From Arenibacter sp. P308M17 (GTDB lineage Bacteria > Bacteroidota > Bacteroidia > Flavobacteriales > Flavobacteriaceae), in NCBI RefSeq assembly GCF_003426735.1, contig NZ_QVON01000004.1, forward strand, positions 372,001 through 436,000: a stretch of 64,000 nucleotides of DNA, given 5' to 3'. The position numbers and the translations under genes were made by a program. Under the pieces are notes generated by a model. The model was not told the DNA's origin and did no database searches. It saw only the letters and a list, made by a program, of their open reading frames with translations. Within the stretch, counting starts at the first letter, position 1. Each line of letters opens with the position of its first letter. Positions 1 through 64,000 of this stretch are shown here, piece after piece.

Positions 1-387
1 ACTGGTGGAAACATTCCATTTTGGAAAAAACTGGGCAAACAAACTATGGGTAGATCCAAAAATACTTCTAGAAGAAATAATGTGATCCCCACTGTCCAAC
101 AGCGCAGCAAAAGTTGAAAACACGGCCGCCATACCCGATGCAAAGGCAAATCCATCCTCGGCCCCCTCCATCTTGCATACCTTTTCTATAAACTCGGAAG
201 AATTGGGATTGCTATACCGTGAATAAATATTGCGTTCCTTTTCTTCCGCAAAGGAGGCACGCATGTCTTCCGCATCCTCGAAGATAAAACTAGAGGTTAA
301 ATACATAGGTGTGGAATGCTCCAAAAACTGGGTGCGCTCCGTTTGGGTGCGTATCGCATCCGTTTCAAATTTAAAATTCTTCTTCAT
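1..387 (-). CDS. metZ: O-succinylhomoserine sulfhydrylase-like enzyme (MetZ), 3' part outside window
   Basis: Only the first 129 codons are present; the gene runs off the left edge. The protein starts MKKNFKFETDAIRTQTERTQ and contains the Cys/Met-metabolism PLP-enzyme features YSRYSNPNSSEF, an EGAEDGFAFASGMAA segment that builds the PLP phosphate pocket, and GDHIISSRSIFGSTHSLF. The RSxFGST variant is typical of O-succinyl/O-acetyl-homoserine sulfhydrylases of the MetZ branch, which form homocysteine from activated homoserine and sulfide. It lies 209 nt downstream of the metX-thrA fusion on the same strand. A second sulfhydrylase, metY, is 4 kb upstream, so the substrates of the two are probably divided. 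The catalytic lysine lies outside the window, so activity cannot be checked. Confidence 0.85.
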   Translation of the reverse strand, partial: MKKNFKFETDAIRTQTERTQFLEHSTPMYLTSSFIFEDAEDMRASFAEEKERNIYSRYSNPNSSEFIEKVCKMEGAEDGFAFASGMAAVFSTFAALLDSGDHIISSRSIFGSTHSLFAQFFPKWNVSTS

Positions 388-596
388 TATTTCTGATCTA
401 TCTAACTAATTCTTTTGACCTCCATTACAATGGATAAGCCTTGGTTTATTTTTTTAACTATCCCCATAGGAGTGTATATTGAAATTGGTGTAGCGGCGCT
501 ACAAACTGATCCGATTTCGACTAGGATCAATTCCCGAATATCAACGGTGGCCGAGCCTGCCTCTCGGCAGACAGGCCGCGCCGAAGCCACTAAAAA
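388..596 (-). other. Spacer metX-thrA to metZ with palindromes
   Basis: This 209-nt intercistronic stretch contains three inverted repeats: TGTAGCGGCGCTACA at 489-503 (symmetrical except for the centre base), TGATCC...GGATCA at 507-528, and a copy of the dispersed 20-bp palindrome at 556-575. A 62-codon reading frame (402-590, minus) spans it but contains the repeat and has no recognisable family. I treat the stretch as non-coding, with an operator or RNA role possible. Confidence 0.4.
556..575. repeat. Dispersed CCTGCC/GGCAGG palindrome, copy 1
   Basis: The 20 bp read CCTGCCTCTCGGCAGACAGG, an imperfect palindrome of the same design as the perfect copy at 56727-56746. Other members are at 42729 (truncated), 42973, 49961 and 63498. 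All are in spacers. Confidence 0.7.
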
Positions 597-3500
597 CTAA
601 CCCTTTTCCGCAATGCGCAAAATATCCCCGAAAACACCCCTGGCCGTTACCGCAGCACCGGCCCCTGCACCTTGGATTACCAAAGGATGCTGCCCATAGG
701 ACTCCGTGTATATTTCAATAATGGAATCGGATCCCTTTATTTGTCCAAGCGCACTTTCTTTGGGAACCGAGATCAATTTTACCTCCAATTTCCCTTTTTC
801 CTTTTGCAAGTCCCCTGAAAGGTCGCCTACATAGCGCAAAACATGACCTGGTTTTTGCGCCTCCTTTATTTTGTTGAATTTCACATCCAAAATATCCAAT
901 TGTTCCAAAAAGCCTTTTACATCACCCTTTTGGAGCGACTCCGGAATTAAATTTTCGATTTGAATATCGGAGAACTCATTGCTAAGATCCAGCTCCCTGG
1001 CCAAAATGAGCAATTTCCTTCCCACATCGTTACCGGAAAGATCTTCCCGCGGATCCGGTTCGGTATACCCCAAGTGCATCGCCTCTTTTAAAATTACGGA
1101 GAATGAAGTATCCTTTTCCGAAAAAGTATTGAAAATATAACTTAAGGATCCGGAGAAAACCCCTTTTATCCTTGTAATATTCTCTCCCGAAAGATGTAAC
1201 AATTTAATGGTATCTATTAATGGCAGTCCAGCGCCCACATTGGTTTCATATAAGTACTGCTTTTGATGTTTGGCAAGTTCCTCCCTAAGCAACTGGTAAT
1301 AATCGAAGCCCAAGGTATTGGCAATCTTATTGGACGAAACCAGATCAAAACCGTTATCCACAAAATCAAAATAGGAGGCCACAAATTCCTCATTGGCAGT
1401 ATTGTCTACCGAAATCAGGTTCTCCAAATGATTATCCTTGGCATACTTAAAAATATCGTTTAACGTATAGGGTACCGCCTTGGTTTCCATAGCGCTTTTC
1501 CAGTTCTTGGAAATACCACTTTTATTCAATAGGACTTTTTTGGAATTGGCAACGGCAAAAACATTGATATGGATGCCCTTTCTTTTTTCAATGGTCTTAT
1601 TGGATTTAAGAATTTGATCAATTAGGGTCCCCCCCACATTTCCATGCCCAAAAATAGCCAAATTTACTTTTTTGCTTATCCCGAATATCTGGCCATGAAC
1701 TACATTAAGGGCCTTGTGCAGGTCGGATTTTTTAACCACCAAACTTACATTCTTACCAGAAATGGTATTATTGAACAACAAAGGAACCACCTGGTTCTTT
1801 ATAAGGGCATTAAAGGGCTTATGAAATGTACTCAAGTCCTGTCCGACTATGGAAATGACGGACACTTGGTCTACCACCGTAATATTATTGATGTCCTGCA
1901 ATTTAAAATCGGTCTGAAATTCCTCTTCCAGGGAAGTCTTGGCCAAATTGGCATTTTTGGCGTCGACCACTAGACCGATCCCCCTTTCCGATGATCCTTG
2001 GGAAATAATACTTACACTTATGTTATTATTGCCCATAGTCCTAAATATACGGGCATCTACCCCCACCTTGCCCAATAGGCCACGGCCTTCCAAATTGATC
2101 AATGCCATATTTTCTATGACCGACAAGGACTTTATACCTTCCTTACTGGTCCTGGCACTGATCAAAGTACCCTCGTTATCGTTGTTAAAGGTATTTAGTA
2201 TCCGTAACGGAATATTCTTCTCTATTAATGGAATAATGGTCTTGGCATGCAGGATATTGGCTCCAAAATTGGCCAACTCATTGGCTTCGCTATAGGAAAG
2301 TTCCGAAATTCTTTTTGCCTCCGGCACCAAATCCGGGTTGGCGGTAAATATGCCATCTACATGGGTATAGTTCTGCAATTCCGCAGCATTGAGGTAATTG
2401 GCCAACAAGGCGGCGGAGTAATTACTGCCATTTCTACCCAAGGTGGTTGTTTCATTAAGTTCATTGGAGGCAATAAACCCTGTGGTCACCGGCACAACAT
2501 CCAGGTCCAATTTCCCGAACCCTGTTTTTACATTTTCCTTGGACAGGGTCTCCAATACCTTTGCGTCCCCAAAATTTGAATCTGTTTTAATGAGCTGTCT
2601 GGAATCGATGAATTTGGCATTGACACCCCGCCCGATAAGCAATTTGGTCACCAACTTTGCCGAAAGTAATTCTCCAAAAGCCAAAACCTGGTCTTTTATC
2701 TTAGGGCTATAATCCCCCAATAGTGCTACCCCTTCGAACAGTTTTACCAATCCCCGAAATTCTTCGGAAAGATTAACATTGCCATAGGTGTACTTTTGAT
2801 ATTTTTCAAATTCTTCAAAATCGTTGACATAATCCAACCCTTTAGCGGCTTTGTCCAGCATTGCTTCCAGTTCGTCCGTGGCCTTGTTCCTGGCCGAAAC
2901 CACTACGGCAATACTTTCACCTTCGGCAACCTTGTCCGTAATTATCCGAAGTACTGTATCCAATCCTTCTCCATTGGCCAATGATTTGCCCCCAAATTTT
3001 AGGACCTTGATTTTTTTAGACCTTCCATTGCGCTCAAAAACTCCTTTTAACAGCTCCTCCATCTGATTGAATTCGATCAGGAAGGCATCGTGCCCATGTA
3101 AGGAATGTATCTCGCCATAGGTTACATTGCTGTTGGCCTGGGCCAATTTCTTAAAGGTATCCTTGTTTTCTTGGGCCGTAAAAAAAAGATCGGAATCTAC
3201 CCCTATAATGTGAATATTGGTATCGCTATTCTGAAGATTTATGAATGCCTCTTCCCCATTTCTATTGATATCAATGGTCTTCAGCAGTTGATTCATCAGC
3301 TTGTAGGCCGACAATTGAAATCGTTCCTGTAATTTTTTGCCATGGTGCGTTAGCCAACTCTCTACATTAAAGACTTTCAGCTCCTCATTGGTGCTTCTTT
3401 TAAAACGCTCCTTAAAGGATTCCGGTGTCCTATAGCAGAGCATAGCATGCATACGCGCATCATGTACGGGCTGCTTGGAGTTCACCAGGAACTGTTCCTG

Positions 3501-3983
3501 AATCTGACAATTGGCAATAAGCCAGTCCGTAGACTTCCAATCCGATGCCACCGGAATAAGATGCTCCGTTAGGTGGGGATCAATAGCGGCCATTTCCCAA
3601 GCGATACCCCCACCTAAGGAACCCCCTATAAGGGCATAAAGCTTACTTATTTTTAAGGCCTCCAATCCAGTAAGGAATATCTTTGCAATATCCTTGGCAA
3701 CAAAATCCTTATAATTATCTATTACAAACCCGTCATACCCATTTCCTGGTATGTTAAAGCAGAGTATGGTGTACTTCTTGGTGTCTATACATTTGCCCTC
3801 TCCGATCAAGGTGGTCCACCAGCCGTGTTCACCTGCCACATTGGAATTACCCGTAAGGGCATGGTTCACCATTATAATAGGTGCGGAATGCAATGGTTGG
3901 CCAAAGAGCTCGTAGGACAATTTAATATCCAAGGTTTTGCCACTATAGGTAAGGTATTTATTAATTGAAAGATGATGTAACAT
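597..3983 (-). CDS. Trifunctional homoserine O-acetyltransferase / aspartokinase / homoserine dehydrogenase (MetX-ThrA fusion)
   Basis: A protein of 1128 residues joins three activities of the aspartate-to-methionine route. Residues 1 to about 322 are an alpha/beta-hydrolase MetX domain: nucleophile Ser122 in GGSLGGG, Asp265 in GVDSDLFF and His298 in HGHDAF are all present, so the acetyltransferase looks active. From about residue 325 it continues as aspartokinase (KVLKFGGKSL, then FIDSRQ and GRNGSNYSAALLA, with ACT-like segments around SVSIISQGSSE). From about residue 790 comes homoserine dehydrogenase (Rossmann start LAIFGHGNVGGTL, then SGSLSYIFNTFS and GYTEPDPREDLSGNDVGRK). Typical sizes are ~330-350 for MetX and ~800 for ThrA, so neither half is truncated. 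It lies 143 nt downstream of metY and is probably co-transcribed with it under the SAM-I riboswitch. Confidence 0.93.
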   Translation of the reverse strand: MLHHLSINKYLTYSGKTLDIKLSYELFGQPLHSAPIIMVNHALTGNSNVAGEHGWWTTLIGEGKCIDTKKYTILCFNIPGNGYDGFVIDNYKDFVAKDIAKIFLTGLEALKISKLYALIGGSLGGGIAWEMAAIDPHLTEHLIPVASDWKSTDWLIANCQIQEQFLVNSKQPVHDARMHAMLCYRTPESFKERFKRSTNEELKVFNVESWLTHHGKKLQERFQLSAYKLMNQLLKTIDINRNGEEAFINLQNSDTNIHIIGVDSDLFFTAQENKDTFKKLAQANSNVTYGEIHSLHGHDAFLIEFNQMEELLKGVFERNGRSKKIKVLKFGGKSLANGEGLDTVLRIITDKVAEGESIAVVVSARNKATDELEAMLDKAAKGLDYVNDFEEFEKYQKYTYGNVNLSEEFRGLVKLFEGVALLGDYSPKIKDQVLAFGELLSAKLVTKLLIGRGVNAKFIDSRQLIKTDSNFGDAKVLETLSKENVKTGFGKLDLDVVPVTTGFIASNELNETTTLGRNGSNYSAALLANYLNAAELQNYTHVDGIFTANPDLVPEAKRISELSYSEANELANFGANILHAKTIIPLIEKNIPLRILNTFNNDNEGTLISARTSKEGIKSLSVIENMALINLEGRGLLGKVGVDARIFRTMGNNNISVSIISQGSSERGIGLVVDAKNANLAKTSLEEEFQTDFKLQDINNITVVDQVSVISIVGQDLSTFHKPFNALIKNQVVPLLFNNTISGKNVSLVVKKSDLHKALNVVHGQIFGISKKVNLAIFGHGNVGGTLIDQILKSNKTIEKRKGIHINVFAVANSKKVLLNKSGISKNWKSAMETKAVPYTLNDIFKYAKDNHLENLISVDNTANEEFVASYFDFVDNGFDLVSSNKIANTLGFDYYQLLREELAKHQKQYLYETNVGAGLPLIDTIKLLHLSGENITRIKGVFSGSLSYIFNTFSEKDTSFSVILKEAMHLGYTEPDPREDLSGNDVGRKLLILARELDLSNEFSDIQIENLIPESLQKGDVKGFLEQLDILDVKFNKIKEAQKPGHVLRYVGDLSGDLQKEKGKLEVKLISVPKESALGQIKGSDSIIEIYTESYGQHPLVIQGAGAGAAVTARGVFGDILRIAEKG

Positions 3984-4126
3984 AGGTTGTTTAAACTAGT
4001 AATTTTCTTGAAAGAACCCGGTCATTGAAGATAAGTATGATAAGGGAGTGCATTGATATCATACCCGTTAATTGCCACACTCCCCTATTCTTTTGTCAAT
4101 GCCTTTAAAAGGAAATAAAATGATAA
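3984..4126 (-). promoter_or_regulatory. metY/metX-thrA spacer with three interlocking complementary segments
   Basis: On the minus strand the RNA would contain GCAUUGA (4102-4096), GGGAGUG (4084-4078) and GUAUGAUA (4064-4057), followed by their perfect complements in the same order: UCAAUGC (4056-4050), CACUCCC (4050-4044) and UAUCAUAC (4042-4035). The helices cannot nest, so they form alternatives or a pseudoknot. A control element or processing site is possible; the function is not known. Confidence 0.4.
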
Positions 4127-5419
4127 TTACGCTAAAAGGGATTTATCTATGACTGAAAATGCCTGCACCAGATCCGCTTTTATGTCCTCAATATCCTCCA
4201 AGCCTACACATAGGCGTATTAGATCTTTTGTTACCCCGGTCGTTTGTTGGGCCTCATCATCCAACTGTTGGTGGGTGGTGCTCGCAGGGTGAATAATTAA
4301 AGACTTGGTATCCCCAATATTTGCCAGCAAGGAAAACAGCTTGGTTTCATCGACCACCTTTTTGGCCGATTCGTATCCACCCTTAACCCCGAAGGTCACT
4401 ATACCGCTCTGTCCCTTTGGAAGATACTTCTTGGCCAAGGAATGATAAGGGCTCGAAGGTAGTCCTGGATAATTTACCCAAGCCACTTCCTTCCTATCCT
4501 GCAACCATTTGGCCAACTCCAAGGCATTCTCGCTGTGTTTTTTGATACGCAGTTCCAATGTTTCCAAACCTTGGATAATCTGAAAGGCATTAAACGGGCT
4601 TAAGGCGGCACCCAGGTCCCTTAAACCCTCAATCCTTACTTTGGCAATGAAGGCTGCCGCACCCAAGACATCGTGATAGACCAAACCATGGTATCCTGGG
4701 GATGGCTCCGTAAACTCAGGAAATTTACCACTGCTCCAATCGAATGTCCCGGCATCTACAATGACACCCCCCATAGAAGTACCATTGCCATTTATATATT
4801 TTGTAAGGGAATGTATCACTATGTTGGCTCCGTGCTCTATAGGTTTTACCAAAGCACTTGTAGCGACCGTATTATCCACTATAAAAGGTATTTTTGCCTT
4901 TTTGGCCACTTCGGATATAGCCTTCAAATCCAATACGTCCAGTTTTGGGTTCCCAAGGGATTCCACAAAAATGGCCCTGGTATTCTCTTGTATGGCATTG
5001 GTAAAATTGTCTTCATCCCCTGCCTCCACAAAGGTGGTAGTAATACCCAATCTAGGCAAGGTCACCGCCAATAGGTTATAGGTGCCCCCATAAAGGCTAC
5101 TGGAGGCTACAATATGATCTCCCGTTCTAAGCAGCACCAATAAAGCGGTAGAGATAGCTGCCGTACCGGATGCGGTAACCACACTTGCAAGGCCGCCTTC
5201 CAAAGCCGCCAATCGCTGCTCCAAGATGTCATTGGTGGGGTTGTTCAGTCTGGTGTAAATAAAGCCAGGCTCCGAAAGATTAAAAAGATTGGCCGCATGG
5301 TCCGTATTATTAAATACATAAGCGGTACTCTGATAAATAGGTACCGCCCTGGTACCAGCTGTTAATTTTGTGTCATGCCCGGCATGCAAAGCGTTTGTTG
5401 AAAATTTTTGAGTACTCAT
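4127..5419 (-). CDS. metY: O-acetylhomoserine sulfhydrylase (aminocarboxypropyltransferase)
   Basis: This PLP enzyme of 430 residues makes homocysteine from O-acetylhomoserine, the product of the MetX domain encoded next. Key features are YTRLNNPTNDILEQRLAALEGG, TASGTAAIS, IFVESLGNPKLDVLDL, the DNTVAT loop, and the PLP lysine Lys207 in VIHSLTKYINGNGTSMGG. The length fits the MetY family (~430), longer than MetB/MetZ (~390). The start MSTQKFSTNALHAGHD was preferred over a 16-residue upstream extension in an A/T-only stretch. It is preceded by a SAM-I riboswitch (5544-5684) and a TATATTTG -7 box, so it is likely shut down when SAM is abundant. Confidence 0.95.
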   Translation of the reverse strand: MSTQKFSTNALHAGHDTKLTAGTRAVPIYQSTAYVFNNTDHAANLFNLSEPGFIYTRLNNPTNDILEQRLAALEGGLASVVTASGTAAISTALLVLLRTGDHIVASSSLYGGTYNLLAVTLPRLGITTTFVEAGDEDNFTNAIQENTRAIFVESLGNPKLDVLDLKAISEVAKKAKIPFIVDNTVATSALVKPIEHGANIVIHSLTKYINGNGTSMGGVIVDAGTFDWSSGKFPEFTEPSPGYHGLVYHDVLGAAAFIAKVRIEGLRDLGAALSPFNAFQIIQGLETLELRIKKHSENALELAKWLQDRKEVAWVNYPGLPSSPYHSLAKKYLPKGQSGIVTFGVKGGYESAKKVVDETKLFSLLANIGDTKSLIIHPASTTHQQLDDEAQQTTGVTKDLIRLCVGLEDIEDIKADLVQAFSVIDKSLLA

Positions 5420-5543
5420 GATTTTTTGTTTTTTTAAATTATTAAAATAGATAAAATAAAAAGCCAAAACAAATAATGCGGACGGTGCAATATTATAAAA
5501 TCAAAAAGTTAAAAAGAAAATCAGCTACAGAAGTAACCTTTAG
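5420..5543 (-). promoter_or_regulatory. SAM-I expression platform and metY leader
   Basis: Directly after the aptamer is a small hairpin, GTTAC-TTCT-GTAGC (5537-5524), followed by the T-rich run TGATTTTCTTTTT. This resembles a weak intrinsic terminator and could be the switching element. The rest, down to the metY start codon, is A/T-rich with no reading frame. Confidence 0.4.
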
Positions 5544-5684
5544 TGTTATCTGCCACGGATACTGTAAAACAAACCATAATAATCTGGTCCAGTACTTAGG
5601 TAGAATTTAGCACCTTCTTTAACAAATAATCAAAGGGTTGCTAAGGCTTCAAAGGGTCTATTCCCTCCACCTTTCTTGATAACA
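5544..5684 (-). ncRNA. SAM-I (S-box) riboswitch
   Basis: Read on the minus strand, the 141 nt show the SAM-I core almost unchanged. P1 starts GTTATC (5683-5678) with the kink-turn segment AAGAAAGGTGGAGGGA; then come CCCTTTGAAGCC and TTAGCAACC (the P2 closing side and pseudoknot strand), GGTGCTAAATTCTACC (P3) and a P4 with TACTG/CAGTA. P1 closes with GATAACA (5550-5544), giving seven pairs with TGTTATC. The S-box senses S-adenosylmethionine and lowers expression of methionine genes. Its target here is metY and, by read-through, the metX-thrA fusion. Confidence 0.93.
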
Positions 5685-5713
5685 ATTCAATAAGTGTTTG
5701 AACTTTAGATCTG

Positions 5714-5721
5714 CAAATATA
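5714..5721 (-). promoter_or_regulatory. -7 box of metY transcript (TATATTTG)
   Basis: This matches the Bacteroidota -7 consensus TAnnTTTG. A start about 7 nt downstream would put the SAM-I aptamer some 20 nt into the transcript. No clear -33 TTG is seen. Confidence 0.55.
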
Positions 5722-5760
5722 GGTATGGAAAATTCTTTTTTCCTAATCTTTTTAAAAAAA

Positions 5761-7017
5761 TTATAAATCGAAGGCTTCTTTTACCACATCAACGGCATCC
5801 AATTTCTCCCAGGTAAATAATTCCACTTCCTTTTCTACCCGTCCGTTGTAGGGCGATTCAAAAACCTTAATCATTTTTTTAGGGGCTTTGCCCATATGGC
5901 CATAGGCGGCCGTTTCCAAATAAATGGGGTTCCTAAGTTTTAACCGTTCCTCTATGGCAAAAGGACGCATATCGAACAATTGGGCAACTTTCTTGGCAAT
6001 CTCCCCATCGCTCAAAGCTACTTTGGAAGAGCCGTAGGTATCCACAAAAATTGAGGTGGGTTCCACAACGCCAATAGCGTAACTGACCTGAACCAAAATT
6101 TCATCGGCAACCCCGGCTGCAACGAGATTTTTGGCCGCATGTCTTGCGGCATAAGCGGCACTACGATCTACCTTACTGGGGTCTTTTCCACTAAAAGCAC
6201 CGCCACCATGGGCTCCTTTGCCACCGTAAGTATCCACAATAATCTTTCTTCCTGTTAAACCGGTATCCCCATGGGGACCTCCAATTACAAATTTTCCAGT
6301 TGGGTTAATATGATATTTTATAGAATCGTTAAAAAGTGTTTGTATGGCCGTTGGCAATTGCTCCTTTACCTTGGGTATTAGAATGGAAATTATATCCTTC
6401 TTAATTTTGGCCAACATTAAATCATCATCCTTATCAAACTCGTCATGTTGGGTAGAGACAACAATAGTATCTATGCGTTGCGGAACATTATCATCAGAAT
6501 ATTCGATGGTTACCTGTGCCTTTGCATCTGGCCTTAGATAGGAAATATCATCTCCCGCCCTTCTCAAATCTGCCAAAACCTGCAAAATTTTATGGGAAAT
6601 ATCCAAGGCCAAGGGCATATAGTTTTCCGTTTCCTTAGTAGCATAACCGAACATCATACCTTGGTCCCCTGCGCCTTGATCTTCCTTTGCCCCGCGATCT
6701 ACCCCTTGGTTGATCTCTTTGGACTGTTCATGGATCAATGAAATTACACCACAGGAGTCCCCGCTAAACTTGTAATCCCCATTGGTGTATCCTATTTTAT
6801 TGATTACATCCCTCGCTATTTGCTGCACATCAAGATAGGTATGGCTTTTGACTTCCCCTGCCAAAACCACCTGGCCAGTAGTTACCAGGGTTTCGCAAGC
6901 CACCTTGCTTTCCGAGTCGAAAGCCAAAAAATGATCCAAGAGCGCATCACTGATCTGATCCGCTATTTTATCCGGATGCCCTTCACTAACCGATTCCGAA
7001 GTAAATAAATATGCCAT
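5761..7017 (-). CDS. metK: S-adenosylmethionine synthetase
   Basis: A 418-residue methionine adenosyltransferase, which makes SAM from methionine and ATP in the cytosol. The ATP-binding segment [16 protein letters not shown] lies near the N-terminus, followed by [12 protein letters not shown] and the P-loop-like [22 protein letters not shown]. The start [17 protein letters not shown] was chosen because it matches the family N-terminus; a longer version adds 14 unlikely residues. The gene stands alone behind a SAM-II-type riboswitch, so it is a separate SAM-sensing unit from metY. The length is slightly above the ~384 of enterobacterial MetK, as is usual for Bacteroidota. Confidence 0.97.
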
Positions 7018-7105
7018 AAATCCTTTCAATATAAAATTATTGGGGATTTGACCAAGCACACTAGAGAAGATCGGATGTTACAGTTCCAACGGAACAGAAC
7101 AACTT

Positions 7106-7180
7106 AAACTGCTTTAGCATTTAATTATGCCGAAACCAATTCAGCACATGAGGTTGCAATCAGTCAAATCCTTCCTCGAT
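7106..7180 (-). ncRNA. SAM-II riboswitch, long-loop variant
   Basis: Read on the minus strand, GAGG (7177-7174) pairs with CCTC (7153-7150) as P1. The enclosed loop GATTTGACTGATTGCAA is nearly the invariant SAM-II loop, and TTAAATGCTAAAG (7123-7112) is the invariant 3' strand. The pseudoknot pairs are ACTG (7164-7161) with CAGT (7111-7108), where classical SAM-II has CC/GG, and GCA (7157-7155) with TGC (7119-7117). Between P1 and the 3' strand sits an extra six-pair hairpin, TGCTGA/TCGGCA (7146-7128), which is the long-loop character. The target is metK, 89 nt downstream. Confidence 0.88.
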
Positions 7181-7192
7181 ATTTTTCGCGTA

Positions 7193-7200
7193 CAAAAGTA
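7193..7200 (-). promoter_or_regulatory. -7 box of metK transcript (TACTTTTG)
   Basis: This matches TAnnTTTG. The predicted start, near 7186, is only a few nt before the SAM-II aptamer, which supports both calls. The -33 element is weak. Confidence 0.6.
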
Positions 7201-7527
7201 CAAGAATTCTCGACGTAACTAAAAATGTTTAACAACAATTTTAAAAAGGCCCCTAAAAAACCTACAAATCGTATTTCAAAGTACACAAGAAATAAGGTGG
7301 ACGGCCAAACTGGATGATAAATAAGCAGTTGGCGGCAAAAACTTCTTATTACACTTTTGCCCATTGCCCATTGCCTATTGCTTATTGTTCATTGTTTATT
7401 GCTCATTGTCCATTCCCCTTAGTTTTTTATCGGTTATTTTTCCAAAGATTTTATCTTACCCCTGATATCTTGTATATTGTACCTCTTTATTGCATGTGCA
7501 AAAAACACTAACCATAATTACATACCT
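7201..7527. other. Gene-free spacer between metK and dnk
   Basis: The divergent spacer holds the metK promoter side, an A/T-rich stretch, the heptamer array at 7360-7415 and the leader of the kinase gene. Short reading frames here are translations of repeat DNA. I see no operator or RNA beyond those listed. Confidence 0.5.
7360..7415. repeat. Degenerate heptamer array (YYYATTG x8)
   Basis: There are eight consecutive 7-nt units: CCCATTG, CCCATTG, CCTATTG, CTTATTG, TTCATTG, TTTATTG, CTCATTG, TCCATTC. The ATTG core is constant and the three pyrimidines vary. The reverse complement, CAATRRR, resembles the array at 38995-39057. Confidence 0.75.
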
Positions 7528-8142
7528 ATGCATATCGCCGTTGCAGGAAATATTGGGGCTGGCAAAACAACCTTGACAAGATTACTATCCAAACACTACC
7601 AATGGGAGGCCCAATTTGAAGATGTGGTGGACAATCCCTATTTGGACGACTTTTACAATCAAATGGAAAGGTGGAGCTTTAATCTCCAGATATACTTTTT
7701 AAACAATAGGTATAGACAAATTTTACAGATTAGGAAGGGTGGCAAGGACACTATTCAGGACCGGACCATCTACGAGGATGCCCATATTTTTGCCCCAAAC
7801 CTTCATGCCATGGGTTTAATGACCAATAGGGATTTTAGCAATTACACCAGTCTGTTCGAATTAATGGAATCTTTGGTACAACCTCCGGACCTATTAATTT
7901 ACTTAAGAAGTTCCATCCCGAATTTGGTGAATCAAATCCACAAGCGCGGACGTGAATATGAAAACAGTATTTCCATAGACTATTTAAGCCGATTGAACGA
8001 ACGCTATGAAGCATGGGCACAAAGCTATGGAAAAGGCAATCTCTTGGTCATTGATGTGGACAAATTAAATTTTGTGGACGAACCTGAAGATCTGGGTCTG
8101 GTCATCAATAAAATTGATGCCGAGATCAATGGCCTTTTTTAG
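7528..8142 (+). CDS. Deoxynucleoside kinase
   Basis: A 204-residue kinase of the deoxynucleoside kinase family (dCK/dGK/TK2-like), which phosphorylates salvaged deoxynucleosides. The P-loop GNIGAGKTT is at residues 7-15, followed by FEDVVDNPYLDDFY, the substrate region RWSFNLQIYFL and the ERS-equivalent DRTIYEDAHIFA. The LID-like HKRGREYE lies near residue 145. The start MHIAVAGNIGAGK was chosen over a longer frame that would add 17 residues. The C-terminus VINKIDAEINGLF is complete. It is transcribed divergently from metK and ends before a bidirectional terminator. The exact nucleoside preference cannot be read from sequence. Confidence 0.9.
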   Translation: MHIAVAGNIGAGKTTLTRLLSKHYQWEAQFEDVVDNPYLDDFYNQMERWSFNLQIYFLNNRYRQILQIRKGGKDTIQDRTIYEDAHIFAPNLHAMGLMTNRDFSNYTSLFELMESLVQPPDLLIYLRSSIPNLVNQIHKRGREYENSISIDYLSRLNERYEAWAQSYGKGNLLVIDVDKLNFVDEPEDLGLVINKIDAEINGLF

Positions 8143-8312
8143 ACTTCTACCCAAAAAACCCTCATGCAATAAGAAAACATTTGCCCCCTCAGTGCCTATT
8201 ATGCACATTTACTGCCCACTGCCTTTTACCAACTACCGACACTAAATTTTATAGAAACAAATCCATATAACCATCGGGAGCAATAAAATTAAAAGGCTTT
8301 AACCAGATAATA

Positions 8313-8339
8313 AAAAAACCCCGTATAAACGGGGTTTTT
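8313..8339. terminator. Bidirectional intrinsic terminator
   Basis: CCCCG (8319-8323) and CGGGG (8330-8334) form a stem around a six-base loop, flanked by five A on the left and five T on the right. It serves the convergent dnk and hppA genes. Confidence 0.9.
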
Positions 8340-8369
8340 AAGATAATGCCAAAATATAAGTTTTGAGAC

Positions 8370-10781
8370 TTACTTTCTAATATCAATTTTTTCTACAACT
8401 ACTTTTTTATCATTTTCATCCCATTTCGTAGTCTTTTCAAATGCTTCCAATTGTGCTTTTACCTGCTCTTGGGTTCCATTGAATATTTTTTCCTCCGTAA
8501 CGGTTTTACCATTTTCCGTAACACTATAAGTCACAATGGCCTGTGCCAAATCTGTAGACTCCACATTCATTTCAACCTGTACTTCCTGCTCCGCAACCCC
8601 TGTTTCCAAATGTCCCCCTAATATTGGGGCAATTACCAATCCGATCAAACAGGTAAGCTTTATTAGAATATTCATTGAAGGTCCGGAAGTATCCTTAAAG
8701 GGATCCCCTACGGTATCCCCGGTTACTGCCGCCTTATGGGCATCGGACCCCTTGTAGGTCATTTCCCCATTAATTTCCACTCCTGCCTCAAAAGATTTTT
8801 TAGCATTGTCCCAGGCTCCCCCGGCATTGTTTTGGAAAATGGCCCAAAGCACCCCGGAAACGGTTACACCGGCCATATAACCTCCCAGCATTTCAGCAAT
8901 TAATTGATTATCGCTTCCATAGACCAATTTCCCTAAAAGCACAATAGCGATAGGAAATCCTATGGTCAGTATCCCTGGTAGCATCATTTCACGTAAGGCC
9001 GCCTTGGTAGATATATCCACGCACTTGGCATAATCAGGTTTGCCCGTACCTGCCATTATTCCCGGTATTTCCTTGAATTGTCTACGCACCTCATAAACCA
9101 TATCCATAGCTGCCTTGCCCACCGAATTCATGGCCAGGGCGGAAAAAACGACTGGAATCATACCTCCTACAAAAAGCATGGCCAAAACAGGGGCCTTAAA
9201 AATATTGATCCCGTCTATCCCCGTAAAAGTTACATAAGCTGCAAATAAGGCCAGGGATGTCAAGGCTGCGGAAGCAATGGCAAATCCTTTTCCTGTAGCT
9301 GCGGTGGTATTTCCTACCGAATCCAAAATATCGGTACGCTCCCTTACAATTGGATCCTGTTCACTCATTTCCGCTATACCTCCTGCATTATCGGAAATAG
9401 GTCCAAACGCGTCTATGGCCAACTGCATAGCAGTGGTAGCCATCATAGCTGAAGCGGCCAATGCCACTCCGTAAAAACCGGCAAAGGCGTAGGAAGACCA
9501 AATGGCCGCAGCGAACAAAAGAACTGTTGGAAAGGTAGAGATCATTCCTGTTGCCAGACCTGCAATTACATTGGTTCCCGCACCGGTACTCGATTTTTGA
9601 ACTATGGCCAACACAGGCTTGGTTCCCAAGCCTGTGTAATATTCGGTCACCGAGGAGATAACCCCTCCAACAACCAAACCTACAACAGTGGCATAAAACA
9701 CTCTAATAGAAGAAATATCCTTTAAACCTTCCCCAAAAAATTCCATTTGCATAGTTTCGGGCAACATGTATTTTACCAATACAAAACAGGCTACGAGGGT
9801 CAATGCAATGGAAACCCAATTTCCTACATTCAAGGCGCCCTGTACTTCCTTTTCCTTGGCCTCGTTATTTTTAATTTTCACCAACATGGTACCCACGATG
9901 GAAAATATAATTCCGAACCCAGCAATGGCCATAGGCAATAAAATTGGGCCAATTCCGCCAAAAGCGTCCTTAATGGCACCGCCCATATCCTTAATTACAT
10001 AATTTCCAAGTACCATGGCAGCCAATACGGTAGCTACATAAGATCCGAACAAATCGGCCCCCATACCGGCAACATCACCTACATTATCCCCTACGTTGTC
10101 GGCAATTGTGGCCGGATTACGGGGATCATCCTCTGGAATACCGGCCTCTACCTTCCCAACCAAATCCGCCCCCACATCTGCAGCCTTGGTGTAGATACCT
10201 CCACCAACTCTTGCAAATAAGGCAATGGATTCCGCACCAAGGGAAAAACCCGCCAATGTTTCAAGAACAACGGTCATGTCTTCCGTGGAAGTCCATACTC
10301 CGTTCATAAAAAAATGAAACAACAGAATAAAGGCAGTGGTCAAACCCAATACGGCCAGACCTGCAACACCAAGCCCCATCACGGTACCCCCTCCAAAAGA
10401 CACCTTTAAAGCCTGTGGCAAACTGGTACGGGCGGCCTGCGTAGTTCTAACATTTGTTTTTGTGGCGATCTTCATCCCCATATTACCTGCCAAGGCAGAA
10501 AAGAAAGCACCAAAAATAAAAGCTACTACAATAAGGATATGGGTTGTAGGTACTATAAAAGAAATTGCGGCCAATGCAACACTGGCCCCTATAACGAAAA
10601 ATGTCAATAATTTATACTCTGCCTTTAGAAAGGCCAAGGCGCCTTCATAGATATAATCTGAAATTTCTTTCATTTTTCCGTCCCCAGCATTTTGTTTTAA
10701 TACCCAGGACCTTTTTACCGCCATAAAAGCAAGACCTACCAATGCCATTATTACTGGCAAGTAAATAATTATTGATTCCAT
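8370..10781 (-). CDS. hppA: Membrane-bound ion-pumping pyrophosphatase
   Basis: An 803-residue, multi-pass inner-membrane protein that couples PPi hydrolysis to cation export. The PPi-binding [22 protein letters not shown] (residues 202-222) and DNVGDNVGD are intact. The potassium-determining segment reads [10 protein letters not shown] (490-499), with Ala494 and Gly497 where K+-independent enzymes carry Lys and Thr, so it is predicted to be K+-dependent. GADLFGSY (241-248) lacks the Glu seen at this place in Na+ pumps, which favours H+ transport. The last ~75 residues (from about VAEQEVQ) are a charged soluble extension beyond the usual membrane core. ppa lies directly upstream but behind its own terminator. 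Confidence 0.95.
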
Positions 10782-10813
10782 TTGTTTGATTATTTGTTAA
10801 ATATTTTGAGGGG

Positions 10814-10821
10814 CAAAAGTA
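10814..10821 (-). promoter_or_regulatory. -7 box of hppA (TACTTTTG)
   Basis: This is an exact TAnnTTTG, 33 nt before the hppA start codon, downstream of the ppa terminator. No good -33 element is seen. Confidence 0.55.
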
Positions 10822-10840
10822 GTAAAATATGGTAGAATAA

Positions 10841-10874
10841 AAAAAGCAATATTACTTCCGCAATACTGCTTTTT
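10841..10874 (-). terminator. Terminator of ppa
   Basis: AAAAAGCAATATT (10841-10853) and AATACTGCTTTTT (10862-10874) are complementary at 12 of 13 positions around an 8-nt loop. A T-run follows in the minus direction, so ppa and hppA are separate transcripts. Confidence 0.85.
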
Positions 10875-10895
10875 AACTTTTTAAAAAATTAAGGA

Positions 10896-11426
10896 TTAAT
10901 ACTTTATACTTACATCCTGTTTTGGAACGTCGCTATCCTTAAACCTCTGTATACATTTTGCCACAATTTCCCTTGCTTCCTGCTGTTCTCCCCATCCGCC
11001 AACATCTACCTTTTTCTTTTCAAGATCCTTATAGACTTTAAAGAAATGCTCAATTTCCTTTATTAAATGAGGATTTAATTCGCTTAAATCATTGATCTTG
11101 TTCCAGATGGGATCGGATACGGGTACGCAAATAACCTTTTCATCGGGTCCTTTTTCATCGGTCATATGAAATACCCCAATAGGTTTTACCTCCATTACAC
11201 AACCGGGAAATGTTGCTTCGGTCACCAAAACAAGGACGTCCAAGGGATCGCCGTCCAATGCCAAGGTTTCTGGGATAAACCCATAGTCGGCCGGGTACAT
11301 CATGGATGAAAAAATCATCCTGTCGTACCTTATCTTCTTTAGGGCAAAATCGTATTCATATTTATTTCTACTACCCTTAGGTATTTCGATCAATACATCG
11401 AACGACGTAATAGCTTCATTGCTCAT
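10896..11426 (-). CDS. ppa: Soluble inorganic pyrophosphatase (family I)
   Basis: A 176-residue cytosolic enzyme hydrolysing PPi to phosphate, which drives biosynthetic reactions forward. Diagnostic features are EIPKGSRNKYEYD, YPADYGFIP and the metal-binding motif DGDPLDVLVL (Asp58, Asp60, Asp63). The length equals the bacterial type. The start MSNEAITSFDVLIEIPKGS was preferred; the open frame extends 13 residues further without support. It neighbours hppA, the membrane pyrophosphatase, so soluble and energy-conserving PPi use are encoded side by side but on separate transcripts. A ~165-bp repeat element lies directly upstream. Confidence 0.96.
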   Translation of the reverse strand: MSNEAITSFDVLIEIPKGSRNKYEYDFALKKIRYDRMIFSSMMYPADYGFIPETLALDGDPLDVLVLVTEATFPGCVMEVKPIGVFHMTDEKGPDEKVICVPVSDPIWNKINDLSELNPHLIKEIEHFFKVYKDLEKKKVDVGGWGEQQEAREIVAKCIQRFKDSDVPKQDVSIKY

Positions 11427-11472
11427 ATGGTTACATTTAATCTTATAATGTTCTAAAAATAACAAATTAATA

Positions 11473-11637
11473 CTTATGTCCTGTCAATCCTACTTTAGCC
11501 ATCCCAAGCCTTGTTCTTTTTCACCCGGCCTTCGTTAAAAAACAGTTCCGTAGCACGGCTATGCAACATTTTTTTGCCTTGGCCAGATAAAAAATAACCA
11601 CGACTTAAACGACACAGTAGCATTGACATGATACTAG
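11473..11637 (-). mobile_element. MITE-like element, copy B
   Basis: This ~165-bp non-coding unit is about 94% identical, by eye, to copy A at 42745-42910, in opposite orientation. In element direction it runs from CTAGTATCATGTCAATGC to ATTGACAGGACATAAG. Imperfect terminal inverted repeats share TGTCAA/TTGACA, and TA occurs at both ends. The centre is a hairpin, GGCCAAGGCAAAAAAA...TTTTTTAACGAAGGCC. It lies between ppa and the DUF5686 gene. Confidence 0.75.
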
Positions 11638-11657
11638 GTAACTGTCAAAAAAGTATA

Positions 11658-14153
11658 TCAGAAAAGAAATCCGAAGGACCCGGTTACCCCAAAGGATCTT
11701 GCTCCGGGATTCTCCAAATAATTCCCCCTAAAGTTAAAATCTATCCTCAAAATCTTAAAGATATTCCCAACTCCTACCGAATACTCCCAATATATCTTAT
11801 CATCAGGGGCAATTAAAGGAATATTTGCCGGGGCGCTCAAAGCCCTGTTTTCATCCGAAAGTTCCCCCCAGACCCCTCGTAAACCAATTATTTCCCTTAG
11901 GTTCCATTTTCTCATAAAGGGAATCCTTGAAAAAAACCTTCCGTTGAAATTATGCTCCAAATGTGCCGAAACATAGGTATCGGTAACGAATTCATAAAAA
12001 TCAAGATTCGAAAAAGTATTGTACACGGAAAAAAATGTTTGATTTCCAGGAATGGCGTTCAGTAGTCCTAAGGGTACCTCTCCATACGTCTTCCCTATCT
12101 CCACTGTGGTCAGCAACCTTCCAAGACCTCCTACCTGCCAAGGCTGGGTATAGCTAAACTGCACTTTTTTATAATCGAAATCACTATCCAAGAAATTTTT
12201 TAGACCATTGGTATAGGACAAAAACAAAGTACTGTAATTATCGTTCACATCCCGTCTTTCCACACCGCTTCCTATAGTCTTCTTTCCCGGTGTATAGATA
12301 AGAATGGTGGAAAGGTCAAATTGATTTATTTCCGAAGATATCCCTGTGGGAGAAGTAGGATCAATATAATCCAAGCCAAAGGCATTGGGCAGGGCAGAGC
12401 TAAGTGTCCTGTAGGATCCACCTACCCCTACCCTGAAATTGGTGATCGGTTCCAGTTCCAGATTAAAGGTGCTAAGATCTATATTGGTAAGTCGATTATT
12501 GGAACCGACCGTTAGCACCGACGAGGACGCTATACTTCTTCCCAGAACATCCGTTGTAGCGGTTAAGCTGATTCCCAATTGTTCTATATCCCTTCTTTTA
12601 CCACCAGAAATGATAAACCTGGATTTTTTGTCCACCAGCCATTTTCCGGAAATCCCATACTTAAATTTATCGTCCCCAAAACCATAGGCCAAATACGCCT
12701 GCAATCGCCAGGGATCGTTTTGCCCAAAATAAGTCCTGGCCCCAACCCTAAGTCGAACCCCTTCCGCCTCATTATAACCAAAAATGCTGTACACGTCCCC
12801 TAGATCCAAATTCCATTTATCTATTTCCACATACCCGGACCCCAGTATGCTAACTATGTTATAGTAGCTTTTAAATTTGGGTACCGTCTTTAAGGTATCC
12901 AATAATTTATAAATACCTTTTTCATCGGCATTTAGGGACTCCAATCTATTGGCCTCCCAGAAGTCATCCTCCTTGTTCAGTACCATAGGGTCAAAAGGAT
13001 CGGTCTTGGCCTTATAAAATTCATTGGGTTTTGGCTGATTAAATTTATAATCCCCGTATACCGTAGTCCTCTTACCGTATACCCCTCTTGAATTTTCCTT
13101 TTTATTAAAACTAAAATCGGACAACATATAATCACGGGTCAAGAGAAAAACGGAATCGTTGACCACATCGAACTCCTGTTCGATATAAATTTCTTTGACC
13201 CAGTTGATATTGGCACTTTTGGTGACGGCCAAATTTATATTCTTCACCGCATAGGTGGTATCGTTCACCCAAAAATCCCCTTTGAACGTAAGCTCGTTCT
13301 TGCGTCTTGGGTAATAAATAATATTGTAGCACCATTTATTATCTATAAAGGCACTATCCGCCAAGACATAATTATAGGTGTCCACCCCTGTCCGGGACAA
13401 TGGACTGGTAAAACTCTTGTCGAAAAATTTTAAATAATTATCGTAAATATCGTAATCGGAATAAAGATCGGCAATAAAGGCAATTATAGCCTGATTGTTG
13501 CTGAAACCGGAATTCTTGCTCCCCAAAACATCTTCCTTCACCAAGGCCTTCACATTATCGCCATAGACCTTGGAAAAAGTTTCGTTCAAAAAAATAGGCA
13601 AATAGGTCTTCCCAGTTATCCGTGAAGTATCCAAATCGTTAAAAACAAATTCCAAGCCCCTAAAAACCCTACTTTTCATAAGGGCGCTGTCTATCGTATT
13701 TAGGTCAAACTCAACTTTCTCATACTTGTCAAACTGATACTGTTTAAACATATGGACCCCGTTCTTACGTTTTTTGGCCCATATTTTTTTAAGTATATCG
13801 ATGGCGGGATTATTTTTTTTATCGGTCTTACCAAAATAAACCACTACCTCGTCCAACTGTTCGCTGGACTCTTCCAACACAATATTCATGTCATAGGTAA
13901 CCTTGGCCTCAAGGCTTATTTCCTTGGTTTCGTAACCTATAAAAGACACCAGCAAGGTAGTATAGGTATTTTCCGATTCCATATAAAACCTGCCATTGTC
14001 ATTGGTTATGGTACCTTCCGAGGAATCCTTGAAAAGCACATTGGCAAAAGAAACGGGTTCCCCGGCGCTATCCAATACAATACCCCCTACCTTGGTCTGG
14101 CAAAAAGTGTATTGAACGATAAACAAAAATAGGATTACAAGGATTCTTGCCAT
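11658..14153 (-). CDS. DUF5686 / carboxypeptidase-regulatory-like outer-membrane protein
   Basis: An 831-residue exported protein. The N-terminus MARILVILFLFIVQYTFCQ is a signal peptide. Residues ~20-95 form a carboxypeptidase regulatory-like beta domain (GIVLDSAGEPVSFANVLFKD, TNDNGRFYM, LLVSFIGYE). The remainder matches the DUF5686 family, ending in amphipathic strands and a terminal aromatic (GSFGFLF) as in outer-membrane beta-barrels. Proteins of this type share the N-terminal domain with SusC receptors but lack a TonB plug. The role is not known; a barrel or surface function is inferred. The gene stands alone. Its 3' end abuts repeat copy B. Confidence 0.85.
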   Translation of the reverse strand: MARILVILFLFIVQYTFCQTKVGGIVLDSAGEPVSFANVLFKDSSEGTITNDNGRFYMESENTYTTLLVSFIGYETKEISLEAKVTYDMNIVLEESSEQLDEVVVYFGKTDKKNNPAIDILKKIWAKKRKNGVHMFKQYQFDKYEKVEFDLNTIDSALMKSRVFRGLEFVFNDLDTSRITGKTYLPIFLNETFSKVYGDNVKALVKEDVLGSKNSGFSNNQAIIAFIADLYSDYDIYDNYLKFFDKSFTSPLSRTGVDTYNYVLADSAFIDNKWCYNIIYYPRRKNELTFKGDFWVNDTTYAVKNINLAVTKSANINWVKEIYIEQEFDVVNDSVFLLTRDYMLSDFSFNKKENSRGVYGKRTTVYGDYKFNQPKPNEFYKAKTDPFDPMVLNKEDDFWEANRLESLNADEKGIYKLLDTLKTVPKFKSYYNIVSILGSGYVEIDKWNLDLGDVYSIFGYNEAEGVRLRVGARTYFGQNDPWRLQAYLAYGFGDDKFKYGISGKWLVDKKSRFIISGGKRRDIEQLGISLTATTDVLGRSIASSSVLTVGSNNRLTNIDLSTFNLELEPITNFRVGVGGSYRTLSSALPNAFGLDYIDPTSPTGISSEINQFDLSTILIYTPGKKTIGSGVERRDVNDNYSTLFLSYTNGLKNFLDSDFDYKKVQFSYTQPWQVGGLGRLLTTVEIGKTYGEVPLGLLNAIPGNQTFFSVYNTFSNLDFYEFVTDTYVSAHLEHNFNGRFFSRIPFMRKWNLREIIGLRGVWGELSDENRALSAPANIPLIAPDDKIYWEYSVGVGNIFKILRIDFNFRGNYLENPGARSFGVTGSFGFLF

Positions 14154-14264
14154 TTTCTTATTTAAAAAGACCTCTAATAAAAAGGCTCCTCTCCATTTTA
14201 GGAAGGAACCGAACGTATAGACGTAACCAACGGCCCGTACTTACCCTTTATATTAAATTTATAA

Positions 14265-14298
14265 TATAAAAGCTCCGTTAACCAAGAGTCAACGAAGC
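14265..14298 (-). terminator. Terminator of pdhB
   Basis: On the minus strand, GCTTCGTTGAC (14298-14288) pairs with GTTAACGGAGC (14282-14272) with two wobble pairs and a 5-nt loop, followed by TTTTATATT. Confidence 0.75.
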
Positions 14299-14322
14299 CA
14301 TAACATGTTTTTAGGGTATATA

Positions 14323-15303
14323 TTATAATTTGTACAATACTTTCTTTACCGCCTTTACAACATCCTCATGGTTGGGCAACCATTCTGCCAATAAAACCGG
14401 CGAATATGGTGCCGGGGTATCCGCTGTATTGATCTTTACGATGGGGGCATCCAAATAATCGAAGGCATTGGACTGCACATGATAGGTAATCTCTGTGGCT
14501 ACATTGCCAAAGGGCCAAGCTTCCTCCAAAATAACCAATCTATTAGTTTTTTTTACGGATTTTAAAACCGCCTCGTAATCCAAGGGTTTAACCGTACGCA
14601 AATCAATAATTTCCAAACTAATATTTTCCTTGGCCAATTCTTCCGCGGCCTTATCCGCTTCCTTAATTATTTTACCAAAGGAAACAAGGGTAACATCCGT
14701 ACCTTCCCTCCTAATTTCGGCTACTCCCAAAGGAATGGTATAATCCCCTTCCGGAACTTCGCCCTTATCTCCATACATCTGTTCCGATTCCATAAAAATA
14801 ACCGGATCATTATCGCGGATGGCCGATTTTAAAAGCCCCTTGGCATCTTTCGGGTTGGAGGGAACCACTACTTTAAGCCCGGGACAGTTGGCATACCAAC
14901 TTTCAAATGCCTGTGAATGGGTCGCCGCCAATTGACCGGCGGAAGCTGTTGGCCCACGGAAAACTATGGGACAATTAAACTGACCTCCGGACATTTGCCT
15001 GATCTTAGCGGCGTTATTGATGATTTGATCTATCCCTACCAACGCAAAATTAAAGGTCATAAACTCTATTATTGGCCTATTGCCGATCATAGCCGAACCC
15101 ACACCAATCCCGGCAAAACCAAGCTCGGATATAGGGGTATCAATTACCCTTTCCGGACCAAACTCGTCCAACATTCCTTTGGAAGCCTTATAGGCACCGT
15201 TATATTCAGCAACTTCTTCACCCATCAAATAAACGGTCTCGTCCCTCCTCATCTCCTCGGACATTGCTTCCTGTATAGCCTCCCTAAACTGTAGTGTTTT
15301 CAT
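14323..15303 (-). CDS. pdhB: Pyruvate dehydrogenase E1 component, beta subunit
   Basis: A 326-residue E1 beta subunit, pairing with E1 alpha (62296-63294 in this window) in oxidative decarboxylation of pyruvate. It has the transketolase pyrimidine-binding fold (LMGEEVAEYNGAYKASKGMLDEFG, DTPISELGFAGIGVGSAM, EFMTFNFALVGIDQIINNAAK) and a C-terminal domain (EIIDLRTVKPLDYEAVLKSV, ILEEAWPFGNVATEI). The length is typical. It is a single-gene transcript with its own -7 box and terminator, about 45 kb from the pdhA-pdhC operon. A branched-chain oxoacid dehydrogenase role is less likely, because the closest partners in view are pdhA-type. Confidence 0.93.
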   Translation of the reverse strand: MKTLQFREAIQEAMSEEMRRDETVYLMGEEVAEYNGAYKASKGMLDEFGPERVIDTPISELGFAGIGVGSAMIGNRPIIEFMTFNFALVGIDQIINNAAKIRQMSGGQFNCPIVFRGPTASAGQLAATHSQAFESWYANCPGLKVVVPSNPKDAKGLLKSAIRDNDPVIFMESEQMYGDKGEVPEGDYTIPLGVAEIRREGTDVTLVSFGKIIKEADKAAEELAKENISLEIIDLRTVKPLDYEAVLKSVKKTNRLVILEEAWPFGNVATEITYHVQSNAFDYLDAPIVKINTADTPAPYSPVLLAEWLPNHEDVVKAVKKVLYKL

Positions 15304-15345
15304 CTTTAAAATGGAATCTTTATGTTAAAATGCTAAAAGCGCTAG

Positions 15346-15353
15346 CAAAAGTA
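15346..15353 (-). promoter_or_regulatory. -7 box of pdhB (TACTTTTG)
   Basis: This is an exact TAnnTTTG, 43 nt before the pdhB start codon. The -33 element is unclear. Confidence 0.5.
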
Positions 15354-15504
15354 GGAAATAATATATCATGATTAGGAAGTAAACAATTAAAAATACCTCA
15401 AAAAATACTATGCATGCATAGTATTTAAAAAAATTATTGAGTATATTAGCCACCATTTCTTAATCAACGGTCAACAAAATATTATCAGATGAAATATCCA
15501 TTAG

Positions 15505-15598
15505 CAAAATTTTCAAACCTCCCGATAATTATCGGGACGAAAATGATTATTTGGACATTACATCTGACCGATAAAAAAACAATAAATATAAACAGATG
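15505..15598 (+). repeat. Duplicated 5' leader, copy X1 (empty site)
   Basis: The stretch upstream of etfB shares several blocks with 42921-43033: GATAATTATCGG, ACGAAAATGATTA, CATTACA/CATTGCA, TCTGACC, and the A-rich run up to AACAGATGAAA including the start codon. Here CATTACA is followed directly by TCTGACC; in the other copy a 22-nt palindrome separates them. Confidence 0.7.
15521..15536. repeat. CCCGATAATTATCGGG palindrome, copy 1
   Basis: A perfect 16-bp palindrome, also found as a 14-bp core at 42932-42945 and with one extra base at 60398-60414. Confidence 0.8.
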
Positions 15599-16342
15599 AA
15601 AATTTTAGTATGCCTAAGTAATGTCCCGGACACTACTTCAAAGATAAACTTCACGGAAAATGACACCAAATTTGACACCAATGGGGTGCAATTTGTTATT
15701 AATCCGAATGATGAATTTGGTCTCACGCGCGCCATGTGGTTCAAAGAAAAGCAAGGGGCCACCGTACATGTAGCTACTGTAGGCGAGGCCAGCACCGAAC
15801 CAACCATTAGAAAAGCGCTCGCCATTGGTGCGGATGAAGCAATACGTGTAAACGCAGTTCCCCTAGATGGTTTTTTTGTGGCCGAGCAGTTGGCAGAAGT
15901 TATCAAGAACGGGGAATACGACCTGGTAATAGCCGGAAGGGAATCCATTGATTACAATGGTGGCATGGTCCCCGGCATTTTAGCCACTTTGTTGGACATG
16001 AACTTCGTCAATACCTGTATAAGTCTGGAAATCGAGGGCAACAATGCCACGGCTACAAGAGAGATCGATGGCGGTAAGGAAAAGATAGCGACCACCTTGC
16101 CATTGGTCATCGGGGGACAAAAAGGCCTTGTTGCCGAAAGCGACCTAAGAATTCCGAATATGAGGGGAATTATGATGGCACGCCAGAAAAAATTGAATGT
16201 AGTTGAACCTACTACATCCAAAAATGCCACAACAGATGTTAAATTTGAAAAACCTGCCCCAAAAGGCAAGGTAACCTTAGTGGATGCCGATAATATTGAC
16301 GAATTGATCAATTTATTGCACAACGAAGCCAAAGTAATCTAA
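15596..16342 (+). CDS. etfB: Electron transfer flavoprotein, beta subunit
   Basis: A 248-residue ETF beta subunit, which binds AMP and forms the ETF heterodimer that carries electrons from acyl-CoA dehydrogenases to the quinone pool. Supporting features are MKILVCLSNVPDTTSKINFT, NPNDEFGLTRAMWFKEKQGATVHVATVG, the adenine-nucleotide loop AGRESIDYNGGMVPGILA, and TTLPLVIGGQKGLVAESDLRIPNMRGIMMARQKKL. It precedes etfA by 128 nt on the same strand, so the pair is probably one transcript. The 5' leader is a repeated sequence shared with the anti-sigma-like gene at 43028. Confidence 0.95.
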   Translation: MKILVCLSNVPDTTSKINFTENDTKFDTNGVQFVINPNDEFGLTRAMWFKEKQGATVHVATVGEASTEPTIRKALAIGADEAIRVNAVPLDGFFVAEQLAEVIKNGEYDLVIAGRESIDYNGGMVPGILATLLDMNFVNTCISLEIEGNNATATREIDGGKEKIATTLPLVIGGQKGLVAESDLRIPNMRGIMMARQKKLNVVEPTTSKNATTDVKFEKPAPKGKVTLVDADNIDELINLLHNEAKVI

Positions 16343-16470
16343 TAAAAAAGCTCCTGCCGAATGAAACCAATTCGGATAGGCGATGCCCATATCAGATCAA
16401 AAAAAAATGATTTATAAAGCCATTACCATATATCTATGGAACAGGCTACTTGTTAAAACCCTATAACCCT

Positions 16471-17439
16471 ATGTCAGTTTTAGTATATACAGAATCCGAA
16501 AACGGAAAATATAAAAAGAATGCCCATGAGGTTGCCTCTTATGCCTATGAGGTAGCGAAGCTAATGGGAACCAAGGCCACGGCCATTTCCATTAATGCCG
16601 GTAAGGCCGAAAGCTTGGGCGACTTTGGAGTTTCCAAAGTATTGAACGTTTCCAATGACCAGCTAAAAACCTTCAGTGCAAAGGCCTTTGCCCAAGTAAT
16701 TGGCCAAGCGGCAGAAAAAGAAAACGCCAAGATTATAATCCTTAGTTCCAGTGCGGACACTAAATTCCTGGCTCCCATTTTAGCCGCGCAATTAAGGGCA
16801 GGTTATGTTCCCAATGTGGTATCGGCCCCGGAAAGCACCAGCCCGTTCAAAGTAAAAAGAACGGTATTTAGCAATAAGGGCTTTGCCGTTACCGAAATAA
16901 GTTCAGAAATTAAAATTGTCGGTGTTTCCAATAATGCTTTCGGGAGTGCGGAAAATAAAACCAAGGCCGAAGTGGAGAATTTTGAACCCGCTCTTGGGGG
17001 CGATTCCTTTACTACCAAATCTATAGAGGTAGACAAGGTAGTGGGCAAAGCTACCATTGCCGATGCCGATATTGTTGTATCGGGAGGTCGTGGCCTGAAA
17101 GGACCTGAAAACTGGGGGATGATAGAAGAATTGGCAGAAGTATTGGGAGCGGCTACCGCTTGTTCCAAACCGGTCTCCGATCTTGGATGGAGGCCACATG
17201 GGGAGCATGTTGGACAAACAGGAAAACCGGTGGCCAGCAATCTATACATTGCCATAGGCATCTCCGGGGCAATCCAGCATTTGGCAGGGGTTAGCTCTTC
17301 CAAGGTGAAAGTGGTCATCAATACGGACCCTGAAGCCCCCTTTTTTAAGGCTGCAGACTATGGCGTGGTTGGCGATGCTTTTGAAGTTGTTCCCAAGTTA
17401 ATCGAAAAATTAAAGGAATTTAAGGCCCAAAACGCTTAA
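16471..17439 (+). CDS. etfA: Electron transfer flavoprotein, alpha subunit
   Basis: The 322-residue FAD-binding ETF alpha subunit. The C-terminal FAD domain contains VVSGGRGLKGPENWGMIEELAEVLGAA, CSKPVSDLGWRPHGEHVGQTG, YIAIGISGAIQHLAGV and NTDPEAPFFKAADYGVVGD. The start MSVLVYTESENGKYKK was chosen; the longer frame adds seven residues. It follows etfB and is followed by repeat copy C. No ETF-quinone oxidoreductase is in the window. Confidence 0.95.
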   Translation: MSVLVYTESENGKYKKNAHEVASYAYEVAKLMGTKATAISINAGKAESLGDFGVSKVLNVSNDQLKTFSAKAFAQVIGQAAEKENAKIIILSSSADTKFLAPILAAQLRAGYVPNVVSAPESTSPFKVKRTVFSNKGFAVTEISSEIKIVGVSNNAFGSAENKTKAEVENFEPALGGDSFTTKSIEVDKVVGKATIADADIVVSGGRGLKGPENWGMIEELAEVLGAATACSKPVSDLGWRPHGEHVGQTGKPVASNLYIAIGISGAIQHLAGVSSSKVKVVINTDPEAPFFKAADYGVVGDAFEVVPKLIEKLKEFKAQNA

Positions 17440-17479
17440 TTTTTGTTAAATTGTGCCCCTTAAAGGGCTGCTCAAACAT

Positions 17480-17650
17480 ACTAGTGTTTAGTCAATGTTT
17501 AAACAACGGTTAAGGAATGATGGATCTTGAGTTGGGCCAAGGCGCAAAAAACGAGCATAGCCGTAGGCTACGTAAGGATTTTTGCAACGCAGGACCGGCT
17601 CAAGGGACACTTTAAATTACCCGTAGGTTTAGGCTTGACTGAACACTTGG
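17480..17650 (+). mobile_element. MITE-like element, copy C (diverged)
   Basis: This has the same architecture as copies A and B. The left end CTAGTGTTTAGTCAATG and right end TTGACTGAACACTTGG form a terminal inverted repeat. The centre has GGCCAAGGCGCAAAAAACG, CATAGCCGTAGGCTACG and TTTTTGCAACGC. TTGAGTTGGGCC near the middle pairs with GGACCGGCTCAA. Most of the sequence differs from A and B but the pairing is preserved. Confidence 0.65.
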
Positions 17651-17694
17651 CCCGCCCTGTATTTCGAACAGCCTTTTTTAGTTGATAAATTTCT

Positions 17695-18324
17695 ATGAGT
17701 TTAGTTAGATTAAAAATAAAGGGGATATCCTATAGCCAAACGCAAAATGGTGCATATGCCCTTATATTGAATGAAGTTGATGGCGACCGTAAACTACCTA
17801 TCGTTATTGGTGCCTTTGAAGCCCAATCCATAGCTATTGCGTTGGAGAAGGAAATTAAACCTCCCAGACCCCTGACACATGACCTGTTCAAAAATTTTGC
17901 CGATCGCTTTGATATCGTCATCAAACAGGTCATCATCCACAAATTGGTCGATGGCGTTTTCTATTCCAGTATTATTTGTGAACGCGATAAAATAGAGGAG
18001 ATCATAGACGCCAGGACAAGTGATGCCATAGCCCTGGCCCTAAGGTTCAATGCCCCTATTTTTACCTACAAGACCATCTTGGACAAAGCGGGCATATTCC
18101 TTAAATTTTCTTCAAAAGAAAAGGACAAGGAAGATGCTGACGACAGTATTATGGTCGATGAAATTCTACAGGAAGGGGAAACGGTAGAAATAAACCCAGG
18201 TGCTTCCGACGGGTACAAAGAATTAAGTACGGAAGAACTATATGCCGAGCTGGACAAGGCCGTTGCCAGCGAAGACTATGAAAAGGCGGCAAAACTCAGG
18301 GATGAAATCTCCAAACGCAAATAA
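17695..18324 (+). CDS. Bifunctional nuclease (DUF151) domain protein with UVR motif
   Basis: A 209-residue protein. Residues 1 to about 140 are a DUF151 / bifunctional nuclease domain (LILNEVDGDRKLPIVIGAFEAQSIAIALE, RPLTHDLFKNF, YSSIIC, IDARTSDAIALALRFNAPIF). Residues ~173-208 are a UvrB/UvrC-type motif (STEELYAELDKAVASEDYEKAAKLRDEI). The combination is widespread in Bacteroidota. Nuclease activity is known for only some relatives, so the biological role is uncertain. It precedes the CNT transporter by 92 nt on the same strand. Confidence 0.88.
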   Translation: MSLVRLKIKGISYSQTQNGAYALILNEVDGDRKLPIVIGAFEAQSIAIALEKEIKPPRPLTHDLFKNFADRFDIVIKQVIIHKLVDGVFYSSIICERDKIEEIIDARTSDAIALALRFNAPIFTYKTILDKAGIFLKFSSKEKDKEDADDSIMVDEILQEGETVEINPGASDGYKELSTEELYAELDKAVASEDYEKAAKLRDEISKRK

Positions 18325-18416
18325 GGTAAGTTCGACCGATTTTTAATTGTCAATGGGTTGTTTATGATAATTTTGTCCGGTCAGAGTCGAGACCTCAATT
18401 TAAATAAGATTACTGG

Positions 18417-19877
18417 ATGAGAAATAAGCTTTGGATTTTATTTATTTTTAGCTTTATAGCATTCCCATCCCTGGCCCAAGAAATAAACGACCCAAACCTA
18501 CTGCAGCATTCCCGGGGGATCATTCCCAATCAAGGGGCTTCTTTTCAAAGTCTCTGGAGGGGCATTCTTGGAATGGCATCATTGATTTTTATAGCCTACC
18601 TCTTTAGCAATAACAAAAAGGCCATTAACTGGAAAACCGCAGGAATCGGACTTTTCATCCAACTGCTCTTGGCCATTTGTATCCTAATTGGCGAAAAAAT
18701 AGGTTTTAATGCCTTCGGGTATAGGTTCGACCTCAGTTTTGTTTCGAAAGTCTTCGAATTTGGAGGAAAAATTTTTGTAAGTATTCTAGATTTTACAAAG
18801 GCCGGGAGTAAATTCCTGTTCGAAGGCCTGGTGGTGGACATGGATACCTTCGGATTTATTTTTGCCTTTCAGGTCCTTCCCACCATTATCTTCTTTTCGG
18901 CATTGACATCGGTACTGTTCTATTTGGGCATTATCCAAAAAGTAGTCAGGGCATTGGCATGGTTACTCACCAAATCCCTGGGGATATCCGGTGCTGAAAG
19001 TTTAAGTGTAACCGGAAATATCTTTTTAGGGCAGACCGAGGCTCCCCTGTTAATAAAGGCCTATCTGGAAAAAATGACCCGATCTGAAATGCTTTTGGTA
19101 ATGATAGGGGGCATGGCAACCGTTGCCGGGGCCGTTTTGGCCGCCTATATCGGTTTTTTGGGGGGAGACGATCCCATCCTCAGGCTACAGTTTGCAAAAC
19201 ACCTCTTGGCCGCATCGGTCATGGCAGCTCCTGGAGCCATTGTTATCTCAAAAATCCTATACCCCCAAACCGAAGCAATCAATACGGATGTACATGTTTC
19301 CAACGAAAAAATTGGTTCCAATATTCTCGATTCCATTTCCAACGGAACTACCGAAGGCCTAAAATTGGCCGTAAACGTTGGTGCCATGCTATTGGTATTT
19401 GTGGCCTTTATCGCCATGATAAACGGCATCTTGGATTGGACGGGCAATATTACGGATCTAAATTCATGGATCGCCCTAAATTCTCCCTATTCCAATTTTT
19501 CCCTGGAGGCTATCCTTGGAACTATTTTTGCCCCCCTTATGTGGCTAATAGGAGTAGATTCTGTAGATATTATGCTTATGGGACAACTTTTGGGCATTAA
19601 ATTGGCCGCCAGTGAATTTATTGGGTACATACAATTGGCCGAATTAAAAAATATTGCCAGCAGCACCCATTTTACATTTAACAAATCGGTGATCATGGCC
19701 ACTTATATGCTATGCGGATTTGCCAATTTTGCCTCTATCGGTATTCAGATAGGGGGCATTGGCTCCTTGGCGCCCGGACAAAGGAAAACCTTGTCGGAAT
19801 TTGGAATGAAAGCTGTTTTGGGCGGATCTATCGCCTCTTTGCTTTCCGCTACTATTGCCGGAATGATCCTGGGGTAA
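18417..19877 (+). CDS. CNT-family nucleoside transporter (NupC-like)
   Basis: A 486-residue inner-membrane concentrative nucleoside transporter importing nucleosides with H+ or Na+. A cleavable-looking N-terminus (MRNKLWILFIFSFIAFPSLAQ) precedes ~11 hydrophobic segments. Family motifs are GQTEAPLLIKAYLEKMTRSEM, MIGGMATVAGAVLAAYI and YMLCGFANFASIGIQIGGIGS. An exported head before the core is usual in Bacteroidota. It would supply substrates for the deoxynucleoside kinase and cytidine deaminase also in this window. The ion and the preferred nucleoside cannot be told from sequence. Confidence 0.9.
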   Translation: MRNKLWILFIFSFIAFPSLAQEINDPNLLQHSRGIIPNQGASFQSLWRGILGMASLIFIAYLFSNNKKAINWKTAGIGLFIQLLLAICILIGEKIGFNAFGYRFDLSFVSKVFEFGGKIFVSILDFTKAGSKFLFEGLVVDMDTFGFIFAFQVLPTIIFFSALTSVLFYLGIIQKVVRALAWLLTKSLGISGAESLSVTGNIFLGQTEAPLLIKAYLEKMTRSEMLLVMIGGMATVAGAVLAAYIGFLGGDDPILRLQFAKHLLAASVMAAPGAIVISKILYPQTEAINTDVHVSNEKIGSNILDSISNGTTEGLKLAVNVGAMLLVFVAFIAMINGILDWTGNITDLNSWIALNSPYSNFSLEAILGTIFAPLMWLIGVDSVDIMLMGQLLGIKLAASEFIGYIQLAELKNIASSTHFTFNKSVIMATYMLCGFANFASIGIQIGGIGSLAPGQRKTLSEFGMKAVLGGSIASLLSATIAGMILG

Positions 19878-19982
19878 TGGTTGCTGTTGACCCACACCCT
19901 ATAAGTTAGATTTCTGGTTACCGATCATCATCAAAAAAAAATCTTCTTAAACCAGTTGAAGAGGATTCCCATAATTTGCCAC

Positions 19983-19990
19983 TACCTTTG
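19983..19990 (+). promoter_or_regulatory. -7 box of NDH-2-like gene (TACCTTTG)
   Basis: This is an exact TAnnTTTG, 16 nt before the start codon chosen at 20007. It supports that start over one 51 nt upstream, which would fall before the box. Confidence 0.5.
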
Positions 19991-20006
19991 TAGCAAAACG
20001 AACAAA

Positions 20007-21278
20007 ATGGAAAAGAAACGCACCATAGTAGTTGTAGGAGGGGGATTTGCAGGATTGGAATTGGTTAAACGATTAGGGAATTCCCGGCTTTATGACCTTA
20101 TTTTGGTAGACAGCAATAATTATAATTTTTTCCCTCCCCTAATCTATCAGGTCTCTACGGGGTTTATGGAGCCCTCTGCCATTAGCTATCCATTTCGAAA
20201 GATATTAAGGAATAAAGAAAGTGTTCGCTTTAGACTTGGGGCCATGGAAAGGGTAGTCCCCTCCGAGAACAAGATCATCCTGAACAACGGTGAAATACAA
20301 TATGATTTATTGGTCATGGCCACTGGGGCCGAAACCAATTTTTTTGGCAACAGGAATATTGAGGAAAAAAGCCTCCCAATGAAAACCATCAGTGATGCCA
20401 TTTCCCTAAGAAATGTAATCCTTACCAGATTGGACCGGGCCACCCGATTGAGCGACACCCAGGAACGCAAAAAACTACTCACTTTTGTCGTTGCCGGTGC
20501 CGGACCCACAGGGGTGGAACTCTCTGGCATTTTGGCAGAAATGAGATCGTTTATCCTAAGAAAGGATTATCCCGAACTAAGCAAGGATGATTTGGGCGAT
20601 ATCTACGTAATAGACGGACAGGAAGCCGTATTGGCGGCAATGTCCCGCCATTCACAAAACTACACCTTTGGGGAGCTCCGCAAATTGAACGTTAAAATAA
20701 AGCTCAACACCCTGGTCAAGGATTTCGAGAACGATACGGTGTACCTATCCGATGGCAGTGAAATCCAAACCAAGAACCTTATATGGGCCGCCGGGGTTTC
20801 GGCCAAATTCTTTGAAGGTTTTTCCCCGGAGAGTTACGGAAAGGGAAAAAGATTAAAGACCAATGCCCTTAATTTGGTCAATGGCCATAAAAATATATAC
20901 GCATTGGGAGATTGCGCATTGGTCTCCGGAGATAAAAATTACCCGGACGGACATCCGCAATTGGCCCAGCCCGCATTGCAGCAAGCCAAGAATTTGGCCC
21001 ACAACCTAGAATTGGACCCTGCAAATTGGACCCCCTTTAGCTATGGGGACAAGGGTTCCCTGGCCATTATTGGACGGAATAAGGCCGTCTTGGATTCCCC
21101 AAAACAAAAATACTTCTTAAAAGGATTTATTGCCTGGCTGATATGGATTTTTGTCCACATCATGGGCCTGGTCAATTTTAAGAACAAAATACGGACATTG
21201 TACAACTGGCTGGGTTATTATATATTCAAGGACCAATCTTTTAGAATGATCATTAAACCAAGTGAAAGAAAACACTAG
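20007..21278 (+). CDS. Type II NADH dehydrogenase-like FAD oxidoreductase
   Basis: A 423-residue pyridine-nucleotide disulfide oxidoreductase-fold protein. The FAD motif VVVGGGFAGLELVKRL is at the N-terminus, the NAD motif VVAGAGPTGVELSG near residue 160, and YALGDCALV closes the FAD site. A hydrophobic C-terminal segment (IAWLIWIFVHIMGLV) would hold it to the inner membrane, as in NDH-2, which passes electrons from NADH to menaquinone without pumping. The start MEKKRTIVVVGGG is set by the family N-terminus and by the promoter box. Other membrane-attached quinone reductases are possible but less likely. Confidence 0.87.
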   Translation: MEKKRTIVVVGGGFAGLELVKRLGNSRLYDLILVDSNNYNFFPPLIYQVSTGFMEPSAISYPFRKILRNKESVRFRLGAMERVVPSENKIILNNGEIQYDLLVMATGAETNFFGNRNIEEKSLPMKTISDAISLRNVILTRLDRATRLSDTQERKKLLTFVVAGAGPTGVELSGILAEMRSFILRKDYPELSKDDLGDIYVIDGQEAVLAAMSRHSQNYTFGELRKLNVKIKLNTLVKDFENDTVYLSDGSEIQTKNLIWAAGVSAKFFEGFSPESYGKGKRLKTNALNLVNGHKNIYALGDCALVSGDKNYPDGHPQLAQPALQQAKNLAHNLELDPANWTPFSYGDKGSLAIIGRNKAVLDSPKQKYFLKGFIAWLIWIFVHIMGLVNFKNKIRTLYNWLGYYIFKDQSFRMIIKPSERKH

Positions 21279-21305
21279 TGTCCGATCAACGTTTAAATAA
21301 CGCCT
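21274..21305 (+). mobile_element. Left-end remnant of MITE-like element, copy D
   Basis: ACTAGTGTCCGATCAACG followed by TTTAAATAACG closely follows the left end of copy C. The inner hairpin and right end are not recognisable. It overlaps the last codons of the upstream gene, whose stop lies inside ACTAGTG. Confidence 0.4.
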
Positions 21306-21517
21306 CCAATAAGGACCGAAGAATTGGAAAAACGAGTGTCCGCTTTGTTTCCCGATTAAAAATGGAACAGACCTAAACCAACCTTTTTTAAACCGTTGAT
21401 AATTTATAATAACTTGGGTTCAACAGTACGCTCCATAATTCCGGATTTTATTAATTTGCGCTCCATGGCCATGACCATAAGAATTGGGTGTTTTTGGCAA
21501 TAACAAGGACAATAAAA

Positions 21518-22342
21518 ATGAAACAGTACCACGATTTACTAAAACATGTATTGGAAAATGGAATCCAAAAGGGTGATAGGACCGGCACAGGTACCAAAAG
21601 TGTTTTTGGATATCAAATGCGTTTTGACCTTGCCGAGGGATTTCCCATGGTTACCACCAAAAAACTCCATTTAAAATCCATTGTGCATGAACTGCTATGG
21701 TTTTTAAAGGGCGATACCAATATTGGCTATTTGCAGGAGAACGGGGTACGTATATGGAACGAGTGGGCAGATGAAAATGGCAATTTGGGTCCTGTTTACG
21801 GATATCAGTGGCGGAATTGGAACGGTGATGAAATAGACCAGATCAAGGAAATAGTACATACCCTAAAAACCAGTCCCAACAGTCGCCGTATGCTGGTTTC
21901 GGCCTGGAACCCCAGTGTACTTCCTGACACTTCCTTGTCATTTTCAGAGAATGTGGCCAATGGAAAAGCCGCATTGCCTCCCTGCCATGCCTTTTTTCAA
22001 TTCTATGTTGCCAATGGTAAATTGTCCTGTCAATTATATCAAAGAAGTGCCGATATATTTTTGGGCGTTCCGTTCAATATAGCTTCCTATGCCCTATTCA
22101 CCCTTATGATGGCACAGGTCTGCGACCTAGAGCCTGGCGAATTTATCCACACCTTTGGGGACGCACATATTTACAGCAATCATTTTGAACAGGTGGAATT
22201 GCAATTAAGCAGACAACCAAGACCTTTGCCAAAAATGGTCCTGAATCCGGAAGTAAAGGATATCTTCAAGTTTACCTTCGAAGATTTTAGCCTATTGGAT
22301 TACGACCCCCACCCACATATTAAGGCAACCGTGGCCGTATAA
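21518..22342 (+). CDS. thyA: Thymidylate synthase
   Basis: A 274-residue thymidylate synthase converting dUMP to dTMP with methylene-tetrahydrofolate. The nucleophile Cys156 lies in [12 protein letters not shown]. Also present are the [11 protein letters not shown] phosphate loop, [40 protein letters not shown] and HIYSNH. There is a short insertion before the active-site loop (around residues 138-150) relative to the 264-residue E. coli protein. The start [15 protein letters not shown] fits the family. The product dihydrofolate would be recycled by FolA, encoded 2 kb further on the same strand but in another transcript. Confidence 0.97.
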
Positions 22343-22455
22343 CGGAGTACCAATACCTGTAAAACGAACAAGGCCCAATTTACAGTTGCCCATCTATTGG
22401 AGCGGTAAAATAGGCTGAACAAAAATTCATTGCGGGAAAAAAATACCCTTGTAAA

Positions 22456-22497
22456 AATCCGACACCATGGAAAGTAAGGTTCCAATGGTATCGGATT
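22456..22497 (-). terminator. Terminator of the CBM48-type gene
   Basis: AATCCGA (22456-22462) pairs with TCGGATT (22491-22497). Inside it, ACCAT/ATGGT and GGAA/TTCC continue the stem. In the minus direction the stem is followed by a T5 run. It separates this gene from the convergent thyA. Confidence 0.7.
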
Positions 22498-22505
22498 CGT
22501 ATTAT

Positions 22506-22802
22506 TTACAATACCAAAACTGAATTCTCGGTACCGGCAAATTCGTTCCATTGGTAACGATCCGCCTCCGCTTCGTTAACGTAATTGCCATCCACAATAT
22601 ATTTGAATTCATAAGTACTTTCCTTTGGCAAATCGAAAGTCCCCTTAAAGGTTCCGTTTTTCAATTTCTTCAATGCGCTTCCTTTTGGGCTCCAATTATT
22701 AAAATCCCCCACTACTGCCACCTTCTTTGCATCCTCTGCCGGTACCGAAAAAGTTACCTTGCATATTGGCTTGCTCTTTAAATATTGTTTAGTAATTCCC
22801 AT
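22506..22802 (-). CDS. Isoamylase-early-set (CBM48/E-set) domain protein
   Basis: A 98-residue protein made of a single glycogen-binding-type E-set fold: CKVTFSVPAEDAKKVAVVGDFNNWSP, then LKKLKNGTFKGTFDLPKESTYEFKYIVDG and AEADRYQWNEFAGTENSVLVL. The NNW and YEFKY(I/V)VDG signatures are those of CBM48 and AMPK-beta-like modules that bind alpha-glucans. No catalytic domain is attached, and it stands alone with its own terminator. Such stand-alone proteins are common in Bacteroidota and their role is unknown. Confidence 0.85.
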   Translation of the reverse strand: MGITKQYLKSKPICKVTFSVPAEDAKKVAVVGDFNNWSPKGSALKKLKNGTFKGTFDLPKESTYEFKYIVDGNYVNEAEADRYQWNEFAGTENSVLVL

Positions 22803-22956
22803 GACCTCTAAATTTTAGATTAAAATGCAAAATTAAATCATTAAACCCCTCATTCCCAATGACCAATATCATTTTTATCATTTTCTTAAAATAAGTTTAA
22901 CAATTGACCTTCTTTGATAATTTTATAAAGTAAAATTCCTAAGTAAACAACATTGC

Positions 22957-24045
22957 CTATCCTCTCTTTAAGATTCCAATAATCTTATCTATCTCATTTT
23001 CTGTATTGTAGAAATGAAAACTTAACCGAATGCCATTTCCGCGTTGGGAACAAACCACATCCTGCTCCATAAACTTGGCATACAAATCCTTATCTCCCGG
23101 AATATTAAATATGGAACTATGCCCTTTTCTTTTGACCACGGACGCTTCCAACAACCCCAAATTCTCCAGTTCCCCCTTTGCCTTTATAGAAAGCCTTTTG
23201 ACCTGGCCGGTAATCGCATCCATTCCTATATTCGAAAGAAAGCCCAAAGAATGGTTTAGGCTCCCAAAATTAAAAGTATCCAAATGTCCAGGTTCAAATT
23301 GTTTGGCAAAGGACACCTTATCCCTACCTTCCATGTCCCCGTCGGCAGCATTAAAACCCGTAGACCTGCAGCTAAATTTGCCCGGCGTGTCGTCCGCAAA
23401 CAGCATAAATCCGTTACCATAACCCCCCAACAACCATTTATAGGAGCTTGCTCCCAAAACATCTATTCCGGAACCTTCAAAATTAAAGATCTCCGTACCC
23501 AAAAATTGTGTACCATCGGCAATGATCAATAGATCCGGGAAATGCTTTTTCAATTTGCCCAAAAAATCCAGATCCACCTTTACCCCGTTCAACCACTGTA
23601 CCAAACTAAGGGCCAGGACATTTATGTTATCCGATTTTATCCTATCGTAAATATTTTCCTCCAAAGATTCGGTGACCTTTAGATAATGGGTGGCATGCCC
23701 CCTACTTTCAAAAGGCCAGTTCACAGAAGGGAAATCCCCTTCCAAAAGCAATACGTTCCTTTTTCCCCCCAGGCCTTCCAGCAATAGATTGAGTCCAATG
23801 GAAAAATTAGGGACCAAGGCCACATTATCCGCCTTACAACCAAAAAATTTTCCAATAGTGTTCCTGGTTTCGGAAATAAGCTGGAGACTTTTCATTTTCA
23901 TTTTACTTCCCCCAATCAAAAAATCAAGATCATGTTCTTGCCGCCAATCCAAAAGATCGTCATAAAGAAGGCCGGATGCAGCCGTATTTACATAAGTGTA
24001 CTGACTTAAAACTGGAAATTGCTTGATAATCTTTTGCATATCCAA
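22957..24045 (-). CDS. Class V aminotransferase-fold PLP enzyme
   Basis: A 362-residue fold-type I PLP enzyme related to cysteine desulfurases and class V aminotransferases. PLP contacts are Asp177 in IIADGTQFLG with Gln180, and Lys203 in GASSYKWLLGGYGNGFM. The N-terminal YVNTAASGL and the NFSIGLNLLLEGLG stretch fit the family. No desulfurase Cys loop is evident, so the reaction is unassigned; an aminotransferase or lyase is possible. It is divergent from the 2TM/folA pair with only 50 nt between the start codons. Confidence 0.82.
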   Translation of the reverse strand: MDMQKIIKQFPVLSQYTYVNTAASGLLYDDLLDWRQEHDLDFLIGGSKMKMKSLQLISETRNTIGKFFGCKADNVALVPNFSIGLNLLLEGLGGKRNVLLLEGDFPSVNWPFESRGHATHYLKVTESLEENIYDRIKSDNINVLALSLVQWLNGVKVDLDFLGKLKKHFPDLLIIADGTQFLGTEIFNFEGSGIDVLGASSYKWLLGGYGNGFMLFADDTPGKFSCRSTGFNAADGDMEGRDKVSFAKQFEPGHLDTFNFGSLNHSLGFLSNIGMDAITGQVKRLSIKAKGELENLGLLEASVVKRKGHSSIFNIPGDKDLYAKFMEQDVVCSQRGNGIRLSFHFYNTENEIDKIIGILKRG

Positions 24046-24068
24046 AGAAATGAAATTTGTATTTATGG

Positions 24069-24076
24069 TATCTTTG
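24069..24076 (+). promoter_or_regulatory. -7 box of 2TM/folA transcript (TATCTTTG)
   Basis: This is an exact TAnnTTTG, 19 nt before the chosen start codon at 24096. It argues against the upstream ATG at 24057. Confidence 0.5.
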
Positions 24077-24095
24077 CCTAAAGATAGGAATTAGG

Positions 24096-24485
24096 ATGTT
24101 CTCCAAGAATAAAAATAAATCACTTATAGAATTGGAACAGCATGAACTGCTGGAACATGCCCAAAAGAGAATAAAACAAAAAAAGCGACTTTATAATCAT
24201 TTTGTGGTGTTCTTGATCGGCAGTGTATTTATGATCATCATCAATAAAATATTGAAGTATGGTGTGGAATACAACTGGTTTGTCTGGGCCATTACCTTAT
24301 GGGCCTTTTTGTTCACCATTCATATATTCAATGTATATGTAACCCTTAAATTTATGGGCCTGGATTGGGAAAGGGAGCAAAGGGAAAAATTGGTCCAGAA
24401 ACAGAAACAAAAAATAGCCGAATTGCAGAAGGAGATCGAAACGGAATTTCCCCTATCCAACATCAATAAAAAAGTAGAAGAGTGA
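24096..24485 (+). CDS. 2TM domain protein
   Basis: A 129-residue membrane protein of the Bacteroidota 2TM-domain family. A basic N-terminal helix (QHELLEHAQKRIKQKKRLYNHF) leads into TM1 (residues ~34-53) and TM2 (~60-84). The GLDWEREQREKLVQKQKQKIAELQKEIE tail is a predicted coiled coil. The same domain occurs as the sensor part of some LytS-like histidine kinases, but here it is alone. Its stop codon overlaps the GTG start of folA (GTGA), so the two are translationally coupled. The role is unknown. Confidence 0.8.
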   Translation: MFSKNKNKSLIELEQHELLEHAQKRIKQKKRLYNHFVVFLIGSVFMIIINKILKYGVEYNWFVWAITLWAFLFTIHIFNVYVTLKFMGLDWEREQREKLVQKQKQKIAELQKEIETEFPLSNINKKVEE

Positions 24486-24997
24486 ACATTCTATCCATTA
24501 TAGCCGCCGCTGCTGAGAACAATGCTTTGGGAAAGGACAACGACCTGCTCTGGCATTTGCCGGACGATTTCAAACGCTTCAAAAAACTTACCTCGGGACA
24601 TAAGATAATCATGGGCCGCAAAACCTTCGAGAGCTTCCCCAAACCTTTGCCCAACAGAACCCACATCATCATAACCAGGGATCGGGACTATACCGTAAAA
24701 CATGAAGCTTGCATAGTAGTACATTCCATGCAGGAGGCCTTGAACCTTGTAAAAGAAGACCCCTTGTCCTTCATTATAGGTGGGGGCGAGATTTACAGAC
24801 TGGGATTGGAATACGCCAACCAAATGGAATTGACCAGGGTACACGGAACCTTTGGAGCGGATACCTTTTTTCCGGAATTCGACAAAGACAAATGGCAGTT
24901 GACAAAAGAGGAATACCACCCCAAGGACGGGCGGCATAATTATGATTTCACCTATTTGACCTATACAAAAAAGTCCCTACAGGAGGATAAAAGCTAA
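24482..24997 (+). CDS. folA: Dihydrofolate reductase
   Basis: A 171-residue enzyme reducing dihydrofolate to tetrahydrofolate with NADPH. Features are IAAAAENNALGKDNDLLWHLPDDFKRFK, IIMGRKTFESFP, the NADPH loop SFIIGGGEIYRLGL and a C-terminal HNYDFTYLTYTKK. The start is GTG, inside the stop of the 2TM gene. The upstream coding overlap and the conserved start VNILSIIAAAAENN leave no alternative. The 3' end overlaps the convergent murI by 4 nt. It completes the thymidylate cycle with thyA. Confidence 0.96.
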   Translation: MNILSIIAAAAENNALGKDNDLLWHLPDDFKRFKKLTSGHKIIMGRKTFESFPKPLPNRTHIIITRDRDYTVKHEACIVVHSMQEALNLVKEDPLSFIIGGGEIYRLGLEYANQMELTRVHGTFGADTFFPEFDKDKWQLTKEEYHPKDGRHNYDFTYLTYTKKSLQEDKS

Positions 24998-25785
24998 AAA
25001 TTCAGGAACGCTGCCCTATAAGGTACGATTACATCCCTTAAAAAGAATTTTAACACCTCAACATCCCCATTGGTAAAAAACCGGTGCGAACTACTTTCAT
25101 CTTCCGCTCCAGTCAATAACTGATGCAGCTGCAATACATTTTTGGTATGTTTGGCCACTCCCTCTCCAGAATCGATTATCTTTATATTTTCAGGTAAAAT
25201 TTCCCGTATCAGAGGAATTAAATAAGGATAATGGGTGCATCCCAATACTAGGTGGTCCATTCCCTGTTCCAGCATGGGTTCCAGATAGCTTTGCAACAAC
25301 TCCTTGGTTTTGGCAGTCTGTACCTCCCCTTTTTCTATAAGCTCCACCAAACCGGTGCCTACCTGATCCAAGACCTTAATACCGTGCGCATAAAGTTCAG
25401 AGGTACTATGGAACAAAGCACTGGACAAGGTACCCTTGGTCGCCAAAACACCTACTGTTTTGGTCTTGGAACTTAAAGCGGCCGGTTTAATGGCTGGTTC
25501 AATTCCGATCAGGGGGATAGTATAAATGTCCCTAAGTTCCTTAATGGCGTTGGTAGTGGCCGTATTACAGGCAACCACTATAAGTTTACATCCCTGTTGC
25601 AGAAGTAGTTCAACATTTTTTATACTCAGTTGAAGTATGTGTTCCTTTGATTTTTCCCCATAAGGGGCATTCCTACTATCTGCCAAGTATATGGTTGATT
25701 CATATGGAAGAATCTTGTTGATCTCCCGCCATATGGAGGTACCTCCAATGCCGGAATCAAAAATGCCTATGGGACCGTTATTCAT
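24994..25785 (-). CDS. murI: Glutamate racemase
   Basis: A 263-residue cofactor-independent racemase that makes D-glutamate for peptidoglycan. The two catalytic cysteines are in VVACNTATTNA (Cys73) and VLGCTHYPYLI (Cys183). The N-terminal GIFDSGIGGTSIWREI and LADSRNAPYG are diagnostic. The 3' end overlaps folA by 4 nt in convergent orientation, so the two messages share complementary 3' ends. Mpl, which recycles cell-wall peptides, follows upstream on the same strand. Confidence 0.96.
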   Translation of the reverse strand: MNNGPIGIFDSGIGGTSIWREINKILPYESTIYLADSRNAPYGEKSKEHILQLSIKNVELLLQQGCKLIVVACNTATTNAIKELRDIYTIPLIGIEPAIKPAALSSKTKTVGVLATKGTLSSALFHSTSELYAHGIKVLDQVGTGLVELIEKGEVQTAKTKELLQSYLEPMLEQGMDHLVLGCTHYPYLIPLIREILPENIKIIDSGEGVAKHTKNVLQLHQLLTGAEDESSSHRFFTNGDVEVLKFFLRDVIVPYRAAFLNF

Positions 25786-25922
25786 CTAAAATAAAAAAAT
25801 TGAGCAGCCATAAAGTTACATTAATATCGCATTATGGAATAGTTCTACTTAAGGAAATAAAATACCCCATACCTACAATTTATTTTGGTTTCCCTGTTCC
25901 CATATTGCCCATGGCCAACTGC

Positions 25923-27284
25923 CTAAAACTTTTCAACCAATACTTTAACCTCCTCCAAATTCAGTCCGCCATAATTCCCTGAGCTCATTAAAAGCAATAC
26001 GGAATTATCGTACTCCTGACCGAAAACAAAATTTTTAAAATCGTCGGCATCGGTAAAAATATGTAAATCGTCCCGAACAAAGGCCTCCGATATTTGTTCC
26101 GGGGTCACTTCCTCCAGTTTCTTTATCCTAACCGATTCGGGTAAATAGAAAACCGCCGCTACATCCGCGGCCTCCAAGGCACCTTTATACTCCTTTAAAA
26201 ATTCCGGGTTAAAACTGCTATAGGTATGCAGTTCCAAACACGCAATTAATTTCCTTTCCGGATACTGCTCCTTTACGGCATTTGTTGTGGCCATTACTTT
26301 GCTGGGTGAATGTGCAAAATCCTTAAAGGCAGCACAGGTATTGCCTTCGGCCAACTTTTCCAATCTTTTGGAAGCACCCTTAAAGGATGCAATCGCTTCA
26401 TAGAAATCATCTTCATCCACCCCCATATTTTGACATATCCATTTGGCCCCTGCCAAATTGCTAAGGTTATGTCTTCCAAAAACTTCTATAGGCATGGGCC
26501 CCTCCGGAGTTTCCAAAATGGTCTGTCCATTTAAAACACTATAATCCGGAGTGCTATATGGGAGCCTTCGTATATTGTTTTCGGAAGCCTTTACCACCTT
26601 CTCCACTTCCAAATCTTCTTCATTGTAGGTAATGGATCCCCCTTTTACAATGCTATCTACAAAAATCCGGAATTGCTCCACATAATTGTCATAGGTGGGA
26701 AAAACATTTATATGATCCCAGGCAATCCCGCTCAACAAGGCTATATTGGGTCTGTACAGATGAAATTTGGGCCTCCTATCTATGGGGGAGGACAAATATT
26801 CATCCCCTTCCAGCACTATAAAATCGTTTTCTTCGGTAAGGTGCACCATACGGTCAAAACCTTCCAATTGGGCACCTACCATAAAATCGACGGCAATATC
26901 GTGATAATTTAGAACATGTAATATCATAGAAGTAATGGTAGTCTTGCCATGACTCCCTCCAATGACCACCCTGGTCTTATTCTTGGACTGTTCGTACAGA
27001 AACTCGGGATAGGAAAATATTTTTAATCCCAATTCCTGGGCCTTTAACAGCTCGGGATTGTCCGCCTTGGCGTGCATTCCCAAAATTACCGCATCCAAAC
27101 TTGGGTTCAATTTCTCAGGAAACCAGCCCAATTGTTCCGGTAATAGCCCTTTGGCTTTTAATCTAGTCTTGGAAGGTTCAAAAATGATGTCATCACTCCC
27201 TGTAACAATGTATCCTTTATGATGTAGAGCCAAGGCCAAATTATGCATAGCGCTGCCCCCGATGGCAATAAAATGAATCTGCAT
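25923..27284 (-). CDS. mpl: Mur ligase, murein-tripeptide ligase type (Mpl-like)
   Basis: A 453-residue Mur ligase. It starts MQIHFIAIGGSAMHNLALAL, has the ATP loop GGSHGKTT (residues 109-116), VLEGDEYLSSPIDRRPKFH and the C-terminal KDFAHSPSKVMATTNAVKEQYPERKLIACLELHTYSSFN. The GDEYD-like segment and HSPxK favour Mpl, which re-attaches recycled L-Ala-D-Glu-Dap tripeptide to UDP-MurNAc, over MurC, which is usually elsewhere. A complete consensus promoter is directly upstream. It shares orientation with murI, 137 nt downstream. Confidence 0.86.
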   Translation of the reverse strand: MQIHFIAIGGSAMHNLALALHHKGYIVTGSDDIIFEPSKTRLKAKGLLPEQLGWFPEKLNPSLDAVILGMHAKADNPELLKAQELGLKIFSYPEFLYEQSKNKTRVVIGGSHGKTTITSMILHVLNYHDIAVDFMVGAQLEGFDRMVHLTEENDFIVLEGDEYLSSPIDRRPKFHLYRPNIALLSGIAWDHINVFPTYDNYVEQFRIFVDSIVKGGSITYNEEDLEVEKVVKASENNIRRLPYSTPDYSVLNGQTILETPEGPMPIEVFGRHNLSNLAGAKWICQNMGVDEDDFYEAIASFKGASKRLEKLAEGNTCAAFKDFAHSPSKVMATTNAVKEQYPERKLIACLELHTYSSFNPEFLKEYKGALEAADVAAVFYLPESVRIKKLEEVTPEQISEAFVRDDLHIFTDADDFKNFVFGQEYDNSVLLLMSSGNYGGLNLEEVKVLVEKF

Positions 27285-27304
27285 GAAAAGATCAGTTTAA
27301 GGGT

Positions 27305-27334
27305 CAAAGATAATCATTGTTAAAGGCCAACAAA
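27305..27334 (-). promoter_or_regulatory. Full consensus promoter of mpl
   Basis: On the minus strand, TTTG (27334-27331), an 18-nt spacer and TATCTTTG (27312-27305) match both the -33 and -7 elements of the Bacteroidota housekeeping promoter. The -7 box ends 20 nt before the mpl start codon. It is the best promoter match in the window. Confidence 0.75.
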
Positions 27335-27873
27335 AAACATAGGGACTGATTTTTAGTGCACGACAAAATTCAATTTCACAAGATTTTCCTCGATTTTTGA
27401 CCCCGACCCTAAAGGGAGAAATCAAGGAAAATCAGGCTCCCTTTAGGGTTTGGGGTAACACGGATTTTTCTAGAAACCTTGTTAAGACGATTTTTGTCAT
27501 GTTCTTAGGGACTCATTTAATAAATTTATGATCCTGTACACCATCCAAATACAAGCCCTGCATAAAAGCGGATTATTCACTAATTTCGTCCTCCTCAACT
27601 AAACTAATAGGCAATAGGCAACAGACAAAAAAACGGATTTCATGACCATTGTGTAAAAATAACGAAGAGAGGCGGAAAATAGACCCAAAAAGCGCTATGA
27701 GTATGTAGTGTTAACAGGCCCTAAAAAAATCGCAGCAAAAATAAAGCAACGTTGGTATTCTTTTTGCATCTAGTCACTTCATGGCATGTTCACTCACTAG
27801 AAAGTGTGTTTCACTAATTATTGATTGTAGCCCCATGAAAAAAACACCAATTTTGTTTTACAAACTTAGTCAG
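27335..27873. other. Gene-free spacer upstream of the alpha-2-macroglobulin gene
   Basis: About 540 nt between divergent genes with no credible reading frame. It contains the interlocked inverted repeats at 27382-27455, a short heptad-like stretch near 27610 (GCAATAGGCAACAGAC), and A/T-rich leader DNA. No clear TAnnTTTG was found in front of 27874. Confidence 0.5.
27382..27455. repeat. Two interlocked inverted repeats
   Basis: GATTTTCCTCGATTT (27382-27396) is complementary to AAATCAAGGAAAATC (27419-27433) at 14 of 15 positions. ACCCTAAAGGGAG (27406-27418) is complementary to CTCCCTTTAGGGT (27437-27449), with CCCC/GGGG continuing outward. The order is A-B-A'-B', so the helices exclude each other or form a pseudoknot. 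Confidence 0.65.
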
Positions 27874-30800
27874 ATGAAAAAAATAGCAACAATATTTACC
27901 TTAATCCTATTCTCTCAAATGGGACATTCACAATCTACCGACGATTCCTATTCCTCCTTATGGCAAAGGGTAGAAAAATTGGAAAAAGAGGCCCTGACCA
28001 AATCCGCATTGGATATAGTAGCACAAATTTCAAAAAAGGCCAATAAAGAGCAGAATTCGGTTCAGATCGTAAAATCACTTATCTACACCTCCAAATATGC
28101 CCTAAACCTGGAGGAGGACGCCCAATTAAAAATTGTAGGCGATTTTAAACAGGAAATAGCCCAAAGCCAATTCCCTACCAAGAATATCCTGGAGGGGTAT
28201 TTAGCAAATATGTACTGGCAGTATTTCCAACAAAATAGGTATCGATTTTACGACCGCACCACCACGGAGGAAAAGGTGGACAGCGTTGATTTTAGGACCT
28301 GGGACCTGAACACTATTTTCCAAGAAATAAGTATCCATTTTGATGCTTCGTTGCAAGAACCATTGGAACTACAACAGCTTAAAGTGGACGCTTATAAAGA
28401 AATCCTCAACGAACAAAAAGGCTCCGAGGTCTACCGGCCCACCCTATTTGATCTTTTGGCCCATTCGGCATTGGATTTTTATAAAACCCCTGAAAATAGC
28501 ATAGCACGACCAGAAGACAATTTTGAGTTGGATAATCCGGAAATATTATGCGAGGGAAAACAATTTATTGAACAACAAATTGGCAACAAATACAGGACTT
28601 CCCTACAGGGCAAGGCCATAATCCTTTATCAACAACTCTTAAATTTCCACAAGGCTCCGGATAAAGCCTATGTGGAGGTCGATATTGAACGTCTAAAGTT
28701 TATTAAGGAAAATGCGGTATTTCCCAACAGGGACCAACAATACCTGGAGGTTTTGCAAAATACCGCCGAAGCCATCAAAAATGATGAAAACTCGGCCTTA
28801 TACCAGTATGAAATTGCCCTAATGTACCGCGAATGGGGCAATACGTATCAACCTGATATAAAAGATGAATACCGATGGAAGCAGAAAGAGGCTATGGCCG
28901 TTTGCGATTCTGTAATGGATAAGTATCCCAACAGTAGGGGCGCTGAAAAATGTAAGGCACTAAAATCGGAGATATTGTCCAAAGACCTTCAATTGACCGC
29001 GGAACGACATATACCGGTAAACCAGACTTCCCGTTTACTGGTACAGTACAAAAACCTAAATACACTTCAACTATCGGCCCGTAAGGTTTCCCAAAAGGAG
29101 ATAGAACAGCTCAACAACCTTTATCCCGAAGAAAAACTATTGGCCTTTATTAAAAAACTCAAGGAAGTCAAAAGTTGGGAGGCCAAGCTTATCAACGAGA
29201 ACGATTATCAATCCCATAAAATAGAGATCCCTCTGCCGGAATTAAGTAACGGATCTTATATTATTTTGGCCACTCCAAATGCCGATTCCGGCAACACCTT
29301 CGCCTATAGTCCCATCCAAGTCACCAATTTGGCGTTGGTGGAGGGGCATACCGGCACGGACCATACCTTTCAGGTAATTGATCGCAACAGCGGAAAACCC
29401 ATATCGGGAGCTACCCTAAAATTCTCCTATCAACAGAACTATGAAAAGCCCATCCTGACCAAGACCTTTGTTTCCGACGGAAAAGGGATGATATCCCTTC
29501 CCTTATCCAACGTACGCTGGACCAACGTGGATATCCTGATCGGCACTAAAAAGGAAGAGGCCCATTTTGAGGATTTTTATGTCAATGCCAAATACGACCA
29601 AGGAAAGGAAGGCACCCCCTATTCCGGTTTTTTGTTTACGGACCGCAGTATTTACAGGCCGGGACAAGACTTGTATTTTAAAGGGTTGGCAATAGTGAAG
29701 AAAGATGAAAGGTCTTCAGTGCTCCCCAATACCAAATTAACGGTAAGCCTTATGGATGTTAACCATCAGGAAGTTGCCCAACAAGAACTTAAGACCAATG
29801 ATTATGGCTCCATTTCAGGAAGCTTTATTTTACCCAATAACGGACTTACAGGAAATTATTTTTTGAAATTGGATTCCGAGGAAATTGATATTAACAATAC
29901 TAGCTATTTTTCAGTGGAAGAATACAAACGGCCCAAATTTGAAACTTCCTTGGAACCTATTAGGGAGACCTATAGGGTAAACGATACGATTTCCGTTAAG
30001 GGAAAGGCCACTGCTTACGCCGGAAGCCTTATTACGGATGCCAAGGTAAGCTATACCGTTAAAAGGGTAGTATATTACCCTAAATGGTATTATCGTCATC
30101 TTCCATACTATGACGGGACCCCCCAAGAAATTGCACATGGCGAAACGGTCACAGATGCCAACGGCCAATACCGGATCAACTTCAAGGCCCTACCGGACCT
30201 TGGTATGGACAAGGAAAACCTGCCTACCTTCAATTATGAAGTTACTGCCGATGTTACGGACCTTAATGGCGAGACGCACAGTGCCACTACCATGGTAAAT
30301 GTGGGCTATCATGCCCTTACGGCCGATATCCAAATGGAAGATCCTTTGGACAAGGGTAACAAAAATCCTGTGATAACCATCTCCACCAACAACCTTAACG
30401 GCGAGTTTGTGACGGCGCAGGGAAGTCTAAAAATGTATAAATTAAAGGCTCCGACCCATGTACTTAGGCCAAGACCTTGGGCGGCCCCGGACTATGATGG
30501 CTTTGGAAAGGCCCAATTCAAAGAACTTTTCCCCCACGATGCCTTTGGCAAGGAAGATGATCCCGCCTTCTGGGAAAAGGGGGAACTGGTTTGGGAGTCC
30601 CGTTTTGATACCGGAAAATCCAAGGAAATACAACTGGGCAACCTTAAAAAGTGGGTGTCCGGAAAATATGTCATTGAATTGGAAACAAAGGACAGATTCG
30701 GTCAACCCGTAAAGGAAATGGTACAGACCACCCTTTACAGTGAAGGGGACAAAATATTGGCAGATAATCAACTTTTTCAAATAAAGACCGATAAAAACGC

Positions 30801-33800
30801 TTATGCCACTGGGGAAAAAGTGAAACTCACTTTGGGTTCCGCTGCCGAAGACCTTACCATATCCCTATTTGTTGAAAAGGATCGGAAAATTGTGGCAACA
30901 CACCTAATTGAATTACGCAATAACACCAAGACCATAGAAATACCCGTTACTGCGGAAGATCTGGGAGGATTTGCCATAAACTATAGTTTCTCCGCTTACA
31001 ACGCCTTTCAATCGGGCGGCCTTTCCATTGCCGTCCCCTATCCCAGCACGGACCTAAAAATTGAAACGGTTACCTTTCGGGACAAGCTTCAGCCCGGAAC
31101 GGAGGAAACCTGGTCCTTTAATATTAAAGGCCCCAAAGGAGATAAGGTAACCGCAGAACTGTTGGCCAGTATGTACGATGCCTCCTTGGATGCCTTTAAA
31201 GACCATCAGTGGAATTTCTCCCCCAACTACAAGGGGCCATATTATTCCAATAGCCAACTTAATGCGTATAAAAGTTATGGTATTGCCTCCTTTAATACCT
31301 ATTCCAATGCTGGCGACAGGTCTACCTATGCCCCCCAATATTACGACTCTTTTGACTGGTTCGGATTCCATTTTGGATATGGCTATGCCCTGAGGGACCG
31401 AATGATGATGAAGAACAATCCCAACATGGTTATAAGGGGAATGGCTTCGGAAAGTGAAGCTTTGGATGAAACAATAGTGACCGGTTTTGGAACACCAGCT
31501 CCCGAAAACAATGCGGGCAATCCAATTCCACAGGATAACAATGTTGAAAAGGATGGATTTGATGATATTCAGATCCGGGAAAACCTTCAGGAAACCACCT
31601 TTTTCTTTCCACAGCTGCTAACGGATAAGGACGGAAATGTATCCTTTAGCTTTACTACCCCCGAGGCATTGACCAAATGGAAGCTACAGTTGTTGGCACA
31701 CACCAAAACCTTGGAAAGTGCCACTTCCACCTTGGAAACCCTTACACAAAAGGAATTGATGGTGACCCCAAATGCCCCCCGATTCTTAAGGGAGGGAGAT
31801 AAAATAACGATCAGCACCAAAATAGCGAACCTAACCAACAAATTACTGAACGGTACTGCCAAGTTGGAATTGACGGATGCCTTTAATGGAAGGGAGATCA
31901 CCCAAGATCTATTGGTAAAGGATCCACTGTCCGCAACCGATCTGACCGAAAATACCTTTACGATAGACGCCATGGGAAATACCCAGGTATCATGGAACTT
32001 ACAAATTCCCGAAGGTATTGGGGCGGTACAATACAAGATAATGGCCAAGGCGGGCAATTTTAGCGATGGGGAACAAAACCTACTTCCGGTACTTACCAAC
32101 CGTATGTTGGTCACCGAAACCCTGCCCATGTGGGTGAGGGGCAATGAAACCAGGACCTTTACTCTGGACAAATTAAAGAACGTTACCTCCACCACCCTAA
32201 AGCATCATCAACTTAGCTTGGAGATAACCTCCAATCCGGCATGGTATGCCGTTCAGGCCCTGCCTTACTTAATGGAATATCCCTATGACTGTAACGAGCA
32301 AATATTTTCCAGATACTACGCCAATACCTTGGGAGGATATATCGCCAATTCCAATCCAAGAATACAACAAGTGTTTGACCAATGGGCCAATTCCGATGTC
32401 TTGTTGAGCAATCTTGAGAAAAACGAAGCATTAAAATCGATCTTAATTCAGGAAACCCCATGGTTGCGCGATGCACAATCGGAAACCGAACAAAAGAAAC
32501 GTATAGCCCTGCTCTTTGATCTCAACAAATTAAAAAATGATCAGGACAATGCCTTTCATGAACTGGTCCAGAACCAAATGTCGTCCGGGGCTTGGGCATG
32601 GTTCAAGGGAGGTCCCGAAAACCGATTTATTACCCAACATATTGTTACCGGCCTAGGCCATCTTAGGAAGTTAACATCCACCTCCGCAAGTAAGGGAAAA
32701 TCAGGAGTGGGGCAAAGTAGCCATACCTGGGAAGAGGAAGTAATAAAAAATGCGGTCAGCTATTTGGACGATGGGTTTGTGAAAGAATACGAGCAAATGA
32801 AAAAATTCACCACAGACCTCAACGATGACCATTTAAGCCATACCCAAATACATTATCTGTACATGCGCAGTTATTTTCCGGAAATCAAGGTTTCCAATAA
32901 AGTGGCGGAAATTATGGAATACTACAAAATACAGGCGCAAAAGTATTGGGTAAAGAAGGACCTGTACTCCAAAGGGCTGTTATCCCTAGTCCTGTTTAGA
33001 AACGGAAGTACGGCTACCGCCCATAAAATAATAAAGTCCCTTGAGGAAAATAGTATTTTGAGCGATGAACTAGGTATGTATTGGAAGGAAAACAACAATT
33101 CCTGGTATTGGTACCGAGCACCTATTGAGACCCAATCCCTGCTAATAGAAGCCTTTTCCGAAATTAAGGATGATACCAAAACCGTTGACAACCTTAAAAT
33201 CTGGTTGCTGAAGCACAAACAGACCAATCAATGGAAAACCACCAAAGCTACCACAGATGCAGTGTATGCCCTGCTCTTAAAGGGAAGCCAATGGCTATCG
33301 GTAACAGAGGCCGTAGACGTATTGGTGGGGGGCAAAAAAATGGAGCCATCCCAACTGGAGAATGTACAAGTGGAGGCAGGAACCGGCTATTACAAAACCT
33401 CTTGGAGCAAAAACGAAATACATCCAAAAATGGCAGAGGTACAGCTTCGCAAAAAAGGGAATGGCATTGCATGGGGAGCCTTATACTGGCAATATTTTGA
33501 AGACATGGACAAAATAACCCCTGCCGAAACCCCTTTAAAATTGAACAAGAAAGTCTTTCTAAAAAAGAACACGGCTAAAGGGGAGGTATTAACGGAGATC
33601 AAGGGTCGATCCCCTTTACAGGTTGGCGATTTAGTTAGGGTAAGGATTGAATTAAGGGCAGATAGACCCATGGAATTTGTACACATGAAAGATATGAGGG
33701 CAGCGGGGATGGAACCCGTCAATGTGCTATCCAGCTATAAATGGCAAGATGGTCTGGGGTATTATGAAAGCACCAAGGATGCCAGTACCAATTTCTTTTT

Positions 33801-33951
33801 CGACTACCTGCCCAAGGGTGTATTTGTATTTGAATACGATCTAAGGGTCAACAACGCAGGGGATTTCAGCAACGGAATTTCTACCATTCAAAGTATGTAC
33901 GCCCCTGAATTTAGCAGTCATAGCGAAGGGGTGAGGATTCTGGTGGAATAA
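27874..33951 (+). CDS. Giant alpha-2-macroglobulin family protein
   Basis: A 2025-residue exported protein. Signal peptide MKKIATIFTLILFSQMGHSQ, then an N-terminal helical region, MG domains (YSGFLFTDRSIYRPGQDLYFKG near 586), the A2M domain (TTFFFPQLLTDKDGNVSFSFTTPEALTKWKL, ~1240-1272), and the thioester signature Cys-Asn-Glu-Gln at 1473-1476 in MEYPYDCNEQIFSRYYANTL. Alpha-2-macroglobulins trap proteases. Bacterial forms are periplasmic and often paired with PBP1C, which is not seen nearby. Around 1197 it has LDETIVTGFGT, like the TonB-plug segment of SusC proteins. No lipobox is present, so it is probably soluble in the periplasm or anchored by partners. Confidence 0.9.
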   Translation: MKKIATIFTLILFSQMGHSQSTDDSYSSLWQRVEKLEKEALTKSALDIVAQISKKANKEQNSVQIVKSLIYTSKYALNLEEDAQLKIVGDFKQEIAQSQFPTKNILEGYLANMYWQYFQQNRYRFYDRTTTEEKVDSVDFRTWDLNTIFQEISIHFDASLQEPLELQQLKVDAYKEILNEQKGSEVYRPTLFDLLAHSALDFYKTPENSIARPEDNFELDNPEILCEGKQFIEQQIGNKYRTSLQGKAIILYQQLLNFHKAPDKAYVEVDIERLKFIKENAVFPNRDQQYLEVLQNTAEAIKNDENSALYQYEIALMYREWGNTYQPDIKDEYRWKQKEAMAVCDSVMDKYPNSRGAEKCKALKSEILSKDLQLTAERHIPVNQTSRLLVQYKNLNTLQLSARKVSQKEIEQLNNLYPEEKLLAFIKKLKEVKSWEAKLINENDYQSHKIEIPLPELSNGSYIILATPNADSGNTFAYSPIQVTNLALVEGHTGTDHTFQVIDRNSGKPISGATLKFSYQQNYEKPILTKTFVSDGKGMISLPLSNVRWTNVDILIGTKKEEAHFEDFYVNAKYDQGKEGTPYSGFLFTDRSIYRPGQDLYFKGLAIVKKDERSSVLPNTKLTVSLMDVNHQEVAQQELKTNDYGSISGSFILPNNGLTGNYFLKLDSEEIDINNTSYFSVEEYKRPKFETSLEPIRETYRVNDTISVKGKATAYAGSLITDAKVSYTVKRVVYYPKWYYRHLPYYDGTPQEIAHGETVTDANGQYRINFKALPDLGMDKENLPTFNYEVTADVTDLNGETHSATTMVNVGYHALTADIQMEDPLDKGNKNPVITISTNNLNGEFVTAQGSLKMYKLKAPTHVLRPRPWAAPDYDGFGKAQFKELFPHDAFGKEDDPAFWEKGELVWESRFDTGKSKEIQLGNLKKWVSGKYVIELETKDRFGQPVKEMVQTTLYSEGDKILADNQLFQIKTDKNAYATGEKVKLTLGSAAEDLTISLFVEKDRKIVATHLIELRNNTKTIEIPVTAEDLGGFAINYSFSAYNAFQSGGLSIAVPYPSTDLKIETVTFRDKLQPGTEETWSFNIKGPKGDKVTAELLASMYDASLDAFKDHQWNFSPNYKGPYYSNSQLNAYKSYGIASFNTYSNAGDRSTYAPQYYDSFDWFGFHFGYGYALRDRMMMKNNPNMVIRGMASESEALDETIVTGFGTPAPENNAGNPIPQDNNVEKDGFDDIQIRENLQETTFFFPQLLTDKDGNVSFSFTTPEALTKWKLQLLAHTKTLESATSTLETLTQKELMVTPNAPRFLREGDKITISTKIANLTNKLLNGTAKLELTDAFNGREITQDLLVKDPLSATDLTENTFTIDAMGNTQVSWNLQIPEGIGAVQYKIMAKAGNFSDGEQNLLPVLTNRMLVTETLPMWVRGNETRTFTLDKLKNVTSTTLKHHQLSLEITSNPAWYAVQALPYLMEYPYDCNEQIFSRYYANTLGGYIANSNPRIQQVFDQWANSDVLLSNLEKNEALKSILIQETPWLRDAQSETEQKKRIALLFDLNKLKNDQDNAFHELVQNQMSSGAWAWFKGGPENRFITQHIVTGLGHLRKLTSTSASKGKSGVGQSSHTWEEEVIKNAVSYLDDGFVKEYEQMKKFTTDLNDDHLSHTQIHYLYMRSYFPEIKVSNKVAEIMEYYKIQAQKYWVKKDLYSKGLLSLVLFRNGSTATAHKIIKSLEENSILSDELGMYWKENNNSWYWYRAPIETQSLLIEAFSEIKDDTKTVDNLKIWLLKHKQTNQWKTTKATTDAVYALLLKGSQWLSVTEAVDVLVGGKKMEPSQLENVQVEAGTGYYKTSWSKNEIHPKMAEVQLRKKGNGIAWGALYWQYFEDMDKITPAETPLKLNKKVFLKKNTAKGEVLTEIKGRSPLQVGDLVRVRIELRADRPMEFVHMKDMRAAGMEPVNVLSSYKWQDGLGYYESTKDASTNFFFDYLPKGVFVFEYDLRVNNAGDFSNGISTIQSMYAPEFSSHSEGVRILVE

Positions 33952-34205
33952 TAAAACACGATATTTTTAAAAGATGTTGCCAGGATAAAAATACCGGAAA
34001 AGGCAGGTCCGTCCAAAAGTCCCGGGCGGGCCCATCCGTACCGGAACGGGCTGGTTTAGGAAAATTAAAATTGCTCCGATTGGCCACCTTGGAATGATTA
34101 TTTCCTCTTCGATATTCTTAATAGCCTAGCCATCATATTAACAAGTTCCTTGATTATCCGGTAGGTGGCCTGCCTACGGCAACTGCTAACTGTCACCTTT
34201 TTTAC

Positions 34206-34727
34206 CTACCTCTTAGGCGGGTATTTTTCTAGGGTTTTGGCCACCAATTCCCGTATTTTATCCTCCCTTTCAATGGGAGAACTGTTTTCCCTAAGGCTAC
34301 TTACGGTTATGGCCTGCCAAAAAAGTTCGTCTCTTTGGCTGTCCACAAAATCGAACTGAATTTCCCTTTCCACATTTGTTGCCCCAACGGGAATACCAAT
34401 AGTCATTCCACCACCAACGCTTCTCCCTGATCCCCCTATACCGACCCCAACGCTATTATTTCTGGGTGCCTGAAAGGAGCTGCTCAAAATATTTATTAAG
34501 AATTCGGGCTCTTCGGACAACAAAAAACCTTTAGCCCGCATAGTGGAATCGATGGCCCTCAATAATCGTCGGCTATCCAATTCGCTTAAGCCGGTATCCA
34601 TGTCCGAAAAGTAATTATAGGTGGTATATTTGGAATAATCCGTATCCCTATCATAGTCATAATGTACACGAATGGCACTACAGGAAGCTAAAAAAAGCAA
34701 GAGTAGGATTGGGATTATACTTTTCAC
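34206..34727 (-). CDS. DUF4136 lipoprotein
   Basis: A 173-residue lipoprotein: MKSIIPILLLLFLASC gives a lipobox with Cys16. The mature part starts SAIRVHYDYDRDTDYSKYTTYNYF, the hallmark of DUF4136, followed by RRLLRAIDSTMRAKGF and the Gly-rich VGVGIGGSGRSVGGG. It ends in VAKTLEKYPPKR. Homologues are widespread in Bacteroidota and Proteobacteria and their function is unknown. It stands alone; obg lies upstream on the same strand with a probable terminator between them. Confidence 0.85.
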   Translation of the reverse strand: MKSIIPILLLLFLASCSAIRVHYDYDRDTDYSKYTTYNYFSDMDTGLSELDSRRLLRAIDSTMRAKGFLLSEEPEFLINILSSSFQAPRNNSVGVGIGGSGRSVGGGMTIGIPVGATNVEREIQFDFVDSQRDELFWQAITVSSLRENSSPIEREDKIRELVAKTLEKYPPKR

Positions 34728-34845
34728 AGCTATAAATTTTTATAAGCACCGATTGAAAAATTATGATTGAAATTTCATAAACGGACCCTAAAATAGTGAA
34801 ATTTATTCTTGCCGTTTTTTATAAAGTCAAGAATTCGTTAAAACG

Positions 34846-34864
34846 CAGGGTAATATAAACCCTG
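34846..34864 (-). terminator. Probable terminator of obg
   Basis: CAGGGT (34846-34851) and ACCCTG (34859-34864) form a six-pair hairpin with a 7-nt loop. In the minus direction a short CGTTTT follows, so the T-run is weak. Confidence 0.4.
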
Positions 34865-34899
34865 AGGACAGGCCTATGGATGTTCAAAAAATTATTGGC

Positions 34900-35901
34900 C
34901 TATTTGTTCAACATGGCCCACAATCTGTCCTTAAGTTCCATAAGTCCAATCTGGGCTACGGAAGAAATGAACATATAGGGCACACCCTTGAAATCCTTGT
35001 CCAGTTCAATTCTCATTTCCGCAATAAGTTCCTCGTCCAACATATCGGTTTTGGAGATGGCTATCAAGCGATCCTTGTCCAATAGTTCAGGATTATATCT
35101 GCGCAGCTCGTCCAAAAGAATTTCATATTCCTTGGAAATATCCTTGCTGTCTGCGGGAATCAGGAACAACAAAGTGGAATTCCGCTCTATATGCCTTAAA
35201 AAATAATGCCCAAGCCCCTTGCCTTCGGCCGCCCCTTCTATGATTCCGGGAATATCCGCAATAACGAAACTTTTAAAATCCCGGTATTCCACGATCCCCA
35301 AATTGGGTTTTAGGGTCGTAAACTCATAATCCGCTATCTTGGGTTGGGCAGAGGTTAGTACAGACAAAAGGGTGGACTTTCCCGCATTTGGAAAACCCAC
35401 CAAGCCTACGTCGGCCAATACTTTCAACTCCAGAATAAGGTCCAATTCCTGACCGTTTACCCCGGGCTGGGCGTACCTTGGTGTCTGATTGGTGGCGGTT
35501 CTAAAATGCCAGTTACCGCGACCGCCCATGCCCCCTTTCAAAATGATTTTTTCCTCTTGGTCCTCGGTAATCTCCATTAAAACTTCCAAGGTTTCGGCGT
35601 CCTTGATAACGGTCCCCAAAGGCACCTCCAAATACACGTCCTGTCCGTCTGCACCACTACTTCGGTTCTTACTGCCATGCTCACCATGACCGGCCCTAAA
35701 GGTTCTGGTAAATTTAAAGCCCAACAGCGTCCATAAGTTTTTATTGCCACGGACAATTACGTGTCCGCCGCGCCCTCCGTCACCTCCATCAGGTCCGCCC
35801 TTTGTGATAAACTTTTCCCTATGCAAATGCACGGAACCTTTTCCTCCCTTACCGGATTCCAAGTGCACTTTTACATAATCCACAAAATTTCCTTCCGTCA
35901 T
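34900..35901 (-). CDS. obg: Obg family GTPase (CgtA)
   Basis: A 333-residue GTPase of ribosome assembly and stress signalling. The glycine-rich Obg fold (residues 1 to ~158: [35 protein letters not shown]) is followed by the G domain, with G1 GFPNAGKST (169-177), G3 [18 protein letters not shown] and ISKTD as G4. The length matches the short Obg form without a C-terminal OCT domain. It lies directly downstream of the hpt-adk fusion on the same strand but has its own TAACTTTG box. Confidence 0.96.
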
Positions 35902-35929
35902 TTTTTTAGTTTATTATTCCCAATGCTAT

Positions 35930-35937
35930 CAAAGTTA
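35930..35937 (-). promoter_or_regulatory. -7 box of obg (TAACTTTG)
   Basis: This is an exact TAnnTTTG, 29 nt before the obg start codon. Confidence 0.5.
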
Positions 35938-36064
35938 GGACCATAAAATGCCCCTACTTCCACTTTTGTGCCATAAAATAATGGGTAGGAAGACCATTAA
36001 GGACCCGTGAAGAACTATTAGGCTATCTCAATAATTGGGAGCACATATTCCAATACGCTCCTTT

Positions 36065-37180
36065 CTAGACCGCCTGCAACTCCTCTATTACTTTTGCCAA
36101 GCGGCTTGTAATATCTTCTATGGAACCTATTCCGTTGACACTATGGAATTTCCCCTGATCGTCATAATAATCCTTTAGGGGAGCTGTCTTTTCATTGTAT
36201 TCATCAAAACGGTTACGGATCATTTTTTCGTCCTGGTCATCGGTTCTACCACTAACCTTACCGCGTTCCAATAATCTTTCTATCAATATTTCATCATTGG
36301 CTTCCAGGGCAATTGTGGCATCTATCCTCATCTCCTTGCTTACCAAGAAATCATCCAATGCCTTGGCCTGTGCGGTAGTCCTGGGAAAACCGTCAAAGAT
36401 AAATCCGCTGGCATCGGGATTTTTCTCTACCTCATCCTGTAACATATTGATAGTAACCTCATCCGGCACCAATTCCCCCCTGTCTATATATGACTTTGCC
36501 AATGTTCCCAGTTCGGTACCATTCTTAATATTATAACGAAAGACATCTCCGGTCGAAATATGCTTTAAATTATACTTTTCTTTTAAAAATGAAGCCTGGG
36601 TGCCCTTACCTGCACCAGGTTTTCCAAACAAAACTAGGTTTATCATATGTTTTTGGTTTAGTTGATATACTGCTCTTAAATTTCTTCCCAATTCATTATA
36701 ATCCAATCCATAACCTACAATAAACTTATCCTCGATTTTCATACCGAAATAGTCTATATTATACTCCCCGTTGTACACTTCGGATTTGTAAAACAAGGTT
36801 GCAATTTTAAATTCCTTTACCTTGGTATTGGAAAATAGATCGATCAATTTTTTAACGGTCCTGCCTGTATCTATAATATCTTCCAGGATAATGACACTTC
36901 TGCCCTCAATATTTTCCGGCACATCCAACAGCGTTTCCACAATTCCCGTAGAAGTAAGTCCTTGATAGGAACTCAACCGTACAAAGGAAACCTCACAAGG
37001 GTGCGGATAAGCCTTAAGAAAATCGGAAACGAACATAAATGCCCCGTTTAGGACCCCCACAAAAATGGGGGTTTGCTTCTTGTAATCCACAGCGACCTGG
37101 TCCGCAATCCTTTTTATAGCGGCCATAATCTCGCCTTCGCTTATAAAAGGCTTAAAATATTTGTCGTGTAACTTGATCAA
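36065..37180 (-). CDS. Hypoxanthine phosphoribosyltransferase - adenylate kinase fusion
   Basis: A 371-residue bifunctional protein. Residues 1 to ~175 are a purine phosphoribosyltransferase (VGVLNGAFMFVSDF, PRPP loop ILEDIIDTGRT at 98-108, VGYGLDYNELGRNLRAVYQL), which salvages hypoxanthine/guanine. Residues ~179-371 are adenylate kinase (P-loop GKPGAGKGT at 186-194, STGDVFRYNIKNGTELG, FIFDGFPRTTAQAKALD, LIERLLERGKVSGRTDDQ). Met179 could be the original adk start. Both halves are complete and no frameshift separates them. The pairing joins IMP/GMP salvage with ATP/AMP balance. purK is divergent. Confidence 0.94.
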   Translation of the reverse strand: MIKLHDKYFKPFISEGEIMAAIKRIADQVAVDYKKQTPIFVGVLNGAFMFVSDFLKAYPHPCEVSFVRLSSYQGLTSTGIVETLLDVPENIEGRSVIILEDIIDTGRTVKKLIDLFSNTKVKEFKIATLFYKSEVYNGEYNIDYFGMKIEDKFIVGYGLDYNELGRNLRAVYQLNQKHMINLVLFGKPGAGKGTQASFLKEKYNLKHISTGDVFRYNIKNGTELGTLAKSYIDRGELVPDEVTINMLQDEVEKNPDASGFIFDGFPRTTAQAKALDDFLVSKEMRIDATIALEANDEILIERLLERGKVSGRTDDQDEKMIRNRFDEYNEKTAPLKDYYDDQGKFHSVNGIGSIEDITSRLAKVIEELQAV

Positions 37181-37211
37181 GACTAATGTTTTTATAATAA
37201 ATTCAAGATGC

Positions 37212-37219
37212 CAAATATA
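37212..37219 (-). promoter_or_regulatory. -7 box of hpt-adk (TATATTTG)
   Basis: This is an exact TAnnTTTG, 32 nt before the start codon. The purK box faces the other way at 37274. Confidence 0.5.
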
Positions 37220-37273
37220 GCACTTTGATTTCTCTTTTTTAATGGTCCGGGCCTAGTTTCTAAGATTTAGCTG

Positions 37274-37281
37274 TATTTTTG
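37274..37281 (+). promoter_or_regulatory. -7 box of purK (TATTTTTG)
   Basis: This is an exact TAnnTTTG, 43 nt before the purK start codon. Confidence 0.5.
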
Positions 37282-37324
37282 TACTTAATATACAATCTAC
37301 TTTAATACAAGCAAATCATTTCCA

Positions 37325-38479
37325 ATGAACTATTTTTCTTCTGATTTTAAACTGGGAATACTGGGAGGCGGTCAATTAGGTAAAATGCTTTTGTACGAAA
37401 CAAGAAAATTTGACATCCATACCAAAGTGATGGACCCCTCGGAGGAGGCTCCTTCCAAATTGGCCTGCAACGAATTTTTTAAGGGCGATTTAATGGATTT
37501 TGATGCGGTATATGCGTTGGGTAAAAAAGTAGATGTACTTACCATAGAGATCGAGAACGTTAACCTTAATGCCCTCGAAAAATTGGAGGACGAAGGGCTG
37601 AAGGTATTCCCCCCCACCCGTGCACTGCGGATCATACAGAACAAGGCAAAACAAAAACTGTTCTATGTGGACCAAAATATTCCTACTGCGGATTTTCAGC
37701 GTTTCGCCTACAAAAGTGAGATCGAGGACAGTATTGCCAACGGCGGCCTAAAATTCCCTTTTATTTGGAAGGCTGCACAATTTGGATATGACGGCCAGGG
37801 GGTTAAGGTAGTTCGCAAACTTGAAGATCTTAACGGTCTGCCTGCCGGGGAATGCATTACCGAAGAAATGGTGGATTTTAAAAATGAGCTCGCAGTGATC
37901 GTAGCACGGAGCGCCAGTGGTGAGGTAAAAACCTACCCGGTAGTGGAAATGGAGTTCCATCCGGAAGCCAACCAGGTGGAATATGTAATTTGCCCTGCGC
38001 GCATAGATGCCAAGGTCGCCGAAAAAGCCCAGGAAATAGCACTTCGGCTCTCCAATAAAATTAAACATGTTGGGCTATTGGCCGTGGAAATGTTCCAGAC
38101 TCGGGACGATAAAATTCTGGTGAACGAGGTGGCCCCCAGACCACATAACAGTGGCCATTATAGTATAGAAGCAAGTTACACCAATCAATTTGAACAACAT
38201 ATTCGTGCCATTTTAGACCTTCCTTTGGGAAATACGGCCAGTAAGGTAGCGGGGATAATGGTGAATTTAGTGGGTGAAGAAGGCCATACCGGAAATGTAG
38301 TCTATGAAAATATGGAGGAAATTTTGGGTCTGGACGGTGTTACTCCACATATTTACGGTAAAAAACAGACCCGGCCCTTCAGAAAAATGGGCCATGTCAC
38401 CATTGTGAACAACGATATAAACGAAGCTAGAAGAATAGCCGAACAAGTCAAGAATACCATAAAAGTAATTAGCGAATAA
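37325..38479 (+). CDS. purK: 5-(Carboxyamino)imidazole ribonucleotide synthase
   Basis: A 384-residue ATP-grasp enzyme that carboxylates AIR with bicarbonate in purine biosynthesis. The N-terminal LGILGGGQLGKMLLYETRKF and the ATP-grasp pieces KAAQFGYDGQGVKVV, VDFKNELAVIVARSASGEV, GLLAVEMF and NEVAPRPHNSGHYSIEAS are all present. purE follows 14 nt after the stop, so the two steps AIR to N5-CAIR to CAIR are one operon. Confidence 0.97.
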   Translation: MNYFSSDFKLGILGGGQLGKMLLYETRKFDIHTKVMDPSEEAPSKLACNEFFKGDLMDFDAVYALGKKVDVLTIEIENVNLNALEKLEDEGLKVFPPTRALRIIQNKAKQKLFYVDQNIPTADFQRFAYKSEIEDSIANGGLKFPFIWKAAQFGYDGQGVKVVRKLEDLNGLPAGECITEEMVDFKNELAVIVARSASGEVKTYPVVEMEFHPEANQVEYVICPARIDAKVAEKAQEIALRLSNKIKHVGLLAVEMFQTRDDKILVNEVAPRPHNSGHYSIEASYTNQFEQHIRAILDLPLGNTASKVAGIMVNLVGEEGHTGNVVYENMEEILGLDGVTPHIYGKKQTRPFRKMGHVTIVNNDINEARRIAEQVKNTIKVISE

Positions 38480-38493
38480 AAATTTTCAGCGAT

Positions 38494-38994
38494 ATGAGTA
38501 AAGTAGCCGTAGTAATGGGAAGTACCAGCGACCTCCCTATTATGCAGGAAGCCATAGACATACTAAAAGGTTTTGATATCGAAGTTGATGTTGATATTGT
38601 CTCTGCCCACCGTACCCCGGAAAAATTGTTCGATTTTAGCAAGAACGCCCATAAAAATGGGTATTCCGTAATCATTGCCGGTGCAGGGGGCGCTGCACAT
38701 TTACCCGGAATGGTGGCTTCCATGTCCCCGCTACCCGTTATAGGTGTTCCCGTAAAAAGCAGCAATTCCATTGATGGGTGGGATTCCATCCTGTCCATTC
38801 TCCAAATGCCCGGTGGTGTTCCCGTAGCTACCGTAGCCCTTAATGGCGCAAAAAATGCCGGAATTTTGGCCGCCCAGATCATTGGAAGCGCTGATAAATG
38901 TGTCCTGGATAAAATCATTGTTTACAAGGAAGGCCTGAAGCAAAAAGTCATTGACGGAGCCGAGGAAATGAAAAAAGTGAACAATCTACAATGA
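38494..38994 (+). CDS. purE: 5-(Carboxyamino)imidazole ribonucleotide mutase
   Basis: A 166-residue mutase that moves the carboxylate of N5-CAIR to form CAIR. It carries VVMGSTSDLPIMQEA, the SAHRTPEKLFDF loop with the catalytic His, and AGAGGAAHLPGMVASMSPLPVIGVPV. Presence with purK shows the bacterial two-enzyme route. The heptamer array lies immediately after the stop codon. Confidence 0.97.
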   Translation: MSKVAVVMGSTSDLPIMQEAIDILKGFDIEVDVDIVSAHRTPEKLFDFSKNAHKNGYSVIIAGAGGAAHLPGMVASMSPLPVIGVPVKSSNSIDGWDSILSILQMPGGVPVATVALNGAKNAGILAAQIIGSADKCVLDKIIVYKEGLKQKVIDGAEEMKKVNNLQ

Positions 38995-39057
38995 TCAATT
39001 AACAATTAACAGTGAACAGTGAACAGTGAACAGTGAACAATTATCAATTAACAATTA
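38995..39057. repeat. Heptamer array (nine units)
   Basis: Nine consecutive 7-nt units: TCAATTA, ACAATTA, four identical ACAGTGA, ACAATTA, TCAATTA, ACAATTA, with no spacers. It starts at the first base after the purE stop codon. Read as CARTRRR-like words, it resembles the reverse complement of the 7360-7415 array. Confidence 0.85.
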
Positions 39058-39114
39058 AAGGTCAAACTTTCAACTTTCAACATTATAACTTTAAACAAAA
39101 ATACAATACCCTTT

Positions 39115-41145
39115 ATGAATCCATTATTGGTCCCCTTTGATACAGCACCTTTCTCCAAAATCAAAAATGAACATTTCAAACCCGCATTTTTGCAGGCCAT
39201 TGAGGAGGCGAGGGCTGAAATCGATGCCATTGCAAACTCCAAAAAGGTTCCTTCTTTTGAAAATACCATAGCTGCCCTGGATTTTGCCGGTCAACAATTG
39301 GATAGGGTATCCAGTCTCTTTTTTAATTTGAATTCCGCAGAGACCAATCCCGAAATTCAGAAATTGGCCCAAGAGATATCTCCCCTATTGTCCGAATTCA
39401 GTAACGACATAACCCTGAACGAGGATTTGTTTAAGAGGGTCAAGGCCGTATACGACCAAAGAAATGATCTGGATTTAACGACCGAAGAACAGACCCTACT
39501 GGATAAAAAGTACAAAAGCTTTAGTAGGAACGGTGCCAATTTGCCTCCCGAAAAAAAGAAACGTCTGCGTGAAATTGATGCCCAACTCTCCAAACTTACA
39601 CTTCAATTCGGGGAAAATGTACTGGCCGAGACCAATAAATACGAAATGCACCTTACCCATGAGGAAGATTTGGACGGACTCCCGGAAGGAGAAAAGGAGG
39701 CAGCGGCACAATTGGCAAAATCCAAGGACAAAGAGGGCTGGTTGATTACCTTGGACTATCCAAGCTATATTCCCTTTATGAAATATGCCAAAAACAGAAA
39801 ATTAAGGAAGGAACTTTCCATCGCTTTTGGCAGCAAAGGCTTTCACAACGATGAACTGGACAATCAGAAAAATATAATCAACATTGCCAACCTCCGGCAC
39901 GAAAGGGCCAATCTCTTGGGCTATAAGACACATGCCCACTACGTATTGGAGGAGCGAATGGCAGAAACCCCGGAAAAAGTCCAACAATTTCTTCAGGAAC
40001 TGCTGGAAAAGGCAAAACCGGCAGCGGAGAGGGAATTTGCCGAGTTGGAAAATTTCACCAAGCAATTGGACAATATAGACCGATTGGAAAAATGGGACGG
40101 AGCCTATTATTCTGAAAAACTGAAGCAAAAACTGTTCGATCTGGACGATGAAAAACTCAAACCTTATTTTAAACTGGAAAATGTTATTGCCGGAGTATTT
40201 AAAGTAGCCACAAAATTATTCGGCCTGCAATTTGAAGAAGTTTTTGATATCGACAAATATCATCCGGATGTAAAAACTTATCGTGTTTACGATAAGGACA
40301 AAAATCCGGTATCCTTGTTTTATGCGGATTTCCACCCTAGACCTGGAAAACGGGGAGGGGCATGGATGACATCCTACAAAGCGCAATACGTACAGAACGG
40401 AATTAATGTTCGCCCGCACATTTCCAACGTATGCAATTTCACCAAACCTACCGCCAGTAAACCCTCTCTCCTTACGTTTAACGAGGTCACTACCTTGTTC
40501 CATGAGTTTGGCCACGGATTGCACGGTATGTTGGCAAACACGGTGTACCCAGGCCTGTCCGGCACTTCTGTTTATTGGGATTTTGTGGAACTGCCCAGTC
40601 AGATCATGGAAAACTGGTGCTACGAAAAAGAGGCTTTGGAATTATTTGCAACACATTACCAAACAGGCGAAGCAATACCAATGGAACTGGTTCAAAAAAT
40701 AAAGGACTCGGCCACCTTCCAAGAGGGAATGGCCACCTTAAGACAGATCAGTTTTGGGTTGTTGGACATGTCCTGGCACGGGGCGGATCCATCCGGCATC
40801 AGCAACGTAAAGGAACAGGAAACAAAGGCCTTTAAGCCAACAGATCTATATCCGGAATGCCCCGAAACCTGCATGAGCACTTCCTTTTCCCATATATTTC
40901 AAGGTGGATATTCCTCTGGATATTACAGCTACAAGTGGGCGGAAGTGCTGGATGCGGATGCCTTTGCCTACTTTAAGGAGAAAGGCATTTTCAACCAAGA
41001 AGTGGCTACAAAATTTAAGGACAATATATTGTCCAAGGGCGGTACTGAAAAACCCATGGAATTGTACAAACGCTTTAGGGGGAGCGAACCAAAGATAGAG
41101 GCCTTGTTAAAAAGGGCGGGCCTGTTGTCCGGGACGGTGGATTAA
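39115..41145 (+). CDS. M3 family oligopeptidase (Dcp/PrlC-like)
   Basis: A 676-residue zinc peptidase of family M3, which degrades small peptides. The zinc site is LFHEFGHGLHGML (His463, Glu464, His467) with the downstream Glu in FVELPSQIMENW. RPGKRGGAWM and FQGGYSSGYYSYKWAEVLDADAF are typical of the Dcp/oligopeptidase A branch. There is no signal peptide at MNPLLVPFDTAPFSK, so it is cytosolic. The start at 39115 follows the heptamer array by 57 nt. Dcp versus PrlC specificity cannot be decided. Confidence 0.92.
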   Translation: MNPLLVPFDTAPFSKIKNEHFKPAFLQAIEEARAEIDAIANSKKVPSFENTIAALDFAGQQLDRVSSLFFNLNSAETNPEIQKLAQEISPLLSEFSNDITLNEDLFKRVKAVYDQRNDLDLTTEEQTLLDKKYKSFSRNGANLPPEKKKRLREIDAQLSKLTLQFGENVLAETNKYEMHLTHEEDLDGLPEGEKEAAAQLAKSKDKEGWLITLDYPSYIPFMKYAKNRKLRKELSIAFGSKGFHNDELDNQKNIINIANLRHERANLLGYKTHAHYVLEERMAETPEKVQQFLQELLEKAKPAAEREFAELENFTKQLDNIDRLEKWDGAYYSEKLKQKLFDLDDEKLKPYFKLENVIAGVFKVATKLFGLQFEEVFDIDKYHPDVKTYRVYDKDKNPVSLFYADFHPRPGKRGGAWMTSYKAQYVQNGINVRPHISNVCNFTKPTASKPSLLTFNEVTTLFHEFGHGLHGMLANTVYPGLSGTSVYWDFVELPSQIMENWCYEKEALELFATHYQTGEAIPMELVQKIKDSATFQEGMATLRQISFGLLDMSWHGADPSGISNVKEQETKAFKPTDLYPECPETCMSTSFSHIFQGGYSSGYYSYKWAEVLDADAFAYFKEKGIFNQEVATKFKDNILSKGGTEKPMELYKRFRGSEPKIEALLKRAGLLSGTVD

Positions 41146-41256
41146 ATGAATAGTCAGTATTCTTAGTAGGCAGTTTACAGTTGCAGTTGGCAGATGAGGG
41201 CATAAAATATAATCACAGGGCAGAAATCAACCTACCTTCTTATAACACAAAGACAT

Positions 41257-41667
41257 TTACAATCCCGTATTATCCTGAATTTTGGGATTTATTTGTTTTA
41301 AATGGGATACAAATGCACTTTTCTCTTTGGGGGAAATGATGACGCTTTCATATTTATTGTAAAACACCTCCAACCTATCCAAGGAAGTGGCAGGGGCACT
41401 AATGGGATTTTTGGTAGTCTCAATTTTCGTAATGGAACTTATTGGAATGGAACGATCGAGGAGAAATCCACTTTTGACCCTTAAAACCCCATTACCTATC
41501 TCATAATAGGTGGTCAAAAATATGTATCCGATAAAAAGTGAAGGCAACAACAAAAGTACGGGGCCAATAGGTACAGGGTTTTTCAACCATTGGTATACAG
41601 GCGCTAAAAGTAAAAGGAGGATTATGATTACCAGAATCCCCCCTATTTTGGATTTATATCTTACCAT
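41257..41667 (-). CDS. Bacterial PH-domain membrane protein
   Basis: A 136-residue protein: MVRYKSKIGGILVIIILLLLLAPVYQW and a second hydrophobic segment near LLLLPSLFIGYIF form two TM helices. A PH-like beta domain follows (TYYEIGNGVLRVKSGFLLDRSIPISSITKIETTKNP, LDRLEVFYNKYESVIISPKEKSAFVSHLKQINP). An in-frame ATG 24 nt upstream is possible, but the MVRYKSKIG start fits the family. It stands alone; function unknown. Confidence 0.8.
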   Translation of the reverse strand: MVRYKSKIGGILVIIILLLLLAPVYQWLKNPVPIGPVLLLLPSLFIGYIFLTTYYEIGNGVLRVKSGFLLDRSIPISSITKIETTKNPISAPATSLDRLEVFYNKYESVIISPKEKSAFVSHLKQINPKIQDNTGL

Positions 41668-41726
41668 AAGAACAATATTGCCCAGACTCATTTTTAGTAT
41701 ACCAAAAATGGCCGTTGCGGCCTAGG

Positions 41727-42086
41727 TTAGTTGTTTGCCTTAACGGCATCATATCCCCCTTCCAGGTCGATTACATGATTAAAACCCAAGGATTTTAATT
41801 TTTCCTGCGCCTTGGCACTTCGTCCTCCCATCTTGCAATAGAGGTAGATAGTCTTATTCTTGTCCACAGTTTTAAATCGTTCCGAGAAATCAGCATCATA
41901 CCAATTTATATTATCCGCATTCTCCAAATGCCCCTCACTAAATTCATCAGGGGTCCTGACATCTACCAAAATAGCGTTATCCAATAATTCCTGCTTAAAG
42001 TCGCTTATCGGCATTTTGTCCTTATTTTCTTGGGAGCAGCCGGTTTGTAGTATCAGCATTACCAAAAAAAGAATTATTTTTCCCAT
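41727..42086 (-). CDS. Rhodanese-domain lipoprotein
   Basis: A 119-residue protein with lipobox LILQTGC (Cys17) and a single rhodanese domain: ILVDVRTPDEFSEGHLENADNINW and the active-site loop YLYCKMGGRSAKAQEKL with Cys84. Rhodanese domains carry sulfane sulfur or bind phosphate-like groups. A periplasmic, lipid-anchored location is inferred from the lipobox. It is divergent from the ECF sigma gene, with both promoters in a 73-nt spacer. Confidence 0.88.
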   Translation of the reverse strand: MGKIILFLVMLILQTGCSQENKDKMPISDFKQELLDNAILVDVRTPDEFSEGHLENADNINWYDADFSERFKTVDKNKTIYLYCKMGGRSAKAQEKLKSLGFNHVIDLEGGYDAVKANN

Positions 42087-42102
42087 AACATATTTGCTTA
42101 AT

Positions 42103-42110
42103 CAAAAATA
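42103..42110 (-). promoter_or_regulatory. -7 box of rhodanese gene (TATTTTTG)
   Basis: This is an exact TAnnTTTG, 17 nt before the start codon. Confidence 0.5.
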
Positions 42111-42136
42111 AGAATTCTTCTTCAGAAAAAATCACC

Positions 42137-42144
42137 TATTTTTG
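42137..42144 (+). promoter_or_regulatory. -7 box of ECF sigma gene (TATTTTTG)
   Basis: This is an exact TAnnTTTG, 16 nt before the start codon chosen at 42160. It makes the upstream start at 42142 unlikely. Confidence 0.5.
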
Positions 42145-42159
42145 AAACGACAAAGAGGT

Positions 42160-42720
42160 ATGGCAAAACAAGAATTAAATCCGGACATATGGGTCGATAG
42201 TTATTCCGACTACCTATTCAACTATGCGGTAAGCCGGGTAAGCGATTCTGAAATTGCCAAGGATCTGGTACAGGAGACTTTTTTTGCCGGATTAAAGTCG
42301 GCCAAAAATTTTAAGGGGGAGGCGGCAGAAAGGACCTGGCTGATCTCCATCCTAAAAAGGAAGGTAATTGATCATTATCGCAAAATAAATTCCAAAAAAG
42401 CAAAATCCATGGTCCGAATCACCCAAAACCAGAATAGCGAGGCAGATAGCAACTATTTGGAGGAACAGGTGGCGGACCCTATGAGCTTATTGGAAAACAG
42501 CCAAATAGAAAACGAAGAGTTGGGCATGGCCATACAGCACTGTATCGCCAAGCTTCCAAAAAAACACGCTTTGGCATTTACCCTAAAAACCATAAACGGA
42601 CTCAGTACCGAGGAGGTATGTAAGGAGCTGGATATCAATCCGTCTAACCTTTGGGTCATCCTGCATAGGGCTAGAACGGTTCTTATGGATTGCCTAAACA
42701 ACAATTGGTTCAAGATATGA
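42160..42720 (+). CDS. ECF-type RNA polymerase sigma factor
   Basis: A 186-residue sigma-70 family protein of the ECF group. Region 2 is YLFNYAVSRVSDSEIAKDLVQETFFAGLKSAKNFKGEAAERTWLISILKRKVIDHYRK. Region 4 is LPKKHALAFTLKTINGLSTEEVCKELDINPSNLWVILHRARTVLMDCL, with a helix-turn-helix for -35 recognition. Regions 1 and 3 are absent, as expected. A small ZAS-type protein lies 307 nt downstream on the same strand and is the likely partner. The spacer between them is filled by mobile-type repeats. The start MAKQELNPDIW was chosen by promoter position. Confidence 0.93.
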   Translation: MAKQELNPDIWVDSYSDYLFNYAVSRVSDSEIAKDLVQETFFAGLKSAKNFKGEAAERTWLISILKRKVIDHYRKINSKKAKSMVRITQNQNSEADSNYLEEQVADPMSLLENSQIENEELGMAIQHCIAKLPKKHALAFTLKTINGLSTEEVCKELDINPSNLWVILHRARTVLMDCLNNNWFKI

Positions 42721-42728
42721 AATGCCCA

Positions 42729-42744
42729 CCTGTCTGCCGGCAAG
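42729..42744. repeat. Truncated CCTGCC/GGCAGG palindrome
   Basis: CCTGTCTGCCGGCAAG is the left three quarters of the 20-22 bp palindrome. It ends exactly where MITE-like copy A begins, which suggests interruption by that element. Confidence 0.45.
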
Positions 42745-42910
42745 CTAGTGTTTTGTCAATGCTACTGTGTCGTTTAAGTCGCGGTTATTTTTTATCTGGC
42801 CAAGGCAAAAAAACGTTGCATAGCCGTAGCTACGGAACTGTTTTTTAACGAAGGCCAGGTGAAAAAGAACAAGACTTGGGATGGCTAAAGTAGGGTTGAC
42901 AGGACACATA
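42745..42910 (+). mobile_element. MITE-like element, copy A
   Basis: A 166-bp non-coding unit between the sigma factor and anti-sigma genes. Left end CTAGTGTTTTGTCAATGC and right end TTGACAGGACACATA form an imperfect inverted repeat flanked by TA. The interior holds CTGGCCAAGGCAAAAAAACG, CATAGCCGTAGCTACGG and TTTTTTAACGAAGGCCAG, which fold into a long imperfect hairpin centred on GTAGCTAC. About 94% identical, by eye, to copy B at 11473-11637. No transposase is present, so any movement would need a transposase in trans. Confidence 0.75.
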
Positions 42911-42931
42911 GGTTAACAACTTGCAAAACTA

Positions 42932-42945
42932 CCGATAATTATCGG
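42932..42945. repeat. CCGATAATTATCGG palindrome, copy 2
   Basis: Fourteen-bp core of the palindrome at 15521-15536, inside leader copy X2. Confidence 0.75.
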
Positions 42946-42972
42946 CACGAAAATGATTAAAAAGGCATTGCA

Positions 42973-42994
42973 CCTGCCTGCCGGCAAAGGCAGG
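42973..42994. repeat. CCTGCC/GGCAGG palindrome inserted in leader X2
   Basis: A 22-nt unit starting CCTGCCTGCCGGC and ending AAAGGCAGG. Comparison with the empty leader at 15505-15598 defines both of its ends. Confidence 0.8.
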
Positions 42995-43027
42995 TCTGAC
43001 CATTAAAAAACAAATAAATATCAACAG

Positions 43028-43255
43028 ATGAAAAGCTGTAAGGACGTTGAAATAATCTGTACTAAAGCGCAGTACAAGGAAGCCTCCTTCCTGGAGAAAA
43101 TAAAGATAAGACTGCATCTGTTTTTTTGCAAAACCTGTAAAACTTTTTCCAAAAAAAACACTGAACTAACCACTCTCTGTTCCCAAGCCAAAATCAGGAC
43201 ACTTCCGGTTGAGGAAAAGGAAAAGATGAAAACGGAGTTAAAATCAAAGATTTAA
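43028..43255 (+). CDS. Small ZAS-type anti-sigma factor candidate
   Basis: A 75-residue protein starting MKSCKDVEIICTKAQYKEAS. It has His30-x3-Cys34-x2-Cys37 (HLFFCKTC), the exact spacing of the zinc-binding ZAS motif, plus an upstream Cys11. No TM segment follows, so it would be a soluble, minimal anti-sigma. Gene order (after an ECF sigma) supports this. The 3' end overlaps the convergent membrane-protein gene by 12 nt. Such short proteins are hard to name by similarity, and a zinc role other than anti-sigma is possible. Confidence 0.72.
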   Translation: MKSCKDVEIICTKAQYKEASFLEKIKIRLHLFFCKTCKTFSKKNTELTTLCSQAKIRTLPVEEKEKMKTELKSKI

Positions 43256-44074
43256 AAAGGCATCCATTACCAAAATACAGGCCCACCATAAAATGGGTAC
43301 GGACTCGACCCAAAAGGAAGAAAAAAATGAAGACTGATTTCTCTTGGTCACCAACAATAATACTCCTAACACCAAAAATACCAGACTTTTACCCATCACC
43401 TCCAAATACGTCAGCTGATCTTTCATAAAAGTAATTAAGAAAAAAAGTACCGCGCCGGCAGCACCCAATAGTTTTGTTTTTTGGCAACCAAACCGTTGGG
43501 GCAGCGTCCTAAGTTCGGGATCATCATAAGCCAAATCCCTAATTTCGAATGGCAACATTAGGATCAGGACCATTAAAAATCGTTGCACCAACTCCACTAC
43601 AACATCCCAATCCAAGACTGCATCCGCAGCTACAACTGGCAAAACCACCGTTGTTCCCGCCCAAACCAAGGCCACGATAAAAATTTTGAACCCTCCCAAA
43701 CTCCTAAGGTTCTTTGCATTGGGCAACAACGGAACCGCATATAAACTGGCAAGAACGGATAAGACCACAATCCCGATCCACGCTTCAAAGGATACAAAAA
43801 AGGAATGGTACAAGGCAAAAGCCCCCGCAATAAAGCTTAACACTTGAATGTTCTTGTGATACCTATTGGATACCAAATAATACTTCTTGGCCTCCACCCC
43901 ATACTTCACAAAATTGTAGCAGGCAATTGTTCCAAAAAATGCCAGGTAGGAGATATGGTTGTCCCTGGACAATCCAAAAAAAATGCAGGTAATTTCAATA
44001 AATGCAAAAACCGAAAATGCTACATGTATACTGGCATCCAAATAAAAATGAAATAAGTAGCTGCGCCAGTTCAT
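43244..44074 (-). CDS. UbiA-like membrane protein
   Basis: A 276-residue protein with about eight hydrophobic segments. The loop FEIRDLAYDDPELRTLPQRFG matches the second Asp-rich motif of UbiA prenyltransferases (D-x-x-D plus TLP...G). The first motif, normally NDxxDxxxD, is replaced by YNFVKYGVEAKKY and has no Asp. It may be a degenerate or specialised prenyltransferase relative; activity is doubtful. It lies between the anti-sigma candidate and gcvP, pointing away from gcvP. Confidence 0.65.
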   Translation of the reverse strand: MNWRSYLFHFYLDASIHVAFSVFAFIEITCIFFGLSRDNHISYLAFFGTIACYNFVKYGVEAKKYYLVSNRYHKNIQVLSFIAGAFALYHSFFVSFEAWIGIVVLSVLASLYAVPLLPNAKNLRSLGGFKIFIVALVWAGTTVVLPVVAADAVLDWDVVVELVQRFLMVLILMLPFEIRDLAYDDPELRTLPQRFGCQKTKLLGAAGAVLFFLITFMKDQLTYLEVMGKSLVFLVLGVLLLVTKRNQSSFFSSFWVESVPILWWACILVMDAFLNL

Positions 44075-44171
44075 AAATCAAAAATAAACACAGTGTTCAT
44101 AACCTCTCATTTTAGTTAAAAACTTTGAAGGAGTTGGACTTAAAAGCTGCAAAATAAACATAAATAATGAG

Positions 44172-44179
44172 TATTTTTG
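44172..44179 (+). promoter_or_regulatory. -7 box of gcvP (TATTTTTG)
   Basis: This is an exact TAnnTTTG, 35 nt before the start codon at 44215. It overlaps the first codons of the alternative start at 44167, which is thereby unlikely. I looked for a glycine riboswitch in this leader and saw none. Confidence 0.5.
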
Positions 44180-44214
44180 CTCACCTATATTTTAGATCAA
44201 AATTGCTTGAATTT

Positions 44215-47064
44215 ATGAGGACAGACTTATTTGCCTTGCGCCATATCGGCATTAGAGAAGAAGACCTTCCACAGATGCTAAAAAGTATCAATGTCGATTC
44301 TTTAGATCAATTGATAAACGAGACCATTCCGGACGATATCCGCCTTGCAAGGCCCTTGGCTTTAGATCCGCCCATGAACGAGCACGAGTATTTGTCCCAT
44401 ATCCAAGTTTTGTCCGAAAAGAACAAGGTTTTTAAATCCTATATCGGCTTGGGCTACCACGAAAGCATAACTCCTTCTGTGATAAAAAGAAATATTCTGG
44501 AAAATGCAGGGTGGTATACCGCCTACACCCCTTATCAAGCAGAAATTGCCCAAGGGCGCTTGGAGGCCCTATTGAATTTCCAGACCGTAATAGCGGAACT
44601 CACCGGAATGGAATTGGCCAATGCCTCACTTTTGGACGAGAGCACTGCCGCTGCAGAAGCGATGACCATGCTTTTTGATGTACGCAGTAGGGATCAAAAG
44701 AAAAACAACGTTTTAAAATTCTTTGTTTCCGAAGAGATATTGCCCCAAACATTGTCGCTTTTAAAAACAAGATCGATACCACTGGAAATAGAACTGATTG
44801 TTGGCAAGCATGAAAGTTTTGACTTTGGCGATGATTTTTTTGGCGCGCTGCTGCAATATCCGGGAAAGCATGGCCAGGTACATGATTATGCCCCCTTCGT
44901 GGCCAAAGCCGTTGCGAAGAACATAAAAGTGGCCGTTGCTGCAGATATCTTAAGTTTGGCATTATTGACCCCCCCTGGAGAATTTGGTGCCGATGTGGTG
45001 GTCGGAACCACGCAGCGGTTTGGCATTCCCCTGGGTTACGGCGGACCCCATGCTGCCTTTTTTGCCACAAAGGAAGAATACAAGAGAAGTATCCCCGGCA
45101 GAATAATAGGGGTTACCAAGGACACCGATGGCAAGCCGGCTTTAAGAATGGCGCTACAGACAAGGGAGCAACATATTAAACGGGACAAGGCCACCTCCAA
45201 CATCTGTACTGCCCAGGTCCTGTTGGCCGTAATGGCAGGAATGTACGCCGTATATCATGGCCCAAAGGGACTAAGGTATATCGCCAACAAGGTTCATTCC
45301 ACTGCCTTTACCCTAGCGGACAGCCTTGAAAAATTAGGCTTTTATCAAACCAACACTGCTTATTTTGACACTATAAGCATTAAGGCGGATTCCTCCAAAG
45401 TAAGGCCCATTGCCGAAAAACATGGGGTTAATTTCCTATATGTTGATGCCGATACCATCTCCATTGCATTGAATGAGGCCACCTCCCTGAAAGATCTACA
45501 GCTAATAACAACTATTTTCGCCGAGGCCATGGGAAAAGAATCCATTGTGATCAATGGCCTTTTACCACCATCCCTTCTTGTTGACAAACTTGCCCGTACT
45601 TCAACCTTTTTGGAGAATAGCGTATTCAATTCCTACCACTCCGAAACCGAATTGATGCGGTATATAAAAAAATTGGAGCGAAAGGATTTGGCGTTGAACC
45701 ACTCCATGATTTCCCTGGGCTCATGTACCATGAAATTGAACGCCGCTTCTGAAATGTTACCATTGAGTATGGCGCGTTGGGGAAACATCCATCCCTTTGT
45801 ACCTATCGACCAGGCCGAAGGTTATCAGGTCATCCTTAAGGAATTGGAAAAAGACCTTAATATCATCACCGGATTTGCAGGAACGTCCTTGCAGCCAAAT
45901 TCCGGGGCCCAAGGAGAATTTGCAGGCCTGATGGTCATTAGGGCCTATCATCTATCAAGAGGTGAAGGCCATAGAAACATTTGCTTAATACCTGCCTCGG
46001 CACATGGTACCAACCCCGCTTCCGCAATTATGGCGGGTATGAAGGTAGTGGTTACAAAAACCGACGAAAATGGCAACATAGATGTGGCCGACCTTGCAGA
46101 AAAGGCCGAACTGCACAAAGAGAACCTATCTGCCTTAATGGTTACCTACCCGTCTACCCACGGTGTATTTGAATCCTCCATAAAGGAAATTACAAAATTG
46201 ATCCATGACAATGGGGGGCAGGTCTATATGGACGGGGCCAATATGAATGCACAGGTAGGATTGACCAATCCCGCGACCATTGGGGCAGATGTCTGCCACT
46301 TAAACCTACACAAAACATTCGCTATTCCCCACGGCGGCGGCGGTCCCGGAGTTGGACCTATTTGCGTGGCGGAGCAATTGGTGCCATTTTTACCGGGCAA
46401 CCCTGTTATTACAACAGGTGGTGAAAAGGCCATTACGGCCATATCTGCAGCACCTTGGGGAAGTTCGTTGGTATGTTTGATCTCTTACGGATATATAAAA
46501 ATGTTGGGCGAAAGTGGATTGACCCAGTCTACAAAGAGCGCCATTCTAAATGCGAACTATATTAAAAATAGGTTAAGTGGAAAATTCGATGTACTCTATA
46601 CCGGGGAAAGGGGAAGGGCTGCCCACGAAATGATTATTGACTGCAGGCCCTTTAAGGAAAATGGTATAGAAGTGACTGATATTGCAAAAAGACTAATGGA
46701 TTATGGGTTTCACGCCCCTACAGTTTCCTTCCCTGTAGCGGGCACACTCATGATAGAACCTACGGAGAGTGAAAGTTTGGCCGAATTGGACCGGTTTTGT
46801 AGCGCCATGCTCTCCATTCGTAAAGAAATAGATGCCGCATCGGTCGAGGATACCAACAATGCCCTAAAAAATGCGCCCCACACCTTGGAAATGGTTACCA
46901 CGGACCAATGGAATTATCCTTACACTAGACAACAGGCCGCCTTCCCCTTGCCATATATTTTTGAAAACAAATTTTGGCCCAGTGTAAGACGGGTTGACGA
47001 TACATATGGAGACCGTAATTTAATATGCACCTGCGCTCCCATCGAAGCGTATATAGAAGCCTAA
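44215..47064 (+). CDS. gcvP: Glycine dehydrogenase (decarboxylating), P-protein
   Basis: A 949-residue full-length, single-chain P-protein of the glycine cleavage system, which decarboxylates glycine on PLP and passes the aminomethyl group to lipoylated GcvH. It starts MRTDLFALRHIGIREED. Key parts are GLGYHESITPSVIKRNILENAGWYTAYTPYQ, PPGEFGADVVVGTTQRFGIPLGYGGPHA in the first half and Lys700 in LNLHKTFAIPHGGGGPG in the second. Upstream, a promoter box and no riboswitch; downstream, a strong terminator. gcvH and gcvT are not in the window. Confidence 0.97.
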   Translation: MRTDLFALRHIGIREEDLPQMLKSINVDSLDQLINETIPDDIRLARPLALDPPMNEHEYLSHIQVLSEKNKVFKSYIGLGYHESITPSVIKRNILENAGWYTAYTPYQAEIAQGRLEALLNFQTVIAELTGMELANASLLDESTAAAEAMTMLFDVRSRDQKKNNVLKFFVSEEILPQTLSLLKTRSIPLEIELIVGKHESFDFGDDFFGALLQYPGKHGQVHDYAPFVAKAVAKNIKVAVAADILSLALLTPPGEFGADVVVGTTQRFGIPLGYGGPHAAFFATKEEYKRSIPGRIIGVTKDTDGKPALRMALQTREQHIKRDKATSNICTAQVLLAVMAGMYAVYHGPKGLRYIANKVHSTAFTLADSLEKLGFYQTNTAYFDTISIKADSSKVRPIAEKHGVNFLYVDADTISIALNEATSLKDLQLITTIFAEAMGKESIVINGLLPPSLLVDKLARTSTFLENSVFNSYHSETELMRYIKKLERKDLALNHSMISLGSCTMKLNAASEMLPLSMARWGNIHPFVPIDQAEGYQVILKELEKDLNIITGFAGTSLQPNSGAQGEFAGLMVIRAYHLSRGEGHRNICLIPASAHGTNPASAIMAGMKVVVTKTDENGNIDVADLAEKAELHKENLSALMVTYPSTHGVFESSIKEITKLIHDNGGQVYMDGANMNAQVGLTNPATIGADVCHLNLHKTFAIPHGGGGPGVGPICVAEQLVPFLPGNPVITTGGEKAITAISAAPWGSSLVCLISYGYIKMLGESGLTQSTKSAILNANYIKNRLSGKFDVLYTGERGRAAHEMIIDCRPFKENGIEVTDIAKRLMDYGFHAPTVSFPVAGTLMIEPTESESLAELDRFCSAMLSIRKEIDAASVEDTNNALKNAPHTLEMVTTDQWNYPYTRQQAAFPLPYIFENKFWPSVRRVDDTYGDRNLICTCAPIEAYIEA

Positions 47065-47092
47065 AAAGCACAAGAAAATCAAGCATTTCAGG

Positions 47093-47124
47093 GCCTTTCA
47101 CCTTATAGTGAAAGGCTTTTTTAT
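47093..47124 (+). terminator. Terminator of gcvP
   Basis: GCCTTTCAC (47093-47101) and GTGAAAGGC (47108-47116) form a perfect nine-pair stem with loop CTTATA, followed by a T6 run. Confidence 0.92.
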
Positions 47125-47232
47125 TGGCAAATTCAAAAGTGGAATTATCTTGAACATCATATCAAATTAAAAGGACATCCTTTACCCCTATCCAATTACC
47201 CTATATTTATACCAATAAATTTACACATCGTT

Positions 47233-48291
47233 ATGAACATTGGCATTACTGGCACTGGTTCTTATTTACCATCCATTATTACAAAAAATTCGGATTTCAA
47301 AAATCATGATTTTTTAAATGAGGATGGCACCCCCTTTAAGCATCCAAATGAGATGATCATCCAAAAATTCCAAGGCATTACAGGAATTAGCGAAAGGCGC
47401 TATGCAGAGGATGGTCTAAACACTTCCCAACTGGGATTTTTCGCGGCGGAAAAGGCCATAGCCGATGCCAAAATCGACAAGGAGGAACTGGATTACATCA
47501 TTTTTGCCCACAATTTTGGTGATGTGTCCATTGGCCAATCGCAAGGGGACACTTTGCCCAGTTTGGCCACACGGGTAAAACACCAATTACAGATCAAGAA
47601 TCCCAAATGTGTTGCCTATGACCTCCTATTTGGTTGTCCAGGTTGGATCGAAGGAGTAATCCAAGCACATGCCTTTATCAAATGTGGGATTGCCAAAAAA
47701 TGTCTTGTAATCGGGGCAGAAACCTTATCCAGGATAGTTGACAAGCATGATCGGGATTCCATGATCTATTCGGATGGTGCTGGGGCCACCATTATTGAAG
47801 CTAGGGAAAATGCCGGCCAAATCCTATCGCACAACAGTGCTACTTATGCCAATGGGGAAGCCTTTTTTCTCTTCTACGGTAAATCCTATTCCAAAACCGT
47901 ACAAGACCACACTAAATACATAAAAATGTATGGCAGAAAAATATATGAATTTGCTGTAACCCATGTACCACAGGCCATGAAAGACAGTTTGGACAAAAGC
48001 GGGGTACCTATCGCCAAAGTAAAAAAAATATTCATTCATCAGGCCAATGAAAAAATGGACGAGGCCATAGTAAAACGTTTCTATAAACTTTTCAATATGG
48101 AGATGCCCGATGGAATTATGCCCATGAGCATAGAGAAATTGGGAAATAGTTCCGTGGCTACCATACCCACCTTATTTGATATGGTAAGAAATGGAAAAAT
48201 GGAAAATCAATCTATAAAAAAGGGAGATGTTGTTATATTTGCAAGTGTTGGTGCGGGCATGAACATAAACGCCATTGTCTACAAGGTATAA
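47233..48291 (+). CDS. 3-Oxoacyl-ACP synthase III family protein
   Basis: A 352-residue thiolase-fold enzyme of the KAS III/FabH type. The catalytic triad is complete: Cys135 (DLLFGCPGWIEG), His269 (IFIHQANEKMD) and Asn304 (KLGNSSVATIPTL). It carries an extra segment in residues 20-45 and is longer than housekeeping FabH (~317), so it may prime a special lipid rather than general fatty acids. It is followed by a methyltransferase and a glycosyltransferase on the same strand. Confidence 0.88.
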   Translation: MNIGITGTGSYLPSIITKNSDFKNHDFLNEDGTPFKHPNEMIIQKFQGITGISERRYAEDGLNTSQLGFFAAEKAIADAKIDKEELDYIIFAHNFGDVSIGQSQGDTLPSLATRVKHQLQIKNPKCVAYDLLFGCPGWIEGVIQAHAFIKCGIAKKCLVIGAETLSRIVDKHDRDSMIYSDGAGATIIEARENAGQILSHNSATYANGEAFFLFYGKSYSKTVQDHTKYIKMYGRKIYEFAVTHVPQAMKDSLDKSGVPIAKVKKIFIHQANEKMDEAIVKRFYKLFNMEMPDGIMPMSIEKLGNSSVATIPTLFDMVRNGKMENQSIKKGDVVIFASVGAGMNINAIVYKV

Positions 48292-48397
48292 TGATTGGAC
48301 TACCGAACACTTTTTCAAATCTCTATGTTTCCGGTTTTAGGACCCTTGCCTACAACACCGCCAAAAACAATTTAAACAAATAACCCGATTACCGCCG

Positions 48398-48940
48398 ATG
48401 TACGAAAGAAGTTTCCCGAACAAACGTTTTAAACATACGCTGGATTTTCTACAAAAGCACATTTCCACAGATCAAACCATATTGGATCTTGGGGTAGAAA
48501 ATCCATTTTCCAAGATTATGATGGAAAATGGATACCAGGTTGAGAACACAAAAGGTGAGGATCTGGACCTGGATTTTTCTACGGTCAGGACCACTAAGGC
48601 AGAAGTTGTCACGGCCTTTGAAATCTTTGAACATCTTTTGGCCCCGTTCAACATCCTTAACCACATTAAACCTGATAAATTGGTAGCAAGTATCCCCTTA
48701 AGATTATGGTTTTCATCAGCTTACAAGAGCAAGACCGATCCATGGGACAGGCACTATCACGAGTTTGAAGACTGGCAGTTCGATTGGTTACTGGAAAAGG
48801 CGGGATGGGAAATTAAAGATCGGGCCAAATGGACCAACCCCGTACAAAAAATTGGGATAAGACCCCTGCTCCGTAGTTTTACCCCTAGATATTACATCGT
48901 TTATGCCATAAGAAAAAAAGGCCCTGAAATTGGTTCTTAA
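48398..48940 (+). CDS. SAM-dependent methyltransferase (class I)
   Basis: A 180-residue protein. ILDLGVENPFSKIMMENGYQV forms the SAM-binding region, EDLDLDFSTV the acidic loop, and VVTAFEIFEHLLAPFNILNHIKPDKLVASIPL the following strand-helix. The C-terminal part is short. The substrate is unknown. It lies 107 nt downstream of the KAS III gene and 138 nt before the glycosyltransferase. Confidence 0.8.
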   Translation: MYERSFPNKRFKHTLDFLQKHISTDQTILDLGVENPFSKIMMENGYQVENTKGEDLDLDFSTVRTTKAEVVTAFEIFEHLLAPFNILNHIKPDKLVASIPLRLWFSSAYKSKTDPWDRHYHEFEDWQFDWLLEKAGWEIKDRAKWTNPVQKIGIRPLLRSFTPRYYIVYAIRKKGPEIGS

Positions 48941-49077
48941 ATGACTTGTAAGTAAAAATAAACACCATAAATGTAGTACAATCGGTTAGTGTGATACGCT
49001 GTTGAAATCTTTGCAGTTAAATAACATCCGGCAGAAAGCCGCCCCGTCCGACCATAAATACAAATAAATTTTCAAAG

Positions 49078-49932
49078 TTGAACTACTATATTATCATTCC
49101 TGCACATAACGAAGGCCAATTCTTAACGGATGCCCTGCAATCTTTGGTTATGCAAACCATGCCCCCAAAAAAAGTGGTGGTGGTAAATGATAATTCATCG
49201 GATAATACCGAGCAGATAATAGATAGCTTCACTGCCAAATATAAATACATCAAAAAAATCAATGTAAAATCGTCCACTGCCCATATGCCCGGCAGTAAGG
49301 TTATCAATGCCTTTAACAAAGGCTTGGAACAATTGGATGACAACTATGACTTTATAGTGAAGTTGGATGCCGATATAATTCTTCCCAATTTCTATTTTGA
49401 AAAAGTGGCCAAGATATTTACAACCGATGCCAAAATTGGGATAGCAGGTGGATTTGCTTATGAACAGGACAAAAACGGGGAATGGAAATTAAATCACCCT
49501 ATGGACAAAGACCATCTGCGAGGGGCCTTTAAAGCTTACCGGAAAAAATGTTTTAAGGCAATTGGCGGACTCAAAACAGCCATGGGATGGGATACCGTGG
49601 ACGAACTACTTGCCCAATATTACGGTTTCAATATCCATACCGATAGCCACTTAAAGGTGAAGCACTTACGGCCTTTGGGAAATGCCTATAACCAAAAAGC
49701 CAAATTACTTCAGGGAAAGGCCATGTTTACCATGAGGTATGGCTTTCCAATTACCCTTATCGCTTCCATAAAGATGGCTTTGAAACAAAAAAAACCGAGG
49801 GCATTTATAGATAATCTTCATGGATATTTTTCGGCCAGAAAAGAAAAAACAGCTTATTTGGTAAGCCCGATGGAGGGTAAATTTATTCGCCAGCTGAGAT
49901 GGAAAAAAATGAAGGACAAAATCTTTCACTAA
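49078..49932 (+). CDS. Family 2 glycosyltransferase
   Basis: A 284-residue GT-A type transferase: YYIIIPAHNEGQFLTDALQSL, VVVVNDNSSDNTEQI, and the metal-binding Asp97-Ala-Asp99 in FIVKLDADIILP. The start is TTG (49078). No in-frame ATG lies upstream and the family N-terminus begins here. There are no TM segments. Acceptor and donor are unknown. It ends before a 24-bp palindrome shared with pafA from the other side. Confidence 0.85.
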   Translation: MNYYIIIPAHNEGQFLTDALQSLVMQTMPPKKVVVVNDNSSDNTEQIIDSFTAKYKYIKKINVKSSTAHMPGSKVINAFNKGLEQLDDNYDFIVKLDADIILPNFYFEKVAKIFTTDAKIGIAGGFAYEQDKNGEWKLNHPMDKDHLRGAFKAYRKKCFKAIGGLKTAMGWDTVDELLAQYYGFNIHTDSHLKVKHLRPLGNAYNQKAKLLQGKAMFTMRYGFPITLIASIKMALKQKKPRAFIDNLHGYFSARKEKTAYLVSPMEGKFIRQLRWKKMKDKIFH

Positions 49933-49960
49933 ACTACTCCTAAGCAATGAAACTACATAC

Positions 49961-49993
49961 CTTCCGGCAAAGGCAGGCCTGCCTTTGCCAGCC
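49961..49993. repeat. CCTGCC/GGCAGG palindrome pair at convergent genes
   Basis: The perfect 24-bp palindrome 49966-49989 (GGCAAAGGCAGG followed by CCTGCCTTTGCC) lies 33 nt after the glycosyltransferase stop and 30 nt before the pafA stop. The flank ACTACATAC is nearly the same as at 63489-63497. It could also act as a two-way terminator, although T-runs are weak. Confidence 0.75.
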
Positions 49994-50019
49994 TTTTACT
50001 ATTACACAACCTTGTTATA

Positions 50020-51723
50020 TTACTCCAATACCTCCGCTATAGGATCTCCAGTAGTTCCTGAAGGGGCGTTCATTCCCATTAGGGCAGCTATGGTTGGAGC
50101 TATGTCCGGAATTACGGTCCTGTTTACCGTACTCCCCTTCTTAATGCCCTTGCCATAAAACAATAAGGGTGCATGCGTATCGTAATTCCATGGCGAACCA
50201 TGTGTAGAACCGGTATCTCCGTAATTTCCGCTTCCCGGATCGAACACCATCAACACATCCCCTGAACGTTTTTGGCTATATCCGTTCTGAACGATATATG
50301 GAATTCCACTGGTATATTGATTCTGCCACATTTGATTGGCCGTAAACACCTTATAAATGCCATCATATTGAATCAGTTCCAAAGCCAACTCCTCTTCAAC
50401 ATCTTCTATTTCCAAATCCAAACTCTTGATTACCTTATAATCCAAAAACAATTGATTATTGGAGGTTTTCTTTACAATATCCGTAGTTCCATAGGTATAC
50501 TTCAAATATTCTGCAAGTCGATCGTCCAATTCCTTAGACCCCACTACACTACCTGGAAGTTTAATATCCCTTAAATAAGCCGGAACATTGATAGCTGCAT
50601 GATCTGCAGTTAGAAAAACTGTATATTCCCCAGTTCCCACTTTCTTATCCAAGGTTTCAAAAAGTCGTTTCAAATCTTGGTCCAAACGCAGGTAGGTATC
50701 CTCTACCTCCTTGGAATTCACCCCCCATTTATGTCCCACATAATCGGTACTTGAGAAACTTATTGCCAGGAAGTCCGTAAAACTATCCGTTCCGAGCGAC
50801 TCCTTATCCACAGCCTCCAAAGCAAAATCTGTAGTTAGACTATTACCGTAGGGAGTACTTTTTAGGATACTATATTTGCCATTATTGTCCCATAGGCCAA
50901 CCAAATCATGAGGAAAGGTTGGAGTTGACTGGCCATCAAAGAGTCCTTCATAATTATTGTTATCGGTACCACTTTCTATATAAGTATTTATGTCCTTAAG
51001 GGTATTCCAAGGTTTTTTGTATTTATCCACACTCTTTTGTCCATTAAATTCAATGACCCATTGGGGCAATGCATCCATATAATAAGAGCTGGTTATCCAA
51101 TTGCCTTCGGCTCCCCCGTCAAACCAATAGGCAGCATTGGCGGCATGGCCTCCGGGCAAAACGGCACCTCTATCTTTAATGGCAACAGCGATTACTTTGC
51201 CGCGCATTTGCGTATGCAGCCTAACTTGGTCCGTTATCGTAGTGGACTGTACCCTGTGCGGGGACATTTTTCCGGCATCGGAAGACGTTCCAACCGAATT
51301 ATAACCAGGATCCCCAGCGCAATACACACTTTCACCTGTGTATTTATCATACCAATCATTGCCGATTATACCGTGTACGGATGGGGTGGTCCCTGTATAC
51401 ACGGAGGCATGTCCGGCACCGGTAACCGTTGGCGCATAATTAAAATGATTGTTTTTACAATTAAACCCATCGTTCACCAAACGCTTAAATCCACCATCGC
51501 CATATTGGTCCCAAAAACGGGTCAGATAATCATACCGCATTTGATCTACCACAATCCCGACCACTAGTTTAGGGGTGGTTACAATATGCTCACCAATTAC
51601 CATCTCGGTACTTGATTTGTCCCCAAGCTTATCTTTTTTGGATTTTCGCTGCGCATTAGTCTTAATCGGATTAAATCCTACCAACAGCATCAAAAACAAT
51701 AGCAGCACACTCTTATTTTGCAT
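50020..51723 (-). CDS. pafA: PafA-type alkaline phosphatase
   Basis: A 567-residue exported phosphatase releasing phosphate from organic esters. Signal peptide MQNKSVLLLFLMLLVGFNPIKTNA. The nucleophile is Thr101 in APTVTGAGHASVYTG, Asp60 lies in VVDQMRYD, and the Lys/Arg pair in VAIKDRGAVLPGGH is the active-site signature of PafA monoesterases. Zinc ligands follow in STDYVGHKWG and LTADHAAI. This calcium-independent class is typical of Bacteroidota and active in seawater-like conditions. It stands alone, convergent with the glycosyltransferase. Confidence 0.92.
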   Translation of the reverse strand: MQNKSVLLLFLMLLVGFNPIKTNAQRKSKKDKLGDKSSTEMVIGEHIVTTPKLVVGIVVDQMRYDYLTRFWDQYGDGGFKRLVNDGFNCKNNHFNYAPTVTGAGHASVYTGTTPSVHGIIGNDWYDKYTGESVYCAGDPGYNSVGTSSDAGKMSPHRVQSTTITDQVRLHTQMRGKVIAVAIKDRGAVLPGGHAANAAYWFDGGAEGNWITSSYYMDALPQWVIEFNGQKSVDKYKKPWNTLKDINTYIESGTDNNNYEGLFDGQSTPTFPHDLVGLWDNNGKYSILKSTPYGNSLTTDFALEAVDKESLGTDSFTDFLAISFSSTDYVGHKWGVNSKEVEDTYLRLDQDLKRLFETLDKKVGTGEYTVFLTADHAAINVPAYLRDIKLPGSVVGSKELDDRLAEYLKYTYGTTDIVKKTSNNQLFLDYKVIKSLDLEIEDVEEELALELIQYDGIYKVFTANQMWQNQYTSGIPYIVQNGYSQKRSGDVLMVFDPGSGNYGDTGSTHGSPWNYDTHAPLLFYGKGIKKGSTVNRTVIPDIAPTIAALMGMNAPSGTTGDPIAEVLE

Positions 51724-51837
51724 TCTTTTTATTTTAACAAAACAAAAATATAGAAATAAAACCTTTAAATCTTAATTGGAAGTTAAATGATTCTTAATAT
51801 TGTTATTTTTACATTCCTAAGCAATATTTTATATTGA

Positions 51838-52575
51838 ATGAGTTACATAGCATCAATAGGCAGTTATTTTATAATGATCAAGGAGGTTTTTAAAAAACCC
51901 ACCAAATGGTCCATTATGAAAACCCTTATATTAAAGGAAATAGACGAACTGGTCTATGGTTCCATGGGAATCATTATTTTCATTTCCTTTTTTATAGGGG
52001 GTGTAGTTGCCATACAGACCGCCCTGAACATTACCAATCCACTGATCCCCAGAAATCTTATTGGGTTTGCCACCAGGCAATCCGTAATACTTGAATTTGC
52101 CCCTACCTTCACCTCTATAATCATGGCCGGTAAAGTGGGTTCCTATATCACGTCCAGCATTGGCACCATGAGGGTAACTGAACAGATTGATGCCTTGGAG
52201 ATCATGGGAGTAAATTCTTTGAACTATCTGGTTTTTCCGAAAATAGTAGCGATGTTGTTATACCCCTTTGTGATTGCGATAGCTATGTATGTAGGTATTT
52301 TTGGAGGATGGACAGCCGGTGTTTTTGGAGGGTTCAGTTCCAGTGCAGACTTCGTGGAGGGCTTGCAATTGGACTTTATTCCCTTTCACGTTACCTATTC
52401 CTTTATAAAATCGATAGTGTTTGCATTGATTATTGCCACAATACCCTCATTTCACGGATTCTACATGAAGGGAGGGGCATTGGAAGTTGGAAAGGCCAGC
52501 ACCACCGCATTTGTTTGGACAAGTGTTGTGATCATCATTGTGAATTATATCTTAACACAATTACTACTGGGCTAA
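51838..52575 (+). CDS. mlaE: MlaE-type ABC permease
   Basis: A 245-residue inner-membrane permease of the Mla lipid transport system. Features are IFISFFIGGVVAIQTALNI, ILEFAPTFTSIIMAGKVGSYITSSIGTMRVTEQIDALEIMGVNSLNYL and GTIPSFHGF-like ATIPSFHGFYMKGGALEVGKASTTAFV. Its TAA stop overlaps the mlaF start (TAATG). The MCE protein MlaD is not in the window. It keeps outer-membrane lipids asymmetric by moving phospholipids. Confidence 0.93.
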   Translation: MSYIASIGSYFIMIKEVFKKPTKWSIMKTLILKEIDELVYGSMGIIIFISFFIGGVVAIQTALNITNPLIPRNLIGFATRQSVILEFAPTFTSIIMAGKVGSYITSSIGTMRVTEQIDALEIMGVNSLNYLVFPKIVAMLLYPFVIAIAMYVGIFGGWTAGVFGGFSSSADFVEGLQLDFIPFHVTYSFIKSIVFALIIATIPSFHGFYMKGGALEVGKASTTAFVWTSVVIIIVNYILTQLLLG

Positions 52576-53342
52576 TGATAGAAGTGGACAACATACATAA
52601 ATCCTTTGGGGAGAGCCATGTTTTAAAAGGCATTAGTTCCAATTTTGAAAAGGGCAAGACCAACCTTATAATAGGACAGAGCGGTTCCGGAAAAACGGTA
52701 TTCTTAAAATGTCTTTTGGGTCTCTTTGCACCGGATGAAGGTACTATTAGCTATAATGGAAAAATCTATTCCGAACTATCGGCAAGTGAACAACGCGACT
52801 TAAGACAGGAAATGGGAATGGTATTCCAGGGCAGCGCCCTGTTCGATTCCATGACCGTGCAGGGCAACGTTATGTTTCCCTTGGACATGTTCACCAAACA
52901 ATCGAAGTCGGAAATGCAGGATAGGGTAGATTTTGTACTAAAACGTGTAAACCTGGTGGATGCCCATAATAAATTTCCATCGGAAATTTCAGGAGGAATG
53001 CAAAAGCGGGTTGCCATTGCCAGAGCTATTGTAATGAAACCGAAATACTTGTTTTGTGACGAACCCAATTCGGGGCTGGATCCAAAAACAGCTATCCTTA
53101 TAGACAACCTTATCCATGAAATTACCAAAGAATACGATATTACAACGGTAATCAATACACATGACATGAATTCCGTAATGGAAATTGGCGAGAAGATAAT
53201 TTTCCTTAAAAATGGCCTCAAGGAATGGGAAGGTAGCAATAAGGAAATTTTTAAAACGGAAAACGAAGCCGTAACCGATTTTGTCTATTCCTCGGAATTA
53301 TTTAAAAAGGTGCGGCAAATGTATATAGAGGAACGCAATTAA
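52575..53342 (+). CDS. mlaF: MlaF-type ABC ATPase
   Basis: A 255-residue ATPase partner of MlaE. Walker A GQSGSGKT (34-41), signature ISGGMQKRVAIARA and Walker B YLFCDEPNSGLD are present. MIEVDNIHKSFG was chosen as start because ATG overlaps the mlaE stop. A 90-residue N-terminal extension in another open reading frame is only the mlaE region read in a different phase. The 3' end overlaps the convergent DUF389 gene by 4 nt. Confidence 0.94.
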   Translation: MIEVDNIHKSFGESHVLKGISSNFEKGKTNLIIGQSGSGKTVFLKCLLGLFAPDEGTISYNGKIYSELSASEQRDLRQEMGMVFQGSALFDSMTVQGNVMFPLDMFTKQSKSEMQDRVDFVLKRVNLVDAHNKFPSEISGGMQKRVAIARAIVMKPKYLFCDEPNSGLDPKTAILIDNLIHEITKEYDITTVINTHDMNSVMEIGEKIIFLKNGLKEWEGSNKEIFKTENEAVTDFVYSSELFKKVRQMYIEERN

Positions 53343-54799
53343 GGCTGTTCTTCCCTCACCTGAATCTTGGCGTTTTTTAATCTTAGGCGCAACCAATCCG
53401 TAAGTTTTTGGGAATCGGTTTTTATTTGCTGGGCAGGTAATCCCTTTTTCCATTGCACATTGAACACTGGAACGGTGTCCAATTTATTAAAATCCGTTGT
53501 TATGGTATAGGAAAACCCCAGACTGGTCAAATTCTCATAATTGGTCTTGGCTTCCGCGCTAATTTCCTGAAAAGGAATCTGCAGTTCAACAATCTTGCTC
53601 ATTTTTCCAACCTCCTCCTTTAAAACCTGGATCTGCTGTTCCTTGCTCAACAATTCCGCCTTTTTGGATTCATAGAGTTCACTGACATACCTCATTTGAT
53701 CCAATTCTTCGTTTTTGGATCCCTGTACTATTTTTAGTTCTACATTTTTAAGCTTGGAAAAGGAATTCTTTTGCGTATTCCATGTAGCCACAACATTGTC
53801 CGGTATGGGTTCGTTCCCCATAAACACCAATTCAATAAAACCATTCTCCCCATGATTGTATTGTATATCCGTCAAATTGTCCAAATACCGGCCCTCTCCC
53901 GGTAGTTCATAGGGCACAATATTATTGACCACAAATTGCTTGGCCTCCTTTTTAAACAAGGACTCCTGAAACACATCATAAAAAGTAAATCCGGCAGGAA
54001 TCATGACCAGAATAGCTACAATGGATGCCATTCGGGCAATAAACCTTCTTCGTTGCGAATTGGCATAGCGCACCATTGGAAAACGCAATAATTTTATAAC
54101 CAAAAACGTAGCCAGCGCAATAAAGATAGTATTTATGGTAAAGAGGTACATGGCACCGGTGGCATAGCTAAAATTACCTATGGCCAGGCCAAAACCAACC
54201 GTACATAAGGGAGGCATCAAGGCAGTTGCAATGGCCACCCCATAAATAACACTGGCAATGGTCCCTCTCTTGGCACGGGCAATCACTAATGCCAATCCTC
54301 CAAAAAAGGCAATAAGAACATCCCTAATATCCGGTGCGGTCCTTGCCAGCAGCTCGGATGATTCATCCCTTAAGGGGAACAGATAAAAGAATAAAAAAGC
54401 CGTAACAACACTTAAGGCCACCATAACGGCAAAATTCTTGAGCGATCGCCTCAAGGTATCTATATCATTGATTGCCAATGAAAGTCCAATACCCAAAATA
54501 GGCCCCATTAAAGGCGAAATTAACATGGCACCTATGACAACCGCCGTAGAATTGGCATTAAGACCAACCGATGCAATAAAAATAGAGCATATTAAAATCC
54601 AGGAAGTATGGCCCTTAAAGGGAATATCCGCAACAATGGATTCTATAGTAGCTTGCTGATCTGTATTCTGACGTATATCCAACAAATCGGCCAAAAACAC
54701 CTTTACACCACCTAAAAGGCCCTTGAAATCCCTTTTTATTCCCTGTCCGTTACCTTCCGGGACTTCCTGATCCTGGTCCTTATTTAAATTTTTCTCCAT
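53339..54799 (-). CDS. DUF389 membrane protein
   Basis: A 486-residue protein with a DUF389 membrane domain of six or more helices (SWILICSIFIASVGLNANSTAVVIGAMLISPLMGPILGIG, RAKRGTIASVIYGVAIATALMPPLCTVGFGLAIG). This is followed by a region of helices and a coiled coil (ESKKAELLSKEQQIQVLKEEVGKMSKIVELQ). Function unknown. It precedes manC and sprT on the same strand in close order; the manC stop is 3 nt upstream of the start codon. Confidence 0.82.
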   Translation of the reverse strand: MEKNLNKDQDQEVPEGNGQGIKRDFKGLLGGVKVFLADLLDIRQNTDQQATIESIVADIPFKGHTSWILICSIFIASVGLNANSTAVVIGAMLISPLMGPILGIGLSLAINDIDTLRRSLKNFAVMVALSVVTAFLFFYLFPLRDESSELLARTAPDIRDVLIAFFGGLALVIARAKRGTIASVIYGVAIATALMPPLCTVGFGLAIGNFSYATGAMYLFTINTIFIALATFLVIKLLRFPMVRYANSQRRRFIARMASIVAILVMIPAGFTFYDVFQESLFKKEAKQFVVNNIVPYELPGEGRYLDNLTDIQYNHGENGFIELVFMGNEPIPDNVVATWNTQKNSFSKLKNVELKIVQGSKNEELDQMRYVSELYESKKAELLSKEQQIQVLKEEVGKMSKIVELQIPFQEISAEAKTNYENLTSLGFSYTITTDFNKLDTVPVFNVQWKKGLPAQQIKTDSQKLTDWLRLRLKNAKIQVREEQP

Positions 54800-54801
54800 A
54801 A

Positions 54802-55893
54802 TTAAGCCAGTTGATCCCCAAATTTATCCTTAATTTTTGCAAGTACCTTTTTAATATCCTGTTCCTTGGATTTGGGATATATGAGCAAAACCTCCTCCTT
54901 GTCTACTACAATATAGTCTTTTAATCCATCTATAACGATAATTTTACCTTTTGGGGAACGAATCATATTTCCTTGGGAATCCTCTGCTAAAACCTGACAG
55001 TTCACCAAGGCGTTTTCATTATCGTCCTTTTCCAATTTATCGTACAAAGAACCCCAGGTTCCAAGATCGTTCCAATCAAAAGTGGCAGGCAGCACATAAA
55101 TATTACTGGACGGCTCCAAAATAGCATAGTCAATGGAAACATTTTCCGCCTTTGGGTAATTTTCATTTATGAATGCCCCTTCCTGAACGGTATTATAGTA
55201 TTCCGATCCACTAAGAAATAGATTATATTGTTCTGGGCGATATTTTTTAAAAGCATCTACAATGGTTTTTACACTCCACATAAAGATCCCGGCGTTCCAC
55301 AAAAAATTCCCTTGTTTTATGAAATCCTTGGCAGTCGCATAATCAGGTTTCTCCCTAAACTGCCGAACATTCTTTAGGCGTTCCCCCCCTTTCTTTTCAA
55401 ATTCTATATATCCGAAGCCCGTATTGGGAAAAGTAGGTTTTATTCCCAAGGTACAGAGAACACTTTCCTTTTCGCACTTATCAAAACAGCTTATAACATC
55501 CTTGGCAAAGGCATCCTCATCCTCTATCCAATGATCACTGGGGGCAACAATCATAAGGGCATCAGGATTCTTTTTTTGTATTTTTAAGGCCGCATACAAA
55601 ATACATGGAGCGGTATTGCGCATGGCCGGTTCCAAGACTACTTGTTCTTGTTTTACCTCCGGCAATTGTTCCAGGACCAGTTCGTTATATCTTTCATTGG
55701 TCAAGATCAAAATATTTTGGACCGGTATAAACTTCATCAATCTCTTAAAAGTCTTCTGTATCAAGGTATCCCCTGTACCCAACATATCATGAAACTGCTT
55801 GGGAAAGGCAGTGGTGCTGATTGGCCAAAATCTGGACCCCACTCCACCTGCCATTATAACGGCATAATAATTTTTATTCATAGAATTGTCCAT
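54802..55893 (-). CDS. manC: Mannose-1-phosphate guanylyltransferase
   Basis: A 363-residue nucleotidyltransferase making GDP-mannose. Residues ~10-30 hold the signature VIMAGGVGSRFWPISTTAFPKQF. LEPAMRNTAPCILYAALKI, APSDHWIEDEDAF, QFREKPDYATAKDF and FLWNAGIFMWSVKTIVDAF follow. It lacks the isomerase half found in enteric ManC and is the usual short form. The start at 55893 overlaps the sprT stop (TAATG); Met5 would also be possible. GDP-mannose feeds surface glycans. Confidence 0.93.
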   Translation of the reverse strand: MDNSMNKNYYAVIMAGGVGSRFWPISTTAFPKQFHDMLGTGDTLIQKTFKRLMKFIPVQNILILTNERYNELVLEQLPEVKQEQVVLEPAMRNTAPCILYAALKIQKKNPDALMIVAPSDHWIEDEDAFAKDVISCFDKCEKESVLCTLGIKPTFPNTGFGYIEFEKKGGERLKNVRQFREKPDYATAKDFIKQGNFLWNAGIFMWSVKTIVDAFKKYRPEQYNLFLSGSEYYNTVQEGAFINENYPKAENVSIDYAILEPSSNIYVLPATFDWNDLGTWGSLYDKLEKDDNENALVNCQVLAEDSQGNMIRSPKGKIIVIDGLKDYIVVDKEEVLLIYPKSKEQDIKKVLAKIKDKFGDQLA

Positions 55894-56495
55894 TAATCAT
55901 TTATTAATTCCACTTCGGCATTGGGCTGGAAAAGATAGACCCTTCCGGTAGCTATTTCCACACATTCATATCGCTTTACCCTTTTATTCCTTTTCTGAAA
56001 CAATTTACCATTATATATCCTGAAAACACTGCCATGAGCCAATTCAAAAATATAGGATTTTTCACTTTCCTGTACATCAAATTGTTTTAGGGCCAAGGAT
56101 AGGCCGGCGTCCGTATCACTACTGGCCTTTGGATTTCTAAAATGTCTGGCCAAAATAGGTAAAAGATTGGATGGAAAAACCTCCGGCCTTAAAAATGGCA
56201 ACATCAAATATTGAAACGTTCTTTTCCATTCGGGTCCGTGTGGCTTTATTCTATGTCCATATTTTTCAAAAGCAACCAAATGTGCTATTTCATGGACCAA
56301 AGTAATCAGGAATCGATATTTGTTCAAGGTTGCGTTCACTGTAATCTGATGGGATCCGTTGGGCATCCTCCTATAATCTCCATGACGGGTAACCCGTTGA
56401 TTAACAATCTTAAGGTGTACTCCGTTTTCCTTAATAAGTGCCATACTTAAACTTACCGCCCTTTCAGGAAGATACTTTTCCAAAGTGTCCTGCAT
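55893..56495 (-). CDS. SprT-like metallopeptidase
   Basis: A 200-residue protein with the zinc site VHEIAHLVAFEKYGHRIKPHGPEW (His68, Glu69, His72, His86). Usual SprT/Spartan features are a small size and a C-terminal beta part (KSYIFELAHGSVFRIYNG, YECVEIATGRVYLF) that in relatives binds zinc or DNA; no CxxC ribbon is seen here. The start MQDTLEKYLPERAV was chosen, 16 residues inside the longest frame. Its -7 box is only a few bases away, which implies a very short 5' leader. It is the first gene of the sprT-manC-DUF389 operon. Confidence 0.85.
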   Translation of the reverse strand: MQDTLEKYLPERAVSLSMALIKENGVHLKIVNQRVTRHGDYRRMPNGSHQITVNATLNKYRFLITLVHEIAHLVAFEKYGHRIKPHGPEWKRTFQYLMLPFLRPEVFPSNLLPILARHFRNPKASSDTDAGLSLALKQFDVQESEKSYIFELAHGSVFRIYNGKLFQKRNKRVKRYECVEIATGRVYLFQPNAEVELIND

Positions 56496-56500
56496 AGTGA

Positions 56501-56508
56501 CAAAATTA
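56501..56508 (-). promoter_or_regulatory. -7 box of sprT (TAATTTTG)
   Basis: This is an exact TAnnTTTG ending 5 nt before the ATG. A start ~7 nt downstream would fall at the first codon, giving a leaderless or near-leaderless transcript. The alternative is that this box is coincidental. Confidence 0.35.
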
Positions 56509-56601
56509 GAAATTTTAAGATTCCTTTTTCCCTTATGAAGCAATTTTATCGAAATAACCTTTAGAGACTCCTTTGGTTTTTATCTATGCGCCGGCTGGCT
56601 C

Positions 56602-56644
56602 CTTCGTTAAAAATGTCTACCAGACATTTTCTTTACGCTCGGCC
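56602..56644 (-). mobile_element. Hairpin related to the MITE-like family, copy E
   Basis: AAAATGTCT (56610-56618) and AGACATTTT (56622-56630) pair perfectly around a 3-nt loop, with CGTTAA/TTTACG-like extensions and GGCC/GGCT at the base. On the minus strand the order GGCC...TTTTTAACGAAGG...CC matches the core of copies A and B, but the terminal repeats are not recognisable. Confidence 0.4.
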
Positions 56645-56726
56645 CTGTCTTTTCCCTCTATACATCAGCTATTTTTCGGTCCGTAGCTATGGCTATGAAC
56701 CTCAAAATACCTTCGTCTGACAAAAA

Positions 56727-56746
56727 CCTGCCTGCCGGCAGGCAGG
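56727..56746. repeat. CCTGCC/GGCAGG palindrome, perfect copy
   Basis: CCTGCCTGCCGGCAGGCAGG is a perfect 20-bp palindrome and the most regular family member in the window. Confidence 0.85.
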
Positions 56747-56864
56747 AATACACTATAACATATTCCAAAAACAAAATTTGGACAGTCTCTTAGGCCAACA
56801 GAAAATAATGTTTGCGCAAGAATATTTACATTTTTATTAACGATTAAAGTCAATTTCTTTCCAC

Positions 56865-56872
56865 TAACTTTG
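56865..56872 (+). promoter_or_regulatory. -7 box of AI-2E gene (TAACTTTG)
   Basis: This is an exact TAnnTTTG, 43 nt before the start codon at 56916. Confidence 0.5.
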
Positions 56873-56915
56873 CTTTCCCTGCGTACATAGTAAAAAATAA
56901 ATAATTACTATAATT

Positions 56916-57959
56916 ATGAACGAGTTAAGAACCACCAATAAGTTATTGCTTATTATAGTAGTCCCCTTAGTATTCTACCTGCTCAAACTGCTGTCCTTTA
57001 TCTTTATTCCTCTTATTTTCTCTATGTTCATAGCCTTATTGTTCCTTCCTATTATGCGTTGGCTCAATAAAAAGAAAGTGTCCAAACCTATAAGTATTGT
57101 TATTGTTATTCTCATTTTCATTGGCGCATTAAAAATTGGTGGAGAACTTATACAGCTTACCAGTAAGGAAATACTTTCCGCGGACAACGCCTTTTTCCAA
57201 AAAGCGGAGACCAAATTGGAAGCCCTATTATTGGGTATGGAAGATTATCTTGGAATACCCTATTCCAAGGAGGAAAACATTATTAACAATTTTATTCCCA
57301 AAGAAAGTATGATGAAGAACTTTGGGACTACCTTGGATTTTATCGGCAATACCGTTACCATGATATTAATGACCGTATTTTTTGTTGTGCTATGGTTGGC
57401 AGAATCCATAAACGTTCAAAAATTGATGAACAATACCATTCTAAAACAAAGGCATACCTCGGTTAAAACTTTTGTAAAGGTTGAAAAAGATCTTATTACA
57501 TTTATAAAGGTCAAATTTCTGGTAAGTCTATTTACAGGAATCGGAATAGGACTGGCCTGTGTCTTTTTTGATGTAAGCTTTCCTATTTTCTGGGGATTGT
57601 TCGCCTTTGCCATAAATTTTGTCCAAATGGTCGGCTCCATTATTTCCGTAGTGTTATTGGCGCTATTTGCATTTGTAGAATTGGAACCATCTAGCACGCT
57701 CTTGTTCTTTGTCCTGTCCATTACCGGGGTACAGGTTTTGTTCGGATCGATATTGGAACCAGTATTCATGGGAAAATCTTTTTCCATTAACATTATAACC
57801 GTATTGGTCATGTTGATGCTATGGGGATATATCTGGGGAGTACCAGGATTGATCATGGCCATACCGATTACGGTTTTTATCAAGATAATTTTGGAACAGT
57901 TCCCCCAAACCAAAATAATAGCCGATCTCCTTTCTGGCAATAAACCGGCAAAGACATAA
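56916..57959 (+). CDS. AI-2E family transporter (PerM/YdiK-like)
   Basis: A 347-residue inner-membrane protein with about eight TM helices. Features include FIFIPLIFSMFIALLFLPIMRWL, FVKVEKDLITFIKVKFLVSLFTGIGIG, FPIFWGLFAFAINFVQMVGSIISVV and the family end LWGYIWGVPGLIMAIPITVFIKIILEQFP. The family exports varied small molecules; the AI-2 name does not fix its substrate. It stands alone with its own promoter, convergent with the HAD/SDR/M28 operon 14 nt away. Confidence 0.88.
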   Translation: MNELRTTNKLLLIIVVPLVFYLLKLLSFIFIPLIFSMFIALLFLPIMRWLNKKKVSKPISIVIVILIFIGALKIGGELIQLTSKEILSADNAFFQKAETKLEALLLGMEDYLGIPYSKEENIINNFIPKESMMKNFGTTLDFIGNTVTMILMTVFFVVLWLAESINVQKLMNNTILKQRHTSVKTFVKVEKDLITFIKVKFLVSLFTGIGIGLACVFFDVSFPIFWGLFAFAINFVQMVGSIISVVLLALFAFVELEPSSTLLFFVLSITGVQVLFGSILEPVFMGKSFSINIITVLVMLMLWGYIWGVPGLIMAIPITVFIKIILEQFPQTKIIADLLSGNKPAKT

Positions 57960-57973
57960 AAACAAAAAAATAT

Positions 57974-58618
57974 CTAATATAATTTCAGCAAGGAAATGAG
58001 TTCTTCCATTTGCCCAAAGGTCTTGGTAACTTCCTTTTCAAAATCGGGTTCCTCGTTTAACTGCGTATAACCATATACATCAAATCCACCGGAAGTGGCC
58101 GCCTTTGCCCCCTTTAAAGAATCTTCTATGACCAAGCATTCGTTTGGGGAATAACCCATGGTTTTTGAGGCATGCAGGTAAATTGCCGGATCTGGCTTCC
58201 ATTTTCCAATATCATAGCAACTAAAGATATTATTTTTAAAAAAGGAGGACAGACCGGCCGTTGCCAAATTCCTTTTAATTTTTTCCTGTGGCCCACTGGA
58301 TGCGACACAAAATGGGACTGTCAATTTACTCAAGACCTGTTCAATACCGTCTACCGGTTTCAGATGGTTCGAAAATATTTCGTAGGACCTTCTTCGATAT
58401 TCCTTTTCAAATTCCAAAGGCAATCGCTTTTGAATTATGGCCTCTACCTGTCTAATACTATCGTATAAAAAACCCCCTTTAAAATGTTTCATGGCATAGG
58501 ATATATCGATTCCGGCACCATGTTCATTGGCCATATCCACAAAAACCTGATTGCCCAATACCTCACTATCTACCAATACCCCGTCACAATCGAAAATAAC
58601 ACAGTTGTAATCTTTCAT
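57974..58618 (-). CDS. HAD-superfamily sugar-phosphatase/phosphoglucomutase-like hydrolase
   Basis: A 214-residue HAD protein: DCDGVLVDSE with Asp10 and Asp12, VASSGPQEKIKRNLATAGL, then SCYDIGKWKPDPAIYLHASKTMG and VIEDSLKGAKAATSGGFDVYGY. The helical cap in residues ~16-90 places it in the beta-phosphoglucomutase/phosphatase branch. Substrate unknown. It is the last gene of the operon M28-SDR-HAD. Confidence 0.87.
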   Translation of the reverse strand: MKDYNCVIFDCDGVLVDSEVLGNQVFVDMANEHGAGIDISYAMKHFKGGFLYDSIRQVEAIIQKRLPLEFEKEYRRRSYEIFSNHLKPVDGIEQVLSKLTVPFCVASSGPQEKIKRNLATAGLSSFFKNNIFSCYDIGKWKPDPAIYLHASKTMGYSPNECLVIEDSLKGAKAATSGGFDVYGYTQLNEEPDFEKEVTKTFGQMEELISLLKLY

Positions 58619-58632
58619 GGCCCCTATTAAAA

Positions 58633-59313
58633 TTAAGGTGTTGAGTTGGACACCTGTAGTAATTTTCCATTGTAAAGTTTATGGCCAGTAATTGCAAAAT
58701 CCTTGATATATGCAGCCATTTCCAATGCAGTGGTGGGTGCCTTATAGCCAGGAAAGGCTTCCTCCAACATTTCGGTCTGTACGGCTCCGAGGGCCAATAC
58801 ATTGAATGACGGACCCGATTCCTTAAATTCCTCGGCCCACAACTCCGTCATGGTTATCACAGCCCCCTTACTGGAACTATAGGCCGATAATCCGGCAAAT
58901 TTCATACTCCCCTGAACCCCTCCCATAGAACTAATGGTTACCACATGACCAGTTTTGGGCATTAAGGGAATTATTCTTTTAGTGATATTGGCCACTCCAA
59001 AAACATTCACTTTATAAACCTCTTCAAAGGCTTCCATGGAAGTTTCCAAAAAAGGTCTGTGCAATAATTTACCCGCATTGTTTATAAGAACATCGACCTG
59101 TTTCCAGTGATTCCCAATAAACTCGTCCAAATGGCCGTAATGGGCTTCATTGGCCAAATCAAATGAAAAACTGGATATATTTTTATGGTTCAATGCAGCA
59201 ATTGGGGCATTATTTCTGGAAAGTGCCAACACTTTATGTCCGTCATCGGCAAATAGCCGTGCCATTTCAAAACCAATTCCCCTACTACTTCCCGTAATTA
59301 CTATATTCGCCAT
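58633..59313 (-). CDS. Short-chain dehydrogenase/reductase
   Basis: A 226-residue NAD(P)-dependent oxidoreductase. Cofactor motif TGSSRGIG (7-14), NNAGK at 78-82, active-site Ser128 or Ser129, Tyr145 and Lys149 (AYSSSKG) are in classical order. Arg11 beside the glycines hints at NADP. The ATG overlaps the stop of the M28 gene (TAATG), so translation is coupled. Substrate unknown. Confidence 0.9.
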   Translation of the reverse strand: MANIVITGSSRGIGFEMARLFADDGHKVLALSRNNAPIAALNHKNISSFSFDLANEAHYGHLDEFIGNHWKQVDVLINNAGKLLHRPFLETSMEAFEEVYKVNVFGVANITKRIIPLMPKTGHVVTISSMGGVQGSMKFAGLSAYSSSKGAVITMTELWAEEFKESGPSFNVLALGAVQTEMLEEAFPGYKAPTTALEMAAYIKDFAITGHKLYNGKLLQVSNSTP

Positions 59314-60341
59314 TATTTATATACTATCTCCCGCTCTGGGGCATTAATAATATCCTGCAAAACCGGAGCGGTCTTATTTACCAATAAGGCCAAATGTTCA
59401 AAATCCATTATGGCAACCTCATCGCCAACCTTATGGTAGTGATCAAAGTTGGTAAAATCGAAGGTGCAAAAGGTTTGGGAAGGTACCCCGAACTCCAAAT
59501 GAAACGGATAATTATCCGATCTCTTAAATAGATTGTATTCCTTTGCCGTTGGAAGAAATCCAACCAATTTGTCCTGGGCATAAGAATTGCATACATCTGC
59601 CAAATTAGATTCCTCATAGCCCGTAACATACATAAAATAATCCTTCCCGATCAAGGGAACTCCAACCATTTCAAAATTTAACATGGCATAGAGATCCAGA
59701 TTTTGATCCTTTAGCCTTTTGGCCAGGTGTTTCGACCCCAAGAGGCCCTTTTCCTCTGCACTGAACAGGGCAAAGATAATGCTGCGTTTATTGTTTCCAT
59801 ACCTGCCAAAATAACGGGCAAACTCCAAAACAGCGGTAGTGCCGGAGGCATTATCATTGGCTCCATTGGCAATAGTATCACCGGACACAGGCCCTGCAGT
59901 GCCTATATGGTCATAATGGGCACCAATGATAACGAATTCGTGTTTTAATTGTGCGTCCGTACCCTCAATAAAGCCCACTAAATTGTATGCCGGTTTTTCA
60001 AAATTGGTCAATGTATCCCTATAACTTTTAAAGTAGGGCACCACTTTATTGTTATTAAAAATCGTTTCTATATATTCGGCGGCCATTTCTATTCCTTCGC
60101 TCCCGGTTTCTCGTCCATGAAGTTTATCGGAAGCCAAATATGAAATTACTTCCCCCACTGTTTTTCTGGTGGAAAAGAGGGAAACTTCGGAAGAAACTTC
60201 CATTTTTCCCGGAGCTAGGGCGGCATCCTTGACAATTGCCCCGGAACCATCGGCACTTTTTGCCGGACCTACCTCATCAATTTTAGTGCCAGCGCAACCT
60301 AAGGCAATGGATATTAGGGCAAAACCAATAATGTTTTTCAT
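59313..60341 (-). CDS. M28 family metallopeptidase lipoprotein
   Basis: A 342-residue lipoprotein with lipobox ISIALGC (Cys16). Di-zinc aminopeptidase features are GAHYDHIG, GANDNASGTTAVLEFARYF, FALFSAEEKGLLGSKHLAK and SDNYPFHLEFGVPSQTF. Family members trim peptides from the N-terminus in the periplasm or outside. It is the first gene of the M28-SDR-HAD operon. Confidence 0.93.
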   Translation of the reverse strand: MKNIIGFALISIALGCAGTKIDEVGPAKSADGSGAIVKDAALAPGKMEVSSEVSLFSTRKTVGEVISYLASDKLHGRETGSEGIEMAAEYIETIFNNNKVVPYFKSYRDTLTNFEKPAYNLVGFIEGTDAQLKHEFVIIGAHYDHIGTAGPVSGDTIANGANDNASGTTAVLEFARYFGRYGNNKRSIIFALFSAEEKGLLGSKHLAKRLKDQNLDLYAMLNFEMVGVPLIGKDYFMYVTGYEESNLADVCNSYAQDKLVGFLPTAKEYNLFKRSDNYPFHLEFGVPSQTFCTFDFTNFDHYHKVGDEVAIMDFEHLALLVNKTAPVLQDIINAPEREIVYK

Positions 60342-60397
60342 CTGTTCATTTTTATTGTTATAAATAGGTCAAATGCGATTCGCCATTGAACATATCG

Positions 60398-60414
60398 CCC
60401 TGATAATTATCGGG
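60398..60414. repeat. CCC(T)GATAATTATCGGG palindrome, copy 3
   Basis: Same core as the copies at 15521 and 42932, with one additional T in the left arm. The flanks are not shared with X1/X2. Confidence 0.65.
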
Positions 60415-60575
60415 AAGTATCAACGATTTGTTATGGCTCATTTCATAAATTGTTTTTTTATTTGTCATTTAAGCGAATTGAATTTTATATATCCATTCTG
60501 TATTTAAAGTAAATATGACCAAGTAACCACTAATGCATTATATATCCCCTTCAAGAACCGGATAGGGTTTAAAGT

Positions 60576-60608
60576 TAAAAAAGCATCCTGAAAATCAGGA
60601 TGCTTTTT
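60576..60608 (-). terminator. Terminator of the pdhA-pdhC operon
   Basis: AGCATCCTGA (60582-60591) and TCAGGATGCT (60595-60604) form a perfect ten-pair stem with a 3-nt loop. In the minus direction it is followed by TTTTTT. Confidence 0.9.
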
Positions 60609-60632
60609 CTATAAATCTTAAGCGTATTCAAT

Positions 60633-62291
60633 TTAGGCCAACATGGTAACCGGATTCTCCAAATAGGCCCTAAGCGTTTGTAAAAATTGGGCTCCAGTTG
60701 CTCCATCCACAGTACGGTGATCACAGGCCAAAGTTACCTTCATAGTGTTGCCCACCACGATCTGCCCATTTTTAACCACTGGCTTTTCAACTATGGCCCC
60801 TACGGACAATATTGCCGAATTGGGCTGGTTGATGATGGAAGTAAACTCGGAAATTCCGAACATTCCCAGATTGGAAACGGTAAAGGTACTACCCTCCATT
60901 TCCGCCGGGCTTATTTTCTTATTTCTTGCCTTCCCGGCCAAATCCTTCACCGAAGCCCCTATTTGGGTCAATGTCATTTGATCCGCAAATTTCAATACAG
61001 GAACCAAAAGGCCCTCATCTACGGCTACGGCCACTCCAATATGGACATGATGGTTGTATCTGGTAGTCTCATTGTTCCATGTGGTATTTACCTGCGGATG
61101 CTTTTTTAAAGCCATTGCACAAGCTTTTACCACCATATCGTTAAAGGATACCTTGGTATCCGGCAAGCCATTGATCTGCTCTCTTGACACCTTGGCATAA
61201 TCCATATCGACCTCTATGGTTAAATAGTAATGCGGTGCTGAAAATTTTGATTCCCCCAAACGCTTGGCAATAACCTTGCGCATTTGGGAATTTTTCACCT
61301 CCTCGGTCCCCTCCTGTCCTACAGGTAAATTAATTGGAGCGGTAACAGCAGCTTGTGGGGAGGCTTTTTCCTGGGCAGGAACTGCTTTCTCAGCAGCTTT
61401 CTGTTTTGGCTGATATTCCTCGATATCTTTCTTTATAATCCTTCCTTGATCACCGCTACCCTTAACATCCCCAAGATTTATTCCCTTATCCTGGGCTATT
61501 TTTTTGGCCAATGGCGATGCAAAAATCCGTTGACCGTCATTTGCGGTGACAGATATTACTTCCTGATCCTTGTTGGAGGGGGTTTCGGCCTTTTTGGCTT
61601 TTTCTGGAGCCCTTTCTTCATCAGAGGAGGAACCCGATCCCGCATTCAATACGGCATCAACATCCGTTCCTTTGGGTCCTATAACGGCAAGAACCGAATC
61701 TACAGCCGCCGTTTCCCCTTCATTGATACCTACGTACAATAAGGTCCCCGAGTAAAAGGATTCGAACTCCATGGTGGCCTTATCGGTCTCAATTTCTGCA
61801 AGAATGTCCCCTTCTTCCACTTCGTCCCCCACTTTTTTCAACCAGCTTGCCACGGTACCTTCTTCCATAGTATCGCTAAGGCGGGGCATCTTTATTATCT
61901 CTACCCCATCAGGGATTGTAGCCCCTGTAGCTTTTGGTGCTTCCTTCTTATCTTCCGATTCCTTATTCTCTTCCTTCTTGTCTACGGCTTCTGTTTGTTT
62001 TTCTTCCTTGGCTTCTGAAGACGGACTGTTGATCAATCCGGATACATCCTCCCCTTTCTCGCCAATTATGGCCAAAAGCGAATCCACTGGAGCTGTATCC
62101 CCTTCCTTGATACCTATATATAACAAAGTTCCTTCATTGAAAGATTCGAATTCCATGGTAGCCTTATCGGTTTCGATTTCCGCCAAAATATCGCCCTCTT
62201 CAACTTTATCGCCTACTTGCTTTAGCCACTTAGCAACGGTCCCCTCTTCCATGGTATCGCTAAGTCTTGGCATATTTATTACTTCTGCCAT
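60633..62291 (-). CDS. pdhC: Pyruvate dehydrogenase E2, dihydrolipoamide acetyltransferase
   Basis: A 552-residue E2 core of the pyruvate dehydrogenase complex. Two nearly identical lipoyl domains carry Lys43 and Lys171 in EIETDKATMEF, joined by an Ala/Glu/Lys-rich linker. A peripheral-subunit-binding domain lies at ~256-291 (FASPLAKKIAQDKGINLGDVKGSG), followed by the catalytic domain with His525 and Asp529 in ACDHRTVDG. The two lipoyl regions are also similar in DNA, so recombination between them could change domain number. pdhA is 4 nt upstream. E3 (lipoamide dehydrogenase) is not in view. Confidence 0.95.
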   Translation of the reverse strand: MAEVINMPRLSDTMEEGTVAKWLKQVGDKVEEGDILAEIETDKATMEFESFNEGTLLYIGIKEGDTAPVDSLLAIIGEKGEDVSGLINSPSSEAKEEKQTEAVDKKEENKESEDKKEAPKATGATIPDGVEIIKMPRLSDTMEEGTVASWLKKVGDEVEEGDILAEIETDKATMEFESFYSGTLLYVGINEGETAAVDSVLAVIGPKGTDVDAVLNAGSGSSSDEERAPEKAKKAETPSNKDQEVISVTANDGQRIFASPLAKKIAQDKGINLGDVKGSGDQGRIIKKDIEEYQPKQKAAEKAVPAQEKASPQAAVTAPINLPVGQEGTEEVKNSQMRKVIAKRLGESKFSAPHYYLTIEVDMDYAKVSREQINGLPDTKVSFNDMVVKACAMALKKHPQVNTTWNNETTRYNHHVHIGVAVAVDEGLLVPVLKFADQMTLTQIGASVKDLAGKARNKKISPAEMEGSTFTVSNLGMFGISEFTSIINQPNSAILSVGAIVEKPVVKNGQIVVGNTMKVTLACDHRTVDGATGAQFLQTLRAYLENPVTMLA

Positions 62292-62295
62292 TTAC

Positions 62296-63294
62296 TTATA
62301 TTTTATGTTTTACAAATGGGTAGTCCTCTTGATCGTATACCATATCATATAATTGGTTTATAGGTGGATAATCCGATTCTTCCGCAAATTTTTCACATTC
62401 CGAAACCAACTTTTTAACCCGGGTATCTATCTCCTTTATCTGAGCATCGCTAGCATATTTGTTTTCCTTGATCGTAGCCAATACTTGGGTTATAGGATCT
62501 ATCTTCTTGTACTCTTCCACCTCTTCTTTGGTCCTATAATGCTGGGCATCGGACATGGAGTGCCCTCTGTACCTATACGTCTTCATTTCCAAAAAGGTAG
62601 GACCGCCTCCCGATCTGGCACGTTCAATGGCCTTGCTCATTTCTTTGGCAACGGTTACGGGATCCATCCCATCTACCGGCCCACAGGGCATTTCATATCC
62701 CAATCCCAGTTTCCAAATTTCTGTTGAATGCGAAGTTCTTGCTACCGAAGTTCCCATGGCATACCCATTGTTCTCGCATACAAAGACGACCGGTAATTGC
62801 CAAAGCATTGCCAAGTTAAAACTTTCATGGAGCGATCCTTGTCTTACCGCCCCATCTCCCATATAACAAAGGGTAACGGCATCCCTTTTAAAGTACTTAT
62901 CGGCAAAGGCCAATCCGGCACCCAATGGGATCTGGCCACCAACTATACCATGGCCACCATAAAAACGATGTTCTTTGGAAAAAATATGCATAGATCCCCC
63001 CATGCCTTTGGAGGTTCCCGTAACCTTACCGTACAGTTCCGCCATAACCTTTCTGGGGTCAACTCCCATACCTATTGGCTGAACGTGATTCCTATACGCA
63101 GTTATCATTCTATCCTTGGTGAGGTCCATTGCATGCAATGCCCCTGCAAGAACAGCTTCCTGACCATTGTAAAGATGTAAAAATCCACGAACTTTTTGTT
63201 GAATATAGACGGCAGCCAGTTTATCTTCAAACTTTCTCCAGAATAACATGTCCTCATACCATTTTAGGTAGACCTCTTTGGTTATTTTTTCCAT
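62296..63294 (-). CDS. pdhA: Pyruvate dehydrogenase E1, alpha subunit
   Basis: A 332-residue thiamine-diphosphate subunit. The ThDP motif spans GDG (146-148) to NN (175-176) in CYMGDGAVRQGSLHESFNLAM...CENN. The phosphorylation-loop-like YRYRGHSMSDAQHYR and GGSMHIFSKEHRFYGGHGIVGGQIPLGAG are also typical. The start MEKITKEVYLKWYEDM was chosen over a 22-residue upstream extension. pdhC follows in the same operon; the partner E1 beta gene is at 14323-15303. Confidence 0.95.
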   Translation of the reverse strand: MEKITKEVYLKWYEDMLFWRKFEDKLAAVYIQQKVRGFLHLYNGQEAVLAGALHAMDLTKDRMITAYRNHVQPIGMGVDPRKVMAELYGKVTGTSKGMGGSMHIFSKEHRFYGGHGIVGGQIPLGAGLAFADKYFKRDAVTLCYMGDGAVRQGSLHESFNLAMLWQLPVVFVCENNGYAMGTSVARTSHSTEIWKLGLGYEMPCGPVDGMDPVTVAKEMSKAIERARSGGGPTFLEMKTYRYRGHSMSDAQHYRTKEEVEEYKKIDPITQVLATIKENKYASDAQIKEIDTRVKKLVSECEKFAEESDYPPINQLYDMVYDQEDYPFVKHKI

Positions 63295-63357
63295 TAATTG
63301 ATAATTTATGTAGTAATTCGCTTTGCTCGGAAACAAGTTCAATGCAAAAACGGAAAA

Positions 63358-63365
63358 CAAAAATA
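63358..63365 (-). promoter_or_regulatory. -7 box of pdhA-pdhC operon (TATTTTTG)
   Basis: This is an exact TAnnTTTG, 63 nt before the pdhA start codon. It lies in the first codons of the longer alternative reading frame, which supports the shorter start. Confidence 0.5.
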
Positions 63366-63655
63366 CATATATAAATCAATAGGAAAAAAAATTAAATCAA
63401 AAGCTTCCCATAAAGCGATGGTATAAAACAAAATAGGGAACAGTTAAGGAATTGGTCAGAACTTAAAATAAAACTACCAAACAATCAAATTACATACCTG
63501 CCCACCGAAAAAGACAGGCCTGTCTGGCCAACAAAGACAGGGGTTTTGGAAAGGAATGGAATTCCTTGGCATTAACCGATAGACAATTTAGCAGTGCACA
63601 GTGAAATACACTTTTTTTGCCGACTGTAAACTGCTACTGCCTACTTCTTCTTGCA
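63366..63655. other. Gene-free spacer between pdhA and cdd
   Basis: About 290 nt with A/T-rich DNA, the tandem palindromic repeat at 63498-63540 and a degenerate ACTGC-type heptad stretch near 63625-63645. No gene or clear control site is seen. Confidence 0.5.
63498..63540. repeat. Two tandem CCTGCC/GGCAGG-family units
   Basis: A 22-nt unit (CCTGCCCACCGAAAAAGA then CAGG) is followed immediately by a second of ~21-23 nt (CCTGTCTGGCCAAC...). The junction AGACAGGCCTGTCT is a perfect 14-bp palindrome. The preceding ATTACATAC resembles the flank of the copy at 49961. Confidence 0.6.
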
Positions 63656-64000
63656 CTAACCCAGGAAGGTACCATTAAAGGCCAAGGGAAGAATGTCCGA
63701 AACGGAAGTACATTTTAAAATCTCTCCCGTTTCCCCGGACATGATTATTGCAATAGGCCTCGATTGCCTTATTTCATATTCCGAAATGGATTGCCTACAA
63801 TTACCACAAGGGGCGGCAGGCCTATCCACCACAAAATTTTTGGAGGTGGCACTGATGGCAATGGTTTTGATACCAATACCGGGAAATTTTGCGGAAGCGT
63901 AAAATAAGGCCACTCTTTCTGCGCACAGACCAGAAGGATAGGAGGCATTTTCTTGATTATTGCCAATTATAATTTCATCGTTATCCAATAATACCGCGGC
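63656..64000 (-). CDS. cdd: Cytidine deaminase, 5' part outside window
   Basis: The last 114 codons are present; the frame continues past the right edge. The zinc site is Cys-Ala-Glu in GLCAERVALFYAS and PCGNCRQ, as in tetrameric cytidine deaminases that use three cysteines. The NQENASYPSGLCAER and LLPLAF-type end (DILPLAFNGTFLG) are also typical. It converts cytidine and deoxycytidine to uridines in salvage. Confidence 0.93.
   Translation of the reverse strand, partial: AAVLLDNDEIIIGNNQENASYPSGLCAERVALFYASAKFPGIGIKTIAISATSKNFVVDRPAAPCGNCRQSISEYEIRQSRPIAIIMSGETGEILKCTSVSDILPLAFNGTFLG

Follow-up and report, generated by a model that had tools for sequence, protein, structure and literature searches.

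Does a palindrome of 22 nt move through the genome of Arenibacter sp. P308M17 as a unit of its own? The question arises at positions 42973..42994 (plus strand) of a 64,000-nt stretch of that genome, here called the window, where CCTGCCTGCCGGCAAAGGCAGG separates CATTGCA from TCTGACC in the leader of an anti-sigma factor gene (X2). In the related leader of etfB (X1, 15489..15601, plus strand) CATTACA abuts TCTGACC and the palindrome is missing. The original prediction took the two as the filled and empty versions of one duplicated leader. Palindrome and flanks are as it described them, and an alignment of X1 with X2 spans 117 columns and has a single 22-nt gap (68% identity including the gap, E 5e-12). 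The interpretation did not hold up: X1 and X2 are very probably separate insertions of a mobile element, small and non-coding, that occurs in Bacteroidota and settles at start codons; congeners have neither of them. The mobile unit is the leader as a whole, and congeners lack it, so comparing X1 with X2 cannot show insertion of the palindrome. We regard the leader as a mobile element on the grounds of its presence and absence among congeners, the word ATGAAA at both junctions, re-insertion in tandem and two covarying helices. Its mobility is well supported.

The palindrome and the leader that contains it

X2 with its nested inserts (42717..43033, plus strand) lies between a gene for an ECF sigma factor (42142..42720, plus strand; Pfam Sigma70_r2 and Sigma70_r4_2) and the anti-sigma factor gene (43028..43255, plus strand; NCBIfam antisigmaE, E 1.7e-13). 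Its left ATGAAA is at 42717-42722 and its right ATGAAA, where the anti-sigma gene starts, at 43028-43033. The palindrome is nested in the 5' arm of a helix that we call P2, splitting CA from TCTG. X2 also departs from X1 in its head, ATGAAATGCCCA, and in a further insert of 184 nt (42729..42912, plus strand) with inverted ends near CTAGTGTTTTGTCAA and TTGACAGGACACAT, whose boundary was set by comparison with another locus, L372. This insert belongs to a MITE-like repeat whose inverted ends are near CTAGTGTTTWGTCAA; a relative lies at about 17481-17649. Elsewhere in the window, the spacer at 38973-39065 holds a tandem repeat of the AACAGTGAACAATTAA type.

Five or more copies of the palindrome had been claimed. 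The exact 22-mer occurs once in the window, the others being looser palindromes near 556, 49972, 56727 and 63497; genome-wide, the 22-mer or a variant with at most three mismatches occupies 54 places, against none for a reversed control. Exact or near copies sit in the same leader slot at L003, L004 and L008 (by eye), and 30 of the 54 places, inspected by eye, include at least three repeat contexts besides the leader. Sequence comparison showed two further slots of the leader element to be occupied by other small palindromes. Inside two other kinds of dispersed repeat (L006-L014 and L017-L030) the CCTGCC palindrome, or a variant of it, forms a module, and some of the first kind have an additional GC palindrome next to it.

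Support for palindrome gain comes from another leader, C12:14403. There our genome alone has a 27-nt palindrome, CCCGCCTGAATGAAGTAGTCGGGCAGG, between ACA and TCTGACC; its ends resemble those of the 22-mer without the two being identical. The same leader is found in G003, G006, G007 and Arenibacter sp. ARW7G5Y1 with ACA abutting TCTGACC and no palindrome. ARW7G5Y1 is G007-like at this locus and may be the same genome, so that three or four other genomes lack the palindrome, which favours insertion. The prediction of clean insertion of short palindromes is thus supported at C12:14403, but not at the etfB and anti-sigma spacers, where congeners lack the entire leader. No target duplication is visible at the palindrome slot. 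The alternative put forward with the original prediction, that the palindrome is ancestral and X1 a deletion product, is unlikely. Many copies in our genome do have a palindrome in the same slot; against this stand the three or four genomes without it at C12:14403 and palindrome-free copies across the class, which mostly span 90-100 nt (the covariance model R1, introduced below, and the search pattern both favour such copies). From these comparisons, the CCTGCC palindrome behaves as a separate mobile module nesting inside the leader element, and the short GC-rich palindromes in general would be separate inserts that settle there. The palindrome resembles the short palindromic repeats of Volvox organelles, which are small as well and thought to be selfish; the CCTGCC palindrome differs in being bacterial, and the leader element itself is not of that kind.

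Insertion of the leader element at ATGAAA

Many copies of the element are built alike. ATGAAA comes first, then a variable stretch that contains a hairpin, then ATTACATCTGACC, followed by an A-rich tail and ACAG, and last a second ATGAAA that is the start of a gene. The usual length is 90-110 nt. In X1 the left ATGAAA lies at 15489-15494 and the right one, the etfB start codon, at 15596-15601 (plus strand). A minimal copy of about 45 nt at C2:62943 in our genome reads ATGAAACTTTCATGTGACC, ending in CAG and ATGAAA, and four congeners have no such copy.

Searching the genome with the X2 leader at E <= 10 gave 65 matches, some being just its small palindromes. A covariance model, R1, was built from 64 copies of other Bacteroidota. 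Its alignment, A1, kept 64 of 87 candidates, and the conservation of its tail partly reflects selection, as members were fetched by a tail pattern. R1 gave 53 matches in our genome at E <= 1. Three of these lie in the window, at 15490-15601 (plus strand; X1, E 2.6e-11), 42936-43033 (plus strand; X2) and 60336-60445 (minus strand). The last is a third copy (60336..60446, minus strand; E 7e-10) before an M28 peptidase-like gene (start 60341; Peptidase_M28), whose orthologue in G014 (L361) has no element. Merging R1 and tail matches gave 64 right ends, from which three pieces or false matches (C1:861791, C20:325243 and C21:53575) were removed, and one end, C1:170196, was replaced by the true end, C1:170283 (ORF 139). 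The resulting catalogue of 61 right ends includes weak model matches, the weakest with an E of about 0.6. At 52 of the 61 an ORF of 60 aa or more begins; the other nine comprise three directly before another element, three before a second repeat family and three without a clear gene. Eleven downstream proteins were checked and are mutually unrelated: LeuB, SerC, GalE, glutamine synthetase, TrkA, a P-II protein, MsrA, YaaA, EtfB, the anti-sigma factor and the M28 peptidase.

The second repeat family has units of about 180 nt and, like the leader element, ends at start codons (L037, C24:28624-28804; L306, C22:153436-153623; L072, C22:61317). It is often found adjoining that element. A unit of this family consists of ATGAAACRAGYATTAA, a short ORF, a terminator-like GC hairpin with a T run, and TTTAAACGT directly before ATGAAA.

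The orthologous sites of congeners are mostly empty. At etfB, all 17 congeners lack the element and read from the flank directly into ATGAA. At the anti-sigma gene, all 12 have GAT or AAT joined directly to ATG, and our genome is 311 nt longer. The sigma factor's TGA stop codon (42718-42720) overlaps the anti-sigma start in congeners; in our genome it sits in the left ATGAAA of X2, which thus still provides the stop. We queried 32 of 35 selected further element-bearing loci in G014 and G007 and found an orthologue in at least one of them for 30. R1 detected no element in the orthologues at 26 of the 30; at the remaining four an orthologue carries one (656708 in both genomes, 14403 and 161608 in G007, and a diverged copy at 672953 in both). 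A strict junction test asked for a match of at least 20 of 30 nt in the native flank that ends at the left ATGAAA. With one or both congeners, 13 of the 30 loci passed it; the 17 that did not include four where a congener carries an element of its own. At leuB, for example, GCAAGAATAA is joined in our genome to ATGAAACATCC, followed by the rest of the element and a CAC that abuts ATGAAATTA; in G014, GCGAAAATAA runs directly into ATGAAATTA. An additional set of seven out of 10 loci, six with orthologues, yielded two more empty sites that are clean by eye (170283 and 647012). G013 has a copy of its own (L372) at a site that is empty in G014, G002 and G007.

At C20:525205/525310 two elements stand in tandem where both congeners have a single ATGAAA, as expected if every insertion re-creates its target. 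One junction departs from the rule: the left flank of X1 is TTATCAG, where congeners have TTAATAT or similar, so this junction is not accounted for by ATGAAA duplication alone. The odd flank may be a relic of an earlier copy, which is a guess. The base before the target showed no pattern with subfamily (by eye, uncounted).

In the window ATGAAA occurs 95 times, with 80 sites within coding sequence, eight at or near starts and seven elsewhere, two of the seven being element heads; these counts are too small to judge a start-codon preference firmly. Insertions at ATGAAA were mostly seen at gene starts, which may be preferred over other ATGAAA sites.

Two covarying helices and the spread of the element

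Two helices recur in the family. The first, P1, is a hairpin at the left end (in X1 15493..15559, plus strand, with arms at about 15493-15500 and 15552-15559), present in the minimum-energy RNA fold and in family covariation. In A1 it scored 0.221, against at most 0.051 when slid; cells with changes on both sides numbered 64, and at most 11 after sliding; none of 500 shuffles did as well. Inside X1 we noted by eye a palindrome, TCCCGATAATTATCGGGA (15520..15537, plus strand), which is missing from some copies, for example L066.

The second helix, P2, pairs an internal CAT[N]TG with CA[N']ATG at the right end. In X1 (15561..15598, plus strand) it joins CATCTG (15561-15566) to CAGATG (15593-15598), which holds the start codon, and it too is found both in the minimum-energy fold and in family covariation. 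The search pattern behind A1 had fixed both arms, so P2 was judged from an alignment of R1 matches, which is fitted to the model, though the arms adjoin nearly invariant letters. At the variable pair (151-219; 59 rows, about half from our own genome) we counted C-G 33 times, A-U 11, G-C 11, U-A twice, U-G once and unpaired once, so that all four Watson-Crick pairs are represented. The whole structure scored 0.312, and sliding reduced this to at most 0.044. The minimum-energy fold of the X1 RNA has both P1 and P2; that of X2 has the folded palindrome in place of P2. In the minimal copy at C2:62943, TTTCAT is an exact match to ATGAAA, but P2 has a G-G mismatch at its variable position. The right end of the element has no ordinary hairpin, just the long-range P2, and the left end has P1.

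By DNA matches, the element occurs in 20 of 31 relatives, including all 18 of the genus (our genome included). In a sample of the class, R1 at E <= 0.001, with the best 14 candidates of each genome scored, matched 53 of the 295 genomes, from 32 of the 156 genera, again counting our own. A pattern scan of named genomes found at least 118 stretches; among the matches listed (80 titles) nearly all are from Bacteroidota, and the Verrucomicrobiales and Treponema records among them look like chance. Of 120 right ends among the matches listed, 97 open an ORF of 60 aa or longer, 21 a short one, and two run off the contig. In one genome, G305, leader elements stand in tandem at two loci (L437 and L396), spaced by about 93 nt, and one of the groups is near a Y1_Tnp gene.

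Rfam gave no family at the element, either in the window (gathering scores) or at 14 loci (E limits of 5 or 1); in the window it does place SAM and SAM-II riboswitches at 5577-5685 and 7104-7183 (minus strand). The parts of the literature covered by our searches (start-codon insertion, Bacteroidetes repeats, REP/RAYT, bypassing) contain no description of such an element, which may be printed elsewhere, and the passage on Bacteroidetes in PMC3733652 was of no help with it.

How the element may move

We judge the element to be structured and non-autonomous. Its insertion at ATGAAA leaves it between two copies of that word. The gene would then start at the right copy, with the A-rich tail as its new leader, and could thus survive the insertion; the target would be re-created, and further copies could stack. 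TTACAT is nearly complementary to ATGAAA, with one A-A mismatch (by reading), and the internal TTACAT[N]TG may act as a guide, pairing with CA[N']ATGAAA on the right and, almost completely, with the ATGAAA on the left. As a single strand, whether ssDNA or RNA, the guide would fold both ends together for an enzyme acting in trans, somewhat like the 'peel and paste' of IS200/IS605 elements. We offer this single-strand guide mechanism tentatively, as somewhat less probable than not.

Among known systems, IS200/IS605-like single-strand transfer would fit the observations best because of the fixed word at both ends, the single-strand structure and the pairing of ends with a guide; the element is a candidate member. 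Non-autonomous derivatives of that family are called PATE-like. They share with our element the lack of terminal inverted repeats, a fixed target word, a structured single-strand end and similar words at both ends; the end word of ISDra2, for instance, is TTGAT. Unlike them, our element has just the long-range P2 at its right end in place of a subterminal hairpin, no cognate Y1 gene was found at the Y1 loci examined, and it lands on and re-creates start codons.

A specific form of this idea, in which a Y1 (HUH) transposase moves a non-autonomous IS200/IS605-type element in trans by recognising P1 and cutting each end 3' of ATGAAA, is possible but rather doubtful. The identical target-like words at both ends, the left hairpin and the pairing of internal guide and right end all suit it, as does the occurrence of Y1_Tnp matches, three in our genome and others in 10 of the 12 further genomes with the element. 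PMC6006769 describes Y1 subclasses of Bacteroidetes in which terminal structures are atypical or absent. Against it, no Y1 gene was found with element ends: R1, which would miss ends split by a gene, revealed no convincing copy enclosing the transposase around 33 Y1 loci, the best being two near-tandem copies in L437 (E 0.002 and 0.005) beside a Y1 gene, and the flanks of 14 Y1 genes, inspected by eye, mostly bear other palindromes. Two genomes have element matches without a Y1 match: G253 (100% complete), with at least 13 element matches and neither PF01797 (Y1) nor PF00078 (reverse transcriptase), and G261 (78% complete).

A link to a REP-associated Y1 transposase, which had been suggested for the palindrome, fared no better, since the three Y1_Tnp loci of our genome bear other palindromes (by reading). 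When these loci were searched for words of the element and read, it appeared only at galE, beside the Y1 gene of L031 (C1:829715-833059). That gene has an in-frame TAG and lies 3' of galE, whose start bears a leader element that includes a CCTGCC palindrome. The Y1 loci examined gave no support for the genome's own Y1/RAYT as the obvious owner. REP and REPIN sequences are likewise small, dispersed, non-coding repeats with foldback; our element differs in ending at gene starts with hexamer copies and in that the Y1 genes of its genome bear other palindromes. A GTAG-type tag 5' of the hairpin is absent, the word beside P1 being TGAAA in A1, an alignment so chosen.

MITEs are also short and non-autonomous, with constant ends and direct repeats at the junctions (here ATGAAA). 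Terminal inverted repeats are lacking in our element, as its ends, YGAGCC and ACAG, are not complementary (by reading), and unlike MITEs it has the same target word every time and two covarying helices. We also looked for an autonomous version. Among the 120 right ends from the matches listed, 16 had no TGAAA in the 130 nt upstream, and none of these had a type-A-like head within 4 kb upstream; ends less than 130 nt from a locus edge were skipped, and several of the 16 are degenerate or match by chance.

An RNA element copied by reverse transcriptase with target priming, a bacterial analogue of SINEs, is improbable. The element lies in a presumed transcribed leader and both helices would suit an RNA, but PF00078 has matches in only six of 13 element-bearing genomes (one match in our own) and is absent from seven. 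The tail-only candidate at C23:257380, considered as a product of truncated reverse transcription, was rejected as a 5'-truncated insert because the A-rich leader already exists in congeners.

More improbable still are cis-regulatory RNA leaders, start-codon-masking hairpins kept by selection and spread mainly by gene conversion. The conserved pairing does cover the start codon, and 52 of 61 copies lead into ORFs. Yet the 11 downstream proteins are unrelated, congeners have no copy at 26 of 30 loci, no Rfam family matches the copies tested, and gene conversion is not expected to give exact hexamer junctions. Ribosome bypassing was rejected, as the second AUG is usable and AUGAAA is not consistently followed by UGA. 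Inserts with hairpins between repeated words are also a feature of T4 gene 60 and of the bypassing elements (byps) of mitochondria; unlike theirs, the second word of our element is a usable start codon, so the ribosome need not hop.

We return to a mobile element that would carry its own guide. Chances seem to us evenly balanced that it represents a new class of mobile element across Bacteroidota, one with a self-complementary guide for ATG-AAA, a single orientation, a new start codon and structured leader supplied on insertion, and a re-made target that permits stacking. If this is true, 5' leaders have been rewritten across a phylum. Repair of the start codon on arrival would explain how insertions could pile up before core genes such as leuB, serC, galE and trkA without being lethal. 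Gene-start prediction may suffer, the left ATGAAA being a false start. If the element does target start codons, it would be a natural source of new 5' leaders.
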